A stretch of DNA of 64,000 nt, from the NCBI GenBank assembly GCA_030653035.1, contig JAUSAB010000073.1:1-64000 (forward strand), written 5' to 3'. The stretch is from Desulfocapsaceae bacterium. Its GTDB lineage: Bacteria > Desulfobacterota > Desulfobulbia > Desulfobulbales > Desulfocapsaceae. Positions 1 through 64,000 of this stretch are shown here, in pieces. The notes beneath the pieces were generated by a model. It was not told the origin of the DNA, did no database searches, and saw nothing but the letters and a program-made list of their open reading frames with translations. The translations under genes were made by a program, and so were the position numbers. Position 1 is the stretch's first letter. Every line of letters begins with the position of its first letter.

Positions 1-26
1 CTGAGAAGGAGATTTTCTCTTCTCAG
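1..26 (-). terminator. possible hairpin terminator at the 3' end of the CsgG-like gene
   Basis: An inverted repeat (CTGAGAAG at 1-8, CTTCTCAG at 19-26) closes the first gene, and its right arm overlaps that gene's stop codon (TCA, 23-25). The window starts here, so a following U-tract on the minus strand cannot be seen. Only the stem is supported; terminator function is inferred. Confidence 0.3.
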
Positions 27-877
27 TTGCCAACTTTCAACTGGCCGCCTTTACCCAGACCGCCCTTGACTTCCTGGGCCTTGTAATTGCGCAGGGAGCG
101 AACGATATTGTTGTAGGCATCCATAAAGGCGGCAGCAATGACCTTACCCTGGGGGGTGTTGGTGTAGCCGCCAAGTCCTGCGCCGCCTGCCACATTACCG
201 GCTCCGCCGAATACACTGCCAAATCCGCCGATATCGGTCTTGGAGGCGCTGCCTTCGGCGGCGGCGATCTGCACACTGGATCGGTTATCGATCATGGTCA
301 GGAGGGCGCTGGCCTCACGGGTCTTGGTGTTGGCGCCTACTGTACTGGCGATAGCGCCGGCGTGGCCGCCAATTACCCCGCCAATAAGTGATCCCGCCGC
401 GCCAGACATCCCGCCGGTATTGTCTTCACTGAACACGATCTCGGGAGAAAGACCATAATCAGAGGAGACCATCTGCCCTTTGCCAAAATTGCTGCCTTTA
501 CGCATCTCGCCGGATTTCTGTAGATCCCGTTCGCGGTTCATGGCATTCATTCCGGCCGCGCCGCGCTCTACCACGACAAAACAGTTGGATTGCTGGATCA
601 GCAGGCGCAGAAGATTGGAAGTGGGGGGAAGTTTATATTCACCGGTAAGGACAGTGTACCAGCCGGCCGACTGGTTTTCAATCAAGGAAATGGTGCCCAG
701 CGGTTCGGCGCATTTCTCAAGGGCAGAGCTTTCGCCGCTGGTGGAGCTACCTGCGGCGCCGCCGGTGGCAACGGTTTTAGCGCTTTGATTTCCCATTTGC
801 ATACTGGTGTCCACGCAGGAGGATGAGAGGAGCGCGATTGCGGTAAAGCCGAGTAGAGAGAGTCTGGCGATTGTCAT
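23..877 (-). CDS. CsgG/HfaB-family outer-membrane lipoprotein
   Basis: A 284-residue secreted lipoprotein. A signal peptide ends in a lipobox-like LLSSSC, making Cys21 the likely lipidated residue. The middle resembles the CsgG (curli secretion) family: the stretch around residues 95-160 (NCFVVVERG, MNRERDLQ, LSPEIVFSED) and the alanine/glycine-rich region that follows are typical, as is a lumenal segment carrying TREASALLTMIDNRSS. CsgG proteins form outer-membrane pores or assemble surface fibres. No curli-subunit gene is visible nearby, so the substrate is unknown. The start is well supported by GGAGG five bases upstream of ATG. It stands alone, with a 140-base gap to the next gene. Confidence 0.75.
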   Translation of the reverse strand: MTIARLSLLGFTAIALLSSSCVDTSMQMGNQSAKTVATGGAAGSSTSGESSALEKCAEPLGTISLIENQSAGWYTVLTGEYKLPPTSNLLRLLIQQSNCFVVVERGAAGMNAMNRERDLQKSGEMRKGSNFGKGQMVSSDYGLSPEIVFSEDNTGGMSGAAGSLIGGVIGGHAGAIASTVGANTKTREASALLTMIDNRSSVQIAAAEGSASKTDIGGFGSVFGGAGNVAGGAGLGGYTNTPQGKVIAAAFMDAYNNIVRSLRNYKAQEVKGGLGKGGQLKVGN

Positions 878-1016
878 TGGTGCCTCCGTAAATGATGTGG
901 CTTGTTGAGTTGTTGTTGCCCTTGAAAAAATACCAATTTACTCTAAAAAGGGTATTCTACCGTTGAGAGAAAATCAACAGGAAATTAAGAAATCATTATC
1001 ATTCCTGTTTAGTCCT

Positions 1017-2225
1017 TTAGCGAGCATTTTTGGCTGTAAGTTTTGCCTGAAGCAATGCCCCGAGGCTTCCGACAGCGTCCTCCTGTTTTTTTACGGGCTT
1101 CTCTGAAAGAAATTTTTCGTACTCGTTCTTCTCTTCTGTTTCCTTGGATTCGCTGCTGACATAATCGGTGGGAGCCAGGCTGATCTTTCTGCTTTCATTG
1201 TCAACACCTTCCACCTTGACCTCAATTTCCTGTCCTTCTTCCAGCGCCTCGCGTGGGTGATTGATGCGGCGGCCTCCACCAAGCCGGGAGATGTGGATCA
1301 GGCCATCTATGCCGGGGGCCAGGGTGACAAAGGCCCCGAAAGTAGTGAGGCGGGCGACGGTTCCGGTATGGATGGACCCCTCGGTGAAGCGCTCCCGTAC
1401 CGCGTCCCAGGGGTTTGGCAGGGTCTCTTTGAGGCTCAGGGTGATGCGTCCAGCCTTCCAGTCCAGTTTTTTGATCACGGCGGTGACTTCCTGGCCAATG
1501 GTCAGGTGTTCCTTGATGTCCTCGACCCGGCTCCAGCCGATTTCCGAGATCGGGATCATGCCGTCCATGCCGCCAATATCGACGAAGGCCCCGAAATCAC
1601 GGATGGAGCTGATAGTGCCATGAACGATTGCGCCTTCTTGCAGGCTTGCCTGCAGGGCTTCTTTCTGTTGTTCTCGTTCCTGTTCCAGCAGGGCCCTGGC
1701 TGAGACCACAATATTGCGGCCATTTTCTTCAAAACGGGTAATTACGAAGGTCATGTGGCGGCCGGTGTAGGCTGCTCCTGCATCATCCACCCGGTGCAGT
1801 CCCATCTGCGAGTAGGGGCAGAAGGCGCGGACCGAGCCGCCAAGGGTGATGTCAAAACCACCCTTGATCTCTTCCTTGACCAGGCCTTCAACCGGAATAC
1901 CGTTGCGCCAGGCCTCTTCCAGGTGGGTTGCGTTTTTCCCCGAGCCCAGTTTGATGGTGAAGATCTGCGCTCCGCCGGTGGATTTGAGAAAATAGACATC
2001 CACCTTGTCGCCGATGGCAGCAGAGAGTTCGCCCTCTTTATTGAGTAATTCAGAGATGTCGAGAATCCCTTCATTCTTGCCGCTCACATCAAGAAAGACT
2101 GAGTTGCCGCCAATACCGACAATGGTTGCACTTATTTTCTGGCCAGGTTCCAGGTGGCGCAGGGCTTTTGATGAACTTTCCTGGAACAGATCGGCAAAAC
2201 TTTGTTCGGTTGATTCCTGAGTCAT
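1017..2225 (-). CDS. S1 RNA-binding domain protein (ribosomal protein S1-like)
   Basis: A soluble protein with about four S1 OB-fold repeats; the clearest are the third (VHGTISSIRDFGAFVDIGG) and fourth (HTGTVARLTTFGAFVTLAPG). Each carries the F-GAFV signature and ends in a KISLAP or ITLSLKE type strand. This layout is shared by the short S1-like proteins of Deltaproteobacteria and other bacteria, which bind RNA and may act in translation or RNA turnover. The C-terminus is charged and probably disordered. The chosen start is the ATG giving MTQESTEQSF. A longer reading from 2297 would add 24 residues, but these look non-coding and lack a ribosome-binding site. The true ribosomal S1 has six domains, so this is probably a paralogue. 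Confidence 0.8.
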   Translation of the reverse strand: MTQESTEQSFADLFQESSSKALRHLEPGQKISATIVGIGGNSVFLDVSGKNEGILDISELLNKEGELSAAIGDKVDVYFLKSTGGAQIFTIKLGSGKNATHLEEAWRNGIPVEGLVKEEIKGGFDITLGGSVRAFCPYSQMGLHRVDDAGAAYTGRHMTFVITRFEENGRNIVVSARALLEQEREQQKEALQASLQEGAIVHGTISSIRDFGAFVDIGGMDGMIPISEIGWSRVEDIKEHLTIGQEVTAVIKKLDWKAGRITLSLKETLPNPWDAVRERFTEGSIHTGTVARLTTFGAFVTLAPGIDGLIHISRLGGGRRINHPREALEEGQEIEVKVEGVDNESRKISLAPTDYVSSESKETEEKNEYEKFLSEKPVKKQEDAVGSLGALLQAKLTAKNAR

Positions 2226-2395
2226 GGGAGAATACCTTGTGTCAATGTTTGATAGAGAGCTAACGGCTCGGTTTTTAGGCTGAAGGGTATCAATCATTAT
2301 ATATTTATTGTACCTAAAATCCTTCAGCCTTCAGCCTGAATATCTGAGTACTTATACTACCATCAAAAAGAAGAAAGTTAAAAATAAAAACAGGT

Positions 2396-4216
2396 TTAGG
2401 GGGTGGAGGCCGGGATCGCCAGGGCCAGGACCAGGGTTCCTTCCTGAAACAGGATGCGTTTTGTGGTCAGATCGGCCAGAAAATCGTGCAGGGCCTTGGG
2501 CGGGATGGACGGGAATTGCCGGGCCATATCTTTGTGTTCCCGGATCTTCTGACAGTAGAGATAGATTGCTCTGGAGGTCCCACGTAGCCGGTGCTGCAGG
2601 CAGGGGCCATTGATCTGTTCCTGACGGATAATAAGAAAGGAGCCGCCGTCGCGGTAACTCAGTGGTGGGATTCCATGGATGTCACGCCCAGTGTGGAAGG
2701 CCTGCCATTGGGCGATCTTCAGGGTGACAGGCCGCCAGAGTCGGTGCTGCAAGGTTCGGTCGCCTCGATATTCCTTGATCAGCATCTCCATTCCGGCAAG
2801 GAGCTCCTGGGGAAAGAGCCTGCGGTTTTTGGGATGCTGGAGCACTGCGGAAATGCCAAATTTTTGGGGATCATTGCCGATCGGTGAGCCTTCTCCTAAA
2901 AAAAAGGAGGCGGCGGCAAGCGGGGTGAAGGGCAGGACAAAATCGAGGTTATGCAGGGTCTCAGCCACTTCTTTTTCTGTGCTGCCGGGGAATTCGGTGA
3001 TCAAGTTGCCATTAAGCTGCATATGGCAGGCCCTGCTCTGTTTCATGGCGGCGATGTTGTCCATGACCGTGGTTCCCTTTTCCATTCTGGCCAGCAGGGT
3101 GGTGGAGAGGGACTCAATGCCCACCTGGACCGAAGAAAGACCGCCGCGGCAGTAGGCGGCCAGCTTGTCGCCATCGGTGATCACCCGGATCTCGGCAAAG
3201 AAATTATAGTCAATTGGTTCCGCGGCCATGGTCAGAAAAAAGAGATCGGCCTCTTTTGGCGGCAGGGCATTGTCCGTAAAGGTGAAGTCAAGGCAGCCAT
3301 GGCGCCGGGATTGTTCTCTCACCTCGGCCGCCATCTTGTCGTTTTGTTTCCACCGGTATCCCTGCCATTGGAGGTTCAGGTTGCAGAAGGTGCAGCGGTT
3401 CCACCAGCAGCCCCTGGAAAATTCAAGGGGAAGGATGGGGATGAAGGGCTGTCCGGGGAAGGTGGCCTGCATCTGTTGAAAGTAAGGGCTGTAATCGGGG
3501 GTTGGCAGTTGGTTCAGGTCGGCAATGCCACGGCAGGGGCTTTCGGCAAAAGGCCGCGAGCGATACATGACCTGTGGGGGCAAGATTTCCGGGGCGTCAT
3601 TCTGCCGCAGGCAATGACAGAGTTGCGTCAGGGATTCTTCCCCTTCGCCGGAGATCACATAGTCAAGCTGCGGAAAGTTGTGGAGCAGGGATGTACCCAT
3701 TCGCCCGACACATCCGGACCCGCCGGCGACAATGTGCAGGGCTGGGTGCAGTTTTTTGATGCGGGCAGCGGCAGTGAGGGATGCGAACATCTGGTTGAAG
3801 CAGATGGAAAATCCGATCAGATGAAAGCCGGCAAGATCAAGACTGGCCAGCCATTGGTCAAGGGAGTGGTCAAGGAGCTGGACGGTCTGATCAAAATCAA
3901 GCCCCTTTAGCTCCTTGTTGTTTCTGCCTTTGCTGCTTTCGTGAAAAAGCCGGGCGGCCTGCTGTCGCAGCCCTGGAAAGAGCAGGGGGCTGTAGAGGGC
4001 CTCGCCGGCCCAGCTGTTTTTGGCCAGATGGTGGTAGGTCTCGGTGCCGATAGCCTTGGCCACCTGCAGGTAGGGGTGAAAGGTGTGGGCCTGGATGGTG
4101 CTGTCACGGTCCAGCCACGCCTTCAACGCCCCCAGTTGCACGGAAGGCCGATTGAAGATCGACCAGGGCATGGAGATCAGGGCAACGCGAAAGAGATCTA
4201 CGGGTTGTGTCGCCAT
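2396..4216 (-). CDS. B12-binding radical SAM enzyme of the RiPP-maturation C-methyltransferase type
   Basis: A 606-residue cytosolic enzyme. The N-terminus (VALISMPWSIFNRPSVQLGA) and the cobalamin-domain pattern match the family named 'RiPP maturation radical SAM C-methyltransferase' (TIGR03975 type). The radical SAM cluster motif CX4CX2C is Cys270-Cys275-Cys278. The C-terminal end (YRDGGSFLIIRQ, then SRAIYLYCQKIREHKD) is the extra domain typical of this family. Members methylate unactivated carbons of ribosomal peptides using methylcobalamin. No precursor-peptide gene, transporter or peptidase is visible nearby: the gene lies between lolA and the S1-protein gene, with a 127-bp hairpin repeat upstream. 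Family membership is well supported; the substrate is unknown. No strong ribosome-binding site precedes the ATG. Confidence 0.8.
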   Translation of the reverse strand: MATQPVDLFRVALISMPWSIFNRPSVQLGALKAWLDRDSTIQAHTFHPYLQVAKAIGTETYHHLAKNSWAGEALYSPLLFPGLRQQAARLFHESSKGRNNKELKGLDFDQTVQLLDHSLDQWLASLDLAGFHLIGFSICFNQMFASLTAAARIKKLHPALHIVAGGSGCVGRMGTSLLHNFPQLDYVISGEGEESLTQLCHCLRQNDAPEILPPQVMYRSRPFAESPCRGIADLNQLPTPDYSPYFQQMQATFPGQPFIPILPLEFSRGCWWNRCTFCNLNLQWQGYRWKQNDKMAAEVREQSRRHGCLDFTFTDNALPPKEADLFFLTMAAEPIDYNFFAEIRVITDGDKLAAYCRGGLSSVQVGIESLSTTLLARMEKGTTVMDNIAAMKQSRACHMQLNGNLITEFPGSTEKEVAETLHNLDFVLPFTPLAAASFFLGEGSPIGNDPQKFGISAVLQHPKNRRLFPQELLAGMEMLIKEYRGDRTLQHRLWRPVTLKIAQWQAFHTGRDIHGIPPLSYRDGGSFLIIRQEQINGPCLQHRLRGTSRAIYLYCQKIREHKDMARQFPSIPPKALHDFLADLTTKRILFQEGTLVLALAIPASTP

Positions 4217-4249
4217 TATTAATGATGGCCTTGTGAAATGTAGCCAGGG

Positions 4250-4376
4250 TGATGGTTAAGCGAAAAGGCCCAAAGACAAGGCGGGCAAATCCTGAGGAAT
4301 GAGGCGTACGCCAGTACGCCGCAGTGACGAAGGATGCAGCGCAACGCAGTATTTGGGCCTTTGCGCTTAACCATCA
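4250..4376. repeat. hairpin repeat, family A, copy 1
   Basis: A 127-bp element with 25-base inverted ends (starting TGATGGTTAAGCG and mirrored at the far end, one mismatch) and an inner stem GGCGTAC/GTACGCC. A second copy lies at 46119-46244. The right end supplies the TGA stop codon of lolA when read on the minus strand, so the element starts exactly at that stop. It fills the gap between lolA and the radical SAM gene. The structure suggests a REP- or MITE-like dispersed element; no coding capacity is seen. Confidence 0.8.
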
Positions 4377-5128
4377 TTGATAGATGATTTCTGTCCCCTC
4401 CGGCGGGGTATAAAGAAACAGGGCGTCCATGGTCTTGCGGTCATCAGTGGCCAGGGTGTTGACCTGCAGGTCGCTGAGATCAAGGGTGGTCCGGGTATCA
4501 AAATGGTCAAGGATGTCTATGCGCTGGATCAGTGAATCCGTGGTCACCCACAGATGGATCGCGCTTACCTGCGACTGGTTTTCCTTGGGTGTGAGTTTGA
4601 TCACCTTGGAGTGGTCGGCATCTTCTTTTCCTGGGGTAAATTCAGGATTGGGGGCGGAGACAGAGAAATCCTTGAGCAGGTTGCCGGTCCCGGTGAAAAA
4701 AGAGTAGGTGATGTCGGTGCGCATGGACTCGGCAGGGCTGACGATCATCTGTTGCAGTTTGGCAAAGTACATGGAGAAATTTACGCCATCACTGACCAGG
4801 ATCTGTTTTTCCGGGGTGGTGTAGTCCCAACGCATCTTGCCGGCAGTCCCGGGGGGATCCTGGGTCTTTTTTTCTTTAACAAACCAGGCGGTGCCGCTTC
4901 CCTGCTGTGCTCTGCCGCTCAGCTCCCCTTCAGTCTTCTGGGTGAAATGAAAGCTGAGACTTGTGATCTGGTCGTAGTTTTGTTGCAGTCTCCGGGCGAT
5001 GTCCTCCGGGGACTCGGTATTGTTCTGGCTGGCGGCGAGGGGCCAGGGGAGGAGCAGGAATGCTGTGAAAACCAGCAGCAGGGCGCGCGCGGTAACAGAA
5101 AAAACGGATATTGGGGGCAGGAAAGGTT

Positions 5129-5132
<4 letters not shown>
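4374..5132 (-). CDS. lolA: outer-membrane lipoprotein carrier protein LolA
   Basis: A 252-residue periplasmic chaperone that moves lipoproteins from the inner to the outer membrane. A signal peptide (hydrophobic residues 12-33, cleavage after LAAS) precedes a LolA fold: IARRLQQNYDQITSLSFHFTQ, then GKMRWDYTTPEKQILVSDG and a final strand with LDLSDL. LolA is normally about 180-220 residues, so this is slightly long because of the signal region and an insert near residue 80-95. The ATG overlaps the murI stop (ATGA type), indicating translational coupling. The stop codon is the first triplet of a hairpin repeat. LolB is absent from the window. Confidence 0.85.
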
Positions 5133-5911
<779 letters not shown>

Positions 5912-6081
5912 GGGGAAGGGTTACTTGTCTGTGTAAAAGGTGAAGAGGGAAAGACTCCTTCTCGAGAAATCTTGAGAATACTTTTCTTGTATACCAGAAA
6001 CAGTAGAAAACGACAATATAGGATGGTTCCTGGACTCTTGCCGGTTTGCCTGTCTGCAAGAAGTATATCTGTCGTTTCTCC

Positions 6082-6915
6082 TTATTCTTTCTGGCAGTTG
6101 GGGCAGAAGTAGCTTGCCCTGCCATTTAGCTGAATCTTCTCAATTGGTGCCCCGCACTGGTGGCAGGGTTGGCCTTTCCGGCCATAGACCTGGAAGTTCA
6201 TTTGAAAGTAGCCGCGCTCGCCGTTGGCATTGATGAAATCACTGATAGTTGAGCCGCCGCAATCAATGGCTTGGGTCAGGATTGTGCGGATTACGGGGAT
6301 GAGTCTCTGCCAGTCGTGTTCCTGCAGGGTGCAGGCCGGACGGGCGGGATGGATGCCGGCAGCCATCAGGGCCTCGTTGGCGTAGATATTGCCGATGCCG
6401 GCCACCACCTTGCTGTCCATGAGAAAGGTCTTGATCGGTTGTTGTCTCTTGCGGGCGAGGGCCATGAAATGGGCAGGGGTGCAGAGGTTGCTGAATGGTT
6501 CCGGGCCGGTGCCGGCGAAAAATCCGGTTTCCCGGTTTCTTGTCTGTTCCGGGGGCAGCAGCCAGACGGCACCAAAGCGCCTGCTGTCGTTGAGGCGCAG
6601 CTCCAGACCGTTGTCCAGTTGCCAGCGGACATGATCATGGACCTTGACCGGAGCAGTGTGAGGGAAGAGGCCAAGGTTTCCGGTCATTCCCAGATGGATA
6701 ATAAGCAGCGCCTCATCATCGGTGGTGATGAGCAGGTATTTGGCGCGTCGCTCGACGGTGCGAATTGTCTGGCCGCAGAGCAGCTGGTTCATGGCAACAT
6801 GGGGGACTGGATGGCGCAGGGGCTTGCCGCTGTACCGGATACCGGTGATGATGCGATTGGTCAGGTGCGGGCGCAATCCCCGGCAGATGACCTCGACTTC
6901 CGGGAGCTCAGGCAT
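6082..6915 (-). CDS. mutM: formamidopyrimidine-DNA glycosylase (Fpg)
   Basis: Removes 8-oxoguanine and formamidopyrimidines from DNA. At 277 residues it has the standard length. Pro2 and Glu3 of MPELPEVE are the catalytic residues, and the start codon must directly precede them, which fixes the start. The helix-two-turn-helix region (VAGIGNIYANEAL) and the C-terminal zinc finger (CHQC and CPNC) are intact. It overlaps the end of the upstream phosphopantetheinyl transferase gene by eight bases, so the two are co-transcribed. Confidence 0.95.
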   Translation of the reverse strand: MPELPEVEVICRGLRPHLTNRIITGIRYSGKPLRHPVPHVAMNQLLCGQTIRTVERRAKYLLITTDDEALLIIHLGMTGNLGLFPHTAPVKVHDHVRWQLDNGLELRLNDSRRFGAVWLLPPEQTRNRETGFFAGTGPEPFSNLCTPAHFMALARKRQQPIKTFLMDSKVVAGIGNIYANEALMAAGIHPARPACTLQEHDWQRLIPVIRTILTQAIDCGGSTISDFINANGERGYFQMNFQVYGRKGQPCHQCGAPIEKIQLNGRASYFCPNCQKE

Positions 6916-7747
6916 GGTTGACTCCGGGGCAGGGTTGAGCAGGGAGGACGTACAGGCCGATTCCGTACCCCTGGTGTAGGTAGACGGTTACCTGGAATTG
7001 CAGCTGCGGATTGCCCGGTTCCTGGTGGCTATCTTGATACTCAAAGGTGAAAAGGCAGTTAGTAAGGCCTCCTGCCTCCGGGATGTTCTGGATCTGAGTT
7101 AGTGCCAGATCAAGGAAACCGGGCATGCGTGCAAGTTCAGCGCCCTTTTTGACTGCCTCTTTGGCGGCCCAGAGCAGGGTGAGATGATCTGGGAGCTGCA
7201 ATTTCTTCAGGTCGCGACCCAGAAGTCCTTCTTCTTCTTGGGAACAGAACCGCTCCTTGACCCGGCTTAGGGCGTCACTGGTTACCTGGATATCGATGCC
7301 GCAGGGGCTGGAAGCGGCCACGGCCATGGCATACCTTTTAGAATGGGAGATGGAGATGTGAGGGATATGCAGCTCTGCAGGCATGGCGCTCTGGTCGAGA
7401 AAAGGGCGGCCGGATGTAGCGGTCCTGATCTGGATATGTGGGGAACGCAGGGTTGGTTTTGATTGATTGCCATGCAGATACTGGAGGGATGCCTGTTTGG
7501 CGCAGATTCTGCCGCCCAGCCATTCAAGGTGTCTCTTTTCGTAGTGCAGTGTCTGTAATTTTTCCTGTTCTTCCCGATGCAACCACTCCTGGACCAGCGC
7601 CTTTTCCTGTCCATCGTCGATACGCGTGCGCAGATGATCAAGGTCCAGCATTGCCCCGTGCAGACGAGTCGATGCAAATCTTTTATTGATACCCATGACC
7701 AGGGATTCGGGAAGGGGTAAAAGGTGCAAGGGTCTGTTGGCTGGCAT
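6908..7747 (-). CDS. 4'-phosphopantetheinyl transferase superfamily protein
   Basis: Transfers phosphopantetheine from CoA to carrier proteins. The Sfp/AcpT signatures are visible: HISISHSKRYAMAVAA, the magnesium-binding GIDIQ near residue 150, and the WAAKEAVKK motif near residue 205. At 279 residues it is longer than AcpS and fits the Sfp/AcpT class. No polyketide or non-ribosomal peptide genes are nearby, so the carrier protein served cannot be told. An alternative start is Met18. It overlaps mutM by eight bases and is divergent from cvpA. Confidence 0.8.
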   Translation of the reverse strand: MPANRPLHLLPLPESLVMGINKRFASTRLHGAMLDLDHLRTRIDDGQEKALVQEWLHREEQEKLQTLHYEKRHLEWLGGRICAKQASLQYLHGNQSKPTLRSPHIQIRTATSGRPFLDQSAMPAELHIPHISISHSKRYAMAVAASSPCGIDIQVTSDALSRVKERFCSQEEEGLLGRDLKKLQLPDHLTLLWAAKEAVKKGAELARMPGFLDLALTQIQNIPEAGGLTNCLFTFEYQDSHQEPGNPQLQFQVTVYLHQGYGIGLYVLPAQPCPGVNHA

Positions 7748-7849
7748 GAGAATAGAAAATAATTTCTTGCAATTTCAACTGTTCCTGCTAAAAACCTTGC
7801 AGGATGTAGTCACTTTCAGTGTCGGCAGCGTTTTTTACGGGGAAGAGAT

Positions 7850-8500
7850 ATGGGCATGGGGTTGAATATGACGGCGTATGATCTGGTCATTGTTGCTATC
7901 TTCGTTTTTTTTATGGCGCGTGGGATCTGGGTTGGTCTCTTGGGCCAGGTCACGGTGATTGTTGCCCTCTATGTCGGCTATCTTGTTTCCGGTCAGTATC
8001 ATGACAAACTTTTCCCTTTTTTGCGAGGGGTTTCAGCAAATCCCCAGGTCGTCTTCCTGCTGGCCTACGCCATTCTTTTTGCCTGTACTTATGTGCTGAC
8101 CATGCTGGTGGGCAAGGCGTTGACCGGGGTGATGCAACTGACCATTGCCGGCTGGTTTGACAAAGTGCTTGGCGCCATCTTTGGCGCGGTCAAGGCCCTG
8201 ATCCTTGCCATTCTCCTGCATATGCTCCTTACCACCTTTCTGCCCCCCGATACGCCCATGCTGCGTCAGGGTCAGTTTTGCCCGTATCTGTCCCAGGCCC
8301 TGACCCTGTCTCAGCAGATGATAAAGGATGACAAGGTACGGCAGGCCTTTCAAAAAAAGATACCGGCCATCCCTGACCAGGTCAAGGCGCATCCTGCTGT
8401 GAAGCCGGTCGCGCCCGCAGCCCCGCCTGTGGAGCCGCCGCCTGTGAAAAACAATCCTGTTGAACCAGCCCCGGCCAAACCCCTACCGCCGGTACAATGA
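7850..8500 (+). CDS. CvpA family inner-membrane protein
   Basis: A 216-residue membrane protein with four hydrophobic helices (roughly residues 8-27, 30-48, 65-88 and 105-128), the CvpA layout, followed by a soluble tail rich in proline and valine (PAAPPVEPPPVK). CvpA proteins are linked to colicin V production and envelope stress tolerance; their molecular role is unresolved. GGGGAAG lies just upstream of the first ATG, with two further in-frame ATGs in the first seven codons. The 3' end overlaps the convergent glycosyltransferase gene by 18 bases. Confidence 0.75.
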   Translation: MGMGLNMTAYDLVIVAIFVFFMARGIWVGLLGQVTVIVALYVGYLVSGQYHDKLFPFLRGVSANPQVVFLLAYAILFACTYVLTMLVGKALTGVMQLTIAGWFDKVLGAIFGAVKALILAILLHMLLTTFLPPDTPMLRQGQFCPYLSQALTLSQQMIKDDKVRQAFQKKIPAIPDQVKAHPAVKPVAPAAPPVEPPPVKNNPVEPAPAKPLPPVQ

Positions 8501-9202
8501 GGCCAGTTTCTGTAAGGGGACGCGGGTGTAAAAACCAAGAATAACAAACTGGTTGATCAGAGTGGTGCGGATAACTCCCAGGCGTTGCCAGCGTCTGGCC
8601 GAGGTGGTCACCTTCTCGGGCAGGGTGGTGATCCTGCCTTCCTGTCCGGCCCTTCTGATAAAGATGAAGTCCTCCATGATCGGGGCCTCCGGGAACCCGC
8701 CTATCCGCAGAAAGTCGTCACGGCGGATGAAGAGGGCCTGATCGCCATAAGGAAGCTGCAGGAGACGTGAGCGCAGATTAGCGCCAAGGCAGATGAGTCT
8801 CAGCAGCAGGCCTGCATTCTCAATGGCGAGGCTGAAGGCCCCGGCAATGGCAGAGGTTTCGTTCAGGCAATCGAGGAGCGCTGGAGCAAAGTCTGCGGGC
8901 AGCTCGGTGTCGGCATGGAGAAAGAGCAGGACTTTGCCGCCGGCCAGTCTGGCCCCGTGATTGAGCTGGGCCCCGCGTCCGGAATGGCAGCTTTCCACCC
9001 GGAATCCCAGGCTGCGGGCCAGGGATACGGTCTGGTCACTGCTGCCGCCATCGACAATGATGATCTCGCAGGGCATGGACGTTTCAGTGTCACTACCACC
9101 CGCCAGCGCCAGGAGTCTTCGCCAGTTGTTGACCTGGGATTCTTCATTGAGGGTGGGGATGATGATCGAGATGTCTGAGGTCTGCAGGGGTATCGATGTC
9201 AT
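8483..9202 (-). CDS. GT2-family glycosyltransferase (TIGR04283 type)
   Basis: A 239-residue enzyme with a GT-A fold: IIIPTLNEE at the N-terminus, the nucleotide-binding IIIVDGGSSDQT, and the metal-binding LFLHADTELP. The GDQALFIRRDDFLRIGGFPE and EDFIF motifs are typical of the family that is usually encoded beside a TIGR04282 protein, as here. The upstream gene overlaps it by 59 bases in another frame, so the pair is probably co-expressed. The family has been named for arsenosugar biosynthesis in some genomes, but the true substrate here is unknown. Confidence 0.8.
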   Translation of the reverse strand: MTSIPLQTSDISIIIPTLNEESQVNNWRRLLALAGGSDTETSMPCEIIIVDGGSSDQTVSLARSLGFRVESCHSGRGAQLNHGARLAGGKVLLFLHADTELPADFAPALLDCLNETSAIAGAFSLAIENAGLLLRLICLGANLRSRLLQLPYGDQALFIRRDDFLRIGGFPEAPIMEDFIFIRRAGQEGRITTLPEKVTTSARRWQRLGVIRTTLINQFVILGFYTRVPLQKLASLYRR

Positions 9203-9785
9203 GGAGTCTGGTCAGGGTGTGGCAGCGCAGCTGGTGCTGTTCCGCCCGATTTTTTGTGATTGGGTACACAGTATCCGTGCCCCAGGAGATATCCTGGAAC
9301 AGGGTGCGGCAGATGCTCTCTGAGCTTTCCTGGCGCGTTCCGATAAGGTAGTAGCCCCCATCAAAGGCCGGGCCTAAGACCAGGTCATGGGTGTTCAGGG
9401 CAATAAAGGCCTCCTTCAGGATCTCGGCGGTGAGATTCGGGCAGTCGGAGCCGATGAGAAGCAGGCGTTGCATTCGGCCTTGATGACGGCTGATGGCTGT
9501 CTGCATACGGCAGCCAATGTCGCCAGCTGTCTGCTGCCGGTAGTGAAAGGCCGTGCCCAACCAGGAACGCATTTGCTCTTTGGTGCCACCGTCGTAGTGG
9601 ATCTCCAGGTGATGTGGGTGGATGGCTGCCAGCCTGGTCAGTTGGGCCAGTATCAGCTGTGTCATCCTCTGGTGGAGATCCGCGGCTCCATTTTGACCCA
9701 GCGCCGGGATAAGGCGGGTTTTGCACTGTCCCGGTTCGGGGTAGCGGGTAAAAAGAAGGACAAGATCCGGTTGAGCTGGCATCAT
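9144..9785 (-). CDS. TIGR04282-type glycosyltransferase/nucleotidyltransferase-like protein
   Basis: A 213-residue cytosolic protein with the family hallmarks LLFTRYPEPGQCKTRLIPAL near the N-terminus, IGSDCPNLTAEIL in the middle, LGPAFDGGYYLIG, and a C-terminal LHDIDTPADL. The fold is related to nucleotidyltransferases such as CofC and MobA. It is the usual partner of the downstream GT2 enzyme, whose start lies inside its 3' end. The pathway is not resolved by the context. Confidence 0.8.
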   Translation of the reverse strand: MMPAQPDLVLLFTRYPEPGQCKTRLIPALGQNGAADLHQRMTQLILAQLTRLAAIHPHHLEIHYDGGTKEQMRSWLGTAFHYRQQTAGDIGCRMQTAISRHQGRMQRLLLIGSDCPNLTAEILKEAFIALNTHDLVLGPAFDGGYYLIGTRQESSESICRTLFQDISWGTDTVYPITKNRAEQHQLRCHTLTRLHDIDTPADLRHLDHHPHPQ

Positions 9786-9817
9786 AATCGTATAGTCTGG
9801 AATTTAGCAGTCAGGAA

Positions 9818-10597
9818 ATGGATATGAAAGCAGGAAAACACTTAAAAAAACCGGAATCATACCGCATCCGGAGTTATCGCCAGTTTCCGGATCAGACAGG
9901 ACTGGTTGCAACCCAGGTGTTGATTCAGGAGACCGATCTTCATATTCTTGCCACCAGAGATGTGCGTGAGCGGGCAACCGAGCTTGTCCTCCAGTATCGC
10001 CTGCAGCTTGAGAATTATATTGTAAAGCATCCGCTGTTTTTAGCAACGCTTGATCCCCTGCCCATGGATTTTCTGGCGCCGCCCTTGGTGCGGGAGATGC
10101 TCGCCGCCAGCCAGAGGGCCGGGGTCGGTCCCATGGCCGCAGTGGCAGGCGCCATTGCCGAATTTGTGGGCAAGGCGCTGGCTGCCGAAGGGGTTGAGGA
10201 GATCATTGTCGAAAATGGCGGCGATATCTATGTGCAGCGGCTCCAGGAATGTTCGGTGGCCATCTTTGCCGGACAGTCGCCACTGAGCTATAAGGTTGGT
10301 CTGCGTCTACCCGCCTCCCTGATGCCGGTGGGGGTTTGCACCTCGTCAGGGACGGTGGGCCATTCGCTCAGTTTCGGCAAGGCCGATGCTGCGGTGGTGG
10401 TGGCTAGATCAACAGCCCTGGCTGATGCCATGGCCACCTGTATCGGCAACGAGGTAGGGCCGACGCTCAGCGCCAAGGCGGGAGTCGAGCGGGCGTTGGC
10501 CAAGGCTGGGGAGATCGAGGGCATCGAAGGTGCCGTGGTGATCTGTGGTGAGGTGATGGGGGCGATGGGCGCAGTGGAGCTGGTGCGGTTGGCCTAG
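9818..10597 (+). CDS. UPF0280 family protein (ApbE-like)
   Basis: A 259-residue protein of the UPF0280 family, related in fold to the flavin transferase ApbE. Recognisable stretches are GPMAAVAGAIAEFVG, IVENGGDIYV and VCTSSGTVGHSLSFGKADA. The last resembles the ApbE FAD/metal-binding region, but no function is established for the family. It is divergent from the glycosyltransferase pair and 26 bases upstream of the phosphomannomutase gene, so the two may form an operon. Confidence 0.75.
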   Translation: MDMKAGKHLKKPESYRIRSYRQFPDQTGLVATQVLIQETDLHILATRDVRERATELVLQYRLQLENYIVKHPLFLATLDPLPMDFLAPPLVREMLAASQRAGVGPMAAVAGAIAEFVGKALAAEGVEEIIVENGGDIYVQRLQECSVAIFAGQSPLSYKVGLRLPASLMPVGVCTSSGTVGHSLSFGKADAAVVVARSTALADAMATCIGNEVGPTLSAKAGVERALAKAGEIEGIEGAVVICGEVMGAMGAVELVRLA

Positions 10598-10623
10598 CAA
10601 TTCAGTAACGGGAGAATAAATCG

Positions 10624-11997
10624 ATGGAACCAATTCCAGCCTTACTAGCCTGTTTCAAGGCCTATGATATCCGGGGCCGGGTGCCGGACGAGATTAACCC
10701 GAAATTGGCGAGAGATATAGGGCGGGCCTTTGCCGCACTCTTTGCGCCGCGGAAGGTGGCGGTTGGGCGTGATATCCGTCTGAGTAGTGAGTCGCTAACC
10801 GAGGCCCTGATCTCAGGGTTGATGGACTCGGGGGTGGATATCCTGGATCTGGGGTTGTGCGGCACAGAGGAGATTTATCACGCCGCCTTCAGTCTGGAGC
10901 AGGAGGGAGTGGATGGTGGGATTGTGGTCACCGCCAGTCATAATCCGGCGGATTATAACGGCATGAAGCTGGTGACGGTGGGGGCGCGGCCGGTGACCGG
11001 TGAGTCGGGGCTTAAAAAAATGGCGGAGATGATCGTCAGCGGCCGGTTGCCGGAGCTGCCTGCGGTAAAAGGCAAACGGAGCAGCGTTACCGGCAAGGCC
11101 AGCTATATCCAACACCTCCTTGGCTATGTGGATCTAACTGCACTGAAACCCCTGAAGCTGGTGGTCAACAGCGGCAACGGTTGCGCCGGGGCGGTGATTG
11201 ACCTGCTGGAACCGCATCTGCCCTTTATCTTTATCAAGATCCATCACCAGCCGGACGGCACCTTTCCTCATGGCGTCCCCAATCCCTTGCTCCCCGAAAA
11301 ACGGGAAGAGACCGCCCGCCTTGTGCGTGAGCACGGTGCTGATCTGGGCATTGCCTGGGACGGTGATTTTGATCGCTGTTTTTTCTGGGATGCGCAGGGC
11401 AATTTTATTGAGGGCTATTACATTGTCGGCCTTCTGGCTCTGGAGCTCCTGGCCCAGGAACCGAATGGTAAGATCCTCCACGACCCGCGTCTGGTCTGGA
11501 ATACCCAGGAACTGGTGCGGGGCGCGGGCGGTATCCCGGTGATGACCCGCACCGGCCATGCCTTTATCAAGGAGCGGATGCGCCAGGAAGATGCGATCTA
11601 CGGTGGTGAGATGTCCGCCCATCATTATTTCCGCGATTTTGGCTATTGTGACTCGGGGATGATCCCCTGGTTGTTGATCTGCTCGCTGCTCTCCAGAAAG
11701 AATGTAACCCTCACCAGTTTGGTGGAAGAGCGGATGGCGGCTTATCCGGTATCCGGCGAGATCAACAGCGTGGTTGATGACCCGGATGCGGCCATTGCCG
11801 GGGTTAAGGCCCGATTCGCGCAAGGGAAAGAGGATAATACCGATGGTCTGAGTGTGACTTTTCCTGACTTTCGGTTTAATATCCGTAAGTCCAATACCGA
11901 GCCCCTGCTTCGGCTCAATGTGGAAAGCCGCCACAATCCGGCGCTGCTGGATGAAAAAACCAGGGAGCTGTTGGCCTTGATCAGGAAAAATCCATGA
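10624..11997 (+). CDS. manB: phosphomannomutase/phosphoglucomutase
   Basis: Interconverts hexose-6- and hexose-1-phosphates to supply GDP-mannose or UDP-glucose. At 457 residues it has the AlgC/ManB length. The phosphoserine loop TASHNP has its catalytic serine at residue 105; the metal loop DGDFDR and the sugar-binding GGEMSAHHYF follow, and the C-terminal domain carries the phosphate-binding KSNTEPLLRLNVE. GGGAG precedes the ATG. The mannose-1-phosphate guanylyltransferase two genes downstream uses its likely product, supporting the phosphomannomutase role. Confidence 0.88.
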   Translation: MEPIPALLACFKAYDIRGRVPDEINPKLARDIGRAFAALFAPRKVAVGRDIRLSSESLTEALISGLMDSGVDILDLGLCGTEEIYHAAFSLEQEGVDGGIVVTASHNPADYNGMKLVTVGARPVTGESGLKKMAEMIVSGRLPELPAVKGKRSSVTGKASYIQHLLGYVDLTALKPLKLVVNSGNGCAGAVIDLLEPHLPFIFIKIHHQPDGTFPHGVPNPLLPEKREETARLVREHGADLGIAWDGDFDRCFFWDAQGNFIEGYYIVGLLALELLAQEPNGKILHDPRLVWNTQELVRGAGGIPVMTRTGHAFIKERMRQEDAIYGGEMSAHHYFRDFGYCDSGMIPWLLICSLLSRKNVTLTSLVEERMAAYPVSGEINSVVDDPDAAIAGVKARFAQGKEDNTDGLSVTFPDFRFNIRKSNTEPLLRLNVESRHNPALLDEKTRELLALIRKNP

Positions 11998-12084
11998 TTT
12001 CCCCCAGTCTGTGACGAGAAAACAAGCAAGGGAATTTAAAATATTCACTGACGTGTTGTTTTTTTCTGAATAAAGGAATGTTCC

Positions 12085-14046
12085 ATGGGTGTAGCAGCAG
12101 ATATTATCATTATTGTGGTTGCGGCCCTGATTGGTGCGCTCATTGCGCAAAGACTGAGGCAACCGCTGATTCTGGGGTATATCTTCGCCGGGATCGTTGT
12201 CGGGCCCTATACCGGCGGGGTTACGGTCGGCGATATTCATGAAATTGAACTCCTGGCGGAAATCGGAGTTGCCCTTCTTTTGTTTGCACTGGGGTTGGAA
12301 TTTTCTCTCAGCGAATTAAAGCCGGTCCGTAATATTGCCCTGATAGGCACTCCGGTTCAAATTCTTTTGACCGTTATTGCCGGTTATTATCTTGGCAGGT
12401 ATTTGGGCTTGTCTGTTGTGAGTGCCCTATGGTTGGGAAGTCTGATCTCCCTCTCCAGTACCATGGTGACACTTAAGACCCTTATGAGCAGGGGGCTGGT
12501 GGGAACACTTTCCAGTCGGGTCATGATTGGTATGCTCATTGTTCAGGATCTGGCTGTCATCCCGATGATGATCATCCTGCCGCAACTGAGCGATCCCAAG
12601 GCAGGCCTGCCTCTGGTTGCCATTGCCGTGGTCAAGTCTGTTGTCTTCCTGCTGGTCATGCTCTATGTGGGCAGAAAGGTACTCCCATGGTTGTTGGCAC
12701 ATGTGGCCGGCTGGAACTCCCGGGAACTTTTTATCTTATCGATAACCGCCATCGGCCTTGGTGTCGGGTATGCCACCTATCTCTTCGGGCTGTCCTTCGC
12801 CTTTGGCGCCTTTGTTGCCGGTATGGTCCTCAGTGAGTCTGATTATGGCCATCAGGCCTTGAGTGATATTATTCCCTTGCGGGATATCTTTGGTCTTTTG
12901 TTTTTTACCTCGGTTGGCATGCTCCTCGACCCCTCGTTTTTGCTGGCCAACTGGGGTAAGATCCTTTCGCTTGTTTTCATTATCGCGTTTTTCAAGGGGA
13001 CACTCTTTTCCGTGCTGGCCATGCTCTTTGGCTATATCAATATTGTTCCCATTGCCGTCGGTCTGGGTCTGTTTCAGGTCGGTGAATTTGCCTTTGTGCT
13101 TGCCCGGGTCGGACTTGAAGTGCAGGCAATCGACCAGAATATGTATTCGCTTATTCTCGCCGTATCCGTTCTGAGCATGGTGCTGACCCCGTTTGCGGCC
13201 GATATGGCTTCACCCCTCTATAAATTAAAAAAGCGTTTTTTCAGGTATGAGTCGATACAGACAGAAAATATACCGCCTTCCGGACTCCATGATCATGTGA
13301 TCATTGCCGGAGGCGGGCGGGTAGGACAACATATTGCCCAGGTTTTGACCCAGCTCCATCTTCCTTTTGTTATTATTGAATTGAATTATCAGCGCATGGT
13401 TGAATGCAAGACGGCAACTTTTCCGGTGATCTACGGGGATATGAGTCAGTCAACTGTGCTTGAGGTCTCAAAGGTAAAGACAGCCAGACTTTTACTGATT
13501 ACAACGCCTTCAGTTGTTACGTCTCAGGCAATTGTCAAACAGGCTCATACTCTCCGGCCGGAATTGCATATCATTGTTCGGGCAGAGGGGATAGAGCAGG
13601 CCCGGGCCCTCTATGAAAGCGGGGTTTATATGGCTGTGCTGCCGGAAATGGAGGCAGGGCTGGAGATTGCCCGGCAGGCGCTTCTTTGCCTGGAGGTCCC
13701 TGTGGCTGCCATTCAACAATATACGGATTCGGTACGACAACAACTCTATGCACCCATTTATCAATCGAGCATTGATCAGCAGCTCCTGACGAGTCTTGGT
13801 AATATAAAGAATATATTGGAAATTTCCTGGGTTGCGCTTGAGCCGCACAGCCATTTGATCAGCAAGAGCATTCAAGAGGCAGCCATCCGCACCAGAACCG
13901 GGGCCTCGATTGTCGCTATTATCCATGAAAAAGTCTTTTACTCCAATCCCAAAGCAGATTACTCTTTCCAGGAAGGTGATCTGGTGGCGGTCGTTGGTAA
14001 TCAACAAGAACGGAATGACTTTAAAAAACTTGCGGAAGTCAGTTGA
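12085..14046 (+). CDS. KefB-type cation:proton antiporter with TrkA-N and TrkA-C domains
   Basis: A 653-residue inner-membrane transporter of the CPA2 family. About twelve hydrophobic segments span residues 5-380 (including [15 protein letters not shown] and [12 protein letters not shown]). A Rossmann TrkA-N domain follows ([17 protein letters not shown], near residue 405), and a TrkA-C domain ([13 protein letters not shown]) lies near the C-terminus. Such proteins exchange potassium or sodium for protons and are gated by nucleotides binding the TrkA-N domain. Whether the ion is potassium cannot be told. It is followed after 27 bases by a DUF3124 gene, likely in the same transcript. Confidence 0.88.
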
Positions 14047-14073
14047 AACTTTTTTGTAAAAAAGGGGAATTTT

Positions 14074-14559
14074 ATGAAAAGTAGAGGCATTTTGTCTGTG
14101 TTGCTCATTCTGGTGACGGTAACGAGTCATTTTGTGTCGTTTGCCCATGCGGACGAAGCGATAATGCTTTCCAAAGGTCAAATGCTGTATGTGCCCGCCT
14201 ACTCTCATATTTATGCGGGCAATCGTGAACTGCAGCTTCTGTTGACCGTAACTCTCAGCATCAGAAATGTTGACATCAAACAATCAATTACAATTACAGC
14301 TGTTGACTATTACGGAACAAAAGGGGAGATCCTCAAGAACTATTTAGATAAAAATGTCGTTCTTGGTCCTCTTGAGTCAACACGTTATATTATCCCTTAT
14401 AAAGATAAGGCAGGTGGATCAGGGGCTAACTTTGTAGTTGTATGGAAGTCGGAAAAATCAGTCAATCTCCCAATTGTTGAGTGCGTAATGATTGGCGCAG
14501 AAGGACAACAGGGCATATCCTTTGTCTCTCGTGGACAAGCAATAACAAATTCAAATTAA
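14074..14559 (+). CDS. DUF3124 family exported protein
   Basis: A 161-residue protein with an N-terminal signal peptide (cleavage near AHA-DEA, residue 26). The rest matches the DUF3124 family pattern: MLYVPAYSHIYAGN, LTVTLSIRNVDIKQSI and a C-terminal NFVVVWKSE. The family is a small periplasmic beta-rich domain without known function. GGGG nine bases before the ATG acts as ribosome-binding site. It sits between the antiporter and the guanylyltransferase genes, and may accompany the antiporter. Confidence 0.75.
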   Translation: MKSRGILSVLLILVTVTSHFVSFAHADEAIMLSKGQMLYVPAYSHIYAGNRELQLLLTVTLSIRNVDIKQSITITAVDYYGTKGEILKNYLDKNVVLGPLESTRYIIPYKDKAGGSGANFVVVWKSEKSVNLPIVECVMIGAEGQQGISFVSRGQAITNSN

Positions 14560-14637
14560 GAAAAAATACGTCAAATTATTACTCTCATCAGAGGCGTGCA
14601 ACGTGCCTGTTTTGTTTGGTAATTGAAAGATTAATCC

Positions 14638-14656
14638 TGAAGACTAATAGTCTTCA
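14638..14656 (+). promoter_or_regulatory. 8-bp hairpin immediately upstream of the manC ribosome-binding site
   Basis: TGAAGACT, a three-base AAT loop and AGTCTTCA form a perfect 8-bp stem that ends two bases before AAAGGAG of the manC ribosome-binding site. Its position could affect translation of manC or terminate part of the upstream transcript. No U-tract follows. The structure is visible; a function is only inferred. Confidence 0.35.
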
Positions 14657-14672
14657 TAAAGGAGAACATACT

Positions 14673-16109
14673 ATGATTAAGATTCAGCCCGTAATCCTGG
14701 CTGGTGGTACCGGATCCAGATTGTGGCCCCTGTCGCGGGAGTTGTATCCCAAACAGCTTTTGCCGTTGATTGATGAGACGTCTCTGCTTCAAACCACAGT
14801 ACTGCGGGTCTCTCAACTTGTGGATGTCCTTTCTCCGGTGGTGGTGGTAGGTGAGGAACATCGTTTTATTACCCGCAGTCAGATTGATGAGCTTGGAGTT
14901 GTTCCCAATTATTCAATATTGCTTGAACCCCTTGGCCGCAATACAGCGCCTGCAGTGTGTGCTGCTGTTGAATTCTGCGCCCTGAGAGACGATGAAGAGA
15001 CCATCCTTCTGGTGCTGCCCGCTGATCATCTAATCTTGCGTCAGGAAGAATTTGCCAGGGTGGTGCTGCAGGCGGCGGAACTGGCGGCTGCCGGGGCTAT
15101 TGTCACCTTTGGTATCGAACCGCAGGGTCCGGAAACAGGGTATGGGTATATAGAGCGGGGTGCAGGTAATTCTGTCCTCTCGTTCAAGGAAAAACCTGAT
15201 CTGGCCACAGCCATGGCCTATGTCGCGAGCGGCAATTATTTCTGGAACAGCGGGATGTTTGCCTTTTCCATCAAGACCTTTCGGGAAGAGATGGCGCGGC
15301 ATGCCCCGGAGATGCTCTCGGCCATGGAAAAATCTGTCTGTTATGGTACTTGGGATGGAAGATTTTACCGATTAGACCGTAATGCCATGGCCGCATCTCC
15401 CAGTGACTCCATTGATTATGCCTTGATGGAAAAGACTGACAAGGCTGCGGTGGTGGCGGCAAATCTTGACTGGAGTGATATCGGATCTTGGAAGGCATTG
15501 TGGGATGTGTCCAGTAAGGATATAGAGGGAAACGTCAGTACCGGTGATGTGATCCTTGAAGATACTAAAAATTGTTTGGTCCGTTCGGAAAGCAAGTTGG
15601 TGGCAACCGTTGGCCTCGAAGATACCCTGGTGGTTGAGACCGCGGATGCGGTTCTGGTGGCGCCTCTGTCGCGGTCCCAGGATGTGAAAAAGATTGTGAC
15701 CCGCCTGCAGAAGAAACAGCGAGATGAATTCCGGTTTCACCGGACGGTCTTTCGTCCCTGGGGCAGTTATACCGTTCTTGAACAGCAGCCACGATATCAG
15801 ATCAAGCGGATAACGGTCTATCCAGGTGAAAAATTATCCCTGCAGATGCATCATCATCGGCATGAACACTGGGTGATTGTTACTGGAACTGCTCGGATTA
15901 CCAATGGCGATGAGATCTTTCTGCTGCATGAGAACCAGTCCACCTATATCCCGGCTGGTATTCAGCATAGGCTGGAAAATCCAGGGGTGATTGCCCTGGA
16001 ACTCATAGAGGTGCAGAATGGCAGCTATTTGGGTGAAGACGATATCGTGCGTTTTGATGATGATTATGGCCGGGGAGCTGCTCAGGAGCAGGTAAAGGAG
16101 GGCAGTTGA
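14673..16109 (+). CDS. manC: mannose-1-phosphate guanylyltransferase / mannose-6-phosphate isomerase
   Basis: A 478-residue bifunctional enzyme. The N-terminal nucleotidyltransferase domain (GGTGSRLWPLSR near residue 10, then LPADHLI and FKEKPDLATA) makes GDP-mannose. The C-terminal cupin domain (RPWGSYTVLE near residue 365 and the metal-binding HHHRHEHWVIV) is the type II phosphomannose isomerase. The frame is open further upstream from 14481, but AAAGGAG lies just before the ATG at 14673, which directly gives the family N-terminus. It supplies GDP-mannose for surface polysaccharide together with the upstream phosphomannomutase. Confidence 0.92.
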   Translation: MIKIQPVILAGGTGSRLWPLSRELYPKQLLPLIDETSLLQTTVLRVSQLVDVLSPVVVVGEEHRFITRSQIDELGVVPNYSILLEPLGRNTAPAVCAAVEFCALRDDEETILLVLPADHLILRQEEFARVVLQAAELAAAGAIVTFGIEPQGPETGYGYIERGAGNSVLSFKEKPDLATAMAYVASGNYFWNSGMFAFSIKTFREEMARHAPEMLSAMEKSVCYGTWDGRFYRLDRNAMAASPSDSIDYALMEKTDKAAVVAANLDWSDIGSWKALWDVSSKDIEGNVSTGDVILEDTKNCLVRSESKLVATVGLEDTLVVETADAVLVAPLSRSQDVKKIVTRLQKKQRDEFRFHRTVFRPWGSYTVLEQQPRYQIKRITVYPGEKLSLQMHHHRHEHWVIVTGTARITNGDEIFLLHENQSTYIPAGIQHRLENPGVIALELIEVQNGSYLGEDDIVRFDDDYGRGAAQEQVKEGS

Positions 16110-16111
16110 GA

Positions 16112-16147
16112 CTTATGAGAGAGACACTGTTGTGTCTCTCTCATAAG
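16112..16147 (+). terminator. perfect 16-bp hairpin downstream of manC
   Basis: CTTATGAGAGAGACAC, loop TGTT and its exact complement form a 16-bp stem starting three bases after the manC stop codon. No U-tract follows on either strand, so this is not a classic intrinsic terminator. It may protect the transcript 3' end or act with the weaker hairpin at 16166-16197. Confidence 0.45.
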
Positions 16148-16165
16148 ATGTGTGGGGTAAACTAA

Positions 16166-16197
16166 CGCGGGTTAGCGCCCGCAACCCAGTTTTTTTA
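16166..16197 (+). terminator. candidate intrinsic terminator after manC
   Basis: A short GC-rich stem (GCGGG pairing with CCCGC, or GGGTT with AACCC) is followed by a run of seven T at 16190-16196. It lies between the manC end and the convergent cytochrome gene. The stem is only about five base pairs, so confidence is moderate. Confidence 0.45.
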
Positions 16198-16316
16198 AAA
16201 TATTCAAGAGTGATCTGATCTTCTGCAAAGTCTTTGCTGGTCTATGGTTGCAAGGTAGCAGAAAAATTTTCTTGTTTTTTATGACAGGCTTTAAGGAGTA
16301 AGGTACTAAAGATTAC

Positions 16317-18050
16317 TTATTCAGGGTTGGGGCCATTGTGACAGCTCCAGCAACTGACTTGATAACCCGCTGCCCATTGTTTCATTCCAAACTCACCCGC
16401 ATTGATGGTTTCTGCAACTTTTACCGCACTTAAAGGCGTTCCAGCGGGTGTTGTGCCATGGCAATTGGCGCAGGTGCTTTTATTGGCGTCTTGATGGCCG
16501 CTAACCCAAGAATTGCCGATCGGGTGCATGTTAGAGGTGGGATTGGGGCCATTGTGACAACTCCAGCAACTGACTTGATAACCCGCCGGCCAGTTTTTAA
16601 TCCCATACACACCCGCATTGATGGTTTTAGCAACTTTTACTGCACTGTAAGGGGTGCCGGCGCTTGTTGTTCCATGGCATTGGGCACAGGTGCTTTTGTT
16701 GGCGCCTTGATGGCCACTGACCCAAGAATTACCAATTACGTGCATGGTATCCTTATGAGGACCACCGAAAGAAGGTTTGGTTATATGGCAGACCGTGCAG
16801 GTATCAACGGTTCCAGCATGGCCTTGTAGTAAGATTGACTGGATGTTGTCATTTGGTTGTGTTGAAGGATATTCGGCATGCTGACTTCCATGACATGCCT
16901 GGCAGTAGACACCCTGATGTCCTTTGGAAAAGCGGTATAAAGTGCCGCTGTTTTCAGAGTGTGCCGCATCGTGGCATTGGGCGCAACGAGGTTCGTCCAT
17001 CCACGGCCTGCGGTTTGGGTTTCCTACAGCTGCGAGATTGCCGTGACAGTCGTAACAGGTTTTTCCTGCTGCAAACATGGCTCCGCGCAGACATTTTGTC
17101 TGAGTGCCGGGATGACATTTATAGCATGTCCCTGTCATTGTCCCATCGTCAATGCCCACTTCTGCATGTCTTCCATGGATGGCGGTTGACAGGCTGGGGA
17201 TGCCTGGTTTTCCGGGTTTGCCGAGGGCGTTTGAACTGTGGCAATTGGCGCAAAGTACCGGCCGTTGAGCCATGAGGTTGGTAGAGTGTTTTTGATCATG
17301 GAGTGTAAGAATGTTCCGTTTTACCACGCCGGTGGCAATACCATGATTTGCTGAACCGTTGTCATTATGGCAGGCCGCACAGTTCATTTCGGTGGAAACA
17401 GGGGCAACGGTCTGGGTACTGGCCAAGATATTGCCTTTGCTGTCCTTGGCCACGAGTTCGGCCACTTGATAGGGATAAGGGGTTCCCAGATTGCTATCCA
17501 GATATTCAGTGAGTGGGATGCCCTCGGCAATGAAATGGTCGCCAGCCGCTGTCATTCGTCCACTGAGGCCTTTTCCTTTGAGGCCAATATTGGGAGTAAG
17601 GGGTTGTGGCAGGCCAAAAAGCTTTTGTGCGTATTGCCAGAAATTTGTTTTGTTATCAGAACGGGTGTTTCCAAGTATTCGATATTCGACGGTAATATTA
17701 GAGGCGACAATAGCAGGTCCGTCACCACGGCGAATCACCTGTGCTATGAGGGTGTTATAAGGGGGAAGAACTGAAAAATCTTCATAGCTGGGATCCATGC
17801 AATGCATTCCCAGTTCATTCCAGGCAATGAGAGTGTATTGGCCATTGCCTTTCGGCGGGGTCCCTATTCCTGGAGGAGTGGGGGAATGATTGACGATTGC
17901 GGGAAGAAAGAGGAAGAGGCTTGATTTAGTTTGGGCTTCAGTAATGCTGGGTACGGTTAAGAGGCAGACGATGCTGAGAACAGGTAGGGCAACAAGTGTT
18001 TTCATTTGCACAAAGCATTTTAAAAAATTGTTTTTACTACTTATGCCCAT
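16317..18050 (-). CDS. secreted multihaem c-type cytochrome (11 CXXCH motifs)
   Basis: A 577-residue exported electron carrier. The signal peptide ends near SITEA (residue 40). Eleven CXXCH haem sites are visible: CAACH, CANCH, CYKCH, CYDCH, CAQCH, CQACH, CTVCH, CAQCH, CWSCH, CANCH and CWSCH. An early segment (LIAWNELGMHCMDPSYEDFS) precedes the haem region and is common to a cytochrome family found in Desulfobacterota and Geobacter relatives. The last 140 residues are two near-identical 72-residue units, a recent tandem duplication adding two haems. AGGAG eight bases before the ATG supports the start. Electron partners are not encoded next to it; extracellular or periplasmic electron transfer is a reasonable inference. 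Confidence 0.88.
   Translation of the reverse strand: MGISSKNNFLKCFVQMKTLVALPVLSIVCLLTVPSITEAQTKSSLFLFLPAIVNHSPTPPGIGTPPKGNGQYTLIAWNELGMHCMDPSYEDFSVLPPYNTLIAQVIRRGDGPAIVASNITVEYRILGNTRSDNKTNFWQYAQKLFGLPQPLTPNIGLKGKGLSGRMTAAGDHFIAEGIPLTEYLDSNLGTPYPYQVAELVAKDSKGNILASTQTVAPVSTEMNCAACHNDNGSANHGIATGVVKRNILTLHDQKHSTNLMAQRPVLCANCHSSNALGKPGKPGIPSLSTAIHGRHAEVGIDDGTMTGTCYKCHPGTQTKCLRGAMFAAGKTCYDCHGNLAAVGNPNRRPWMDEPRCAQCHDAAHSENSGTLYRFSKGHQGVYCQACHGSQHAEYPSTQPNDNIQSILLQGHAGTVDTCTVCHITKPSFGGPHKDTMHVIGNSWVSGHQGANKSTCAQCHGTTSAGTPYSAVKVAKTINAGVYGIKNWPAGYQVSCWSCHNGPNPTSNMHPIGNSWVSGHQDANKSTCANCHGTTPAGTPLSAVKVAETINAGEFGMKQWAAGYQVSCWSCHNGPNPE
16323..16754. repeat. 216-bp tandem duplication inside the cytochrome gene
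   Basis: Two head-to-tail units of 216 bases (72 codons) begin at about 16323 and 16539. Both start with GGGxTTGGGGCCATTGTGAC-like sequence and encode two haem motifs each (CAQCH or CANCH, then CWSCH). They differ at scattered sites, so the duplication is not brand new. It lies at the 3' end of the gene. Confidence 0.85.
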
Positions 18051-18277
18051 GATGTGCTCCTTTTGTTTGTCGTGCCGTCATGGCAGCTATTCAATACATC
18101 TGATTTAGATATCCTATTAAAGGGATCTGCTCAGCCGAGAATGATATTTATTCTTATTTTATTTAGAATAAGATGAAAGTTTGATTATTGCAAGGGGTAA
18201 AGGACTATTTAATTTATTGGCTGCAAAAATCAGTCTTTTAAAGGTGGAGAGCTTGGCGCTTGGGAAGACGGAGAATA

Positions 18278-18315
18278 AAAAAACGTTTCTGCCTATGAAG
18301 ACAGAAACGTTTTTT
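18278..18315 (-). terminator. intrinsic terminator downstream of metV; description of the 18051-18424 gap
   Basis: A perfect 14-bp stem (AAAAAACGTTTCTG at 18278-18291 and its complement at 18302-18315) with a 10-base loop is bounded by A and T runs, giving a U-tract on the minus strand. It lies 110 bases beyond the metV stop and ends the hdrC-mvhD-metV transcript. The remainder of the 374-base gap (18051-18277) is AT-rich and must hold the cytochrome promoter; no clear consensus promoter was found, and no gene. Confidence 0.75.
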
Positions 18316-18424
18316 AGAAAAAGCAGTTAAGGTATGTTGCAGAAAAGTATTTCTAATCTTTTGTAGAAATCTGATTATTTAAGATTTCCTCGTGTCAGGT
18401 CCATCTGACGGAGTTCTTATAACC

Positions 18425-19096
18425 TCACGAAATCGTCAGATCGTCACGTACGGTTTTGCGGGGGCCGCCATGTCCGGCTGTTGACCAGTCACGGATGGGG
18501 GCGATTGTCTCCATCTGTGACCCACGGCCAAAACTACCCAAGCGGTCATAGATGGACTGCCAGATACATTCGGTCTGTTTGTTGATCTCACAGCGTCCAC
18601 CCACTGACCCGCCGCAAGGGCCGTTCATCAGGCTTTTGGCGCAACGGGCCACAGGACAAAGTCCGCCGGTGAGGTGGAGGACGCAGTTGCCGCAACCGGC
18701 GCACTGTTCCGTCCAGATCCCCTGCTCGGCTGATCCGCCAAAGAAGGTAGTGTTGAGCGCTGGATAGACCATGGTCGTCTTGCGCAGATTAGCGATGAAG
18801 TTGACGCCGACTCCACACGCGGTAGAGACAATGGCATCGTATTGACCATCCCAGGTATCAATGGCGTCGATATATTCCTTGTCGCACTGCCTGACCAGAC
18901 TGCCTTCAATGACTTGGATGGTTTTCCCCTGTTTCTTCATGCCCAGACGGATCAGGGAGGCCAGGGCCGCAGCCTCACGTTCACCGCCGGCTGAACAGAC
19001 GGTTACGCAACCGCGACAGGCTAGAACCAGTACTTTGGAGCAATCTTTTACCATTTCTAAAATTTCAGCCATTGGCTTTCGTTCTGCGACAATCAT
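18425..19096 (-). CDS. metV: MetV-like protein (methylenetetrahydrofolate reductase C-terminal domain family)
   Basis: A 223-residue cysteine-rich protein. It matches the family annotated as 'methylenetetrahydrofolate reductase C-terminal domain', called MetV in acetogens, where it partners MetF. Cysteine clusters are LACRGCVTVC near residue 27, CAGCGNCVLH near 134, and CPVARCAKSLMNGPCGG near 148; these are likely zinc or iron-sulfur ligands. The LMNGPCGGSVGGRCEI stretch is diagnostic. It follows mvhD by 18 bases in an hdrC-mvhD-metV unit. MetF, the catalytic partner, is not in this window, which is unusual. Confidence 0.8.
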   Translation of the reverse strand: MIVAERKPMAEILEMVKDCSKVLVLACRGCVTVCSAGGEREAAALASLIRLGMKKQGKTIQVIEGSLVRQCDKEYIDAIDTWDGQYDAIVSTACGVGVNFIANLRKTTMVYPALNTTFFGGSAEQGIWTEQCAGCGNCVLHLTGGLCPVARCAKSLMNGPCGGSVGGRCEINKQTECIWQSIYDRLGSFGRGSQMETIAPIRDWSTAGHGGPRKTVRDDLTIS

Positions 19097-19114
19097 CCTC
19101 TATTCTCCCTGATT

Positions 19115-19528
19115 TCAACTCTGAAAAGGACTTGGTCCAAGCGTACGGATCTTTTTATCCATAGTCACCCCTGCGGCCACAAACTCCGGGTGCAGGCCGC
19201 GGGGAAGGTGGAACATCTCAATCCTGCCACTTTCAACGTCGAGCTCTTCCAGGGCCTTTTTTACTGCCGTTACCTTTTTTGCCGCCCTGACACTGCCTTT
19301 GACATTATGACAGCTCTCCACAGGACAACCAACCACATAGACACCATCAGCGCCATCTTCAAAGGCCTGCAACAGGGTTGTCACCTGTACTTTTCCAGTG
19401 CAGGGAACTCTGACCAGAGTAATAGTTGTGGGGAAACCAAGCTGCTGCAATTCTTTTCCCTTTTCAGCACAACTCTGCTGGGATGCGTAATGACAACTGA
19501 ACAGGGTTATCTTTGGTTCAAAACTCAT
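19115..19528 (-). CDS. mvhD: MvhD/HdrD-type iron-sulfur electron-transfer subunit
   Basis: A 137-residue protein of the MvhD (FlpD) family. It holds a [2Fe-2S] cluster and passes electrons between a partner oxidoreductase and an HdrA flavoprotein. Family motifs: ITLFSCHYASQQSC at the N-terminus, VRVPCTGKVQVTTLL, and GVYVVGCPVESCHNVKGS. It is encoded between hdrC and metV. HdrA, its usual electron acceptor, is not in the window, so the complex must recruit an HdrA from elsewhere or work without one. Confidence 0.88.
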   Translation of the reverse strand: MSFEPKITLFSCHYASQQSCAEKGKELQQLGFPTTITLVRVPCTGKVQVTTLLQAFEDGADGVYVVGCPVESCHNVKGSVRAAKKVTAVKKALEELDVESGRIEMFHLPRGLHPEFVAAGVTMDKKIRTLGPSPFQS

Positions 19529-19575
19529 TATATATTCCTCGTCTTCATCAACGACATATGTGGACGCTTGTCTGA

Positions 19576-20148
19576 TTAAACTCCACAGGCTGCAATTAAC
19601 CGCGCATCTTCAGATTCATTCAGTCTGATGGCCCGGGCTGGACATTCTTCAACGCAAATCCCGCAGGCCCTGCATGTCTCAACATCAATGACTGCCACTC
19701 CCTGTTTATCAATCTTAGGAATCGACCAAGGGCAGACCCGGACACAGGTGAGGCAGGCAACACAGAGATCCCGCTCTACCTGGGCGGCCTTGCCCTTATC
19801 AATCAAATCCTGCTCGCTGACATAACCCTCTTTCAGGGCCAGCTTCGCCAGGGCGCCCATGATCTCGGCAAAATGCACATCCTGGGGGCAGACAAAGATA
19901 CATGATTTGCACCCGGAACAGTACCAGAGGAAATCGGAACCCAGCAAACGGTCCTTCATACCCATGCGGATCATGTGGATAATTTTCCGTGGGTCAAACT
20001 CAGGAATGGCCTGACTGACTGGGCATATGCCACTGCACGCCCCGCACGAAAAACAACTGTTCAGATGTTCGCCGCCTGGAACAGCAACAACCTCGTTGTT
20101 GAAGGCAGGATGAAGTGTACTGTTTTTTGTACTGGTTGGTTTTCCCAT
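19576..20148 (-). CDS. hdrC: HdrC-like protein fused to a 2[4Fe-4S] ferredoxin domain
   Basis: A 190-residue cytosolic iron-sulfur protein with four cluster motifs. The first two (CFSCGACSGICP near residue 32 and CSGCKSCIFVCP near 77) and the FDPRKIIHMIRMGMKD link are the HdrC signature. Two ferredoxin-type motifs follow (CVACLTCVRVCP near 128 and CRACGICVEECP near 157), more than a plain HdrC carries. HdrC normally pairs with HdrB, which is not present here. As first gene of the unit it likely links electrons to MvhD and the MetV/MetF reaction, in a methyl-branch (Wood-Ljungdahl) context. The start is preceded by a weak TAGGTTG. Confidence 0.82.
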   Translation of the reverse strand: MGKPTSTKNSTLHPAFNNEVVAVPGGEHLNSCFSCGACSGICPVSQAIPEFDPRKIIHMIRMGMKDRLLGSDFLWYCSGCKSCIFVCPQDVHFAEIMGALAKLALKEGYVSEQDLIDKGKAAQVERDLCVACLTCVRVCPWSIPKIDKQGVAVIDVETCRACGICVEECPARAIRLNESEDARLIAACGV

Positions 20149-20258
20149 TTTGACAACCTAATTTGGCAATTCTTGCTTTTCTTCTTTCTTTTTCAAGCAG
20201 TGAAAAGAGAAAAAGTCCTGACACCACGTTGATTGATACATTTCATAAAAGAAATTTA

Positions 20259-20287
20259 TATCTACTTGAACAAGCCCTGTTTGTCAA
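20259..20287 (-). promoter_or_regulatory. candidate sigma-70 promoter of hdrC with an overlapping palindrome; 20149-20452 gap
   Basis: On the minus strand TTGACA (20282-20287) is separated by 17 bases from TAGATA (20259-20264), about 110 bases upstream of hdrC. A perfect inverted repeat, CCCTGTT-TGTC-AACAGGG at 20275-20292, overlaps the -35 box and could be an operator. The rest of the 304-base divergent gap between hdrC and hpt shows no gene. The promoter call rests on consensus match alone. Confidence 0.5.
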
Positions 20288-20452
20288 CAGGGGAAAAATC
20301 ATTATTAACGGATATCAGTAAGCCTTTGGTGGAGTTTTTGGCTTCAGAAAAGTGGCGCTGTGCACACTATTAAGTTCTTGACTTTGCCCTTGCGGCATAC
20401 CATAAAGAAGAAGGAATTCAGGGATCAAACAGAAAATTACAGGGAGTAGGGT

Positions 20453-20983
20453 ATGGAAGATACGGATCGGGAGATTATTTTAGATGCCTTATCCATTCAG
20501 AAGCGAATTGCGCAACTGGGCGAGGCAATCAGTCGTGATTATGCAGACGGAAATCTGCTGGTAATCGGAGTTCTGAAAGGGGCTTTTGTTTTCATGGCTG
20601 ATTTGGTTCGCGTTATTGATGTCCCGCTGGTCATTGATTTTATTCAGGTTTCTTCCTATGGTAAGGGTGCGTCTTCATCTGGTGATATCCTGCTGCGCAG
20701 CGCTCCTACCATGGCGGTACAGGGATATGACGTGCTTCTGGTGGAGGATATTATTGATAGCGGCCTGACCGTGCAGTGGCTGATGGCTTATCTTGCCGAC
20801 CAAGGGGCAAATTCAGTCAAGGTCTGTGCCCTGATTGATAAAGCGGAGCGCCGAATGCATTTAGTGCCGATTGATTATTGCGGTTTTTCTATTCCTGAAG
20901 GATTTTTGGTTGGGTATGGTCTGGATTTTAATGAGCAATATCGTAATTTGTCGACAATCTGTCACCTTAAAAATCCTGTTTGA
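20453..20983 (+). CDS. hpt: hypoxanthine phosphoribosyltransferase
   Basis: Salvages hypoxanthine or guanine using PRPP. It has 176 residues, the usual length. The PRPP-binding motif VEDIIDSGLT lies near residue 98; the N-terminal loop LVIGVLKGAFVFMADL and the C-terminal FLVGYGLDFNEQYRNL are both family hallmarks. GGGAG and TAGGGT precede the ATG. The kinase gene begins about 30 bases downstream, so hpt may be the first gene of a three-gene transcript. Confidence 0.93.
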   Translation: MEDTDREIILDALSIQKRIAQLGEAISRDYADGNLLVIGVLKGAFVFMADLVRVIDVPLVIDFIQVSSYGKGASSSGDILLRSAPTMAVQGYDVLLVEDIIDSGLTVQWLMAYLADQGANSVKVCALIDKAERRMHLVPIDYCGFSIPEGFLVGYGLDFNEQYRNLSTICHLKNPV

Positions 20984-21013
20984 TTACAGGCTGTATTGTG
21001 GTGTTCCCTTTTT

Positions 21014-22270
21014 ATGCTTCGCTTTAGCACTTTCTTTCTGACTTTTGTGACTGTCCTTGTTTTGACCGGCGGTCTTTCCTGGTTCGCGATTCGTGATTAT
21101 CGACTGGCTGAGCCGGTTGCCCAGGAAAATTTGCGTGGTCTGGCCTTGACCATGGCAACTGCCATGGAAGGGGTAGCTGCCCGCGATCCTTCTCTGAAAT
21201 CGCTGGCCTCGTTTCAAACTCCTGAGATTGCCTATGCGGCCCTTATTTCTGCCAATGGAAAGATCCTTTTTCATACAAATTCTGATCTCTTCGGTTCTGA
21301 GGTGTCGGATGAGCGTTATCGTTCTCTCTTGATCAAGGGTGGTTTGAGTGAGAAACGGATCCAGTTGGGAACCGGTGAAACGGTTTATGAATTTCAAACC
21401 CCCGTGCATCTTTCAGGTCAGACCTGTATTCTTCGTCTTGCCCTACATACTTGGCGCTCCGATACTGTTATGCGCTGGGCGCACCAGGGGATGCTGGTTA
21501 TTTTCTCGCTGTTGGCTGTGGGGTGGATTCTGGGGCTGATCATTATCTGGCTGTTGCGACGGCAGGGGCGGCAGCAACGTCAGATGGCCAGGCAGCAGGA
21601 GTTGGCGCGACTGGGTGAGGTGGGGGCGGTGTTGGCGCATGAGGTTCGCAACCCATTGGCGGGAATTAAGGGGTATGGCCAGCTTCTGGAGGAACGGTTG
21701 CCTGATGGTAAAGAGCGGGGTTTTGCTCGCCTGATCGTCAGCGAGGCCAAGCGCCTGGAGGGGCTGGCCCATGATATCCTGCTCTATACCCGCTCTGAGC
21801 CTTTTGCGCCTGTGCCTTGTCAACCGGCAGCTGTTGCCGCGATAGTGCTGGCGTTGCTGGCTCCCCAGGCACAGGAACAGGAGGTCCGTTTTGTGTGTGA
21901 TATCCCGGAAGATCTGCTGGTTTTCTGTCCAGAGGAGGGGGTGCAACGGGTCTTGCTGAATCTGCTTACTAATGGGTTGCAGGCCTCTTCTGTTGGCGGT
22001 CTGATAACGGTCTCGGGGCGACGCGTGGGGAAATGGGTGGAAATCAGGGTGACAGATAATGGCCACGGCATCGCGATAGAGATGCGGGCGGTACTGTTTG
22101 AGCCTTTTCGGACCAGCAAGGCCCGGGGCGCCGGCTTGGGGCTCTCGGTCTGTAAAAAGATTGTTGATGGTTGCGGCGGCACTATAGAGGTGAAGAATGT
22201 ATCAGGCGGCGGCGCGGAGTTTACGGTGCGTCTGCCGGTTGCGGTTTTGAAAAATGGAGAGATCGGATGA
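21014..22270 (+). CDS. membrane sensor histidine kinase (NtrB class)
   Basis: A 418-residue kinase. Two membrane helices (about residues 4-25 and 160-183) bracket a periplasmic sensor of about 130 residues containing YAALISANGKILFHT, typical of PAS/Cache-like sensors. The H-box HEVRNPLAGIKGYGQLL carries the phospho-acceptor histidine. N (LLNLLTNGLQAS), G1 (VTDNGHGI) and G2 (GAGLGLSVCKKIV) boxes are intact. The chosen start is the ATG at 21014; a TTG at 20996 would add six residues. The stop overlaps the start of the response regulator (ATGA), so the pair is co-translated. The signal sensed is unknown. Confidence 0.88.
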   Translation: MLRFSTFFLTFVTVLVLTGGLSWFAIRDYRLAEPVAQENLRGLALTMATAMEGVAARDPSLKSLASFQTPEIAYAALISANGKILFHTNSDLFGSEVSDERYRSLLIKGGLSEKRIQLGTGETVYEFQTPVHLSGQTCILRLALHTWRSDTVMRWAHQGMLVIFSLLAVGWILGLIIIWLLRRQGRQQRQMARQQELARLGEVGAVLAHEVRNPLAGIKGYGQLLEERLPDGKERGFARLIVSEAKRLEGLAHDILLYTRSEPFAPVPCQPAAVAAIVLALLAPQAQEQEVRFVCDIPEDLLVFCPEEGVQRVLLNLLTNGLQASSVGGLITVSGRRVGKWVEIRVTDNGHGIAIEMRAVLFEPFRTSKARGAGLGLSVCKKIVDGCGGTIEVKNVSGGGAEFTVRLPVAVLKNGEIG

Positions 22271-23625
22271 TTGGACGGATCCTGATTGTTGAAGATGATG
22301 CCACCTTTCGGGGATTGCTCGCGACCATCCTTGAAGATGCCGGCCATCAGGTGACCCTGGCGGTGGATGGTGCGGAGGGGCTGGCCAGGCTGCAGCAGGA
22401 ATCCTTTGATCTGGTCTTGTCTGATCTCAAGATGCCGAAAATGGGGGGGGGTGAGCTGTTTCAGGCCTCTCGGGTTGACGTGAACGCCCCACCCTTTGTC
22501 CTTATCACCGCCTTTGGCACAGTGGAGGAGGCCGTGGCGGCGATCAAGGATGGGGTCAGTGATTTCCTGACCAAGCCGCTCAAGGATCCTGCCACCCTGC
22601 GGGCCTTGGTGGAACGTCTGCTTGTGGAATACTGTCGCGAGCGGCGGCTGTTGGCACTCGATGAGGCCGATTTAGCCGGGTTGCCGCCATTGGACATCCT
22701 TTTTGCCGGTGCGGCTATGAATAATGTGCGCTGGCTGGTAGGCGAGGTCGCGCCGACCGAGGCCACGGTGCTCATTGGTGGCGAGAGCGGTACCGGTAAG
22801 GAGCTGTTGGCTCGGTATATTCATCTCTCCAGCCCCCGTAAAAGTGGCCCATTCATCGCGGTAAATTGTGCGGCCATTCCCGAAAACCTGCTGGAGAGTG
22901 AGTTATTCGGCCATGAGCGGGGCGCCTTTACCGGCGCATCCGCTACCCGTCAAGGAAAATTTGAGCTGGCCGCTGGTGGCACCATTATGCTTGATGAGAT
23001 TGGCGAGATGGTGCTGCCGATGCAGGTCAAGTTGCTGCGGGTGTTGCAGGAACGTACTTTCCAGCGGGTTGGAGGCAGCCGCGAGATCCATGCAAATGTG
23101 CGGGTCTTGGCCGCTACCAATCGTGATCTGGCCCATGATATAACTACTAATCGCTTTCGTGAAGACCTGTTTTACCGGCTGAATGTCTTTCCCCTTACCC
23201 TGCCCCCTTTGCGTGATCGTCGTGATGCCGTGGGTGATCTTGTTGATTTTTTTATCCGTTTGCATGGTCGCAGCATGGGGAAACGGCTGTCCGGGATCAC
23301 CACCCCGGCGCTCAAGGCCCTGCGCGCCTATCACTGGCCGGGCAATATCCGTGAATTGCAGAATGTCCTGGAGAGGGCAGTGATCCTGGCTCGGAGCGAG
23401 GTGACAAGTGCCGAGCTTCCTGAAATCTTCCAGTTGGCCTCACATGGTGTCTTGCCGGCAGAAGGTGGTCTTCTCAAAGAGGCAGAGCACCAAGTGATTA
23501 TCGCCGCGCTCAAGGCCACGGCTGGCAATCGCCGTCTGGCTGCCGACCGTCTGGGGATATCGCGCCGGACCCTCCAATATCGCTTGAAAGAGTATGGGCT
23601 GCCGGACGAAGAACATGAGGAGTAG
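22267..23625 (+). CDS. sigma-54-dependent response regulator (NtrC/ZraR type)
   Basis: A 452-residue transcription activator. The receiver domain begins ILIVEDDATF and has its phospho-aspartate in DLVLSDLKMP; the AAA+ domain has Walker A GESGTGKE, the sigma-54-contacting GAFTGA and Walker B IMLDEIGEM; a Fis-type helix-turn-helix ends the protein (RLAADRLGISRRTLQYRL). The ATG overlaps the kinase stop by four bases; a longer upstream reading is a frame artefact. No convincing sigma-54 promoter was found in the following accessory region, so its targets remain open. Confidence 0.92.
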   Translation: MIGRILIVEDDATFRGLLATILEDAGHQVTLAVDGAEGLARLQQESFDLVLSDLKMPKMGGGELFQASRVDVNAPPFVLITAFGTVEEAVAAIKDGVSDFLTKPLKDPATLRALVERLLVEYCRERRLLALDEADLAGLPPLDILFAGAAMNNVRWLVGEVAPTEATVLIGGESGTGKELLARYIHLSSPRKSGPFIAVNCAAIPENLLESELFGHERGAFTGASATRQGKFELAAGGTIMLDEIGEMVLPMQVKLLRVLQERTFQRVGGSREIHANVRVLAATNRDLAHDITTNRFREDLFYRLNVFPLTLPPLRDRRDAVGDLVDFFIRLHGRSMGKRLSGITTPALKALRAYHWPGNIRELQNVLERAVILARSEVTSAELPEIFQLASHGVLPAEGGLLKEAEHQVIIAALKATAGNRRLAADRLGISRRTLQYRLKEYGLPDEEHEE

Positions 23626-23771
23626 AGGTGCAAGATCCTCCTTGCCAGTGCAAAATCTGCACCTATTTCCCGCGGGTGAGGATGGCGGTGAATTTAAGAA
23701 ATGTTTTATTCCAGCTGGTTGGGGAGTCTTTCTTGATTGGCACAGATTGTGAAACCCTTGGGGGAAAACGT

Positions 23772-23801
23772 TTGATGGGGATAGTCTCCGTCAAATATAA
23801 T
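23772..23801 (+). promoter_or_regulatory. sigma-70-like promoter of the small-peptide gene
   Basis: TTGATG (23772-23777), an 18-base spacer and a perfect TATAAT (23796-23801) lie 33 bases before the start codon of the 46-residue peptide. This would give a leader of roughly 25 bases carrying AAGGAG. Confidence 0.6.
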
Positions 23802-23833
23802 CGGTAGTTTGAATCCACAAGGAGAAAACGAAC

Positions 23834-23974
23834 ATGAAAACAAAACGGATGATAGCCTTAATGCTGGCAGCAATTTTTGCCATGGCCCTGGTTGGTGAGG
23901 CCATGGCCGCTGATAAGTTGCAGACGCGCACTAAGACGCGCACCCCAACTTCAACGTGTGTTCCCCATAAGTAG
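23834..23974 (+). CDS. small secreted peptide, 46 residues
   Basis: The ORF reads from ATG at 23834 to TAG at 23972-23974. AAGGAG lies nine bases upstream and a good promoter precedes it. A signal peptide (MKTKRMIALMLAA, cleavage after GEAMA) leaves a mature peptide of about 22 residues that is basic and Thr-rich (TRTKTRTPTSTC) with one cysteine. The leader closely resembles that of the next ORF at 24160, which also ends GEAMA, suggesting a paralogous pair. Function unknown. No homologue recognised. Confidence 0.6.
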   Translation: MKTKRMIALMLAAIFAMALVGEAMAADKLQTRTKTRTPTSTCVPHK

Positions 23975-23980
23975 TCGTCA

Positions 23981-24029
23981 TATATAAATAACATGGCCAT
24001 TTGAATGGTCAAAAGGCTATAAGAAGTCG
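23981..24029. repeat. 49-base repeat shared with 32661-32709
   Basis: Starting TATATAAATAACA, this stretch is about 73% identical by eye to 32661-32709. It begins seven bases after the stop codon of the small peptide. It contains a short stem (TGGCCATT/AATGGTCA). It is related to the 5' half of the family C element at 32661-32757. The remainder of the gap to 24159 shows no gene. Confidence 0.5.
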
Positions 24030-24159
24030 ATCGCTCGCCGGGGCGCGCTCCCTGTTGCGAGAACATCGGGCCTTCATGGACTGCGTGTCGGCTCCTTGTA
24101 TGATCTCCGGCAGATGTGATTTGTTAGATTATTCGAATGAACGTTCCAGGAAAAAATAA

Positions 24160-24474
24160 ATGATGAAAACAAGAAGAATAATGGTATGGGGACTGGCCGT
24201 GATGTGTGCAATGACGCTTACCGGAGAGGCAATGGCCCGTGGCGGTAATGGCGGGGGGGCACGAGTTCAGTCACAGGCTACAAGGCAAATAACTACACAA
24301 ACGACTACACAAACGACTACACGAACGACTACAGCCCGTCCGGCAGATTCACAACGTCGTGACGGCACGTTTCTGACCACGGGCACTACTGCTAACGGCA
24401 GTACCACCCGTCCGGCCAATGGCAATGGATTGCACGACGGAAGTGGCCTGGGGCGAACGACAACAAATCCATAA
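24160..24474 (+). CDS. small secreted Thr/Gln-repeat protein
   Basis: A 104-residue protein with a signal peptide (cleavage after GEAMA) similar to that of the 46-residue peptide upstream. The mature part is low-complexity: a Gly-rich start (RGGNGGG), then TTTQTTTRTTT-type repeats, and a Gly/Asn-rich end. It contains no cysteine after the leader. Such composition suggests an exported, disordered or surface-adhering protein. No function can be assigned. Two consecutive ATG codons are possible starts. Confidence 0.6.
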   Translation: MMKTRRIMVWGLAVMCAMTLTGEAMARGGNGGGARVQSQATRQITTQTTTQTTTRTTTARPADSQRRDGTFLTTGTTANGSTTRPANGNGLHDGSGLGRTTTNP

Positions 24475-24679
24475 GCAACAGTTCTGGCGGAGGCCGGAAA
24501 CGTCTTCCGCTTTATGTTGTCATTCCTGGCCAGAGTTGTTTGGTTGGAATGCTGTGTCATCGTCCCAACAGTCCCTTCTTTTCAGCCACATCCCGTCAAA
24601 GGTAGAGGCTGATTGCAAAAAATCTAAGCAGATAGTCGCGCTGAAAGAGTACTGAAATTTCAAAAGAAAGGAGAACAAA

Positions 24680-25714
24680 ATGAAAAGAAATCTGGTGTCA
24701 GCAGCCGTTTTTTTTCTGATCCTCGCTGCAGGATCAGTGTTTGCTGCAACCCTTACCAATGTTGAACAGTTGGGAAAGCTTATCTATGAAAGCACATTGT
24801 TGTCTTTGAGAAATACGCAATCGTGTGCTACCTGCCATAACTCCACTACCGGTTTTGCCGATATCACCGCTGTCTCTCTGGGTGATGATGGGGTATCAAC
24901 AGGAGGACGAAATGCCCCGACAGCCGCCTATTGCGGATTGAGTCCAATGTTGCATCGGGATAAAGCAGGCGAGTATGTCGGCGGCATGTTCTGGGATGGG
25001 CGCGCCACTGGTAAAAGGTTGCATGATCCATTAGCCGAACAGGCCCAGGGGCCTCCACTCAACCCGGTTGAGATGAATATGCCTGATGTGCAGACAATTA
25101 TTGACAGGATTGAAAATGACCCGGAGATTGCGCCGCTTTTTACTGCAGTCTATGGGGCCAATCCCTTTACGGACGTGAATGTTGCCTATGACAATCTCGC
25201 CAGGGCCATCGCTTCCTATGAGCGTTCTGCTGAGGTCACCCGTTTCACCTCCCGTTTTGATACAGGCGCTTTAAACGCTCAGGAGTTACGAGGCAGGAAG
25301 TTGTTCTCTAAGAATTGCACGCCGTGCCATTCCATGGCACGGCGTGGGGGCGATCATCCTCTCTTTACCAATTATAAATATGTCAATGCCGGTGTGCCGA
25401 AGAATCAGGCCTTGGAGGATGATCCCAATTGTGCATATCAATATCCCGACCTGGGGCTTGGCGGATTTCTTGGTGATCCCGCCCAGAATGGTAAATTCAA
25501 GATTCCCACCTTGCGAAATGTTGCTCTGACCGCTCCGTATTCCCATAATGGCTATTTCGAAACCCTGAAGGAGATGGTTTCTTTTATGAATAACAAGAAT
25601 GGTCTTACCCCGGAGGTTGCTGACAATCTGAGCACGGCGGTGGGTAATCTGGGCTTGACCGATAATCAGGTTATTGATATTGTTGCCTTTCTTGATAGCT
25701 TGACAGATATGTGA
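24680..25714 (+). CDS. di-haem cytochrome c peroxidase family protein
   Basis: A 344-residue exported enzyme. A signal peptide (cleavage after VFAA) is followed by two haem-binding sites, CATCH near residue 49 and CTPCH near residue 212. The family motifs GGRNAPTAAYCGLSP, FWDGRATGKRLHDPLAEQAQGP and FKIPTLRNVALTAPYSHNG are all present. Members either reduce hydrogen peroxide in the periplasm or, as in MauG, oxidise protein side chains. A ribosome-binding site AAAGGAG precedes the ATG. It lies among small secreted proteins, which could be substrates or partners, but that is only inferred. Confidence 0.88.
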   Translation: MKRNLVSAAVFFLILAAGSVFAATLTNVEQLGKLIYESTLLSLRNTQSCATCHNSTTGFADITAVSLGDDGVSTGGRNAPTAAYCGLSPMLHRDKAGEYVGGMFWDGRATGKRLHDPLAEQAQGPPLNPVEMNMPDVQTIIDRIENDPEIAPLFTAVYGANPFTDVNVAYDNLARAIASYERSAEVTRFTSRFDTGALNAQELRGRKLFSKNCTPCHSMARRGGDHPLFTNYKYVNAGVPKNQALEDDPNCAYQYPDLGLGGFLGDPAQNGKFKIPTLRNVALTAPYSHNGYFETLKEMVSFMNNKNGLTPEVADNLSTAVGNLGLTDNQVIDIVAFLDSLTDM

Positions 25715-25726
25715 AGGTTATAAAGG

Positions 25727-25750
25727 CGGGTAACTCACCGGAGTTACCCG
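25727..25750 (+). terminator. 10-bp hairpin after the peroxidase gene
   Basis: CGGGTAACTC, loop ACCG and GAGTTACCCG form a perfect stem 12 bases after the stop codon. No U-tract follows. It probably marks the 3' end or a processing point. Confidence 0.45.
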
Positions 25751-25821
25751 TGGCCGCGGCACCCGTTTAGTGGTCACGGCTGCAAATTGAACAACCGAAT
25801 ATTGACAAGGAGTTCATCATA

Positions 25822-26238
25822 ATGATGCGACCAATCATGGTGTCCGTTTTGACCGCTGCCCTGTTTTTTCCCACTGGGTTTACGTTGGCGGCAGACCCCG
25901 CACCAGTCGAAGAAAAGGCTCCGGCACAGGAGCAAAAAATTTATGGCAGCCAACTTATGACGCAACAAGAGCGCGTCGAATATCGTGCCAAGATGCGCTT
26001 TGCAAAAACTGTTGAAGAGCAAGAGCAAATCCGCAATGAACATCATGAGGTAATGAGAGAGCGAGCCAAGGCGCGCGGTGTGGCCCTGCCCGATGAGCCA
26101 CCTGTTAGAGGGGGGGTATGGGCCCCGGTGGTGGTAAGGGTGCTGGCGGGGGACGCGGTCGTTAATCTGGAAGGCACGGGGCGTCTGTTGTCCGTTGTAT
26201 TGTGCTGTTTATCGGGTTTAACCCTGCCTGCTATTTGA
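25822..26238 (+). CDS. small secreted protein, probably frameshifted at a G7 tract
   Basis: As read, 138 residues with a signal peptide (cleavage near LAA) and a charged helical middle (YGSQLMTQQERVEYRAKM, QIRNEHHEVMRERAKARG). After residue 96 the frame runs through seven G (26110-26116) into an unusual Val/Leu-rich tail. One extra G would give RGGGMGPGGGKGAGGGRGR and a stop at 26163-26165, a Gly/Arg tail resembling that of the next gene. The intact form therefore probably has about 114 residues. The cause may be a sequencing error, a real mutation, or a phase-variable tract. AAGGAG precedes the start. Function unknown. Confidence 0.6.
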   Translation: MMRPIMVSVLTAALFFPTGFTLAADPAPVEEKAPAQEQKIYGSQLMTQQERVEYRAKMRFAKTVEEQEQIRNEHHEVMRERAKARGVALPDEPPVRGGVWAPVVVRVLAGDAVVNLEGTGRLLSVVLCCLSGLTLPAI

Positions 26239-26286
26239 GAGAGACGTGTTCTTTAATGTAAAATAAACGATGAAGAGGACCTTCTT

Positions 26287-26335
26287 CACAGGAAAGGCCG
26301 GGGTTACGTTGGGTGTGACCCCGGCCTTTCCTGTG
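26287..26335. repeat. perfect 18-bp inverted repeat
   Basis: CACAGGAAAGGCCGGGGT (26287-26304) and its exact complement (26318-26335) are separated by 13 bases. The stem is very stable but lacks a U-tract on either strand. It lies between the two Gly-tail genes and may act as a transcript end or processing hairpin. Confidence 0.6.
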
Positions 26336-26501
26336 CCGGGCAGGAAGGTTGTGGATGTGGATTTCATCGATTGCGTGTTCCTGGGGAGAGTTTTTGAATT
26401 GAATCAAACAGGGCTTCCCATTCAAAACGATGAGGATCGAAATAAAACTTTATTATATCCGTTTAATTTGCTAAAGAAATATTCTTTTTGAAATCAAAAA
26501 A

Positions 26502-27035
26502 ATGACACAGCATTTTGAATACTCCCCTTCGCTTTTTGCCATGCGACCAAGATCAATAGCTCTCTCTCATCTCCTGATATTCTTTTTGTCTTTTCCTTTT
26601 TCAGCGCAAGCCTTCTGGGGAGCTAACATAGAGCACTCCCCCCCCTTAAACTTTGAATCCGGTTACGATGTTAACACCGTAACCACTGTAACAGCTCAGA
26701 TACTCTCTATCCAGGCCAGTACAAATCGCCATAATCTTCAGTTGGAGGTTGAAAGTGGTGGAAGCAGGATGATTGTTTGTCTTGGCCCGCAGCGCTATTG
26801 GGCTGAGCACGGTGTGTCATTAAAAGAAGGAGATCAGGTGGTGGTTCGCGGCTCCAAGGCCCAGGGGCAGGAGGGGGTTATCTATATCGTGGCCCAGAAA
26901 ATTACGGAAACCAGCCAAGGGAGTGAGGTTATCCTTCGTGATGAGTCTGGACATCCGAATTGGGCTGGTGGTTCGATGGGTCGTGGCAACGGAGCTGGAC
27001 GGGGACAAGGAGGAAGAGGTAGATGGGGATGGTGA
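26502..27035 (+). CDS. secreted protein with OB-fold-like core and Gly/Arg-rich tail
   Basis: A 177-residue protein. A signal peptide (FFLSFPFSAQA, near residue 37) precedes a small beta-rich region (VTTVTAQILSIQAS, LQLEVESGGSRMIVCLG, LKEGDQVVVRGSKAQG) that resembles the small OB-fold domains of periplasmic proteins such as MamS-like or BOF proteins; this is a pattern resemblance only. The last 25 residues are Gly/Arg-rich (GRGNGAGRGQGGRGRWGW), like the reconstructed tail of the gene at 25822. The start could instead be Met14 at 26541. Function unknown; it is convergent with mnmE. Confidence 0.65.
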   Translation: MTQHFEYSPSLFAMRPRSIALSHLLIFFLSFPFSAQAFWGANIEHSPPLNFESGYDVNTVTTVTAQILSIQASTNRHNLQLEVESGGSRMIVCLGPQRYWAEHGVSLKEGDQVVVRGSKAQGQEGVIYIVAQKITETSQGSEVILRDESGHPNWAGGSMGRGNGAGRGQGGRGRWGW

Positions 27036-27123
27036 TTGTGCCCTCTTGTCATTTACTCTATGGCGTGTGCGTCCTGAAGGAAGTATGGGGATCCTCCTGT
27101 TCTGGTTATTTTTGTACGACGGA

Positions 27124-28527
27124 TTATTTCCCCAAACAGAATTGCTGAAAAATCAGATCGAGGATGTCCTCGGTGGTGGTAACGCCGACAATGGCATCAA
27201 GCTCGGCCAGACATTCCTGGAGGTCGATAGCCAGCAGGTCGCTGGTGGTTCCGGTCTGTAGCCCATCCAGTACCCGGCTGCTGGTCGCATAGGCTCGGGT
27301 CAGGGCATCTTTGTGGCGGAGATTTGGCGCACAGCCGTTTTCCTCCCACTGCCCCCTGTTGCCGACCACTGCCTTGAAAATGGCCTGTTTCAGTTCGGTG
27401 ATTCTTTGTTGCTTCTTGGCCGAGATCAGGATCAGCGCCAAGGCGTGATTGCCAAATTTTGTTAGATCCGGCAGCCCTTGCAGCAACAGATCCATCTTGT
27501 TGGCAACCAGGATCACCGGCTTATGCTCGATGCTGCGAAACAGCTCATGATCTGCGGCCCTGATCCCCTTGCTCAGATCAATCATGAACAGGACAAGATC
27601 GGCTTGGCATATCTGCTCCCTGGCCCGCTGGATTCCCAGCTCTTCGACCTCTTCGGCGTTATCACGAATTCCGGCGGTATCAACGATGCGCACCGGCACC
27701 CCTTCAATATCGATATATTCCTCAATAGTATCCCTGGTGGTTCCGGGAATGGCCGTGACCAGGGCCCGTTCTTCCTGGAGGAGGGTGTTGAGCAGGCTGG
27801 ACTTGCCTACATTGGGCAGCCCGGCAATGACCACGGTAATCCCCTCCCGGCAGATCTTGCCCTGATCGGCATTGCGCAGCAGGACAGCCAATGGGGCCCT
27901 GACGTCCATCTCAAGTTGCAGGGTCAACTCGGTATGATTAATAATCTCGTTGTCTTCGTCAGGAAAATCAATGGCAACTTCGACAATGGCCCGCATATGT
28001 TTCAAGGCCTGGCGGATGGCATCCACTTGGTCATAGAGCCTGCCGGAGAGCTGGCCCTGAGCCATTTCGATTCCTTTTCTGGTTCTGGCCGAGAGAAGAT
28101 CAATCACGGCCTCAGCTTGGGTCAGATCGATGCGGCCATTCAAGAAGGCGCGTTTGGTGAATTCTCCAGGCTCGGCCAGACGAACCGGATAATGGAGTAG
28201 GAGTTCAAGGATGGATTGGAGGACAAGGAAGTTGCCGTGCCCGTGGATCTCGACCACATCCTCACGGGTATAGGTCTTGGGGCCTCGCATATAAACGGCC
28301 AGGACCTCATCGACAATTTTTTTCTGCCCGGACATCTCCGGTGCAAGAATATGGCCATAATAGAGCTGATGACTGCGGAAGGGGCAGGCGGGGTCGTGGG
28401 GCTTGAAAATCTGTTGCAGGACAGTAAAGGCAGAGGGGCCGCTCATGCGGATCACCCCGATACCCCCGGCGCCTGGGGGGGTGGAAATGGCGACAATAGT
28501 ATCGTTCATCTCGTTTTCAGCAGCCAT
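27124..28527 (-). CDS. mnmE: tRNA modification GTPase MnmE
   Basis: With MnmG it installs the carboxymethylaminomethyl group at U34 of tRNAs. About 467 residues. Segments: N-terminal formyl-THF-binding domain (DTIVAISTPPGAGGIGVIRMSG), a G domain with GLPNVGKSSLLN, DTAGIRD and NKMD, and the C-terminal FCLGK whose cysteine is conserved. The ATG at 28527 was chosen; a TTG three codons upstream and an ATG six codons downstream are alternatives. It ends the rpmH-to-mnmE block; mnmG lies about 6 kb away on the other strand. Confidence 0.94.
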   Translation of the reverse strand: MAAENEMNDTIVAISTPPGAGGIGVIRMSGPSAFTVLQQIFKPHDPACPFRSHQLYYGHILAPEMSGQKKIVDEVLAVYMRGPKTYTREDVVEIHGHGNFLVLQSILELLLHYPVRLAEPGEFTKRAFLNGRIDLTQAEAVIDLLSARTRKGIEMAQGQLSGRLYDQVDAIRQALKHMRAIVEVAIDFPDEDNEIINHTELTLQLEMDVRAPLAVLLRNADQGKICREGITVVIAGLPNVGKSSLLNTLLQEERALVTAIPGTTRDTIEEYIDIEGVPVRIVDTAGIRDNAEEVEELGIQRAREQICQADLVLFMIDLSKGIRAADHELFRSIEHKPVILVANKMDLLLQGLPDLTKFGNHALALILISAKKQQRITELKQAIFKAVVGNRGQWEENGCAPNLRHKDALTRAYATSSRVLDGLQTGTTSDLLAIDLQECLAELDAIVGVTTTEDILDLIFQQFCLGK

Positions 28528-28569
28528 TTCAGACAATCTTTCAATCCCTGACCATTGTGTTACGATGGC

Positions 28570-29556
28570 TTATTCGTTCTCGCCATTTCCGTTATTTTCG
28601 CCATTTTCGGTTGTGGGTTTGCTGCTTTTACGCCTTCTGCCACGGGATGAAGGGCGTTTTTTGGTCTTGGCTGCGGAGCTATCGCCAGTGCTGCCACTGG
28701 TATTGCCGTCGGTCTTGGGTTTGCCTGGCTTATAGATAAGGATTTTTTTAAACAGGCCGTCGCCCACACTGCGGCTACGGATCTCTTTATTGTCCTGCAA
28801 GGCCATATGCACAACCCGTCGTTCGGATGGGTTCAGTGAAGGGATGACCTGGGTCTTGCCTTCTTCCTTGACGAGCGCGGCCAGTTCTTTGGCCAGATCC
28901 TGCAATTCGTCCTGTCGTTTCTCCCGAAAATCACCGACATCAATGGAAATTCGTACCCGTTCGGAGAGGTTTTTGGCGGTGATCTTGCGGAGCAGGTACT
29001 GAAGACTGTCCAGGATTTTTCCTTCCTGTCCGGTAAGGTCTGCTTCATAATCACCAATTATATGACATCGTACAGAACTGCCTTGTGCTTCAATTTCTAC
29101 CTTTGAGGGAAGGCCCATCAATTGGAGCAGGTGGGTAAGTTCGTGTTGTACCCCATCAATACTTTCCTGGCTGAGTGGTTCTTCTGAGCCGGGAGTAAGG
29201 GGAAAGTCGTCCTCGTCTTCTTCGCTGGTTATGGCCTCAACCGTGATGCCTTCATCTGCAGGGATGGTTACTTGCTGAACGGGTGTTTTGGCTGTTGGGG
29301 CAGGTTTTGGCGGAACAGGAAGAGAACGTTCCTCTGTTGCCGGCGGTTCAATCTTTATTTCAGTGCTGGCAGAAGCACCCTCTTTTATCCCGGCTCGGAT
29401 ATGAGCCTTCTTGCGGATAAAACCAAAAATACCGGTAGATCCTGTCTCTATCACCTCAATATCTAGGTGTTCTTGAGGGACTTGTAAGGTGTCACAGGCC
29501 TGTTTGATTACATCTGCTACTGTTTTTCCAAAAAAATCTTTTTTTTCTAAAGACAT
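28570..29556 (-). CDS. jag: Jag/SpoIIIJ-associated RNA-binding protein (KH-R3H)
   Basis: A 328-residue protein. Domains: an N-terminal Jag-N domain (KTVADVIKQACDTLQV, GIFGFIRKKA), an acidic/proline-rich linker, a KH domain (LTGQEGKILDSLQYLLRKI) and an R3H domain (LNPSERRVVHMALQ). Binds RNA and is almost always encoded next to yidC. The C-terminus is an Arg/Lys/Ser-rich tail (KKRPSSRGRRRKSS). AAGGA precedes the ATG. The 258-base gap to yidC shows nothing clear. Confidence 0.92.
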   Translation of the reverse strand: MSLEKKDFFGKTVADVIKQACDTLQVPQEHLDIEVIETGSTGIFGFIRKKAHIRAGIKEGASASTEIKIEPPATEERSLPVPPKPAPTAKTPVQQVTIPADEGITVEAITSEEDEDDFPLTPGSEEPLSQESIDGVQHELTHLLQLMGLPSKVEIEAQGSSVRCHIIGDYEADLTGQEGKILDSLQYLLRKITAKNLSERVRISIDVGDFREKRQDELQDLAKELAALVKEEGKTQVIPSLNPSERRVVHMALQDNKEIRSRSVGDGLFKKILIYKPGKPKTDGNTSGSTGDSSAAKTKKRPSSRGRRRKSSKPTTENGENNGNGENE

Positions 29557-29814
29557 ATGGGCTATCCTTCAATGGTCACTTTTTATTTAATAGGCACACT
29601 TGAAAAAGTGTCTTTTGGTTAAATCTCGGCGTTATTCTCGAAATTTTATCCTCGGAACAGGAACTCGGGTGTCCTTGGTGAAATTTTTCATCTGCCTTGA
29701 GATTAAACAAAGATCCTGCTTTTATTAATGGGCCTTGATAAAAGCTGTGTTTCCCGGTACGCAAGGAGATCAAAGAGAGGCGCAATATAAGGGGGGATAC
29801 ACAGAATGGAACAA

Positions 29815-31488
29815 CTACGCTGCCAATGGTTTATTGGCTTGTCTGTTGATTAAGTATTGCTGCAGAATAGCCAGCAGATTGTTGATAAACCAGTACAGAA
29901 CCAGACCGGATGCAAAATTCAAGAACATAAAGGTAAACATGATCGGCAAAAACATCATGATCTTGGCTTGGGTAGGATCAGCAGTGGTGGGTGTCATTTT
30001 CTGCTGCAGGAACATGGAGGCCCCCATGAGCAGGGTTAAAACCGGGATCCCTCCTAGATAAGGAATATCAAGCCCAATCATCAGGCGATCAGGGGCGGAA
30101 AGGTCATTGATCCAGAGCATGAAAGGGGCATGTCGAAGCTCAATACACATGAGCAGCACCTTGTACAGGGCGAAAAATACCGGGATCTGGAGAACCATGG
30201 GCAGGCAGCCGCCAAGCGGGTTCACCTTATAGGTCTTGTACAGATTCATGACTTCTTTGTTCATCGTGGCCGGATCGTCTTTGTATCTTTCCTTGATCTT
30301 GACCATCTTTGGTTGCAACTTCTGCATATTCTTCATGGACTTGAGTCCCTTCTGGGCAATAGGCCAGAAGGCAAGTTTGAAGGCAACTGTCACCAGGATA
30401 ATGGCGATCCCGTAATTTTTGAAATAGGTGTGGAAAAAGTTCAACAGCCAGAGGGTAGGTTTGGCCATGACATCAAACCATCCAAAATTGACGGCCTTAT
30501 CCAGGTTGTATCCGGTCTTCTGGAGCAGGGAAAGTTTCTTGGGGCCCCAATATACCCGATAGGTGTAAACCTTTTCCTGGCCCGGCTGCAACACGTCGAG
30601 CGTGCTGCCAACCTGCATGGTCACCAGCTTGTCCTTCTGCTGCATGGTCACGCTGGTGCCGCCTTCATTATTGGGCAGGATTCCGCACATGAAATACGTG
30701 CTGTCATAAGCGGCCCAGTCCACTTTTCCCTGCATGGTTTTAGGCTCCCCGGTTATTTCTTTGCTCGCGAACTCCTGGCGTTGACCATCCATAAAGATTG
30801 CCGGGCCGGTAAAAAGTGAGGTCATGGAGCCGTTCTTGGTCTCTTCAAAGGGAAGGTTGGTCTGGTGTAACAGGGCGGAGCCCTGCAGGGAGTTGGTGGA
30901 ATGATTCTTGACGCGGACAACGAGGTCCAGCAGATAGGTGTTGCGGTCAAAGCGGTAGGTGCGTTCCAGCTCAAGACCGGATTCAGTTTGGCCCTTCATG
31001 GTGAGCGTGCTGGTGGTTTCAGCACCGGTAAACTGGACCTTATCGGTGCCAGTGCTGTAAAAGGTATTGGTGGCGGCCGCGCCTCCCCAGGAAAATGTCA
31101 GGGGGAACCCCTCCAGCTCTGTGGTCTTGACCAGTTGTACTCCCGGTGAGTTTTGGGCCAGGCTTGCTTTGTAATCTTTCAGGATGAAACTCTTGATGGC
31201 TCCGCCATTTTCAGTGATCACCGCGCTATAGAGATCAGTCTCTACGTTAATCTCACGAATTGGACGATCCGGCGAAACAGAGGGTGGCAGAGATTGTTTC
31301 AGAGCTTCTTGTTGCGGAGGGGGCTGGACCGTCTGATTGAGGGCGGGTGGCGTTACAGAGGATACAGAAGTCTGGGGCGCTGGGTCCTTGACTGTCTTTT
31401 TAGAATCAAAACCTACGGAAAAATATTGATAACCAACCAGAATGACAAACGAAATGACGACAGCCAGAAGTGCTCTATAGGTATCCAT
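29815..31488 (-). CDS. yidC: membrane protein insertase YidC
   Basis: A 557-residue inner-membrane insertase. One N-terminal helix (residues 5-24), a proline-rich linker, a large periplasmic beta domain, and the conserved C-terminal core with about five helices: FKNYGIAIILVTVAFKLAFW, then NPLGGCLPMVLQIPVFFALYKVL. Gram-negative length. AGGA precedes the ATG. Part of the rpmH-rnpA-yidD-yidC-jag block. Confidence 0.95.
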   Translation of the reverse strand: MDTYRALLAVVISFVILVGYQYFSVGFDSKKTVKDPAPQTSVSSVTPPALNQTVQPPPQQEALKQSLPPSVSPDRPIREINVETDLYSAVITENGGAIKSFILKDYKASLAQNSPGVQLVKTTELEGFPLTFSWGGAAATNTFYSTGTDKVQFTGAETTSTLTMKGQTESGLELERTYRFDRNTYLLDLVVRVKNHSTNSLQGSALLHQTNLPFEETKNGSMTSLFTGPAIFMDGQRQEFASKEITGEPKTMQGKVDWAAYDSTYFMCGILPNNEGGTSVTMQQKDKLVTMQVGSTLDVLQPGQEKVYTYRVYWGPKKLSLLQKTGYNLDKAVNFGWFDVMAKPTLWLLNFFHTYFKNYGIAIILVTVAFKLAFWPIAQKGLKSMKNMQKLQPKMVKIKERYKDDPATMNKEVMNLYKTYKVNPLGGCLPMVLQIPVFFALYKVLLMCIELRHAPFMLWINDLSAPDRLMIGLDIPYLGGIPVLTLLMGASMFLQQKMTPTTADPTQAKIMMFLPIMFTFMFLNFASGLVLYWFINNLLAILQQYLINRQANKPLAA

Positions 31489-31568
31489 GCCATATTCCTA
31501 AAATAATTCGCTCCATCAAAGAGAGCCTCTCTGCAAAAAATACTGTTTTAATCTTTCTGAGATCTGTT

Positions 31569-31835
31569 CTATCCAACCATCTTTTCTCTGCAAGAGGAAG
31601 AATGGTTGGTTGGAACAGGATCGTAACCACCCTCGCAGAAGGGATGACAGCGCAGAATGCGACGAGTGGCGAGATAGACGCCACGCCTTGCGCCATAACG
31701 CTCTATTGCCTCAATCGCATAGACTGAGCAGGTGGGAGTAAAGCGACAGCCAGGTGGGAGCAGGGGAGAAATTAAGTACCGATACCCCTTGATAAACCAG
31801 ATGAAAATTCTCTTTATGGGCAGAGGCTTATTCAT
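31569..31835 (-). CDS. yidD: membrane protein insertion efficiency factor YidD
   Basis: An 88-residue amphipathic membrane-associated protein. Family signatures: [20 protein letters not shown] and [17 protein letters not shown], then [14 protein letters not shown]. The start was moved from 31874 to the ATG at 31835, which has GGAGG nine bases upstream and gives the standard N-terminus. Located between rnpA and yidC, as usual. Confidence 0.93.
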
Positions 31836-31855
31836 GGCAGATAACCTCCATGGCC

Positions 31856-32191
31856 TCACGTTACTCGGCCACAAGCTGCTTTCACTGCTTGATTGATATC
31901 AGCAGTTGAACCAAAATCTACTCCCGGACGAATGGCAAAAACAATATCAGCACATTCTGGGTACAATTCCCGATGCAGGCGAAAAGACTCTCTTACTATC
32001 CGTTTGATTCTATTTCTCTTCACGGCCCCTTTGATCTGTCTGTGCACACTGATCCCAATCCTGCTCTGTTCGAGGTTGTTTTGGCGCACGATCAGGGTGA
32101 AGCCTTTACCATGTATTCGTTTGCCCTGTTTGTACACCTGTTCAAACTCCCACCCCTTGCGCAGCAGATGATTCTTCTGGAGTCTGAACAC
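31856..32191 (-). CDS. rnpA: ribonuclease P protein component
   Basis: The protein subunit of RNase P, which matures tRNA 5' ends. 111 residues. The hallmark RNR motif is in [17 protein letters not shown], and FTLIVRQNN / [18 protein letters not shown] is typical. It starts with GTG, ten bases after the rpmH stop codon. Confidence 0.92.
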
Positions 32192-32201
32192 CTCGTCACA
32201 A

Positions 32202-32339
32202 TCAGGCAGACAGCCGTTTTCTTCCTCGGGCGCGGCGGGCGCTTAAAATAGAACGACCGGCAGCGGTGCTCATGCGATGACGAAAGCCATGTTTGCGTTT
32301 CATCTTGATATTGCTTGGTTGAAAGGTACGTTTACTCAT
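32202..32339 (-). CDS. rpmH: 50S ribosomal protein L34
   Basis: A 45-residue ribosomal protein too short for many gene lists. It begins [20 protein letters not shown] and ends [11 protein letters not shown], matching L34 throughout. A strong ribosome-binding site (AGGAGTGA) precedes the ATG. First gene of the block leading to mnmE. Confidence 0.96.
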
Positions 32340-32501
32340 CACTCACTCCTGATTCATGATATCCATGAATATTTCTAATTGTATCAGCCCGAATGCTGGA
32401 TTTGCTGCATCTTCTTTTGATTCTTCCGACCATCCGAATAAAATATTCCTGTTCGGCCCTTTATTGGAAGAGGCAGGTACAGTTATAAAAATAAAAAGAA
32501 G

Positions 32502-32531
32502 ATTATAAACACAGATGCTGATAACTGTCAA
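32502..32531 (-). promoter_or_regulatory. consensus sigma-70 promoter of the rpmH operon; 32340-32782 gap
   Basis: On the minus strand a perfect TTGACA (32526-32531) and a perfect TATAAT (32502-32507) are 18 bases apart. The leader to rpmH would be about 155 bases. The gap upstream of the methyltransferase also holds a repeat at 32661-32757. No dnaA gene or cluster of DnaA boxes was seen in this divergent region, although rpmH often adjoins the replication origin. Confidence 0.75.
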
Positions 32532-32660
32532 ACATTTTCATGGCTCTTTGGGGCTTCACTTGCAGAAGCATGCAAGCTGTGCTACTTTCGAGGTTAATAG
32601 TCTAGAGTCTTTTAGACTGTTAGCTAAATCCTTACCGATTTTCTATAGACTCAGCCGTTG

Positions 32661-32757
32661 TATATAAATAACAGTCCCATCTGAATAGCCAGAACTGCAT
32701 AAGGAGCCGTAACGGAATGGTTATCAGAGACAGGTTATTTCGTGACGGCTCCTAAGC
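32661..32757. repeat. divergent hairpin repeat, family C-like
   Basis: The first 49 bases match 23981-24029. The second half, GCATAAGGAGCCGTAACGG to GACGGCTCCTAAG, is a hairpin resembling the main stem of the family C elements at 60580 and 63623 (GCATAAGGTGCCGTTATG to ATAACGGCACCTA). It directly precedes the methyltransferase gene. Confidence 0.5.
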
Positions 32758-32782
32758 AACCTGAGTTGTGTGCGTGCCCATT

Positions 32783-33643
32783 ATGCCTATACCCCCTGAT
32801 ACAACACTGGCAGATATCGACTGGAATCTGCTGTGGCGGAATGCGAGAAAACAGAAATCCTGGTCAAGCAAAGGGGCGGCTGACTGGGATAAAAAGGCCG
32901 CTTCCTTTGCCACCAGAAATGCAGGGACTTCATATGTCTCTCTTTTGCTGGCGCGTATGCCGCTTGGTCCAGACCGAACTGTTCTTGATATGGGGGCGGG
33001 GCCGGGAACACTGGCGATCCCTCTGGCGGGGAAGGTTCGTTCGGTAACCGCTGTTGACTATTCAGCGGGGATGCTTGAGGTGTTGACTAGGCAGGCACAG
33101 GCGAAAAATATCCGGAATATACGAACCATCCAAGGGGCATGGGAGGATGACTGGCAGCAATTGGGTATCGAAAAACACGATATTGCCATTGCCTCCAGGT
33201 CGTTGGCGGTTGGCGACCTCTCCCGTGCCTTGCGGAAACTGAGCGACCATGCCGGCGAGTATGTCTTTATTGCCGACAGGATATCGCCCACTCCTTTTGA
33301 CCCGGCAGCCTTTGCCGCCATTGGCCGTGAGTTTCAGTCAGGTCCTGACTATATCTACACCGTCAATATCCTCTATACCATGGGTATTTATCCCTCTATT
33401 GATATCCTGAAACTGGACCGAGATTCGGTGTTTACTGACAGGGATGAGGCCCTGCAAGCCTACAGTTGGATGTTTAAAGACCTCAGCGCCAAGGAAGAAG
33501 ACGCTTTACGGCGTTATCTCGAGTCGAGGATCATCTCTTCTGAGGGGAATCAGATTACCATCCGTCGTGAATATCCTCCCCAGTGGGCCCTTATCTGGTG
33601 GGGAAAAGACCATCTTCTGGAGCAAGAATGTCACAAGAAATAA
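32783..33643 (+). CDS. class I SAM-dependent methyltransferase
   Basis: A 286-residue cytosolic methyltransferase. Motif I is [16 protein letters not shown] near residue 65; motif post-I is [14 protein letters not shown]; later motifs include [12 protein letters not shown]. The substrate is not known. The ATG at 32783 is preferred over a GTG five codons earlier. Its last 16 bases overlap mnmG, so the two are probably translated together. Confidence 0.8.
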
Positions 33644-35529
33644 ATACCTACGATGTTGCCGTGATCGGCGCCGGCCATGCCGGTTGTGAGGCCGCCCTGG
33701 CTGCCGCCAGAATGGGGTGTAAGACCCTGGTAGTGGTCATCAATGTAGATACTATTGGCGCCATGTCGTGTAACCCGGCTATTGGCGGGCTGGCCAAGGG
33801 GCATCTGGTGCGGGAGATTGACGCCTTGGGTGGTGAAATGGCCAGGAATATTGATGCCACCTCCATCCAGTTCCGGCGTCTCAATACCAGCAAAGGTCCG
33901 GCCGTCCGCTCCTCCCGGGCCCAGGCTGATCGCCTGCTTTACCGTCTGCGGATGAAGTCCATCCTTGAGAATCAGGACAATCTGGAGATCCGTCAGGCTG
34001 TGGTCGATTCGTTGTTGGTGGAAGATGGCCGGATCTGCGGGCTTGTCACCTCGCTGGAGGAAGAGATTCAGGTCAAGGCCGTGGTAGTGGCCACCGGTAC
34101 GTTTTTAAATGGACTGATTCATGTGGGACTCAAGCACTTTCCGGCCGGCCGCATGGGGGATAGCCCCTCAACCAGTCTGGCCCGATGGTTCAAGGAGGCC
34201 GGATTCCGGGTGGGGCGGATGAAGACGGGAACGGTGCCGCGGATTGCCGCCGGTAGTATCAATTACTCCGAACTGGAAATTCAGCACAGCGATCAGCCGC
34301 CCGTCCATTTTTCCTTTGATAATAGAGGGGAGTATACCCTGCCTCAGCGGCCCTGTTATATCACCTATACCAATAGCCAGACCCATGCCATCATCCGCTC
34401 AGGCATCGACAAGTCCCCCATGTATACCGGGATTATTGAAGGGATTGGGGCCAGGTATTGTCCGTCGATTGAGGACAAGGTCATGCGCTTTCCGGAAAAA
34501 GATCGTCATCAGGTCTTTCTGGAGCCGGAGGGGTTGGATACCACCGAGGTCTATCCCAATGGTCTGCCCACCAGTCTGCCCTTGGCGACCCAGGTGGCTA
34601 TGATCCAGAGTATTAAAGGGCTGGAGCAGGCCAGGATCATCCGCCCCGGGTATGCCATTGAATATGATTATGTAGATCCCCTGGAACTCAAACCGTCGCT
34701 TGAGACCAAGAGGATTCGTGGGCTCTTTCTGGCCGGGCAGATCAACGGCACCTCCGGGTATGAGGAGGCCGCAGCCCAAGGGTTGATGGCGGCGATCAAT
34801 GCTGTCCAGCATGTTCGGGAAAAGGAGCCGCTGATCCTCGATCGCTCCCAGGCCTATATCGGGGTACTGATTGATGATCTGGTCACCTGCGGCACCAAGG
34901 AGCCATACCGGCTCTTTACCTCGCGAGCCGAATACCGGCTGCTGTTACGCGAGGATAATGCTGATACCCGTCTCTGTCAGATCGGTCATGATATCGGCTT
35001 ATTGGATGAAAAGGCGTATCAGCGATACCGGGGAAAACAGAGTGCCATTGAGCAGGGTGTGCTGCTCCTTGACTCGATTCCGGTCAAGCCGGATAAAATG
35101 ATCAATGACGCCTTACTGGCCCAGGGCAGCGTTGAGCTCAAGCAGAAGATGTCACTGGCTGAACTCCTGCGCCGTCCCGAGTTGGGTCTGGAGCAACTCG
35201 CGCGATTGCCCATGGACGCCGAGATCCAGGGGCGTGTCCTGCAGTTGGCCGGATCGTCAGTCCGGGATGAGATTCAGTTGCAGATCAAGTTCCATGGTTA
35301 TATCCAGCGCCAGCAGGAGCAGGTGGATCGCTTCAAGAAGATGGAAGCGGTTGTGCTCCCGGAAGACATGGAATATAAAGGACTGGCTGGTCTTTCCAAT
35401 GAGGTGGTGCAGAAATTGACCACGGTGCGTCCTGCCTCCCTTGGTCAGGCCTCGCGGATTTCAGGCATTACCCCGGCGGCGATTTCCGTCCTCCAGGTCC
35501 ATCTGAAAAAATTGGAAAAGAAGAAGTAG
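33628..35529 (+). CDS. mnmG: tRNA uridine-5-carboxymethylaminomethyl modification enzyme MnmG
   Basis: FAD-dependent partner of MnmE. 633 residues. FAD motif [17 protein letters not shown] at the N-terminus, [20 protein letters not shown], and [11 protein letters not shown] are diagnostic, as are the later [17 protein letters not shown] and [14 protein letters not shown]. The start at 33628 gives [19 protein letters not shown]; an upstream reading adds only an unlikely extension. Overlaps the methyltransferase by 16 bases and lies 11 bases before lgt. Confidence 0.95.
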
Positions 35530-35540
35530 GTGGACTTGCC

Positions 35541-36341
35541 ATGATGACCTTTCCCAATATCGATCCGATTCTTCTTTCGTTCGGCCCCCTGCAAGTCCGC
35601 TGGTACGGCCTCATGTATGTGCTGGGATTTATGGCCAGTTATTTCCTGGTGCGCCGTCAGATCCGGCTTTTTGCTTACCAGGAGCTGGAGGAGTATTTTG
35701 AAAATCTGAATCTGACGCTTATCCTTTCGGTCGTGCTCGGTGGCCGTCTGGGCTATGTCCTGTTTTATAATTTTTCCTATTACCTGCACCATCCCCTGGA
35801 GATTCCGGCAACCTGGACCGGGGGCATGTCCTTCCATGGTGCCTGTATCGGGGTGCTGGTGGGTGGGTGGCTCTATGCGCGGAAAACGAAACTTGACTAC
35901 TGGAAGGCCGCCGATATTTATGTGGTGACCGTGCCCATTGGGCTGGGCCTCGGCAGGCTGGGCAATTTTGTCAATGGTGAGCTTTTTGGCCGGGTGACCG
36001 ATGTCCCCTGGGGGATGGTCTTTCCCGGAGGTGGTCCCCTGGCCCGGCATCCCTCACAGCTCTATGAGATGGTGCTTGAAGGGGTGGTGCTTTTCTTCAT
36101 CCTCTGGTCGCAGAAACAGAGGCCCTGGCAAGGAAATCCCCGTTGGCCCCATGGTACCATGGTCTTTCTTTTTCTCATCTGCTACGGTTTGTTCCGCTTC
36201 CTAGTGGAAACGGTGCGGGAGCCGGACCCGCAACTCGGCTTTCTCTTCGGTTTGCTGACCATGGGCCAGCTTCTCAGCAGTCTGATGATCATCACTGGGG
36301 TGCTGCTCTGGGTTGTTCGCGGGCGTAGGCAGGGCAGATAG
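35541..36341 (+). CDS. lgt: prolipoprotein diacylglyceryl transferase
   Basis: Transfers diacylglycerol to the cysteine of prolipoproteins at the inner membrane. 266 residues with about seven helices. The signature HGACIGVLVGGWLYARK and RLGNFVNGELFGR (containing the catalytic Arg) are present, plus RHPSQLYEMVLEG. Two consecutive ATG codons start the gene. Co-directional with mnmG. Confidence 0.95.
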   Translation: MMTFPNIDPILLSFGPLQVRWYGLMYVLGFMASYFLVRRQIRLFAYQELEEYFENLNLTLILSVVLGGRLGYVLFYNFSYYLHHPLEIPATWTGGMSFHGACIGVLVGGWLYARKTKLDYWKAADIYVVTVPIGLGLGRLGNFVNGELFGRVTDVPWGMVFPGGGPLARHPSQLYEMVLEGVVLFFILWSQKQRPWQGNPRWPHGTMVFLFLICYGLFRFLVETVREPDPQLGFLFGLLTMGQLLSSLMIITGVLLWVVRGRRQGR

Positions 36342-36403
36342 CATCGCTTTATTGCTGTGTTTCTGGGGGTTGTCTGTGCAGGCTTTTGAGGTCAAGGGGC
36401 AGG

Positions 36404-37009
36404 CTATTTTTTCAATCCAGGGTAATGTGTCTGTCCGCATTCATGGCAGATGCCGTGGCTGAATTCAATGTCAAGATGACGTTTGAGAAAGGTCTCGACA
36501 GGGTTCCATTCCTGCTGTTCGTCACGAATTTTTTTGCAGAAAACACAGATGGGCAGGAAGCCGCTCAGGGTTTTGGTTTCGTCTATAGCCTTGTATAGTT
36601 GTTGGATTAACAGATCTTTTTCCGCCGCTTTCTTTTTGGTTTCAGTCACATCACGTTTTACAATGACGGTGGCAATGGTTTCACCCTCCTTGTTGGTGAG
36701 CGGTGAGGCAATCAGCTCAAGCCATTGTTCCCCATTATTGTTGTCGGTGTAGAAGTGTTCGGTCTTGATGATCCCTTCGCCCAAGAAAACCCTCTGTGAC
36801 GGACAATCTGGACAGATCGTGTCCTGATTTCTAAATTCTGCATGGCATTTTCCGCCTATCTTGGCGCCATAGATCTTTTGGCACAGTCTGTTCTGAAAAA
36901 TAATTCTCTGTTCTTTGTCGATGATGACAATGTTGTCCCCCAGGTCGGTGAGTGCTGATTGAAAATTGAGCAGATGTTCATCGATTTGTACCGTTGATTT
37001 TGTTGTCAT
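36404..37009 (-). CDS. PAS domain protein with a C-terminal cysteine-rich segment
   Basis: A 201-residue protein. A PAS domain spans about residues 12-130 (ALTDLGDNIVIIDKEQRIIFQN, then CPDCPSQRVFLGEG), followed by a short coiled coil and a conserved tail LPICVFCKKIRDEQQEWNPV with FSHGICHECGQTHYP. That tail is frequent at the C-terminus of PAS-containing signalling proteins and may bind metal or sense redox. No output domain is attached. Its start overlaps the stop of the nth-xth fusion by four bases, so the two are coupled. Confidence 0.8.
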   Translation of the reverse strand: MTTKSTVQIDEHLLNFQSALTDLGDNIVIIDKEQRIIFQNRLCQKIYGAKIGGKCHAEFRNQDTICPDCPSQRVFLGEGIIKTEHFYTDNNNGEQWLELIASPLTNKEGETIATVIVKRDVTETKKKAAEKDLLIQQLYKAIDETKTLSGFLPICVFCKKIRDEQQEWNPVETFLKRHLDIEFSHGICHECGQTHYPGLKK

Positions 37010-38505
37010 TTGAAGTCCAAGGTTATTGGGCAGTGATCTGATCCCAGGATGTCGGCCAGGATGTCGGCGCCAATGATTCGTTTTCTGCTGGCAAGATCAA
37101 CGAAGAAGTAGTCAATACGCCAGCCAATGTTCCGTTCGCGGGCGTTGCTGCGGTAACTCCACCAGGAATAATGTCCTGGTTCCTGATTGTACTGTCGGAA
37201 GGTGTCAATCCATCCCTTTTGGATATATGTATTCATCCATTGCCGTTCTTCTGGTGTAAATCCGGCATTCTTTATGTTGGCCTCGGGATTGGCCAAGTCT
37301 TTTTCGGTATGGGCGACATTGAAATCGCCACAGACCACTACGGATTTCTTGGTGGTCAGCCCGTCAACAAATTCCTGCACTGCGTGGTTAAATTCCTGTT
37401 TGAGGTCTAATCGGCTCAGGTCCTGGCGGGAATTAAGAAAATAACAGTTTACGAAATAAAAATCTCCGAATTCCAGGGTCAGGACCCGTCCTTCTTCATC
37501 AAAGCGGGGGGCACCAATGCCATGATAGACCTTGTCAGCCGGTACCCGGCTGTAAATGGCCACCCCGGAGTATCCTTTTCTACAGGCGGAATGAAAATAG
37601 CTGGTAAAACCTGCCAGCTCCCGCACCGACTCCGGCAACTGATCAGGGACGGCCTTGATCTCCTGGAGGGCCAGGATGTCGGGGGCCAGTTCGGCTACGA
37701 TCTCGGTGAAGCCGTTTTTGGCTACTGCCCGCAACCCATTGACATTCCAGGATATCATCTTCTTTGTCCCGGTTCGCCTTTCGACTGGTGCCGCCTTGAT
37801 CTTTCTTGGGGTCACGCCGATCCGGGGACAGAGGGCACCAAGGACGCAACTCTCACAGTGCGGGCCAATAGGTCGGCAGGTTCCCTGGCCAAAGGCCACC
37901 AGCAGGGAGTTGACCCTAATCCAGTATTGCTCAGGAAGTTTTTCCCGCAGGGCCATCTCGGTCTGCAAGGGCGTTGCGGTCTGCACATAGCCCCAGATGT
38001 TCATGATCCGGTGGACATGGGTATCAACACAGATCGCCGGTTTGCCAAACCCCTGTGCCCGCACCAGATTGGCGGTCTTCCGGCCCACACCCGGCAGGGA
38101 GGTAAGCTCGTCGATCTCGCTTGGGACCTGAGCTGCAAATTCTTTTTCCAAAACTTCGGGGAGGGCTGCCAGGTATCTGGCCTTGTTTTTGTAAAATCCC
38201 ACTGGATAGATGAGCTGTTGCAGGGTTTTTTCATCGAGTGCAGCCAGGGCCTGAGAGGTGGGGGCCTTGGCAAAGAGGCGGGCGGCGGCAAGTGCTGTCA
38301 CCTCGTCCCTGGTCCGGGCCGAGAGGATGGTCGCCACCAGGACCTTGAAGGGATCATGGGTCTGGACGGCAATCAGGTCCACCACCGGCACCTGATAGTT
38401 TCGCACCTCCTGTTCCAGAATCTGCAAGGCATGTTCAATATTAAAAGGCATGGGCGAGTTGAAAGGGGGAAGGTTGATCGTCCTGTTCTCATTCTTTGTT
38501 GCCAC
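37006..38505 (-). CDS. fused endonuclease III / exodeoxyribonuclease III
   Basis: A 499-residue single ORF joining two base-excision-repair enzymes. Residues 20-230 are endonuclease III: the helix-hairpin-helix LPGVGRKTANLV with catalytic Lys143, Asp161 of CVDTHVHR, and the [4Fe-4S] ligands Cys210, 217, 220 and 226. A 20-residue basic linker follows (GVTPRKIKAAPVERRTGTKK). Residues 250-499 are exonuclease III: ISWNVNGLRA, LQEIKA, GDFNVAHTEKDL and the C-terminal GSDHCPI. All catalytic residues in both halves look intact. The glycosylase/AP-lyase and the AP endonuclease are normally separate, so the fusion would couple successive steps. An internal ATG at 37758 could also make the second half alone. 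Confidence 0.9.
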   Translation of the reverse strand: MATKNENRTINLPPFNSPMPFNIEHALQILEQEVRNYQVPVVDLIAVQTHDPFKVLVATILSARTRDEVTALAAARLFAKAPTSQALAALDEKTLQQLIYPVGFYKNKARYLAALPEVLEKEFAAQVPSEIDELTSLPGVGRKTANLVRAQGFGKPAICVDTHVHRIMNIWGYVQTATPLQTEMALREKLPEQYWIRVNSLLVAFGQGTCRPIGPHCESCVLGALCPRIGVTPRKIKAAPVERRTGTKKMISWNVNGLRAVAKNGFTEIVAELAPDILALQEIKAVPDQLPESVRELAGFTSYFHSACRKGYSGVAIYSRVPADKVYHGIGAPRFDEEGRVLTLEFGDFYFVNCYFLNSRQDLSRLDLKQEFNHAVQEFVDGLTTKKSVVVCGDFNVAHTEKDLANPEANIKNAGFTPEERQWMNTYIQKGWIDTFRQYNQEPGHYSWWSYRSNARERNIGWRIDYFFVDLASRKRIIGADILADILGSDHCPITLDFK

Positions 38506-38636
38506 TTTCGCATACCTTTTCGCATTTTTTCAACAAATAGACAATATTTTTTTCCCCTGAAAATTATTGACAAGCAGCAGGCAACGCCGTAAGAATATGT
38601 GGATGGTCATTATTGGACAAATTTAGACAAGAACGG

Positions 38637-39332
38637 ATGAAAATGGAGAAGACATTTATCTCAATTAAGGGTGTGGCGGAAAAACTGGGTGTTTCTGAGA
38701 AGACCATTTATCGGATGGTCGGTGACAACCAGATCCCCTTTGCGGTCAAGATCGGCGGGCAATGGCGTTTCAAGGCCGATGAGGTCGTTGACTGGATCGA
38801 CAATCAGAAACAGCCGGCCACCAGCGTCCCCCGGAAAAAGACGGATTATCATATTTCCCTGGCCTCTGCCTTGGGAAATGGGGCGGTTCTCTATCGGATC
38901 CATGGCACCAATCGAGACGAGATCATCGATGAGCTGCTGGCGGCCCTGCCCTATTCCGCCAACTTGGATGCCAAGGCCATCAAGATCTCCGTGCTGTCGC
39001 GGGAGTCGGTGGCTTCTTCCTCCATGGCCGGGATTGCCTGGATGCGTCCTGACCCGGCCCTGCCGGTTTATCTGGAAAAAACCATGGTCATCCTCGCCTT
39101 TCTTGAACAACCGGTGGATTTTAAGGCCCTGGATCACAGGAAGACGGAGCTGCTTTTTCTGGTGCTGCCCGCCAATAATACCGAGATGGCGATTATTGAA
39201 CGCAAACTGTGGCGGCTCGCCATGTCCGCTTCATTTCTGGCCGGGATTCGCGAGCAGTTGACCCGCAAAAAACTGCTCGACTTCATTGTTGCCCAGGAAG
39301 GGGTTGTCTTCCCCCAGGGGCCATCGGTATGA
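38637..39332 (+). CDS. helix-turn-helix protein fused to a PTS EIIA-like domain
   Basis: About 231 residues. Residues 5-55 are an excisionase-type DNA-binding domain (GVAEKLGVSEKTIYRMV, then PFAVKIGGQWRF). Residues 70-225 resemble the fructose-type PTS EIIA fold. The usual phosphorylated histidine lies in a GIxxPH motif; here the matching stretch is GIAWMRP, so the histidine is missing and PTS phosphotransfer is unlikely. The gene stop overlaps the ATG of the next gene (ATGA at 39329), coupling it to the membrane complex. It is likely a regulator. The start at 38637 or the ATG two codons later is uncertain. Confidence 0.75.
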   Translation: MKMEKTFISIKGVAEKLGVSEKTIYRMVGDNQIPFAVKIGGQWRFKADEVVDWIDNQKQPATSVPRKKTDYHISLASALGNGAVLYRIHGTNRDEIIDELLAALPYSANLDAKAIKISVLSRESVASSSMAGIAWMRPDPALPVYLEKTMVILAFLEQPVDFKALDHRKTELLFLVLPANNTEMAIIERKLWRLAMSASFLAGIREQLTRKKLLDFIVAQEGVVFPQGPSV

Positions 39333-41299
39333 ATTTTCTTTTTTTATCCTGGCTGGTACTGGGGCTTGGCGCCTGTGCGGCAGCTCTGCCCTGGCGTAGT
39401 GCCCGGATCACTGCTCTCCTTGGCGGCGGCAGCGCCGTGCTTGGCTGTGTGTCAGGGCTGATTGCGGTCGGGCAGGGGTTGGTTGCCGAGAGGGCCGCAA
39501 CATTTTCCCTCCCCTGGTCCATGCCCGGCGGCTCGTTTTCCCTGCGCCTCGATGGGCTGTCGGCTTTTTTCCTGCTGCCGCTTTTTATCGTCGGTCTGGT
39601 CGGGGCGCTGTACGGGACTGAATACATGCAGAAGGAGAAGGCGTGTCTACATTGGAGCTGGTACAATCTGCTCCTTGTCTCCATGGCCATGGTGGTGACC
39701 GCGGCCAACGGCCTGCTGTTCCTCTTTGCCTGGGAGTGCATGTCGCTCACCTCTTTTTTCCTGGTGATCACTGAGTATAATAAATCAGAGGTCGTGGCGG
39801 CTGGCTGGATCTATCTTCTGGCGACCCATCTCGGCGCGGCCTGTCTTTTTGCATTTTTCCTTAGCGCCGGCGCCTTTTGCGGGAGTCTTGACTTTGCCTC
39901 TTTTCAGCACCTGAACAAGCTCACCGGGCCCGTTGTCTCTGTGCTTTTTTTGCTGCTGCTGGCCGGATTCGGCAGCAAGGCCGGTATCTTTCCCTTGCAT
40001 GTCTGGCTGCCGGATGCGCATCCGGCAGCGCCCAGCCATGTCTCGGCGCTCATGAGCGGGGTTATGGTAAAGACTGCCATTTACGGCCTTCTTCGCATGT
40101 GTTCCTTCTTCACGGCATCTCCTGTCTGGTGGGGCGGTCTACTGATGGCAATCGGTATCACCGGCGCGCTCTTCGGCATTGCCATGGCCGCCATGCAAAG
40201 CGATGTGAAACGCAGTCTTGCCTACTCCACCGTGGAAAATGTCGGTATCATCCTTCTGGCCCTTGGTTTCTGGATGCAGAGCCGGGCTGCGGGCCAGCAT
40301 GTTGTGGCCGCCCTGGCCTTGGCTGGCGGCCTGATCCATCTTTTGAACCATGCCCTGTTTAAGAGCCTGCTTTTTCTGGGGGCCGGATCATTGATGCACG
40401 GCAGCGACAGCCGCGATCTCAATCGTATGGGTGGTCTCATGTGTCGCATGCCGGTGACTGGTCTGATGATTGTTTGCGGGGGCATGGCAATCAGCGCCTT
40501 GCCGCCATTCAATGGGCTGGTCGGCGAATGGTTCATCTACCGCGCCCTGTTGGAGAGCGGCGCCGCCCTTTCCGGTCTGGGCGGCTTTTTCCCGGTCATG
40601 CTGGTCGGGTGCCTGGCCCTCGTGGGCGGACTGGTTCTCATTGTCATGACCCGCATCATCGGCATTGCCCTGACGGGAGTTCCACGCAGCCCGGAGGCGG
40701 CCGAGGCGCACGAAGCCGGCTGGCCCATGCGTAGCGCCATGATTGTTTTGGCCCTGCTCTGTCTGGCTGGTGGCCTTCTGCCGATCCAGTTGCTGCGGGT
40801 GGCTGGACGGGCCGCAGTTTTGCTTGACCCTGAATCGGCACAGCTGTTTGCCGGCCAGGTTATAACCCCGTGGTGGCTGGGAATCATGGCGTTTCTGCTC
40901 ATAGGGGCCCTGCTGGCGGCATTCAGTTTTAACCGCTGGCGACAGGGACGAGGAACCGTGGCTGCTGCCTCCACCTGGGGTTGTGGTTTTGCCTTTCCAT
41001 CAAACCGGATGACATACAGCGCTGAGAGTTATAGTGAACTTGCCCAGAGTGGGATGTTCTGCAGTTGTCTGACCCCGAAAAGCAAGGACGGCCGTACCAT
41101 CGGTTTTTTCCCGATACGACGATTCTTTGTCTTTACCGCACCAGATCCGGTGCTGGAAAAATTCTTCAAACCCCTGTTTCAGAGGCTTGCCGACTATTGC
41201 CGTCGTTGCTGCCGGTTGCAGTCAGGCAATCTGCACATTTATCTGCTTTATGTCTTTTGTACCACCATCCTGCTTCTTTTCTGGGTCGGGCAACGGTGA
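39329..41299 (+). CDS. hydrogenase-4/complex-I antiporter-like subunit (HyfB type), copy 1
   Basis: A 656-residue integral membrane protein with about 15 helices, related to HyfB and NuoL. Typical stretches: LLFLFAWECMSLTSFFLVI, the functional lysine region AGFGSKAGIFPLHVWLPDAHPAAPSHVSALMSG, MQSDVKRSLAYSTVENVGI, and HALFKSLLFLGAG. The C-terminal part carries TWGCGFAFPSNRMTYSAESY, as in HyfB. It pumps ions as part of the complex. The start overlaps the HTH-EIIA gene. A longer reading from 39209 is artefactual. A second, similar subunit lies at the far end of the cluster. Confidence 0.88.
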   Translation: MNFLFLSWLVLGLGACAAALPWRSARITALLGGGSAVLGCVSGLIAVGQGLVAERAATFSLPWSMPGGSFSLRLDGLSAFFLLPLFIVGLVGALYGTEYMQKEKACLHWSWYNLLLVSMAMVVTAANGLLFLFAWECMSLTSFFLVITEYNKSEVVAAGWIYLLATHLGAACLFAFFLSAGAFCGSLDFASFQHLNKLTGPVVSVLFLLLLAGFGSKAGIFPLHVWLPDAHPAAPSHVSALMSGVMVKTAIYGLLRMCSFFTASPVWWGGLLMAIGITGALFGIAMAAMQSDVKRSLAYSTVENVGIILLALGFWMQSRAAGQHVVAALALAGGLIHLLNHALFKSLLFLGAGSLMHGSDSRDLNRMGGLMCRMPVTGLMIVCGGMAISALPPFNGLVGEWFIYRALLESGAALSGLGGFFPVMLVGCLALVGGLVLIVMTRIIGIALTGVPRSPEAAEAHEAGWPMRSAMIVLALLCLAGGLLPIQLLRVAGRAAVLLDPESAQLFAGQVITPWWLGIMAFLLIGALLAAFSFNRWRQGRGTVAAASTWGCGFAFPSNRMTYSAESYSELAQSGMFCSCLTPKSKDGRTIGFFPIRRFFVFTAPDPVLEKFFKPLFQRLADYCRRCCRLQSGNLHIYLLYVFCTTILLLFWVGQR

Positions 41300-41375
41300 C
41301 GGCCAAGGACGGCCTAATGCCGCGTGAGCCAGGGATGGCGGTAGCGGTGACGGGAGAATGATGAATCATGGATAA

Positions 41376-41522
41376 TTCCAATTTGCATTCAAGCAGGCAC
41401 CTTCGTCGGCTGCACTGCGCGGCTCCTCACCGTACTCCCCGTACTGCTTCTTCGCTGCTCGTTCGTCGATGGGTCTACGCCCACCCACTGCCTCTCGGTG
41501 TCAACTTGAATGCTTTTTGGAA
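41376..41522. repeat. hairpin repeat, family B, copy 1
   Basis: A 147-bp element with 18-base inverted ends (TTCCAATTTGCATTCAAG and its near-complement). It occupies most of the gap between the HyfB-like and HyfC-like genes, ending seven bases before the HyfC-like start codon. Its interior, read on the minus strand, resembles the interior of the copy at 49039-49162 (AGCAGTACGGGGAGTACGGT type). It could attenuate or process the operon transcript. Confidence 0.75.
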
Positions 41523-41528
41523 TAAGAA

Positions 41529-42449
41529 ATGAGAATCACAATACTCCAGCTGTTTCTGCATCTGCTTTTACTCTTCGGCTTTTCCCCGTTGCTGTCCGGG
41601 GTTATTGGCAAGACCAAGGCCCTTTTTACCGGCCGCGTGGGTCCACCGTTTCTCCAGTTGTACTTTGATATCTGGAAGCTGTTTGGCAAGGGGATGGTCA
41701 TCAGTCGTACCACCACCTGGATTTTCCGGGCCGGGCCGGTGGTCGGCCTTGCCGTGCCACTGCTGGCTGGCCTCCTGATCCCCTTTGGCCCTGTCGGTGC
41801 GCCCATCTCCTTTAGCGGCGATCTGATCTTTTTTGTCTATCTCTTTGCACTGTCCCGTTTTTTTACCGCCTGTGCCGCACTGGATACCGGCTCTTCCTTT
41901 GAGGGCATGGGCGCGGTGCGTGAGGTCACTTTTTCCTGTCTGGCTGAACCCACCGTCTTTTTTGTCTTTATCGTTCTGGCCCGGCTTTCCGGTTCGTTTT
42001 CACTTGATGCCATGTTTGGCCAGACCCTGGCTGCCTCCTGGCATACGGCCGCGCCATCGCTACTGCTCATTCTGGTGTGCCTGTTCATCGTGACCCTGGT
42101 GGAGAACTGCCGTATCCCCTTTGATGATCCGACCACCCATCTTGAGTTGACCATGATTCACGAAGTCATGGTTCTTGATCACAGTGGCCCGGATTTCGGC
42201 ATGATCCTTTATGGGGCGGCCATGAAATTATTTGTCTTTGGCGCCTTGGTGGTACGGTTATTTCTTCCCGGAACAACCGGCAATATGGCCCTTGATATCC
42301 TGCTGTTTATCGGCGGAATCCTCTTTATGGCCGTGGTTGTCGGGGTGATTGAATCCGTTATGGCGCGCTTGCGGCTGCTGCGGATTCCTCAACTCCTGGT
42401 GGGCGCCTCGTTGCTCTCCTTTTTTTCGTTGATCCTGCTTTTAAGGTAA
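41529..42449 (+). CDS. NuoH/HyfC-like membrane subunit
   Basis: A 306-residue protein with about eight helices. It is the membrane anchor that links the hydrophilic arm with the ion-pumping arm. The signature EVTFSCLAEPTVFF and the charged loop CRIPFDDPTTHLELTMIHEVMV are typical of HyfC/EchB-type NuoH homologues. The usual ribosome-binding site is weak because a hairpin element ends just upstream. The next gene begins four bases after its stop codon. Confidence 0.9.
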   Translation: MRITILQLFLHLLLLFGFSPLLSGVIGKTKALFTGRVGPPFLQLYFDIWKLFGKGMVISRTTTWIFRAGPVVGLAVPLLAGLLIPFGPVGAPISFSGDLIFFVYLFALSRFFTACAALDTGSSFEGMGAVREVTFSCLAEPTVFFVFIVLARLSGSFSLDAMFGQTLAASWHTAAPSLLLILVCLFIVTLVENCRIPFDDPTTHLELTMIHEVMVLDHSGPDFGMILYGAAMKLFVFGALVVRLFLPGTTGNMALDILLFIGGILFMAVVVGVIESVMARLRLLRIPQLLVGASLLSFFSLILLLR

Positions 42450-42453
42450 ATTC

Positions 42454-43092
42454 ATGGATACTATTTCCAATATTCTGTTATTGCTGGTGATCTTGCTCAA
42501 CTTCTTTCTGCTGGGTAGCAGCCGCTTGGCGAGCTGTATTCGCACGATTGCCCTCCAGGGTGGGATCCTTTCCCTGCTCCCTGTTCTCGCGCACGGATTT
42601 TCCGGTCATACGCTGTTTCTCTCCACCGTGGCCTTTCTGCTCAAAGGGATTGCCATCCCGTACCTCCTTTTCCGGGCCATCCGTCAGGTTCATATTCGCC
42701 GGGAGATAGAGCCGTTGATCGGCTATGTGCCCACCCTTATCCTCGGCACCCTGGCCACAGCCGGCTCCTTTATCTTCAGCGGTCGGCTGCCGCTGATTCC
42801 CGAACACAGTCAGTCACTTTTCGTCCCTGTTGGTCTTGCAACTCTTGCCACCGGTTTTCTCATGCTCATCAGCCGGCGCAAGGCCATCACCCAGGCTCTT
42901 GGGTATCTGATCTTTGAAAACGGCATCTTCATCTTCGGCATGCTGTTGACTGAGGCCATGCCCCTGATGGTAGAGGCTGGTGTCCTGCTCGATCTGCTGG
43001 TCGGTGTCTTTGTTATGGCTATTCTCATGCATCAGATCAACCGGGAATTTTCCACCATGAATACGGACAATCTTACCTCCTTAAAAGAATAA
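42454..43092 (+). CDS. HyfE-like membrane subunit
   Basis: A 212-residue protein with about seven helices. HyfE family features: repeated transmembrane segments, LLFRAIRQVHIRREIEPLIGY, and ALGYLIFENGIFIFGMLL, which resembles the NuoK-like motif with a membrane glutamate. Part of the antiporter arm. Its stop is followed after one base by the HyfF-like start. Confidence 0.88.
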   Translation: MDTISNILLLLVILLNFFLLGSSRLASCIRTIALQGGILSLLPVLAHGFSGHTLFLSTVAFLLKGIAIPYLLFRAIRQVHIRREIEPLIGYVPTLILGTLATAGSFIFSGRLPLIPEHSQSLFVPVGLATLATGFLMLISRRKAITQALGYLIFENGIFIFGMLLTEAMPLMVEAGVLLDLLVGVFVMAILMHQINREFSTMNTDNLTSLKE

Positions 43093-43093
43093 T

Positions 43094-44542
43094 ATGGAAA
43101 ACAACCTCCTTGCAGTCCTTCTCCTTCTGCCATTCTGTGGCTCTGTTTTGGCCTTTAGTCTGCCTTCAGACCGTCTCCGCCCGTGGCTGCTGCCCCTGTG
43201 CGGAACGCTGCATCTGGCGCTAACCTTCCTTGTCATCCAGGGAGGGCGGCCATTGACGACAGCGAATGGCTGGCTGGGCGTCGACCCCTTGAGCCGTCTC
43301 ATCCTGCTGGTCATCAGTCTGCTTTTCTGTGGCTGTTCGTTTTATGCCTTGGGGTATCTTCGTTATCGTATCTCCTGGGGCAACAGAACCTTTGTCGGCT
43401 GCCTGCTGCTTTTTCTCTCCGCTATGACTCTTGCGGCCATCTCGCGTCATCTGGGCATCCTTTGGGTGGCGGTGGAGACCACCACCGTAGCCAGCGCCCC
43501 GCTTATCTATTATAACCGGAACCGGCTCTCCATTGAGGCTACCTGGAAATACCTGCTCCTCGGTTCGGTGGGCATTGCCCTGGCGATGCTGGGCATTCTT
43601 TTTATCGCCTATGCCGCCCTTGCCGGAAACGGACACGTCAGCCTGCAATTTGATGATATCCTCCATGGCGCCGCCAGTTATTCAAGGCCCTGGCTGAGAG
43701 CGGGCTTTGTCTTTCTTCTGGTTGGCTTTGGCGTTAAAGTAGGTTTTGCCCCCCTGCACACCTGGAAACCCGATGCCTATGGTGAGGCGCCCGGCCTGGT
43801 TGGTGCGCTCCTGGCGGGCGGTCTCACCAGCGTCGCCTTTCTGGCCCTTCTCCGGACCCTGCAGATCATGGATGCTGCCAGTGAAGCGGTCATGGCTCGT
43901 GAGGCTTTCCTGGCCATGGGGCTTCTCTCTATGGCCTTTGCTGCCGTCTTTGTCGTCCGTCAGCCTGATTTTAAGCGGATGCTGGCCTATTCCAGTGTTG
44001 AACACATGGGAATTCTCGCTATCGGCATCAGTGTCGGCGGGGTTGCCACCTTTGGGGCCATGCTCCATCTGATGAATAATGCCCTGACCAAAGGAGTGCT
44101 TTTCCTGGCCGCCGGCAATATTCATCGTCGTTTCGGCAGCAAAAAGGTGGATGATGTTCGAGGGGCGATAACCCTGCTGCCTTTTTCCGCCACCCTTTTT
44201 CTCCTGGGCTTTCTGGCCATCACCGGTTCGCCCCCGTTTTCGCCGTTTATCAGCGAGTTTACCATTCTGCAGGGGGTTTTCAGCGGTGACCATTATGTGA
44301 CCGGTGGTCTTTTCCTTTTCTTTCTGGCGGTCATTTTTATCGGCATGGGCAGCACCGTGCTTTCGGTGGTCTTTGGGAATCCGCCGGAAAAGAAAGGCGA
44401 TGAGAACTATCGGGAAACCTTTGCCACTACCGGGGCGCCGCTCATTATGCTGTTGATTGTCCTAGTTCTGGGGGTCTATCTGCCGGATCCTGTTCGCCAT
44501 ATTTGTGCTGACGCGGCCGCATTGCTGGAGGTGAGACCATGA
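43094..44542 (+). CDS. HyfF/NuoN-like antiporter subunit
   Basis: A 482-residue protein with about 13-14 helices. The conserved glutamate and lysine region LWVAVETTTVASAPLIYYNRN, the lysine loop GVKVGFAPLHTWKPDAYGEAP, and MLAYSSVEHMGILAIGISVGG are typical of HyfF. It overlaps the next gene by four bases (ATGA). Third proton/ion channel of the complex. Confidence 0.9.
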   Translation: MENNLLAVLLLLPFCGSVLAFSLPSDRLRPWLLPLCGTLHLALTFLVIQGGRPLTTANGWLGVDPLSRLILLVISLLFCGCSFYALGYLRYRISWGNRTFVGCLLLFLSAMTLAAISRHLGILWVAVETTTVASAPLIYYNRNRLSIEATWKYLLLGSVGIALAMLGILFIAYAALAGNGHVSLQFDDILHGAASYSRPWLRAGFVFLLVGFGVKVGFAPLHTWKPDAYGEAPGLVGALLAGGLTSVAFLALLRTLQIMDAASEAVMAREAFLAMGLLSMAFAAVFVVRQPDFKRMLAYSSVEHMGILAIGISVGGVATFGAMLHLMNNALTKGVLFLAAGNIHRRFGSKKVDDVRGAITLLPFSATLFLLGFLAITGSPPFSPFISEFTILQGVFSGDHYVTGGLFLFFLAVIFIGMGSTVLSVVFGNPPEKKGDENYRETFATTGAPLIMLLIVLVLGVYLPDPVRHICADAAALLEVRP

Positions 44543-46074
44543 TGAAAAATAATCTGGAGCCGCAACTCCTGAAAAACGGCGAGACTGTTGATCTGGGCCT
44601 GGTGGAATCGCTGGGGTATGATGAATTCAGCCGTTGCCTGCTGGCTGAGGTCAAGGCCGGGGGGAGGGTGGCGGCCCTGTTCGGTGTTCCCGGGGTGGAA
44701 AAAGACGATGACCTGGAGTTGTATGCCCTGATTGCCAGGGATCGTCACGCGAACTTGGCTGTCTATCGAACCGAGGTCGGGGCCAGCTTCCCATCACTTA
44801 CTCTGAGTTGTCCGCAGATCCATCTGTTTGAAAGGGAGATTGCCGAACAGTACGGGGTGACGCCAACAGATCATCCCTGGCTCAAACCCCTGCGTTTTCA
44901 TCGGGTCTGGCAGGGTCAGACTGATGTCTGGGGCCGCCCGCTGGACACCCATCCGCGTCCAGGGGACATGGAGTTCTACTGGATAGATGGGGAAGGGGTG
45001 CACGAGGTGGCGGTCGGGCCGGTGCATGCCGGGATCATTGAACCTGGCCATTTTCGTTTCCAGTGTTATGGCGAAAAGGTGATGCATCTGGAGATCTCCC
45101 TTGGCTACCAGCACCGGGGTATCGAGCCGATGCTGCTTGCCGGTCCACATCCCTTCACCATGGCCCAGATGGAAACCATTGCCGGCGATACCACTATCGG
45201 TCATGGGCTTGCTTATTGTCAGGTTATCGAGGCCCTGAGCGGCTGTGTGGTTTCCGATAGGGCTCAAGCCATTCGCGCCATGGCTCTCGAACTGGAACGA
45301 CTGGCCAATCATGTGGGCGACATCGGTGCCCTGGCTGGCGATATCGGCTTTCTTCCTACCGCCTCTTTTTGCGGCCGCCTGCGCGGCGACTATCTCAACC
45401 TGAGCGCGGCCCTGTGCGGCAGTCGTTTTGGACGGGGCCTGGTGCGGCCTGGCGGGGTTCTTTTTGACCTTGATGCGATTCTGGCCGGCGGGATATTGAC
45501 CAGGATTGATGAGATTGAGGGCAATACCCTGGGGGCCCTCAACCTCTTTTTTGACGAACCTTCGGTCTTGGGCCGCCTGGAAGGCACCGGCCGGGTGTCC
45601 CGTTCAGTGGCGGAAGATCTGGGGCTGGTGGGGGTAGCCGCCAAGGCCTGCGGCGTCCCCCGTGACAGTCGTTTTTTTCACACCACCGGGGTATATAGCC
45701 GGCTTTTTGATGAGCTGGTTGTTGAGGAAACGGGTGATGCCATGGCCAGAGCTCATGTGCGTTTCCGTGAGGCTGTGGTCTCTATCGACCTGCTCCGGCG
45801 GATCGGCACAAACCTTCCTGCCGGGCCGGTCAAGGCTCCAGTCGGACCGCTTCAGAGCAATGCCCTGGCGGTTTCTCTGGTGGAGGGCTGGCGGGGGGAG
45901 GTGGTTCATGTGGGCATTACCGATGCCGGTGGTCGTCTGCGGCGGTACAAGATCGTTGATCCCTCTTTTCATAATTGGAGCGGGTTGGCCATGGCCCTGC
46001 GTGATGAACAGATCTCAGATTTTCCCTTGTGTAACAAGAGTTTTGGTCTTTCCTATTGCGGGTTTGATCTATAG
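44539..46074 (+). CDS. NuoCD/HyfG-like subunit lacking NiFe ligands
   Basis: A 511-residue peripheral subunit. Residues 60-125 are NuoC-like (HLFEREIAEQYGVTPTDHPWL); the rest is NuoD/HyfG-like (EISLGYQHRGIEPMLL, LELERLANHVGDIG). In true hydrogenases the nickel is held by CxxC in RVCGICxxxH and by DPCxxC near the C-terminus. Here the first reads TIAGDTTIGH (Ala215, Thr218) and the second DPSFHN (Ser476, Asn479), so all four cysteines are absent. The enzyme is therefore not a hydrogenase. This is the pattern of the hydrogenase-related Ehr complexes, whose electron donor and acceptor are uncertain. Three bases of overlap with the upstream gene. Confidence 0.88.
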   Translation: MMKNNLEPQLLKNGETVDLGLVESLGYDEFSRCLLAEVKAGGRVAALFGVPGVEKDDDLELYALIARDRHANLAVYRTEVGASFPSLTLSCPQIHLFEREIAEQYGVTPTDHPWLKPLRFHRVWQGQTDVWGRPLDTHPRPGDMEFYWIDGEGVHEVAVGPVHAGIIEPGHFRFQCYGEKVMHLEISLGYQHRGIEPMLLAGPHPFTMAQMETIAGDTTIGHGLAYCQVIEALSGCVVSDRAQAIRAMALELERLANHVGDIGALAGDIGFLPTASFCGRLRGDYLNLSAALCGSRFGRGLVRPGGVLFDLDAILAGGILTRIDEIEGNTLGALNLFFDEPSVLGRLEGTGRVSRSVAEDLGLVGVAAKACGVPRDSRFFHTTGVYSRLFDELVVEETGDAMARAHVRFREAVVSIDLLRRIGTNLPAGPVKAPVGPLQSNALAVSLVEGWRGEVVHVGITDAGGRLRRYKIVDPSFHNWSGLAMALRDEQISDFPLCNKSFGLSYCGFDL

Positions 46075-46118
46075 TTGAGAAAATATAAAAAAGATGTTTC
46101 GTGAAAAGTTTTTAAGAA

Positions 46119-46244
46119 GATGGCTAAGCAAAAAGGCCCAAAGACGAGGCGCACAAATCCTGAGGAATGCGGCGTACAATAAGTACGCCGCAGTGACGAA
46201 GGATGCAGTGCAACGAAGTATTTGGGACTTTTTGTAACGCCATC
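46119..46244. repeat. hairpin repeat, family A, copy 2
   Basis: A 126-bp element homologous to 4250-4376, with ends GATGGCTAAGCAAAAAGG and a mirrored right end, and inner GGCGTAC/GTACGCC. It lies between the HyfG-like and the NuoI-NuoB-like genes, inside an otherwise tightly packed operon. Compared with copy 1, the loop and several stem bases differ with compensating changes only in part. Confidence 0.75.
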
Positions 46245-46258
46245 AAGGACAAAACAAC

Positions 46259-47008
46259 ATGTTACGTGTAATCAGTGAGCGATTTCAGCAGGGGTTTCGG
46301 ACCGGGAAATTTCCCTTGGAGGAGCCAACGCTGCCCCCGCGCTTTCGTGGCCTTCCCCGGTTTGATGGGGAGTGTCCGTCAGGGTGCCGGGCATGTGAGC
46401 AGCTTTGTCCCTTTGGCGCCTGCACGGTGTGGGAAGGGAAGATGGTCATGGATCTTGGCCGCTGCCTGTTCTGCGCCGATTGTCCGGCCTGTCCGCAGGG
46501 CCGCATCGCCTTTGGCAATGACTACCGGCTGGCAGTGCGTGGGCGGCACGACCTTCTCTACAGCGGCGCAGCATATCCCCTGGCAGAACCCCTGGAACCT
46601 GCCCGGCTCAAACTTTTTGGCCGGTCGCTCAAACTGCGCCAGGTCTCCGCTGGTGGTTGCAACGCCTGCGAGGCCGACTGCAACGTGCTCGGGACCCTGG
46701 TCTTTGATCTTGGCCGTTTCGGCATCCAGTTTGTGGCCTCGCCCCGCCACGCTGACGGAATCCTGCTCACCGGGCCGGTCACCGAAAATATGCGCAGCGC
46801 GGTGCTGGACACCTATGAGGCAGTGCCTGGACCCAAGGTCGTCATTGCGGTCGGGGCCTGCGGGATCAATGGTGGGCCTTTTGGCCTCAGCCCCGAAACC
46901 AATCAGGGGCTGGGAACGTTGTTACCCGTAGATCTTTATATTCCGGGCTGTCCTCCGCATCCTTACACCATCCTTGACGGCCTGCTGCGGCTGCTTGGCA
47001 AAAGGTAA
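46259..47008 (+). CDS. fused NuoI-like and NuoB-like iron-sulfur subunit
   Basis: A 249-residue protein merging two electron-transfer subunits that are usually separate. Residues 35-80 are ferredoxin-like, with Cys39, 43, 46 and 50, and Cys69, 72, 75 and 78 for two [4Fe-4S] clusters. Residues 125-249 are NuoB/HyfI-like, with the cluster ligands in GGCNACEADC (134-141), GACGINGG (201) and IPGCPPHPYTILDGLL (231). Electrons would pass from the ferredoxin part to the N2-like cluster next to the NuoCD-like subunit. A hairpin element separates it from the previous gene; the last subunit follows after 17 bases. Confidence 0.85.
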   Translation: MLRVISERFQQGFRTGKFPLEEPTLPPRFRGLPRFDGECPSGCRACEQLCPFGACTVWEGKMVMDLGRCLFCADCPACPQGRIAFGNDYRLAVRGRHDLLYSGAAYPLAEPLEPARLKLFGRSLKLRQVSAGGCNACEADCNVLGTLVFDLGRFGIQFVASPRHADGILLTGPVTENMRSAVLDTYEAVPGPKVVIAVGACGINGGPFGLSPETNQGLGTLLPVDLYIPGCPPHPYTILDGLLRLLGKR

Positions 47009-47025
47009 GGGAGGGGGCAGAGAGC

Positions 47026-49005
47026 ATGGCTGAACTCTTTCTTGCTGCTCTTATCCTGATATTCTGCTCCGGTCTACCGGCAATGGCTTGGGGGCGCTGG
47101 GGCCGACGCGGTGAGCTGGCCTCGGTTATCCTGCTGGTATTGGGGGTCTCTCTGGCCCTTGTCGCAACGCTTGCCGCCGGCATGCAGACGCCAGCACCCA
47201 TCCTGGCCCTGGCATGGGCGCATCCAGCTGGTCAGTTTGTCCTGGAGCTGGATGGAATTGCCGTGCTCTTTCTCCTGCCGGCCCTGGTCATTCTGGGCAT
47301 GGGGGGTATCTACGGACTTGGCTACTTTCCCCAGGTCAAGTTCGGCCGGGCAGCAGGCAGGGTGCGTTTATTTTATGGCATACTGGGCACATCCGTTGCC
47401 CTCCTGCCGGTCTGTCGCAATGGCATCCTCTTTCTCATGGCCTGGGAGGTCATGGCCCTCAGTTGTTTTTTTCTGATCCTCACCGACCAAAAGGAGGAGT
47501 CAGCCCGCCGGGCCGCCTATGTCTATCTGATGGCCACCCATGCCGGAACCCTGGCCCTCTTTGCCCTGTTCATCCTGCTGGCAGGCAGCAGCGGCAACTT
47601 TGATTTTCCCTGGGCCGCGACCTTGCCGGGGGCAACGGTTACTGCCGGCGCGGTCTTTCTCCTTGGTCTGTTCGGTTTTGGGATGAAAGCGGGTATGATG
47701 CCGCTCCACTTCTGGTTGCCGGCTGCCCACGCCAACGCGCCCAGTCATGTTTCCGCTTTTATGAGCGGGGTGATGATCAAGATGGGGATTTATGGTCTGG
47801 TGCGCATCACCAGCTTTTACAGCAGTCCGCCTGCCTGGTGGGGGTGGACTGTCCTGGCGCTGGGGGTGATCTCGGCCATCATGGGTGTGGTCTTTGCCCT
47901 GGCCCAGCATGATATCAAACGTCTGCTCGCCTATCATAGCGTTGAAAATATTGGCATTATCCTCATCGGTCTGGGTTGCGCCCTGCTGGGGCAGAGCTTT
48001 CACCATCCTTCGGTGGTGGCCCTTGGTCTGGCCGGGGCCTTGCTTCATGTAGTCAACCATGGCCTGTTCAAGTCCCTGCTCTTTCTTGGCGCGGGTTCGG
48101 TGATCCAGGCAACTGGAACAAGAATGATCGACCATTACGGGGGATTGCTGCGGGCCATGCCGTACACCGCTTTTTTCTTTCTGGGAGGGGCGGTGGCCAT
48201 CTGCGGGCTGCCGCCCCTCAACGGTTTTGTCAGCGAATGGTTGATTTACCTTGGCCTGTTGCACAGCCAGACGGCGGGTGCGATTTCCCCGCTTTCCCTG
48301 GCAGTGCTGGCCATCCCCGCCCTGGCCATGACCGGGGCTTTGGCCCTGGCCTGTTTTGTCAAGGTCTTCGGCGTTACCTTTTTGGGAACAGCGCGCAGGG
48401 ATTTTCAGATCCCGCCCCAGGAGGCACCTGGCAGCATGCTCCTGCCCATGGGTGTTCTTTTCCTCGGCTGTCTGGCCATAGGTCTGATGCCATGGGCCAT
48501 TGTCCCCCTGTTGCAACGGGGAATTGTCTCCTGGCTGGGAACAGGATCGGTTGCCGTGCCGCTTATCACCACCCTGGCGCCGGTGATCTGGATCAGTCTC
48601 GGCGCCATTCTGCTGCTGGGGATCATCGGTGTTGTCTGGTACCGGCAAAGCTTTCCTGAAGATGATTATCAGCGGCGTCCTGCTACCTGGGGTTGTGGCT
48701 ATATCAAGGGAACGGCCCGGATGCAATACTCTGCCTCCTCCTTTGCGGAACAACTTGTTCGCCTCTTCCGCTGGGGGTTATGGAGTGATATTTCCGAAGG
48801 ACGGACCATTGGTTTTTTCCCCGCCTTGGCCCGTTTTGCCGATCACACCCCCGATGTTGTCCTTGATCGTCTGCTTTATCCCACCTTCCGCGCCCTGACC
48901 AGGGCGGCCTTTCTCCTCCGCTCCTTTTTTCACCAGGGCCGGATTAACGTCTATCTGCTCTATTGCGCCCTGACCCTTTGTCTGCTGCTAATCTGGCTGA
49001 TTTGA
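47026..49005 (+). CDS. hydrogenase-4/complex-I antiporter-like subunit (HyfB type), copy 2
   Basis: A 659-residue membrane protein, a paralogue of the first gene in the cluster. Matching signatures are ILFLMAWEVMALSCFFLIL, FGMKAGMMPLHFWLPAAHANAPSHVSAFMSG, LAQHDIKRLLAYHSVENIG, and TWGCGYIKGTARMQYSASSF. It ends the operon. With the HyfF-like subunit this gives three antiporter-like modules in one cluster. Downstream is a convergent hairpin element at 49039-49162. Confidence 0.88.
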   Translation: MAELFLAALILIFCSGLPAMAWGRWGRRGELASVILLVLGVSLALVATLAAGMQTPAPILALAWAHPAGQFVLELDGIAVLFLLPALVILGMGGIYGLGYFPQVKFGRAAGRVRLFYGILGTSVALLPVCRNGILFLMAWEVMALSCFFLILTDQKEESARRAAYVYLMATHAGTLALFALFILLAGSSGNFDFPWAATLPGATVTAGAVFLLGLFGFGMKAGMMPLHFWLPAAHANAPSHVSAFMSGVMIKMGIYGLVRITSFYSSPPAWWGWTVLALGVISAIMGVVFALAQHDIKRLLAYHSVENIGIILIGLGCALLGQSFHHPSVVALGLAGALLHVVNHGLFKSLLFLGAGSVIQATGTRMIDHYGGLLRAMPYTAFFFLGGAVAICGLPPLNGFVSEWLIYLGLLHSQTAGAISPLSLAVLAIPALAMTGALALACFVKVFGVTFLGTARRDFQIPPQEAPGSMLLPMGVLFLGCLAIGLMPWAIVPLLQRGIVSWLGTGSVAVPLITTLAPVIWISLGAILLLGIIGVVWYRQSFPEDDYQRRPATWGCGYIKGTARMQYSASSFAEQLVRLFRWGLWSDISEGRTIGFFPALARFADHTPDVVLDRLLYPTFRALTRAAFLLRSFFHQGRINVYLLYCALTLCLLLIWLI

Positions 49006-49038
49006 AAACCAGGAAGGTGTCAGCATGGGTTTGAACTT

Positions 49039-49162
49039 ATTCCATTTCTAAATCAAGATGAGCACGCGAAGGCAAGCGAGCAGCGACGAGGCAGTACAAA
49101 GAGTACGGTGAGGAGCGGCGCAGCACAGCCGACAAAGTGAACGCTTGATTTAGAAATGGAAT
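49039..49162. repeat. hairpin repeat, family B, copy 2
   Basis: A 124-bp element with perfect 19-base inverted ends (ATTCCATTTCTAAATCAAG at 49039-49057 and its complement at 49144-49162). Interior AGCGACGAGGCAGTACAAAG resembles the other family B copy in inverse orientation. It lies between the end of the Ehr-like cluster and a convergent methyltransferase gene, where it could end both transcripts. Confidence 0.75.
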
Positions 49163-49232
49163 TATTCAGTTAATGTTACAATTCTTGCTTGCCTTCGTTC
49201 TTCTCTTTTGAATGAGTAATACAGGAATGGAA

Positions 49233-49907
49233 TTATTTGTTGTTTTTGGCGACAATAACCACAAAACCTGCATGTTCATCCAAGCCAGGACGAGCCTGTT
49301 CAAATTTTACAACCTCTTCCGGCTTCTGATAGAGGGTTGAGGCGCTTTTGTAAATCTGGAAGCCATGCTTGGTCAGGAGTTGTTGAATCTGGACGATGGT
49401 GGAGAATTGGGCTTTTTCATAAAAAGGGTGTCCGCACTCCTTTTTCTTGCGCAGATTCTGTCCCCAGACACTGTCTGCAGGGACAAAGCCAATCACTAAA
49501 GGAGCATTGTGTCGCAGGACGCGCGTACATTCCTGTAGAAAACGGGTAGGGGATGTGAGAAAGCAGAGGGTGAAGAGCAGGAATATGGCGCCTAAGGACG
49601 ACTTCGCAAAAGGCAGTTCCTCGGCTATGGCCTGACAGGTGCGGATGCCTCTTTTTTCTGCCAATAAGAGGGGGGGCATGGCCGGGTCGATGCCCAAAGG
49701 AATTTGCAGGGCCTCAGCGAAACGACCGGGGCCAACACCAACCTCAAGTGCTGGCTGGGAGAAGCTGATGTCTAGAGACTGAATGGCCGCTTTTTCAATG
49801 GTAAAGAGCAGGCTGTTTTCAAACCAGTTGTCATATTCTTCAGCCCGTTCATTGAAGACTCGTGAGTTGTGCTGCCAACGTGGTGTTTTTAGCGTTTGTT
49901 CTCGCAT
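49233..49907 (-). CDS. class I SAM-dependent methyltransferase (UbiE/Methyltransf_11 type)
   Basis: A 224-residue enzyme. Motif I is ALEVGVGPGRFAEAL near residue 53, followed by GIDPAMPPLLLAEKRG and the FTLCFLTSPTRFLQECTRVL region. The substrate is unknown. Its start overlaps the mltA 3' end by 59 bases in another frame, suggesting a coupled transcript. No obvious ribosome-binding site. Confidence 0.78.
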   Translation of the reverse strand: MREQTLKTPRWQHNSRVFNERAEEYDNWFENSLLFTIEKAAIQSLDISFSQPALEVGVGPGRFAEALQIPLGIDPAMPPLLLAEKRGIRTCQAIAEELPFAKSSLGAIFLLFTLCFLTSPTRFLQECTRVLRHNAPLVIGFVPADSVWGQNLRKKKECGHPFYEKAQFSTIVQIQQLLTKHGFQIYKSASTLYQKPEEVVKFEQARPGLDEHAGFVVIVAKNNK

Positions 49908-51105
49908 CTTTCTTTACCAGGAAATAGAGCTGCCCTTGTTCCTTCATGTTGCCGGCGGCCGTTTCGGCGTAATGACCATTCCCCCAGAATAAATCTGCCC
50001 GCCCAGCGCCCTTGATCGCTGCCCCCGTATCCTGCGGTAGGACAAAACGTTGCATGGCCTCCCATTTTAGGAGCTGTCCCTCCTTATCCAGGACAGGTTT
50101 TTGTGAGATCATATAGGCCATGACCCCTGTGGGCAGTGTTGCAGAGTCAACCGCGATAGAGCGTCCGGCTGTAAGCGGCAAGCCTATGCTGCCAGTGGGA
50201 CTCTCTTTTGTTTTATTCCATTGAAAAAAGACAAAGCGGGGATTGTGGTGCAAAATCCGTTTCTGCTCGTTTGGGTTTTGCTCCAGATAGTGACGGATGG
50301 TAGGCATGGTGGCCTCTTCACGGGACATCTTGTTTTCATCTACCAGAAGCTTGCCGATGCTTTTGTATTCCCGGCCATTGGTTGCCGCAAATTGAACGGC
50401 TTGTAAGGAGCCATCACGGAGACGAACTTTCCCGGACCCTTGGATATGGAGAATAAAAGCATCTACCGGGTCTTTCAGGTACACCAGCTCCGATCCTGCC
50501 AGCAGATTTCCTTCTTCTATCTCAGCCCTGGTCCAGAAGGGAATATTTTGTCCCGTTGTATCTTGACGGCCTGTTGTTTTTTTACCCGTTGCCGGATTCC
50601 GATAGGTGAGGAGCGAGTCAGGGGCGGTGTAAAGAGGATGGATAAACGGGGAATTTTTTGTCAGGCTGGCTTCCAGTAGGGGTTCATAATAACCGGTGAT
50701 CAGCATTTCCCCTTCTTTTTCTTTATTTCGACCGCTTGCCTGATAGAGGATAAAGTTTTTCCGGACGGCAGAGTCCAATTCATCTGGACTTGGTTTCTGT
50801 TTCAGGATGTCAAGAAAGGTTTCCATAGATTCGAGCAGGCAGTCCTTGGAGCAGAGATCGTTTCCCAGTCGAACGACGGTCTTGGGTGAAAGTGTTTGCA
50901 GGTAGTCCAGATGGCGTGTTGTGGCCGTGATCAGACTCTTGTTGTCCATGTCATCCCGTAAGGATGGGAGCTGATCCTGTTGCGGGACCAGGAGTGGGGA
51001 TTCTTGCGTATGGCCCTGAAGTGGCCACCACAGGCCAAGACAAAAAACGAACACTGCCCATGTTGTTAAAAGCTGAGAAAGTGTGGTTTGGGGTGAAAGT
51101 CTCAT
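49849..51105 (-). CDS. mltA: membrane-bound lytic transglycosylase A
   Basis: Cleaves peptidoglycan glycan strands. 418 residues. An N-terminal membrane or signal segment (residues 10-31) precedes the MltA domain (GEMLITGYYEPLLEASL, WTRAEIEEGNLLAG, FILHIQGSGKVRLRDG) and the 3D domain with the catalytic aspartate (PQDTGAAIKGAGRADLFWG). Family length and motifs are intact. No clear lipobox. It follows mltB by four bases. Confidence 0.9.
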   Translation of the reverse strand: MRLSPQTTLSQLLTTWAVFVFCLGLWWPLQGHTQESPLLVPQQDQLPSLRDDMDNKSLITATTRHLDYLQTLSPKTVVRLGNDLCSKDCLLESMETFLDILKQKPSPDELDSAVRKNFILYQASGRNKEKEGEMLITGYYEPLLEASLTKNSPFIHPLYTAPDSLLTYRNPATGKKTTGRQDTTGQNIPFWTRAEIEEGNLLAGSELVYLKDPVDAFILHIQGSGKVRLRDGSLQAVQFAATNGREYKSIGKLLVDENKMSREEATMPTIRHYLEQNPNEQKRILHHNPRFVFFQWNKTKESPTGSIGLPLTAGRSIAVDSATLPTGVMAYMISQKPVLDKEGQLLKWEAMQRFVLPQDTGAAIKGAGRADLFWGNGHYAETAAGNMKEQGQLYFLVKKDARTNAKNTTLAAQLTSLQ

Positions 51106-51109
51106 GGTC

Positions 51110-52171
51110 TCAAGGTTTTTTTTTCAGCGCCTCAGCCAGTTCACAGACTGCCATGGCGTACCTGTTGGAGTTGTTCCAGGCGGTAATGGCCTGAAAATTG
51201 GGATAGGCAGCTATATAGCGAAATCCACCACCGTTAAAGGGCGATTTTTCAAGACCAACGATGGAGAGTTGTTTGTCTCCGGGCGGGGGCGGCAGCTTGA
51301 TTCCCTGAATTGTACTGACAACCTGCCAGTCAATCCTGCTTTTGGTTCCTTGGGTGCTGGCATTGATGAGTTCCTGGCCTTTTAATTCGCTGCCGATGTC
51401 CACGTAGAGGGGAGCGTCAAGAACCCAGTGGTAGCGGTGGAGATAGTTGGCGATGGAGGCCAGGATATCGCTTACGGAGGTAAAGACATTACTTTTCTTA
51501 TCTCCGTCAAAACTGACAGCATATTCCCGGTAGCTGGAAGGGATGAATTGGGTCTGACCAAAGGCGCCGGCGTAAGAACCGGTGACAGTAAGGGTGTCAA
51601 ACTGGTTATCGCGACAGAGGAGGAGAAAATCGACAAGCTGGTCGCGAAAGAAGGCGCTGCGTCGCGGATAGGCATCAAAGAGGGTGTTCAATGTCTTGAA
51701 GACCCCATATTTCCCTTTGTGATCACCAAATCGGGATTCAATACCCCAGATGGCAATGACGATTTCGCGATTGACTCCCAGTTCTTTTTCAATTCGGTTC
51801 AGAATCTGCTGATTGGTTTTCAGCTCTTGTCGCCCTCTTTCGATGACCTCTGGGGTGATAAACAGCGGCCAGTAAGTATAATAGGGTTTGGCTTCCCATT
51901 GTTTATCCATGAGTTCCAGTACTTTTTTATCAATTGTGAGACCGGTAAACAGTCGGTCTAATTCAGCCTGGGTGAAATGATGCTGCTCACGAAGTTCTTT
52001 GAACAGGGCAGAGTATTTGTCCTGTCTTAGATTAATGGATTGGCCATCTGTTACAAGATCAGCAGCTTTTGCTTTTTCGGTATCACTGGCAAGGGCCACA
52101 GGGATAAAAGAGCTGAAACCGATACTGGCAATGGCGCATAAAAGTATGGTGAAACGAGAGAATGTATTAAT
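51110..52171 (-). CDS. mltB: lytic murein transglycosylase B with a probable ATT start
   Basis: A peptidoglycan lyase with the SLT fold: IWGIESRFGDHKGKYGVF (catalytic Glu), SYAGAFGQTQFIPSSYREYAV, and GGFRYIAAYPNFQAITAWNNS at the C-terminus. The usual choice, GTG at 52099, leaves no signal peptide. In the same frame an ATT at 52171 has a good ribosome-binding site (AAGAGGT, six bases away) and adds a signal peptide (TILLCAIASIGFSSFIPVALA). No ATG, GTG or TTG exists between the upstream stop and 52099 in this frame. The extended protein has 353 residues. ATT starts are rare, so this needs confirmation. Confidence 0.82.
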   Translation of the reverse strand: MNTFSRFTILLCAIASIGFSSFIPVALASDTEKAKAADLVTDGQSINLRQDKYSALFKELREQHHFTQAELDRLFTGLTIDKKVLELMDKQWEAKPYYTYWPLFITPEVIERGRQELKTNQQILNRIEKELGVNREIVIAIWGIESRFGDHKGKYGVFKTLNTLFDAYPRRSAFFRDQLVDFLLLCRDNQFDTLTVTGSYAGAFGQTQFIPSSYREYAVSFDGDKKSNVFTSVSDILASIANYLHRYHWVLDAPLYVDIGSELKGQELINASTQGTKSRIDWQVVSTIQGIKLPPPPGDKQLSIVGLEKSPFNGGGFRYIAAYPNFQAITAWNNSNRYAMAVCELAEALKKKP

Positions 52172-52376
52172 AGCAGGACCTCTTGCAACTTATGGAAGTA
52201 TCAATTTTCTTTTGTAAAAATTATTCCTTGCCGTTTTTTGAGGAAGGGAAGGTTGCTTCATATTTTTCCAATAGGAATTAATCATCAGTGTACTCTCATC
52301 TTCGACGAGATACAAGCCAGAAGGCGGGAGCGGGTAAATTCTTCGGATATGATTTTTGTTGGCTTTGTTCCCGGTC

Positions 52377-53381
52377 TTAATTCTGCGCTGAGTCATTCAA
52401 GGATATTGGTTGGTTGCTACCGGATCTATCAAAGGTCGAGTGAAACGCCGAGATAAATTCATTGAGCATTTCCGGGGGAAGTGAGTTGATTCCTGCGGCT
52501 GCCGCACGTCCTCCTCCCGTGGGGAAGGCTCGGCAGAGGGTGTCTGCGTTCTTTCTATCTGCCAGAGGGGCTCTGACGCTGATGCGCAGGGTGGCGTCCG
52601 TGTTGTCGACAATCAGCGCGTGAGCAGCTTCTTTTTTTTCTTGGGCCTTCAGATTGGCAAAAACACCGGATATTCGTCTGGCCCAGGTAGAGTCGGGAAA
52701 GTGGAATATCCGATTGCTGTTGCCTGGATTGATAACTTTTTGACTGAGCGCCAGAGTCATATCCTGTTGGAAGCCCTGGCGCAGGATGGCAAGCGTTGGG
52801 GAGGAGGCAATAAAATCCAGAGGGTCTTCATAGGGAAGAACTGCCCGGTAAAGATCAGCCGGGTGAAAGTAGAGATCAGTTAGATTTGCTCCATAGCCAT
52901 TATAGTTCAGGAGCTCCCCAAGCTCGCGGAGTTGCTCGATGACCGTTCTTGAGAGAGAAAGAGTTTGTGCGGCTTTATGGGCAGCGTCATGCAGATTGTC
53001 GCCGAATGCCCCCACAATGGCCCATTTACGGAAACGTCCGTGGAGCAGAGAATCAACAATAAGAGACGTGCAGGTGTCAGGGGCTGTGTCGATATGGGCG
53101 GTGAGGGCAGCTGTTTCGGGGATCACGCCCGCAAAATGATGATCTATGTAGAGTATTTGATTGGATTGGGTCAGGAGTGATTGCAGAAAGGGACGGTTGC
53201 TGTCAAGAGAAATGTCAAACACAGTTAGTGAGCTATGTGTTACGCCCTGCAATGTTGACAGCAGGGCGATATCCCGTTTTACGCCGGTGATCAGGATGGC
53301 ATCAGGGTGTGGCGTGTCAAGGCGGAGTTGATGCAGGCTGCAGATTCCGTCGGCATCGCCATTAAAGATGTCATACTGCAT
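52377..53381 (-). CDS. DHH/DHHA1 family phosphoesterase
   Basis: A 334-residue cytosolic enzyme. The metal-binding N-terminus has FNGDADGICSLHQL and the DHH motif in ILYIDHHFAG; a later GAFGDNLHDAA fits the DHH domain. The C-terminal DHHA1-like region ends in FPTGGGRAAAAGINSLP. Relatives hydrolyse short oligonucleotides, cyclic dinucleotides or other phosphodiesters; the substrate here is unknown. It follows lptD by six bases. Confidence 0.82.
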   Translation of the reverse strand: MQYDIFNGDADGICSLHQLRLDTPHPDAILITGVKRDIALLSTLQGVTHSSLTVFDISLDSNRPFLQSLLTQSNQILYIDHHFAGVIPETAALTAHIDTAPDTCTSLIVDSLLHGRFRKWAIVGAFGDNLHDAAHKAAQTLSLSRTVIEQLRELGELLNYNGYGANLTDLYFHPADLYRAVLPYEDPLDFIASSPTLAILRQGFQQDMTLALSQKVINPGNSNRIFHFPDSTWARRISGVFANLKAQEKKEAAHALIVDNTDATLRISVRAPLADRKNADTLCRAFPTGGGRAAAAGINSLPPEMLNEFISAFHSTFDRSGSNQPISLNDSAQN

Positions 53382-53387
53382 GGTGGC

Positions 53388-55790
53388 TTAGTTTCCGGCG
53401 AGATTGACCCCAAGAGGGTTGCCGATATTTGCCAGGTTGAACAGCAACATGATACCCTGGTCTCCAGGGGTATAGTTGGAACGCAGTTCAACTGACCAGC
53501 AGGCAGGATGATAAATGAGGGAGATATCCTGTATTATGGTCTGAGATTGAGAGAGCGAATGCTCAATTTTATAGGCTGCTGAAATGGTGTCAATAATCTT
53601 GGCCTTTACAAAGACGTTGATTTCGTGGATGTCTCCGATTCCCTTGTAATAATTACTAAAAGGGGAGATGTAATAACTGTCTGCACTGTTAAAGGGAGAC
53701 CCTATGATCTTGTCGGCACTGCTATAACGATAATCCACACCGAGGGAGTCGCCGCGACTGTTGGAGTAAATGCTGTCAATACTGTAGAGGACCACTCCTT
53801 CGCCATAGATCCCGATATTTGTCTGATAGGAGAGGACAAAGTTGTTGACCGGGGTCCAGCCAAGCTTCAGGCTGACAGGGGTGAGTGGGCGGTCAGAATA
53901 TTCCTGGCGGAGGTCATAACTTTCCCAGACCTTGAAATAACCATAGTCGTGGCCAGATTTCTTTTTGGTATCGTTGAAGATTTCGAAGAAATTATTAACC
54001 CCGTAGGTGATGGCGTTGCTATCTTGGATACGGTCAACTTGATCAAAAATAGGCAGGTCGTCCTGGTTGGTCTTCGGCAGATAGTCATATTGGACATAGG
54101 GGCGGAGGCGATGATTCCAGTTCGAATCCTCCTTCTCATTCAATCCAAAATTTTTAAGCAGGGTGGTTCCAATCTCACCATGTAAATTAAAGAGAGTACG
54201 ATTGGGGGTGTCGTCGTTATTCCAGTCCTCGTCTCCGTTGGCCTGCACCACGTAGGAGGTGTTTCGCATTCCGACTTCTGCCCGTGATTCAAGATAGGTG
54301 CCAAGAGGGATAGGGGTGCTGAGGCGGGGGAACAGATCAACGCGCTGACCGCTAACCCCAAAGTCGCGCCAATAATTTACATAGTCTGCGTTCCAGTCCA
54401 CGGTAAGAGGCGTGTTCGCAACGGGGAGGGATCCGGTGAAGTCCAGTCCCGGTAGTTTCCAGAGCGGTGTGTAAGGTGTGTTTGGGTCTATGCGGACATC
54501 ATTAATGGCCCGCAAATTAGTCTCCAGTGACATGGAGTCCCATACCTTGAGCACCTTTGCAGTATTGACGCGCTGATCGGCTGTTCTTTCCTGAAAGTTA
54601 CGGCCATACATGGAGAGGAAACGATTGTTGGTTTCCGTATATCCGGTAAAACCGGTGTTAAATTCGGTCAGGTAGTCACGATCGGAGACGATATCCAGGT
54701 CGATACGGGTGTACAGATCGCTGGGCAGGTCGTGGTCGATCTTGCCGCGGAACCAGTATCTGTCCGCATTGGAATGTTTGTAACCAGTTTCTTGATAATA
54801 GTCGATTTCGGATGGATCTGACAGCTTGTCCTGGAGAAAGCTGCCCATGAAGGTTCCTTTTTGTGCTTCTCCCAGGACATAGCGAAATTCCATGCCTGGC
54901 ATAACTCCCCGATTTGCATAGTATTCGGGGAACAATGTCAGGTCGGTGGAGTCGGAGACATTGAGGAAAAGAGGCACGTCAAGTCCAAAACCATTGCGTG
55001 TAGAACTGGATATTTCCGGAAACATCAGCCCGGTCTGACGTTTATTCTTGGCCGGAACCAACATCCAGGGAGTGTAGAGTACCGGAACATCTTTTATCCG
55101 AAAGGTCGCATTCTTCAAGACGGCGTATCCACCCTCAGTGACGGTGGTGTCGGTGCTGGCGAAACTCCAGGGAGGCGTTTCGTTGTTTTTCAACTTACAG
55201 GTAATAACCCAGCCATTTTCAATGTGATAGGTGTTGGAACCTGTTTTTTCAACAGTTTTTCCTTCAAGATGCAGATCCAGGGATTTGCGCAGGATGGTGG
55301 CATCGGTGAAAGTGCCGGTTTCCTTGTTGAGGTCCACGACACCTTCTGCCGCGGCAATTTCATCGTTAGCATCTTTGATATTCACATGACCGCGGGCCTT
55401 AATCGAGCCGCGATCCACATCATAGGCAATCCAGTCGGCCAGGATGGTTACTCTGTTCTCATACCGAGGGGGAGTGTCCTTTTTTAGTGTCTGTCCTGTT
55501 GTTTCTTCTTTGGAAGAGGTTGGCTCTTCCAGAAGCTCACCCCATTGTTTGTTTTTTTCCTGTTTTTTTGATAGTTCCGGTGGAAGCAGTTCTCTTTTGG
55601 TAAGAACAACATTGCCTTCGGCAATAATGGATTTTGGGTCTTCGTAGCGGGTGATTTTATCTGCGGCAATCTGCCACTCCTCGGTGGCGACAGTTTTGGC
55701 AATACCAATGGATGGGAGTGACAGGGCGATTAAGGAGGTCAGCCCGAGCAGGTGGCTGGCACAATAACGGGTGGTGAAGAGCTTTGTCAC
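53388..55790 (-). CDS. lptD: LPS-assembly protein LptD
   Basis: The outer-membrane beta-barrel that inserts lipopolysaccharide. About 800 residues. A signal peptide (LLGLTSLIALSLPSIGIA) precedes an OstA-type jelly-roll (WQIAADKITRYEDPKSIIAEGNVVLTK) and the long barrel with LptD motifs (LYTPWMLVPAKNKRQTGLMFPE, GFGLDVPLFLNVSDSTDLTL). The start was set to the GTG at 55790, with GGAG six bases upstream, because it gives the proper signal peptide; an earlier reading from 55964 adds 58 implausible residues. LptE is not seen here. Confidence 0.9.
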   Translation of the reverse strand: MTKLFTTRYCASHLLGLTSLIALSLPSIGIAKTVATEEWQIAADKITRYEDPKSIIAEGNVVLTKRELLPPELSKKQEKNKQWGELLEEPTSSKEETTGQTLKKDTPPRYENRVTILADWIAYDVDRGSIKARGHVNIKDANDEIAAAEGVVDLNKETGTFTDATILRKSLDLHLEGKTVEKTGSNTYHIENGWVITCKLKNNETPPWSFASTDTTVTEGGYAVLKNATFRIKDVPVLYTPWMLVPAKNKRQTGLMFPEISSSTRNGFGLDVPLFLNVSDSTDLTLFPEYYANRGVMPGMEFRYVLGEAQKGTFMGSFLQDKLSDPSEIDYYQETGYKHSNADRYWFRGKIDHDLPSDLYTRIDLDIVSDRDYLTEFNTGFTGYTETNNRFLSMYGRNFQERTADQRVNTAKVLKVWDSMSLETNLRAINDVRIDPNTPYTPLWKLPGLDFTGSLPVANTPLTVDWNADYVNYWRDFGVSGQRVDLFPRLSTPIPLGTYLESRAEVGMRNTSYVVQANGDEDWNNDDTPNRTLFNLHGEIGTTLLKNFGLNEKEDSNWNHRLRPYVQYDYLPKTNQDDLPIFDQVDRIQDSNAITYGVNNFFEIFNDTKKKSGHDYGYFKVWESYDLRQEYSDRPLTPVSLKLGWTPVNNFVLSYQTNIGIYGEGVVLYSIDSIYSNSRGDSLGVDYRYSSADKIIGSPFNSADSYYISPFSNYYKGIGDIHEINVFVKAKIIDTISAAYKIEHSLSQSQTIIQDISLIYHPACWSVELRSNYTPGDQGIMLLFNLANIGNPLGVNLAGN

Positions 55791-56255
55791 GGTAAACTCC
55801 TTTGAGGAAAATGAAGAGCAACTGTTATATTGGACTTCAGGCCGATCTGACTGTTGTCTTTTGTCAGAACGGATTGTGAGTCGATGATATTGGACGATAT
55901 AGAAACGTTGAATAATTTGAATAATGAAAAAAAATAAATATACAGTAAGACTGTACTTAATCATTTTGAATGTTTCAAGTTATTCGTGTTTAAAAGTGTG
56001 TTATTGTCAGGCGGATGATGTCTGTTATTAAGCCCAATCTATTTCTGTATGGTTTATATTGCAAGAGCAATGGGCTGTTATGGTGGAGCGTTTCCACTAT
56101 GTGGCATGGGTGCGGGCTGCCATGCTGGATGCCGGAGGTTTGTGGATTACGATTTACCTTGATAATGAGGGTGGATTGTTTTATTTTTCAAATAGTGTGC
56201 GCTGTGGTTGACTATCTTCTGAATCCTTTAGGGAGCCTTGAGTATTTAGCAAACG
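55791..56255. other. non-coding gap between lptD and the radical SAM gene
   Basis: 465 bases of AT-rich sequence between divergent genes. A small palindrome, TACAGT-AAG-ACTGTA at 55941-55955, could be an operator upstream of lptD. A 99-codon open frame (56015-56314, plus) overlaps the next gene and shows no family features. Nothing else was recognised. Confidence 0.5.
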
Positions 56256-57230
56256 ATGAAATATCTTTTCGGTCCGGTTTACTCCAGGCGTCTTGGCCAT
56301 TCACTGGGCATTGATCTCCTACCTCCCAAAATTTGTACCCTTAATTGTATTTATTGTGAAGTAGGTCCAACCACTGAGTTGACCTGCGAGCGCAAAGAAT
56401 ACGTGCCAACGGAAGAGATCCTGAAAGAGATTGATCAGGCACTTGAACATGGGACGGGTGGGCGACCCATTGATGTGTTTACCCTGACGGCCATGGGCGA
56501 GCCTACCTTGCACACCGGGATAGGGAAGATCATTGCCTATTTGAAAGGTAAAACGAGTAAACCCGTAGCGGTTCTGACCAATGGCACACTTTTTTTTGAT
56601 CCAAAAGTTCGTGCTGAGTTGTCTGCCGCCGATATAGTTATCCCTTCCCTTGATGCGGCCAGGCAGGAGAGTTTTGAGCGGGTGAATCAACCGGCATCTA
56701 TGGTGAACCTTGAGCAGGTTATTGAAGGCCTTGCACTCTTCAGGCGTGAATTCCGTGGAGAGCTTTGGCTTGAGATCCTGTTAGTCAGAGATATGAATGA
56801 TAGCCTTGAGGATTTTGTCGCCTTGCAACAAGCAGTGCGGAAGATAAATCCAGCGCGGATCCAGTTGAATACAGTGGCCAGACCACCCATGGATGGGCGA
56901 GCCCGGCCTGTGACCCGGGAAAAGATGGAACAGGCTGCAGCAATGCTGGCGGATGGCTATGAGGGCAGGATTGATATTCTGATCGACTTTCAGGCCATTG
57001 GGGAAAAAAGAGATGGAGAAGAGAAACAGGCGCGGAAGAAGCAGGCTCTTGTTGAGGAAGTCGTGGCCATGCTGCAGCGCAGGCCTTGCCCTCTGGAAGA
57101 GATTGATAAGGCCTTGCATGTGCAGGATCTGGATTTGACCAGGGATTGTGTGCAGATGCTTGTTGACACTGGCCGGATTGAGAAGATTATTCATAATGAT
57201 AAGGAATTTTATCATTATATAAATGTTTGA
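56256..57230 (+). CDS. radical SAM protein
   Basis: A 324-residue enzyme. The cluster motif CTLNCIYC (CX3CX2C) is near residue 27, after GHSLGIDLLPPKI; the SAM-binding region includes LTAMGEPTLHTGI and VLTNGTLFF. It belongs to the general class described as Fe-S oxidoreductases near wyosine-type proteins. The C-terminus carries a winged-helix-like segment (CPLEEIDKALHVQ). Substrate unknown. Confidence 0.8.
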   Translation: MKYLFGPVYSRRLGHSLGIDLLPPKICTLNCIYCEVGPTTELTCERKEYVPTEEILKEIDQALEHGTGGRPIDVFTLTAMGEPTLHTGIGKIIAYLKGKTSKPVAVLTNGTLFFDPKVRAELSAADIVIPSLDAARQESFERVNQPASMVNLEQVIEGLALFRREFRGELWLEILLVRDMNDSLEDFVALQQAVRKINPARIQLNTVARPPMDGRARPVTREKMEQAAAMLADGYEGRIDILIDFQAIGEKRDGEEKQARKKQALVEEVVAMLQRRPCPLEEIDKALHVQDLDLTRDCVQMLVDTGRIEKIIHNDKEFYHYINV

Positions 57231-57364
57231 ACGGCCCAAGGGGAAAGAACTTATTCCTTAAGGTGTCCTGAATAAAATTGACGAATGCAGATGGGAACGT
57301 TTTGCGGCATGTCCCCGTCTATGGAAGGCACCAGCATGTAAGTAGTGGTGTTTATTTATTGTGC

Positions 57365-57399
57365 GACAACCGGTAATGCAAAATGTCTTGCTGGTTGTC
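57365..57399 (+). promoter_or_regulatory. possible leader hairpin upstream of the rne-like gene
   Basis: GACAACC (57365-57371) pairs with GGTTGTC (57393-57399), and an inner GCAA/TTGC can extend the stem. It lies 65 bases before the ribonuclease start. RNase E mRNAs of other bacteria carry leader hairpins for autoregulation, but similarity of function is only inferred. Confidence 0.3.
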
Positions 57400-57464
57400 A
57401 TGATTGTATCTGGCGATATTCTGTTTGTTCTAGCAGGTAGCGTCTGGGTCTGAGGAAAGCGAGA

Positions 57465-59732
57465 ATGACTGAAAAGAAAACAAGTCTTGAGCAGGATGTA
57501 ACTCCTGAGCAGGGAGATAAAAAAATTAAGGCAACAACAGGGGCCTGGTGGAAGAGTTCTGTAGCGGGTGATATAGGACCAAAAGTGGTTACGCAAGATC
57601 TTGCGACAGGACAGGAACAAGTACCAGTTACTGAGGCGGTCTCAGAAGCTGGTGTTCCGGCAAAAAAGGCAAACAGGAGACCAGCCCGGCCGAGGCGGAA
57701 AAAAATAGAAGTCCCTCTTGAGGTGCTTGAATCGGGTGCTCTGCCCCGGATTGAAGAACAGTCTGAGGTAGATGGCAACAAAATAGCTTCTGGCCAGGAG
57801 AACACGCAAAGAGCAGAGACAATAACAGAGGCTGGAGCAGATGCGGTCGAAACCAGCGTGCCTCCAAAAAAGAGAGGCAGAAGACCTGCCCGGTCGAGGA
57901 GGGAAAAAACCAGTACGGTTGCGCCGGCAGGAGAAGGTGATGCTGGTGCTCTTGAAGCAATGGCTTTCGGTTCGGTTCCTGAAGAACGTGCGGTGGGGGC
58001 TGTTGTTGATGGGATTCAGATCCAAGGGCAATCTGAGGCAACCGGCGATCAACCTGTAACCTCAGCGCCTACCAGTGAGCCAGGAAGACGTCCTTCCCGT
58101 TCGCGGGGGAGGAGAAAACCTGCCTCCGAAAATCTTGATATTCAGGACGAGGAGAGCGATGAGGTCCCTGATGTTGAAGATGAAAAGGCGGTCAAGAGTA
58201 CAGTCAGCAGGTTGTTGATCAATGCCGAGGAGCCGGAAGAGTGTCGAATCGCCCTGCTTGAAGATGGCCGTCTGGAATCCATTCATGTCTCAACGGTTGC
58301 CCGGGAGCATACAAAAAGCAATATATACAAGGCCCGGATTGTGGCGGTAGAGTCGAATCTACAGGCGGCTTTTGTTGATTATGGGCCGGATAAAAATGGT
58401 TTTCTTCCCTTCAGTGAGATCCATCCCGAGTATTATCGACAAGATGTCAGTGAAAAGACCAAGCGTCTGATTGAACAGCATCAGTGGAAAAATCTGAACA
58501 TCAATGAGGTGCTGGAACGAGGCCAGGAGATGCTGGTCCAGATTGTGAAAGAAGAGGTGGGGAGTAAAGGGGCCAATATGACCACCTATCTTTCGCTGCC
58601 GGGGCGTTGTGTGGTGCTCATGCCCGGCTCTGATTCTTCCGGGATTTCCAAGAAGATCTCCGGTGAAGAGCGGCGTTCGCAGTTGCGCGAGATCATGGAC
58701 AGTCTGGAGATCCCGGAGGGCATTGGTTGGATCGTTCGTACCGCCAGTGTTGATCTGACAGAGACCTCTCTGGCCAAGGACGTCAAGTATCTGTTAAAGC
58801 TCTGGGGTGAGATCAAAGGGAAAGGGCAGGGCATGGACGGGGTCGGTCTGGTTTATCAGGACCATGACTGTGTGCTGCGATTTCTCCGTGAGCATTTTGA
58901 TCCCGAGATCAAAGAGATCCTGGTGGATGATCTGGCGGCTATGGAAAAGGTCAAGGATTTTATTGATCTGTTGCCGGACAAACAGAAAAACACCAAGGTT
59001 CGGTTGCATAAGGGCGCCCGACCGATTTTCAATCAGTACAACGTGGAAGACCAGATCGAATCGATCTATCAACCTCAGGTTTTTCTGCCATCTGGCGGTT
59101 CAATTGTCATTGATCCCACCGAGGCTCTGGTGGCCATTGATGTCAATTCAGGATCCACCGGCAAGGGTCAGAATTTTGAGGATTCTATCTTCAAGGCCAA
59201 CATGGAGGCGGCAACCGAGCTGGCCCGGCAACTCCGATTGCGGGATCTGGGTGGTCTGATTGTGGTTGATTTCATCGATATGCGGAGTCAGAAGAATATT
59301 CGTGAGGTGGAAAGGCAGGTCAAGATCGCCATGAAACGCGATAAGGCCAAAGTGGATATCAGCCGGATCTCCAAGTTTGGATTGATGCAGATCTCCCGGC
59401 AGAAGCTTGGCGCCCCCATTGAGGCCCTCAATTATCAAATCTGCCCGCATTGTTTGGGGCGTGGCGTAGTGCGCTCGGTGGAAACCCTGGCCCTCTTTTA
59501 TCTGCGCCGGATCCAGACCGGTGCCAGTCGAAAAACGGTTGGCCGGGTGGAATGTCACTTCCCCCTTGATGTGGCCCTCTATCTCCTGAATAATAAACGT
59601 CATGAGTTGATCGATCTGGAAAACAGGCACAAGATCTCGGTGGATATCATTGCTGATCCGGCCTTGAAACCAGCGGATCATGAGATCCTGTTCCATAAAG
59701 AAGAAAAAGAGCGGCTGATTAAAGAGCAATAG
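57465..59732 (+). CDS. Rne/Rng family ribonuclease with AT-hook-like N-terminal repeats
   Basis: A 755-residue endoribonuclease. The catalytic part starts near residue 245: an S1 domain (KARIVAVESNLQAAFVDYG), a 5'-sensor and RNase H-like region, the DNase I-like metal site (ALVAIDVNSGS) and the zinc-link CPHCLGRG. Before it lie about 245 disordered residues with three imperfect modules, each with an Arg/Pro-rich motif: NRRPARPRRKK (70-80), GRRPARSRREK (138-148) and GRRPSRSRGRRK (207-218). RNase E/G normally start near the S1 domain, so this N-terminal extension is unusual. The start has AAAG upstream. Confidence 0.88.
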   Translation: MTEKKTSLEQDVTPEQGDKKIKATTGAWWKSSVAGDIGPKVVTQDLATGQEQVPVTEAVSEAGVPAKKANRRPARPRRKKIEVPLEVLESGALPRIEEQSEVDGNKIASGQENTQRAETITEAGADAVETSVPPKKRGRRPARSRREKTSTVAPAGEGDAGALEAMAFGSVPEERAVGAVVDGIQIQGQSEATGDQPVTSAPTSEPGRRPSRSRGRRKPASENLDIQDEESDEVPDVEDEKAVKSTVSRLLINAEEPEECRIALLEDGRLESIHVSTVAREHTKSNIYKARIVAVESNLQAAFVDYGPDKNGFLPFSEIHPEYYRQDVSEKTKRLIEQHQWKNLNINEVLERGQEMLVQIVKEEVGSKGANMTTYLSLPGRCVVLMPGSDSSGISKKISGEERRSQLREIMDSLEIPEGIGWIVRTASVDLTETSLAKDVKYLLKLWGEIKGKGQGMDGVGLVYQDHDCVLRFLREHFDPEIKEILVDDLAAMEKVKDFIDLLPDKQKNTKVRLHKGARPIFNQYNVEDQIESIYQPQVFLPSGGSIVIDPTEALVAIDVNSGSTGKGQNFEDSIFKANMEAATELARQLRLRDLGGLIVVDFIDMRSQKNIREVERQVKIAMKRDKAKVDISRISKFGLMQISRQKLGAPIEALNYQICPHCLGRGVVRSVETLALFYLRRIQTGASRKTVGRVECHFPLDVALYLLNNKRHELIDLENRHKISVDIIADPALKPADHEILFHKEEKERLIKEQ

Positions 59733-59767
59733 AACGATCCTTTATCCTTTACTAACGTTTTTTTTTT

Positions 59768-60463
59768 ATGGAACTGCATACGAAGGCAGTGATTTTTGTT
59801 GGTGAGTTGCGCAAATCGCTGCGGACGTTGGGGGTGGGGGTTGTTGCCGTAACCGTCGTCATCTTTTTTCTCACCCCTGATCTGCTGCGAGTGGTTCAAA
59901 ACCATCTGGCGGAAAAGCTCTACTTTTTTACTGTGTCTGCCCCATTTCTGGCCCATGTGAAACTGGCCGCTTTTGCCGCCCTGTATGGCCTGATGCCGTG
60001 GATTATGGCCGTTTTCTGGCGGGCCATCGGGAAGCCATTTGGGGTTGAAGGATCCCAATTATTCTTTTTTATTCTCTTTACCACCCTGCTTTTTTATGCG
60101 GGGACCTTGTTCTGTTATTTCCTGACCCTGCCTTTTGGTATCAAGTTTCTCCTCGGATATGGCTCAGAACAGCTTCGAGCGGTTATCTCTATCAGTCGTT
60201 TTGTGAATTTTGTCACCCTGTTTCTCCTTGGATTCGGCGTCATCTTTGAGCTTCCTGTTTTTATGGTCTTTTTGGTTAGGGTAGGGGTCTGTTCCCGTAG
60301 TTTTTTTGAAAAAAACAGACGTTACACCGTGCTTTTAATTGCGATTATTGCTGCGGTGTTGACTCCGACACCTGATGTCGTAAACATGGCGCTTATGGGT
60401 GCACCCCTTTATCTTCTTTATGAGTCCGGTATTCTGATTTTGTTGCTGATGCGGGTTAAATAA
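59768..60463 (+). CDS. tatC: Sec-independent protein translocase TatC-like protein
   Basis: A 231-residue protein with about six helices. Family features: a glutamate in the N-terminal FVGELRKSL, the periplasmic FELPVFMVFLVRVG, and LTPTPDVVNMALMGAPLYLLYE near the C-terminus. The N-terminal HLxELR motif is degenerate. tatA and tatB are not nearby. A run of ten T immediately precedes the ATG and no ribosome-binding site is visible, so initiation is unusual. Confidence 0.85.
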   Translation: MELHTKAVIFVGELRKSLRTLGVGVVAVTVVIFFLTPDLLRVVQNHLAEKLYFFTVSAPFLAHVKLAAFAALYGLMPWIMAVFWRAIGKPFGVEGSQLFFFILFTTLLFYAGTLFCYFLTLPFGIKFLLGYGSEQLRAVISISRFVNFVTLFLLGFGVIFELPVFMVFLVRVGVCSRSFFEKNRRYTVLLIAIIAAVLTPTPDVVNMALMGAPLYLLYESGILILLLMRVK

Positions 60464-60579
60464 GGGGGAGTGGGGTACGGCAGGGATTAGGATGTGGTAG
60501 GAAATAACGGGGTCCTCGATGTGGTAACAGCTTGAAATAGTTGAAAAATTGCTTTTTTAAATGGTCGTTTGAGTGTTGT

Positions 60580-60695
60580 CTGCCAGACGGACACTCAAAG
60601 AAACAGCCGGAAAGGATTGGCTGTTTCTTTGAAGCGGCATAAGGTGCCGTTATGAAATAAGCAAAACAGCACTGCTTATTTCATAACGGCACCTA
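60580..60695. repeat. hairpin repeat, family C, copy 1
   Basis: A 116-bp element with two stems: CAAAGAAACAGCC/GGCTGTTTCTTTG and GGTGCCGTTATGAAATAAGC/GCTTATTTCATAACGGCACC. It lies between the convergent tatC and DUF523 genes. The edge CTA forms the DUF523 stop (TAG) on the minus strand. Copy 2, in opposite orientation, is at 63623-63735 and likewise begins with the TAG stop of wrbA. Confidence 0.85.
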
Positions 60696-61106
60696 AAATT
60701 CCATCAGATGAAAACCATGTTGTTGGAGAAGCGCGGCTGTAACCCCTGTCTTTCCTGAGATTCCACAGGAGGGGCTGCCGGCCTTTAAGAAAATAGAAGT
60801 TACTTGCTGGCTTTGAGCCAACAGAAGGGTCTGTTCTGCCCCTTTGATAAATTGCGGGCTCACATCTATGCCGTCCCGGGTAATGACCCTTGCCGTTCCC
60901 CAAAGGACATCATGGCCATCGCCGTCGATGAGGTCTGCCGCAGTTCTTGGGGTGGGGAGGCCTCCCATCTGTTCCGGACAAAAGGGAATCCATATCCCGT
61001 TCTGCAGGTATTGCCGGCATTTCTGGTTAGGCCGAATTTCACCGTCATAACGACTGCACAGGCCGACGAGACAGGCGCTGACCAGATAAATGGGTGTTGG
61101 AGGCAT
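60693..61106 (-). CDS. DUF523 family protein
   Basis: A 137-residue protein. The family signature is YLVSACLVGLCSRYDGE near the N-terminus, then FCPEQMGGLPTPR, and LKAGSPSCGISG; the three conserved cysteines (in SACLVG, FCPEQ and SPSCG) may hold an iron-sulfur cluster, as in the desulfidase TudS of the same family. The ATG at 61106 is preferred over the TTG four codons earlier. The stop codon coincides with the end of a hairpin repeat. Confidence 0.82.
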   Translation of the reverse strand: MPPTPIYLVSACLVGLCSRYDGEIRPNQKCRQYLQNGIWIPFCPEQMGGLPTPRTAADLIDGDGHDVLWGTARVITRDGIDVSPQFIKGAEQTLLLAQSQQVTSIFLKAGSPSCGISGKTGVTAALLQQHGFHLMEF

Positions 61107-61264
61107 AATGGGAGACAATGATTATGTGCTCTGTTGTTGAGGAGAGGTAGCGAAAGAGTTATAATAGTTTCAGTTCGTTTTTTACGCCTTCTTATGCCGG
61201 TTCTGGCATTGTTAATGTTATGGTTATTTCTGATCGACGGTTTAGATTTGTTGGGGAGATCTTG

Positions 61265-61594
61265 ATGAAAAAATCATATAAAATATCTTTGTCGCCATTG
61301 CAGCAGAAAAAACTCTATCGGATTTCTTTTCTGCTTGTTGGTCTCTTTCTTCTGGTTCTCTTTTTTACTCCGGGTAAAGGGCTCTTCTTTCTGAGAAAGC
61401 AGAAGATGCAGGTTGTTGCCTTGAATGCGGAAAAGCAGGAACTGGAAAAAAAGAATAAGGCCTTGCGTGAAGAAATCAAGCGTGTGACAACCGATGTGCG
61501 TTATCTTGAAGAAGTGGCCAGAGAACAACACGGTTTGTTGAAAAAGGATGAGATGGTCTTCGACTTCTCACCTAAGGAACGGAAGAAGCGATAA
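61265..61594 (+). CDS. FtsB/DivIC-type septum formation protein
   Basis: A 109-residue protein. A short cytoplasmic N-terminus, one transmembrane helix (residues 17-37, FLLVGLFLLVLFF), and a coiled coil of leucine/lysine heptads (residues 48-75, EKQELEKKNKALREEIKR), then VRYLEEVAREQHGLLKKDE typical of FtsB/DivIC. Probably part of the divisome. GGGGAGA lies eight bases before the ATG at 61265, favouring this start over 61220. No cell-division genes are adjacent. Confidence 0.82.
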   Translation: MKKSYKISLSPLQQKKLYRISFLLVGLFLLVLFFTPGKGLFFLRKQKMQVVALNAEKQELEKKNKALREEIKRVTTDVRYLEEVAREQHGLLKKDEMVFDFSPKERKKR

Positions 61595-61693
61595 TATTAA
61601 AGTACTATAATGCCTTGTTATTACCGCTTCTTCCGTTTGGTGATTTATTTTGTGGCCTGTAGAGAAATCACACGGATCTCTGGCTCTCTATGC

Positions 61694-61906
61694 TCAGGAA
61701 AAACCTGAACGCGAAGAGCAGCCCGAGAGGGCGCCTGTCGGAATGGTTGTCCCTTTGGCCGGTTGGCTGCTGGTGGCCGAGAGGATTTTTTTGATCTTCG
61801 CGCTGTTACAGTGTTTGCAACGGATGCTGTCAATGGCGGAGGCAATCAGTACCAGGCTTTCAAATGTCTGGTTACAGTCATCACATTTGAATTCGTATAT
61901 AGGCAT
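61694..61906 (-). CDS. FmdB family zinc-ribbon regulator-like protein
   Basis: A 70-residue small protein. MPIYEFKCDDCNQTFESLV and RCKHCNSAKIKKIL form the two CXXC zinc-ribbon halves of the FmdB family. A short serine-rich tail follows (ATSSQPAKG, ending SSRSGFS). Role uncertain. Confidence 0.85.
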   Translation of the reverse strand: MPIYEFKCDDCNQTFESLVLIASAIDSIRCKHCNSAKIKKILSATSSQPAKGTTIPTGALSGCSSRSGFS

Positions 61907-62072
61907 TATTTGTTCCCTTGGTAATTTTTAAACAACATAATAAAGACAGAAGAGAATTGACGTGTTTTCGAGAATTTTTCTTCTGGTTTGCTGCAAGGTA
62001 CAATTTGTCTTTTCCAGATTTTGTCAAGGTGTCCTTGTCTGAAAAGAACGTGCCGACAATAAGGATATAAGC

Positions 62073-62843
62073 GTGCAACGAATTGAAATTATAAATGATA
62101 TGCGATCATTGGTGGCTTATCATCAGACCTTGGGAATTGAGTGCTATCCCCGGGATACCGCAATTGTACATTTTCTGGACAGAACGGAGGAGGCTGTCGC
62201 AGGTAGGCAATCTTTACCGCAACAGAAAAAAGTTATGTCAGCCCTTACGCCTGTCGTGGCACCTGCTGTCACGGAAACGCTTCAGAGTATTGCCGTAGAG
62301 ATTGATGGCTGTCGTAGCTGTGAGCTGCATGTCAGGCGAGAGGTTCCGGTCCCAGGCAAGGGGACGGCGCAGGCCAGACTTCTTATCGTTGGCGGGTGGC
62401 TGACCAGGACTGAACAGGAAAATCTGCCTTTGGAAATGATCTTTGGCCGGGAGGAAGATAAGATGTTGGCACGGATGCTTGCGGCGATCCATCTTGCGCC
62501 CGGTGATGTCTTTATTACCAACATTCTCAAGTGTGGCCTGCCCGAATCCTGTCAGCCGGTAGCGGCTAATATCCATTGCTGTCTTACCTATCTGAAGCGT
62601 CAGATAGCCGTGATTGCGCCAAAAGCGATCTGCACCATGGGTATTATTGCGACCCGGGCCCTTCTCGATTCGCCGCAGTCCCTGTCTCAATTACGAGGAC
62701 GTTTTCATCTTTACACAGCACTTGATGGAAGCCAGATCCCGGTTATGCCCACTTATCATCCCTCGTATCTGCTTCAGGCGGAAGAAATGAAGCTCAAGAC
62801 CTGGGAAGATCTACAACTTATTGAGAAAAAGTTAGCAGGTTAG
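62073..62843 (+). CDS. uracil-DNA glycosylase superfamily protein, family 4-like
   Basis: A 256-residue protein. The first 75 residues are an uncharacterised extension. Four candidate Fe-S ligands follow as in family 4 enzymes: Cys80, Cys83, Cys154 and Cys169 or 170 (CRSC, ILKCGLPES, IHCCLTYLKRQI). The later motif B is YHPSYLL. Motif A, normally GEAPG with DEDxxG, is degenerate here (GGWLTRTEQ, GREEDKM), so activity is uncertain. The GTG start has AAGGA seven bases upstream. Confidence 0.75.
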   Translation: MQRIEIINDMRSLVAYHQTLGIECYPRDTAIVHFLDRTEEAVAGRQSLPQQKKVMSALTPVVAPAVTETLQSIAVEIDGCRSCELHVRREVPVPGKGTAQARLLIVGGWLTRTEQENLPLEMIFGREEDKMLARMLAAIHLAPGDVFITNILKCGLPESCQPVAANIHCCLTYLKRQIAVIAPKAICTMGIIATRALLDSPQSLSQLRGRFHLYTALDGSQIPVMPTYHPSYLLQAEEMKLKTWEDLQLIEKKLAG

Positions 62844-63010
62844 CCGTATCACAAAACAATGACACCATTTTAGATGGCGTCGCTCTTTATTAGTGTTCTT
62901 CGCTCAATTTTTGACAGGCATGTTGAGTGGCCCCAATCAGGAAAGTAAGGGCAATGTCATATTTGTAGAGGCCGGTAGTTGAGATTCAATTCAGGGTATA
63001 AGGGTGGCCA

Positions 63011-63625
63011 ATGATGAAGGTACTGATTGTTTATTATTCCATGTATGGACACATTTATAAAATGGCAGAGGCGGCAGCAGAAGGAGTGCGGGCAGTGGAA
63101 GGAGCGGAGGTCGTGCTTCGGCGGGTGCCGGAGACCTTGTCTGCGGAGGTGTTGGAGAAGATGGGTGCGGCTGCGACCCTGGGTTTGCAGGCACAGGTTC
63201 CGGTCTGCACTGTGGAAGAATTGGGAGAAGCGGATGCCATTATTTTCGGCACCCCCACCCGGTTTGGCAACATGTGCGGACAGATGCGCCAGTTTCTTGA
63301 CAGCACCGGGCAGTTGTGGATGAAAGGGGCGTTGGTGGGCAAGGCGGGTAGTGTCATCGCCAGTTCCAACACCCAGCATGGTGGCCAGGAATCGACAATC
63401 CTGAGCTTTCATATAACTTTGCTCCATCAGGGGATGGTTATTGTTGGACTGCCATATTTTTTTCAGGGGCAGATGAATACCAGTGAGATCAGCGGTTGTT
63501 CGCCGTATGGCGCCTCGACTATTGCCGGTGTTGATGGTAGTCGCTCGCCCAGTGCCAATGAGCTGGCAGGGGCCCGTTTTCAGGGCGAGCATGTCGCCAT
63601 AATCGCCAGGAAGTTAACAGCTTAG
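63011..63625 (+). CDS. wrbA: WrbA-type NAD(P)H:quinone oxidoreductase
   Basis: A 204-residue flavodoxin-like enzyme reducing quinones with NAD(P)H. FMN-binding loop [14 protein letters not shown] near residue 8, [18 protein letters not shown], and GSPY-type [16 protein letters not shown], all typical of WrbA. AAGGGTGG precedes the ATG. Its TAG stop is also the first triplet of a family C hairpin repeat. Confidence 0.93.
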
Positions 63626-63735
63626 GTGCCGTTATGAAATAAGCAGTTTTTTTGCTTATTTTATTACGGCACCTTATGCCGCTTCAAAGAAACAGCCAAT
63701 TTTTACCGGCAGTTTCTTTGAGTGGCGTCTGGCAG
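63623..63735. repeat. hairpin repeat, family C, copy 2
   Basis: A 113-bp element that is the reverse complement of 60580-60695 with few changes. It begins with the TAG stop of wrbA (TAGGTGCCG) and holds the stems GGTGCCGTTATGAAATAAGC/GCTTATTTTATTACGGCACC and AAAGAAAC/GTTTCTTT. It lies between wrbA and the convergent CCA-enzyme-like gene and can act as a bidirectional terminator. Confidence 0.85.
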
Positions 63736-63756
63736 AAAATATACAAGGTTGTTTGG

Positions 63757-64000
63757 TTACGGAGCGGCAGGTGTTCCCGTCTGTGGAAAATGGTGTTGAA
63801 TAAACACCTCTTCCTCTTGCCTGCTCTGGACTACCCCGTCAAGACGGGCGGTCAGCAGCTCGTTGAGAATAGCCTTGAATTGCGGTCCCGGGGGATAGCC
63901 CATGGCCTTGAGGTCGGCACCCGTTGTCTGGGGCCGGATCTTGCGCAGGTCGGTCACATACAGGGAAACACCTTGCTTGATCTCGTTTTTTCTGGCGATG
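63757..64000 (-). CDS. CCA-adding-enzyme-like protein, C-terminal part
   Basis: The 3' end of a gene that continues past the window edge, about 81 residues visible. The end (LYVTDLRKIRPQTTGADLK, then GYPPGPQFKAILNELLTARLDG) matches the C-terminal domain of the tRNA nucleotidyltransferase/poly(A) polymerase type proteins common in Desulfobacterota, which repair the CCA end of tRNAs. The catalytic part is outside the window, so the assignment is tentative. Confidence 0.7.
   Translation of the reverse strand, partial: IARKNEIKQGVSLYVTDLRKIRPQTTGADLKAMGYPPGPQFKAILNELLTARLDGVVQSRQEEEVFIQHHFPQTGTPAAP

Follow-up and report, generated by a model that had tools for sequence, protein, structure and literature searches.

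The operon at positions 38,637-49,005 of the window, which is the whole 64,000-nucleotide stretch of Desulfocapsaceae DNA that was analysed, encodes a complete Ehr set, and its product is probably a ferredoxin-linked, hydrogen-independent ion pump of the group-4-hydrogenase/complex-I type. Ehr complexes are a published kind of complex, and the membership of the window operon is supported by its gene content, by the absence of all four nickel-binding cysteines from the large subunit EhrL and by a phylogenetic tree; the three lines of evidence agree with the assignment made in the earlier note. Ehr complexes are found in many phyla, and cited papers still call their reaction unknown (PMC10284858, PMC10432482). 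What is added here is that "lost its nickel" can be turned into positive, testable statements on the pocket, the loop and the cluster. The following genes make up the operon:

38637..39332, + strand: regulator, first gene of the operon, with an HTH_17 (Pfam, 1.1e-13) and a PTS EIIA domain (EIIANtr-like; PTS_EIIA_2, 2.6e-6)
39329..41299, + strand: HyfB/NuoL-like antiporter subunit (EhrA, copy 1), 656 aa (PF00361, 1.8e-52)
41529..42449, + strand: HyfC/HycD/NuoH-like membrane anchor, 306 aa (PF00146, 5.2e-38; HycD 7z0s_D, 9.1e-37)
42454..43092, + strand: HyfE-like membrane subunit (EhrC in the Geobacter naming), 212 aa (NF008556, 4.7e-25, under the cut-off)
43094..44542, + strand: HyfF-like antiporter subunit, 482 aa (PF00361, 1.2e-51)
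44539..46074, + strand: EhrL, NuoC+NuoD/HyfG-like large subunit without nickel ligands, 511 aa (ORF, Pfam, alignments, tree, fold)
46259..47008, + strand: EhrS, fusion of a HycF/HyfH-like ferredoxin domain with two clusters (N-terminal) and a NuoB/HycG-like domain (PF01058, 1.3e-26)
47026..49005, + strand: second HyfB-like antiporter subunit (EhrA, copy 2), 659 aa (PF00361, 1.6e-52)

The subunit names follow the Geobacter complex, in which EhrA-1 is NuoL-like and EhrC is HyfE-like, next to EhrL and EhrS (PMC7894505). The rest of the operon had been described as hydrogenase-4 like, and HyfB-, HyfC-, HyfE- and HyfF-like subunits were indeed found. The matches to the hydrogenase 4 models for subunit B (EhrA copy 1 to NF005086, 1.3e-163), subunit F (HyfF-like subunit to NF005044, 1.3e-94) and the membrane subunit (NF008556) all lie under the model cut-offs. 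The start codon of EhrA copy 1 overlaps the stop codon of the regulator gene (ATGA). EhrA copy 2, which closes the operon in the window's clade, is 38% identical to copy 1, and the Glu/Lys/Glu pump residues are kept in both EhrA copies and in the HyfF-like subunit. By a heuristic count over the 62 loci with upstream room, one HyfB-like gene lies upstream in 46 and two in 14.

Neither NuoE/F/G nor a formate dehydrogenase is encoded among the seven operon genes scanned, no HycB/HyfA-like gene or maturation protease was recognised in the operon, and the ORF list shows no room for another gene on the same strand between 39329 and 49005. A contig scan confirmed 558 stretches, and in the best 80 of them the widest neighbour family recognised besides the regulator is response-regulator-like and occurs in 10 loci; larger clusters inside the operon span are presumably shadow or antisense frames. 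The lack of NuoE/F/G and formate dehydrogenase genes in the operon, together with the lack of a recognised common neighbour family, suggests a soluble electron carrier.

A homologue of the regulator lies upstream in 39 of the 62 loci. In the window's clade its EIIA domain has lost the His motif, with GIAWMR in place of GIAIPH. The regulator ORF has a possible alternative start at 38613 (TTG). A promoter-like TTGACA-18-AAGAAT precedes it at 38567-38596, as a consensus match of which the region holds 10 against 4.6 expected; no sigma-54 promoter was found ahead of the operon, and the window has one chance-level match.

The EhrL gene is real, being one ORF with an ATG start that covers exactly 44539-46074 on the + strand. 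As the description NuoCD/HyfG-like subunit had implied, the protein joins a NuoC-like N-terminal domain (PF00329) to a NuoD-like part (PF00346), and E. coli HycE is its closest relative both by sequence among solved structures (6e-40) and, among the 50 structural matches listed, by predicted fold (Z 38.6 over 478 residues, 3.0 A). MBS chains are not among these 50 matches, which bears neither way. Three stretches of EhrL were compared with the nickel-binding regions of hydrogenases:

45181..45192, + strand: A215-G216-D217-T218, the site of the first nickel cysteine pair (alignment with HycE and Ehr rows)
45964..45975, + strand: S476..N479, formerly taken for the second pair, opposite HycE ..TYANW.. 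(alignment; no nickel-ligand site)
46018..46071, + strand: C-terminal motif DFPLCNKSFGLSYCGFDL (494-511) with the second nickel-pair site S505/G508 (alignment)

In the alignment with HycE and HyfG, none of the four [NiFe] cysteine ligands (RxCGxC, DPCxxC) is present in EhrL, as had been claimed, and the first pair is replaced by A215 and T218, also as claimed. The second pair had been placed at Ser476/Asn479 and has to be moved: the DPCxxC site corresponds to S505 and G508 of the terminal ..NKSFGLSYCGFDL-end, and DPSFHNW (474-480) lies opposite ..TYANW.. of HycE, where Thermus Nqo4 has APSFVN. EhrL stops opposite the R of HycE CTDR, and HycE and HyfG carry 32 more residues, a C-terminal extension of the kind that is cleaved off on maturation (by HycI in HycE). 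This tail is also missing in two of five cysteine-bearing group-4-type rows (L041, L130); thus the tail does not define group 4. C507, between the positions of the second pair, was considered as a displaced nickel cysteine and rejected: all but one of 107 core rows have Cys there (106), but only 1 of 10 distant Ehr rows does, the other 9 having Ser or Ala, so that it is no displaced universal ligand. The maturation genes HypF, HypD and HypE, for which a search elsewhere in the genome had been suggested, were found on another contig beside a hydrogenase-2-like enzyme, and the genome encodes a separate sulfhydrogenase-like enzyme as well. Therefore, a loss of the nickel machinery does not account for the missing ligands.

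The residues that replaced the ligands are nearly fixed across phyla. Over 119 Ehr rows, the first pair shows a single Cys (position 215 in L059), G216 is Gly in all and D217 is kept in 118. The second pair is Ser and Gly in all 117 rows with residues there (two rows end short), and these 117 rows all terminate at the same residue with a stop codon. The two four-residue sites reach a mean consensus of 98% in 109 core rows, compared with 68% for the domain outside the pocket list, and 200 of 20,000 random pairs of four-residue windows were equally conserved. The alignment from which these counts derive had been freed of fragments with fewer than 300 query residues and of rows with identical last 300 residues (134 to 126 rows in the second step); the Ehr rows are not independent, as some loci share one genome. 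The conservation of H163, E168 and FERE results partly from the selection of the scan's 80 loci, because the scan patterns included PVHAG[IV]IE and [LM]FEREI[AG]E; 39 of the 119 rows, the window among them, came from outside the scan, and H163 and E168 are present in all 39. The dN/dS against six same-genus copies is 0.10-0.16, which shows purifying selection. Judged by its sequence, the EhrL pocket has not decayed but has been remodelled and kept.

In a tree of 51 rows, from which the 8 pocket columns had been dropped, 44 Ehr rows share a single branch with an SH-aLRT of 100. EhrL joins Geobacteraceae and other Ehr rows apart from the group 4 hydrogenases HycE/HyfG and from Nuo, in line with the expectation that alignment and tree would point to Ehr rather than to hydrogenases; it is a quick tree with a long-branch warning on the join with HycE/HyfG. 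Its Geobacteraceae rows are unannotated loci classed as Ehr by content, and G. sulfurreducens GSU0739-45 is not among them. The EhrL of D. ruminis is said to retain all four cysteines and possibly belongs to a true hydrogenase (PMC3569383).

For Geobacter it has been stated that the complex is a non-functional hydrogenase relic (PMC13194489). The loss of all four nickel ligands would fit such a relic, as would the missense mutations found in two Ehr subunits of Geobacter after prolonged growth on an electrode (PMC13194489) and the patchy distribution among near relatives, about half of which lack Ehr (29 of 58 genomes have an EhrL-like match, with 35% identity or more). However, the low dN/dS, the consensus of the pocket in core rows from many phyla, the retention of the entire operon and a novel motif that is fixed in the NuoH-like subunit leave hardly any room for this explanation, and the Ehr subunits are abundant in formate-grown G. 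sulfurreducens (PMC7894505).

The Fe-S residues of the electron-transfer part are intact. All 12 Fe-S cysteines are present in EhrS of the window, from which three [4Fe-4S] clusters are predicted; in the N-terminal domain, three of the eight cysteines are less constant, being kept in just 74, 77 and 80 of 106 rows, which counts against ferredoxin as the partner. The closest solved relative of EhrS is MbhJ (6cfw_J, 5.6e-33). Residues 117-246 align without a gap to MbhJ 18-147 across the proximal-cluster loop, which has the length found in MBH and a hydrogenase-type CxxC. These features bear on the possibility that the complex is a sulfane-sulfur (polysulfide) reductase like MBS of P. furiosus, the solved hydrogenase-like complex without nickel binding (PMC7684303). 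Such an activity would suit the window's genome, which encodes the dissimilatory sulfite reductase DsrA. However, MBS has a proximal motif that is three residues shorter with a three-Cys coordination, keeps two of the four cysteines and has no equivalent of MbhL E21 (PMC7684303); EhrL has none of the cysteines and keeps the glutamate as E168. Moreover, some of the genera with Ehr are not known to respire sulfur. We therefore consider a polysulfide reductase very unlikely.

The second conserved element of the chamber lies in the NuoH-like subunit:

42117..42197, + strand: Ehr-specific chamber-loop motif, residues 197-223 (PFDDPTTHLELTMIHEVMVLDHSGPDF), with conserved H204, E206, H211 and E212

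This loop carries an HLELxxxHE motif that is found only in Ehr. Apart from the window, there are 111 Ehr rows for this subunit, and all 111 have H204, E206, H211 and E212; with the window, the count covers 112 rows, 107 loci and 110 distinct sequences. The two other rows of the 113 in the loop listing are E. coli HycD and HyfC, both without H204 and H211. The motif is absent and the loop three residues shorter in HycD, MbhM, MbsM, NuoH and NdhA. Because the motif is confined to one clade, its association with the loss of the cysteines counts as a single evolutionary event. A full-text literature search for HLELTMIHE returned 0 papers, and neither the NuoH-loop motif nor the EIIA regulator is named in the Ehr literature searched, which largely excluded subscription papers.

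Tentatively, the THLELTMIHE-type motif together with GDT..H and SYxGxD of EhrL could form a new kind of active site at the interface of peripheral arm and membrane, which would handle a substrate used neither by hydrogenases nor by complex I or MBS and which perhaps has a metal centre different from [NiFe]. If so, a further chemistry has been grafted onto the complex-I chassis. The pocket loops of EhrL have a pLDDT below 50 in the AlphaFold model of the lone subunit (161-169, 496-499 and 501-511), so that the pocket geometry is not readable from this model.

The loop motif is rich in His and Glu, as might be expected if the complex powered or scaffolded CO2 hydration or bicarbonate uptake, like DAB and the NDH-1 CO2-uptake complexes. 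Moreover, in a sister Ehr type from related genomes, 11 of 18 loci have the gene for an LCIB-like putative beta-carbonic anhydrase as their immediate upstream neighbour, and 6 of the 18 adjoin a SulP permease; some of these loci are cut by contig ends. Eight of ten LCIB-like members match Pfam at E<=0.01 (best 1.7e-4); one member scores 21.4 against a cut-off of 25, and no solved relative was found at E<=1. However, the window's own genome gave no LCIB match (an empty answer, and thus weak), the genome G003 has LCIB but no Ehr-like match, and in G055 LCIB lies on a different contig from Ehr. The fully retained electron-transfer cysteines speak for redox chemistry, and a role in CO2 hydration or uptake seems highly improbable.

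A ferredoxin:quinone oxidoreductase, whose chamber would reduce menaquinone like complex I with other head-group ligands, is also unlikely. In complex I, quinone has its site in the chamber that the NuoD-like and NuoH-like subunits form (PMC7684303), and a match to the MqnC family or to MenD is present in 26 of the 50 genomes with Ehr, among them the close relative G058 (L045, with an EhrL 86% identical to that of the window), in which one of the MqnC-family matches is above the cut-off. However, the head-group residues H38 and Y87 of Nqo4 (PMC7684303) are replaced by I167 and G216, and the other 24 genomes, which are perhaps incomplete, have neither of these menaquinone markers and yet the same pocket. 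In Riflemargulisbacteria, Ehr was found without complete pathways for quinones (PMC6349859). UbiA (PF01040) was discarded as a quinone marker: it was present in 46 of the 50 Ehr genomes but also in 14 of 14 controls. A link between residue 509 and menaquinone was rejected as well (F with the genes in 6 and without them in 2, H in 18 and 22; Fisher p 0.24; 49 of 50 loci, L045 being outside the deduplicated set). RnfC gave only matches under the cut-off in the window's genome.

The complex might also run in reverse. The proton-motive force would then push electrons uphill from a donor such as quinol to ferredoxin and so provide low-potential electrons for the fixation of CO2 or N2. Azospirillum, Rhizobium and Cupriavidus, genera that include aerobes and diazotrophs, carry Ehr-type large subunits on plasmids (one of each was checked in the alignment). 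Ehr is also found in nitrifiers (PMC10284858, PMC10432482), and the EIIANtr-like regulator is a common neighbour. However, sequence cannot give the direction, and if the donor is quinol, the objections to a quinone hold here too. We rate the reverse mode as quite unlikely.

A ferredoxin-linked pump that does not use hydrogen thus remains our preferred reading. The two outlying ferredoxin-type clusters of EhrS would receive electrons from a soluble carrier of low potential, most probably ferredoxin. By way of the proximal [4Fe-4S] cluster, which is of the hydrogenase type, the electrons would reach a small-molecule acceptor in the chamber that EhrL forms with the NuoH-like subunit; in reverse, a donor would give electrons there. 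The reaction would drive ions through the three antiporter-like subunits. Hydrogen would not be the substrate, the old [NiFe] site being replaced by a conserved, putatively polar pocket to which EhrL contributes GDT..H and its C-terminal SYxGxD(L), and the NuoH-like subunit its His/Glu motif. It is the homology of its N-terminal domain alone that suggests ferredoxin as the partner of EhrS. Electron and ion transport is an inference for the window complex and for the Ehr complexes of the cited papers alike. Against our preferred reading counts that no measured Ehr activity is reported in the parts of the Ehr literature searched, and that the abundance of Ehr on formate has been taken as a possible sign that H2 is made from formate (PMC7894505). 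Formate dehydrogenase, instead of ferredoxin, has been proposed as the electron source (PMC6349859).

The kept proximal cluster and E21 equivalent, together with the missing complex-I quinone residues and MBS features, reduce the number of mechanisms, and the comparison identifies residues for mutation. The conservation of the pocket speaks against treating Ehr genes as dead hydrogenases, and hydrogenase-4-like names in annotations need not mean H2 metabolism. Since the emptied pocket was rebuilt and retained across many bacteria, the Ehr reaction is testable.

Among known systems, the window complex is closest to the Ehr complexes (EhrA-EhrC-EhrL-EhrS of Geobacter), with which it shares the gene set, the loss of the nickel cysteines and the grouping with Geobacteraceae. 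It differs from other Ehr complexes in the terminal second HyfB-like gene and the EIIA domain without the His motif. With formate hydrogenlyase and hydrogenase 4 of E. coli (group 4a) it has in common the NuoC-NuoD fusion, the fold and the HyfB/C/E/F/H/I-like subunits, as well as an MBH-type proximal cluster; in contrast to HycE/HyfG, EhrL has neither the four nickel cysteines nor the C-terminal tail, and the NuoH-like loop differs. MBS (Mbx) of Pyrococcus furiosus is likewise hydrogenase-like without binding nickel, but MbsM has no Ehr loop motif, and MBS has the shortened proximal-cluster motif and two cysteines (PMC7684303). Complex I resembles the window complex in architecture and pump residues, and its large subunit likewise lacks the cysteines and stops at the same point. 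However, the window complex has no H38/Y87 residues, no NuoE/F/G in the operon and another NuoH loop, and the proximal cluster of its EhrS is held by a hydrogenase-type CxxC, whereas complex I has adjacent cysteines.

The large subunit of the Ehr complex is encoded by the following gene:
44539-46074, + strand: EhrL, 511 amino acids, ATG start

EhrL consists of a NuoC-like and a NuoD-like domain, and the closest solved protein by sequence is HycE from the formate hydrogenlyase of E. coli. An AlphaFold model built with 52 sequences (mean pLDDT 86.3, pTM 0.90) also has HycE as its best structural match (Foldseek 1.6e-31; Z 38.6, 478 residues), and NuoCD of E. coli complex I ranks below it (Z 33.6). 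The earlier note had proposed a tree for telling Ehr proteins from hydrogenases. In a quick EhrL tree (51 rows, LG+C20 PMSF, 8 pocket columns removed), the window protein indeed groups with the Ehr rows, of which 44 share one branch (SH-aLRT 100). This branch adjoins HycE/HyfG (93, with a long-branch warning) and is far from NuoD. The nearest rows belong to a same-genus locus (L007), the deltaproteobacterial MAGs L046 and L047, the Desulfuromonadales MAG L108 and Desulfobulbus sp. SURF_48 (L051). Moreover, a pattern scan covering one genome per species yielded at least 584 matched stretches, of which 558 were confirmed and the best 80 kept. The record titles of these best 80 of 558 include Planctomycetota, Verrucomicrobia, Acidobacteria, Omnitrophota, Elusimicrobia, Treponema, Myxococcales and others. 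Among 58 genomes close to that of the window, 29 have an EhrL-like match (at least 35% identity).

Distant Ehr types (34-42% identity) were also observed, namely L032, L040, the second copy of L119, L129 and the plasmid loci L131-L136, the plasmids being those of Variovorax, Rhodococcus, Cupriavidus, Azospirillum and Rhizobium. Where an annotation is given, their large subunits are called NADH-quinone oxidoreductase subunit C. The arginine of RxCGxC (position 213) is kept in 8/10 distant rows, and 0/10 have any Ni-ligand cysteine.

The former nickel site was located in an alignment of 126 proteins, comprising 109 core Ehr proteins (window included), 10 distant Ehr, 5 Cys-bearing and 2 NuoD proteins. 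The Cys-bearing group-4-type rows, with four cysteines each, are HycE, HyfG, L041, the second copy of L065 and L130. The RVCGIC pair of HycE corresponds to A215/T218 of EhrL, as the earlier note had stated, and the DPCYSC pair corresponds to S505/G508 among the last residues of the protein. The second pair had been placed in DPSFHNW, which lies opposite ..TYANW.. of HycE. The idea of an Ehr complex was right; this one coordinate claim was wrong. Position 215 is a cysteine in 1/119 Ehr rows (L059), D217 is found in 118/119 and H222 in 116/119. All 117 Ehr rows extending that far have S505 and G508, and in each of the 117 the codon following position 511 is a stop. The latter position is opposite the arginine of HycE CTDR, which we take to be the protease cleavage point; HycE and HyfG run 32 residues further. 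The two NuoD rows and the Cys-bearing rows L041 and L130 share the end point of EhrL. Furthermore, E168 aligns with E21 of MbhL, the key proton-reduction residue of MBH according to a passage of PMC7684303. Position 168 is Glu in 119/119 Ehr rows, and in 39/39 Ehr rows from outside the pattern scan, and Gly in both NuoD rows.

Compared with six same-genus copies (85-91% identical), EhrL has a dN of 0.05-0.09 and a dS of 0.31-0.89. The two former Ni sites reach a mean consensus of 98% in the core set versus 68% in the rest of the domain (pocket list excluded), and the last 18 residues rank 8 of 340 sequence windows by conservation. The low dN relative to dS and the consensus at the pocket sites count against a statement in PMC13194489 that Ehr is non-functional.

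Ehr have been described, in passages of several papers, as group-4-like complexes that lack the Ni motifs and whose function is unknown (PMC6349859, PMC10284858, PMC10432482, PMC4378227, PMC7304191). Parts of the literature link them to hydrogen or formate: the abundance of Ehr subunits in G. sulfurreducens growing on formate was read as possibly supporting the production of H2 from formate (PMC7894505), a formate dehydrogenase-Ehr complex was proposed (PMC6349859), and the EhrL of Desulfotomaculum ruminis is reported to keep four cysteines and may be a true hydrogenase (PMC3569383). In the window, the Ni ligands for hydrogen chemistry are absent from EhrL, though the genome encodes [NiFe] enzymes. 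The NiFe maturation genes, which the earlier note had suggested seeking elsewhere in the genome, were found as HypF, HypD and HypE on contig C71, together with a hydrogenase-2-like enzyme; a sulfhydrogenase-like enzyme is located on contig C117. The quinone head-group residues of complex I are also absent from the window EhrL. A search of 50 Ehr-bearing genomes, from 50 of the 80 loci (best 80 of 558), gave an MqnC-family or MenD match in 26 (MqnC-family in 23, 16 over the cut-off; MenD in 4) and neither in 24, completeness not being given. The EhrL pocket is the same in genomes with and without these matches. As to sulfane sulfur, the substrate of MBS, none of the MBS sequence features that could be tested was found in the window. 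The genome also encodes the dissimilatory sulfite reductase DsrA (G000:C12:94235-95467; 575 bits, over the cut-off).

The EhrS subunit of the window carries all 12 Fe-S cysteines of three [4Fe-4S] clusters. Among 106 rows, eight positions are kept in 103 to 106 rows and one in 95; three in the ferredoxin part are Cys in only 74, 77 and 80. The proximal-cluster loop aligns with MbhJ without gaps. In all three antiporter-like subunits, the Glu, Lys and Lys/Glu sites of NuoL/M/N are occupied by Glu (TM5), Lys (TM7) and Glu (TM12), residues that have roles in pumping.

The first operon gene (38637-39332) encodes an HTH_17 and EIIA regulator, and its stop codon overlaps the HyfB start. The same kind of regulator lies upstream in 39 of the 62 Ehr loci having at least 7.5 kb before EhrL. 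Within the EIIA motif GIAIPH, the PH, whose His is presumably the phosphorylation site, is retained by 36/42 aligned regulators and lost in the window, L045-L048 and L051, which suggests that phosphorelay control was dropped in the clade of the window. Besides the regulator, each recognised neighbour family occurs in at most 10 of the 80 loci (best 80 of 558 confirmed), so the redox partner of the complex is probably soluble. At L158, TrkA- and TrkH-looking ORFs (potassium transport, by eye) directly precede the HyfB-like gene; EIIANtr acts on potassium uptake elsewhere. The interval between EhrL and EhrS contains a dispersed repeat (46104-46246) that is about 130-140 bases long and whose core, judged by eye, is an inverted repeat; it has 15 matching pieces genome-wide, itself counted, and one of the others also lies in the window (4251-4362).

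Related genomes contain a second Ehr type with an EhrL about 45-50% identical. In 11/18 of these loci (10 from locus comparison and G011 by coordinates), a gene for an LCIB-like putative beta-carbonic anhydrase is directly upstream:
L039:264-1442 (sister genome): LCIB-like gene
G011:C18:17470-18648: LCIB-like gene
L034, L145-L151 and L157 (sister genomes): LCIB-like gene

The protein scores 21.4 bits against Pfam PF18599, under the cut-off of 25, and has conserved PSRAFCSDEN and HVGYDP stretches; a relative at L036 lacks the former. With regard to CO2 as a possible substrate, a search for LCIB in the genome of the window gave no match. A SulP permease adjoins the second type in 6/18 loci. In G002 and G011, two operons of different types (L034 and L035) stand in tandem on one contig with a SulP gene between them; the stretch between the two yielded neither a regulator nor a first HyfB for the second operon.

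PMC7684303 describes three loops that define the chamber of MBS, one being the TMH5-6 loop, and MBH and complex I have corresponding loops. By alignment position, the loop of the window NuoH-like subunit (PFDDPTTHLELTMIHEVMVLDHSG) would be the equivalent of the TMH5-6 loop. H204, E206, H211 and E212 of this loop are found in 111/111 Ehr rows besides the window. In five non-Ehr rows (NuoH, HyfC and HycD of E. coli and two more), the loop is 3 residues shorter and lacks these His, and the solved MbhM, MbsM and NdhA likewise have a shorter loop without them. Thus, given this Ehr-only motif and the missing Ni ligands, the His/Glu motif accompanies the absence of the ligands in the same chamber. 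Since the trait is confined to one clade, this is one event and not statistical covariation. The locus is a real, complete Ehr operon and a member of a known, uncharacterised kind. Useful additions to what is known of this kind are the rebuilt chamber and the evidence that speaks against a site like that of complex I or of MBS.
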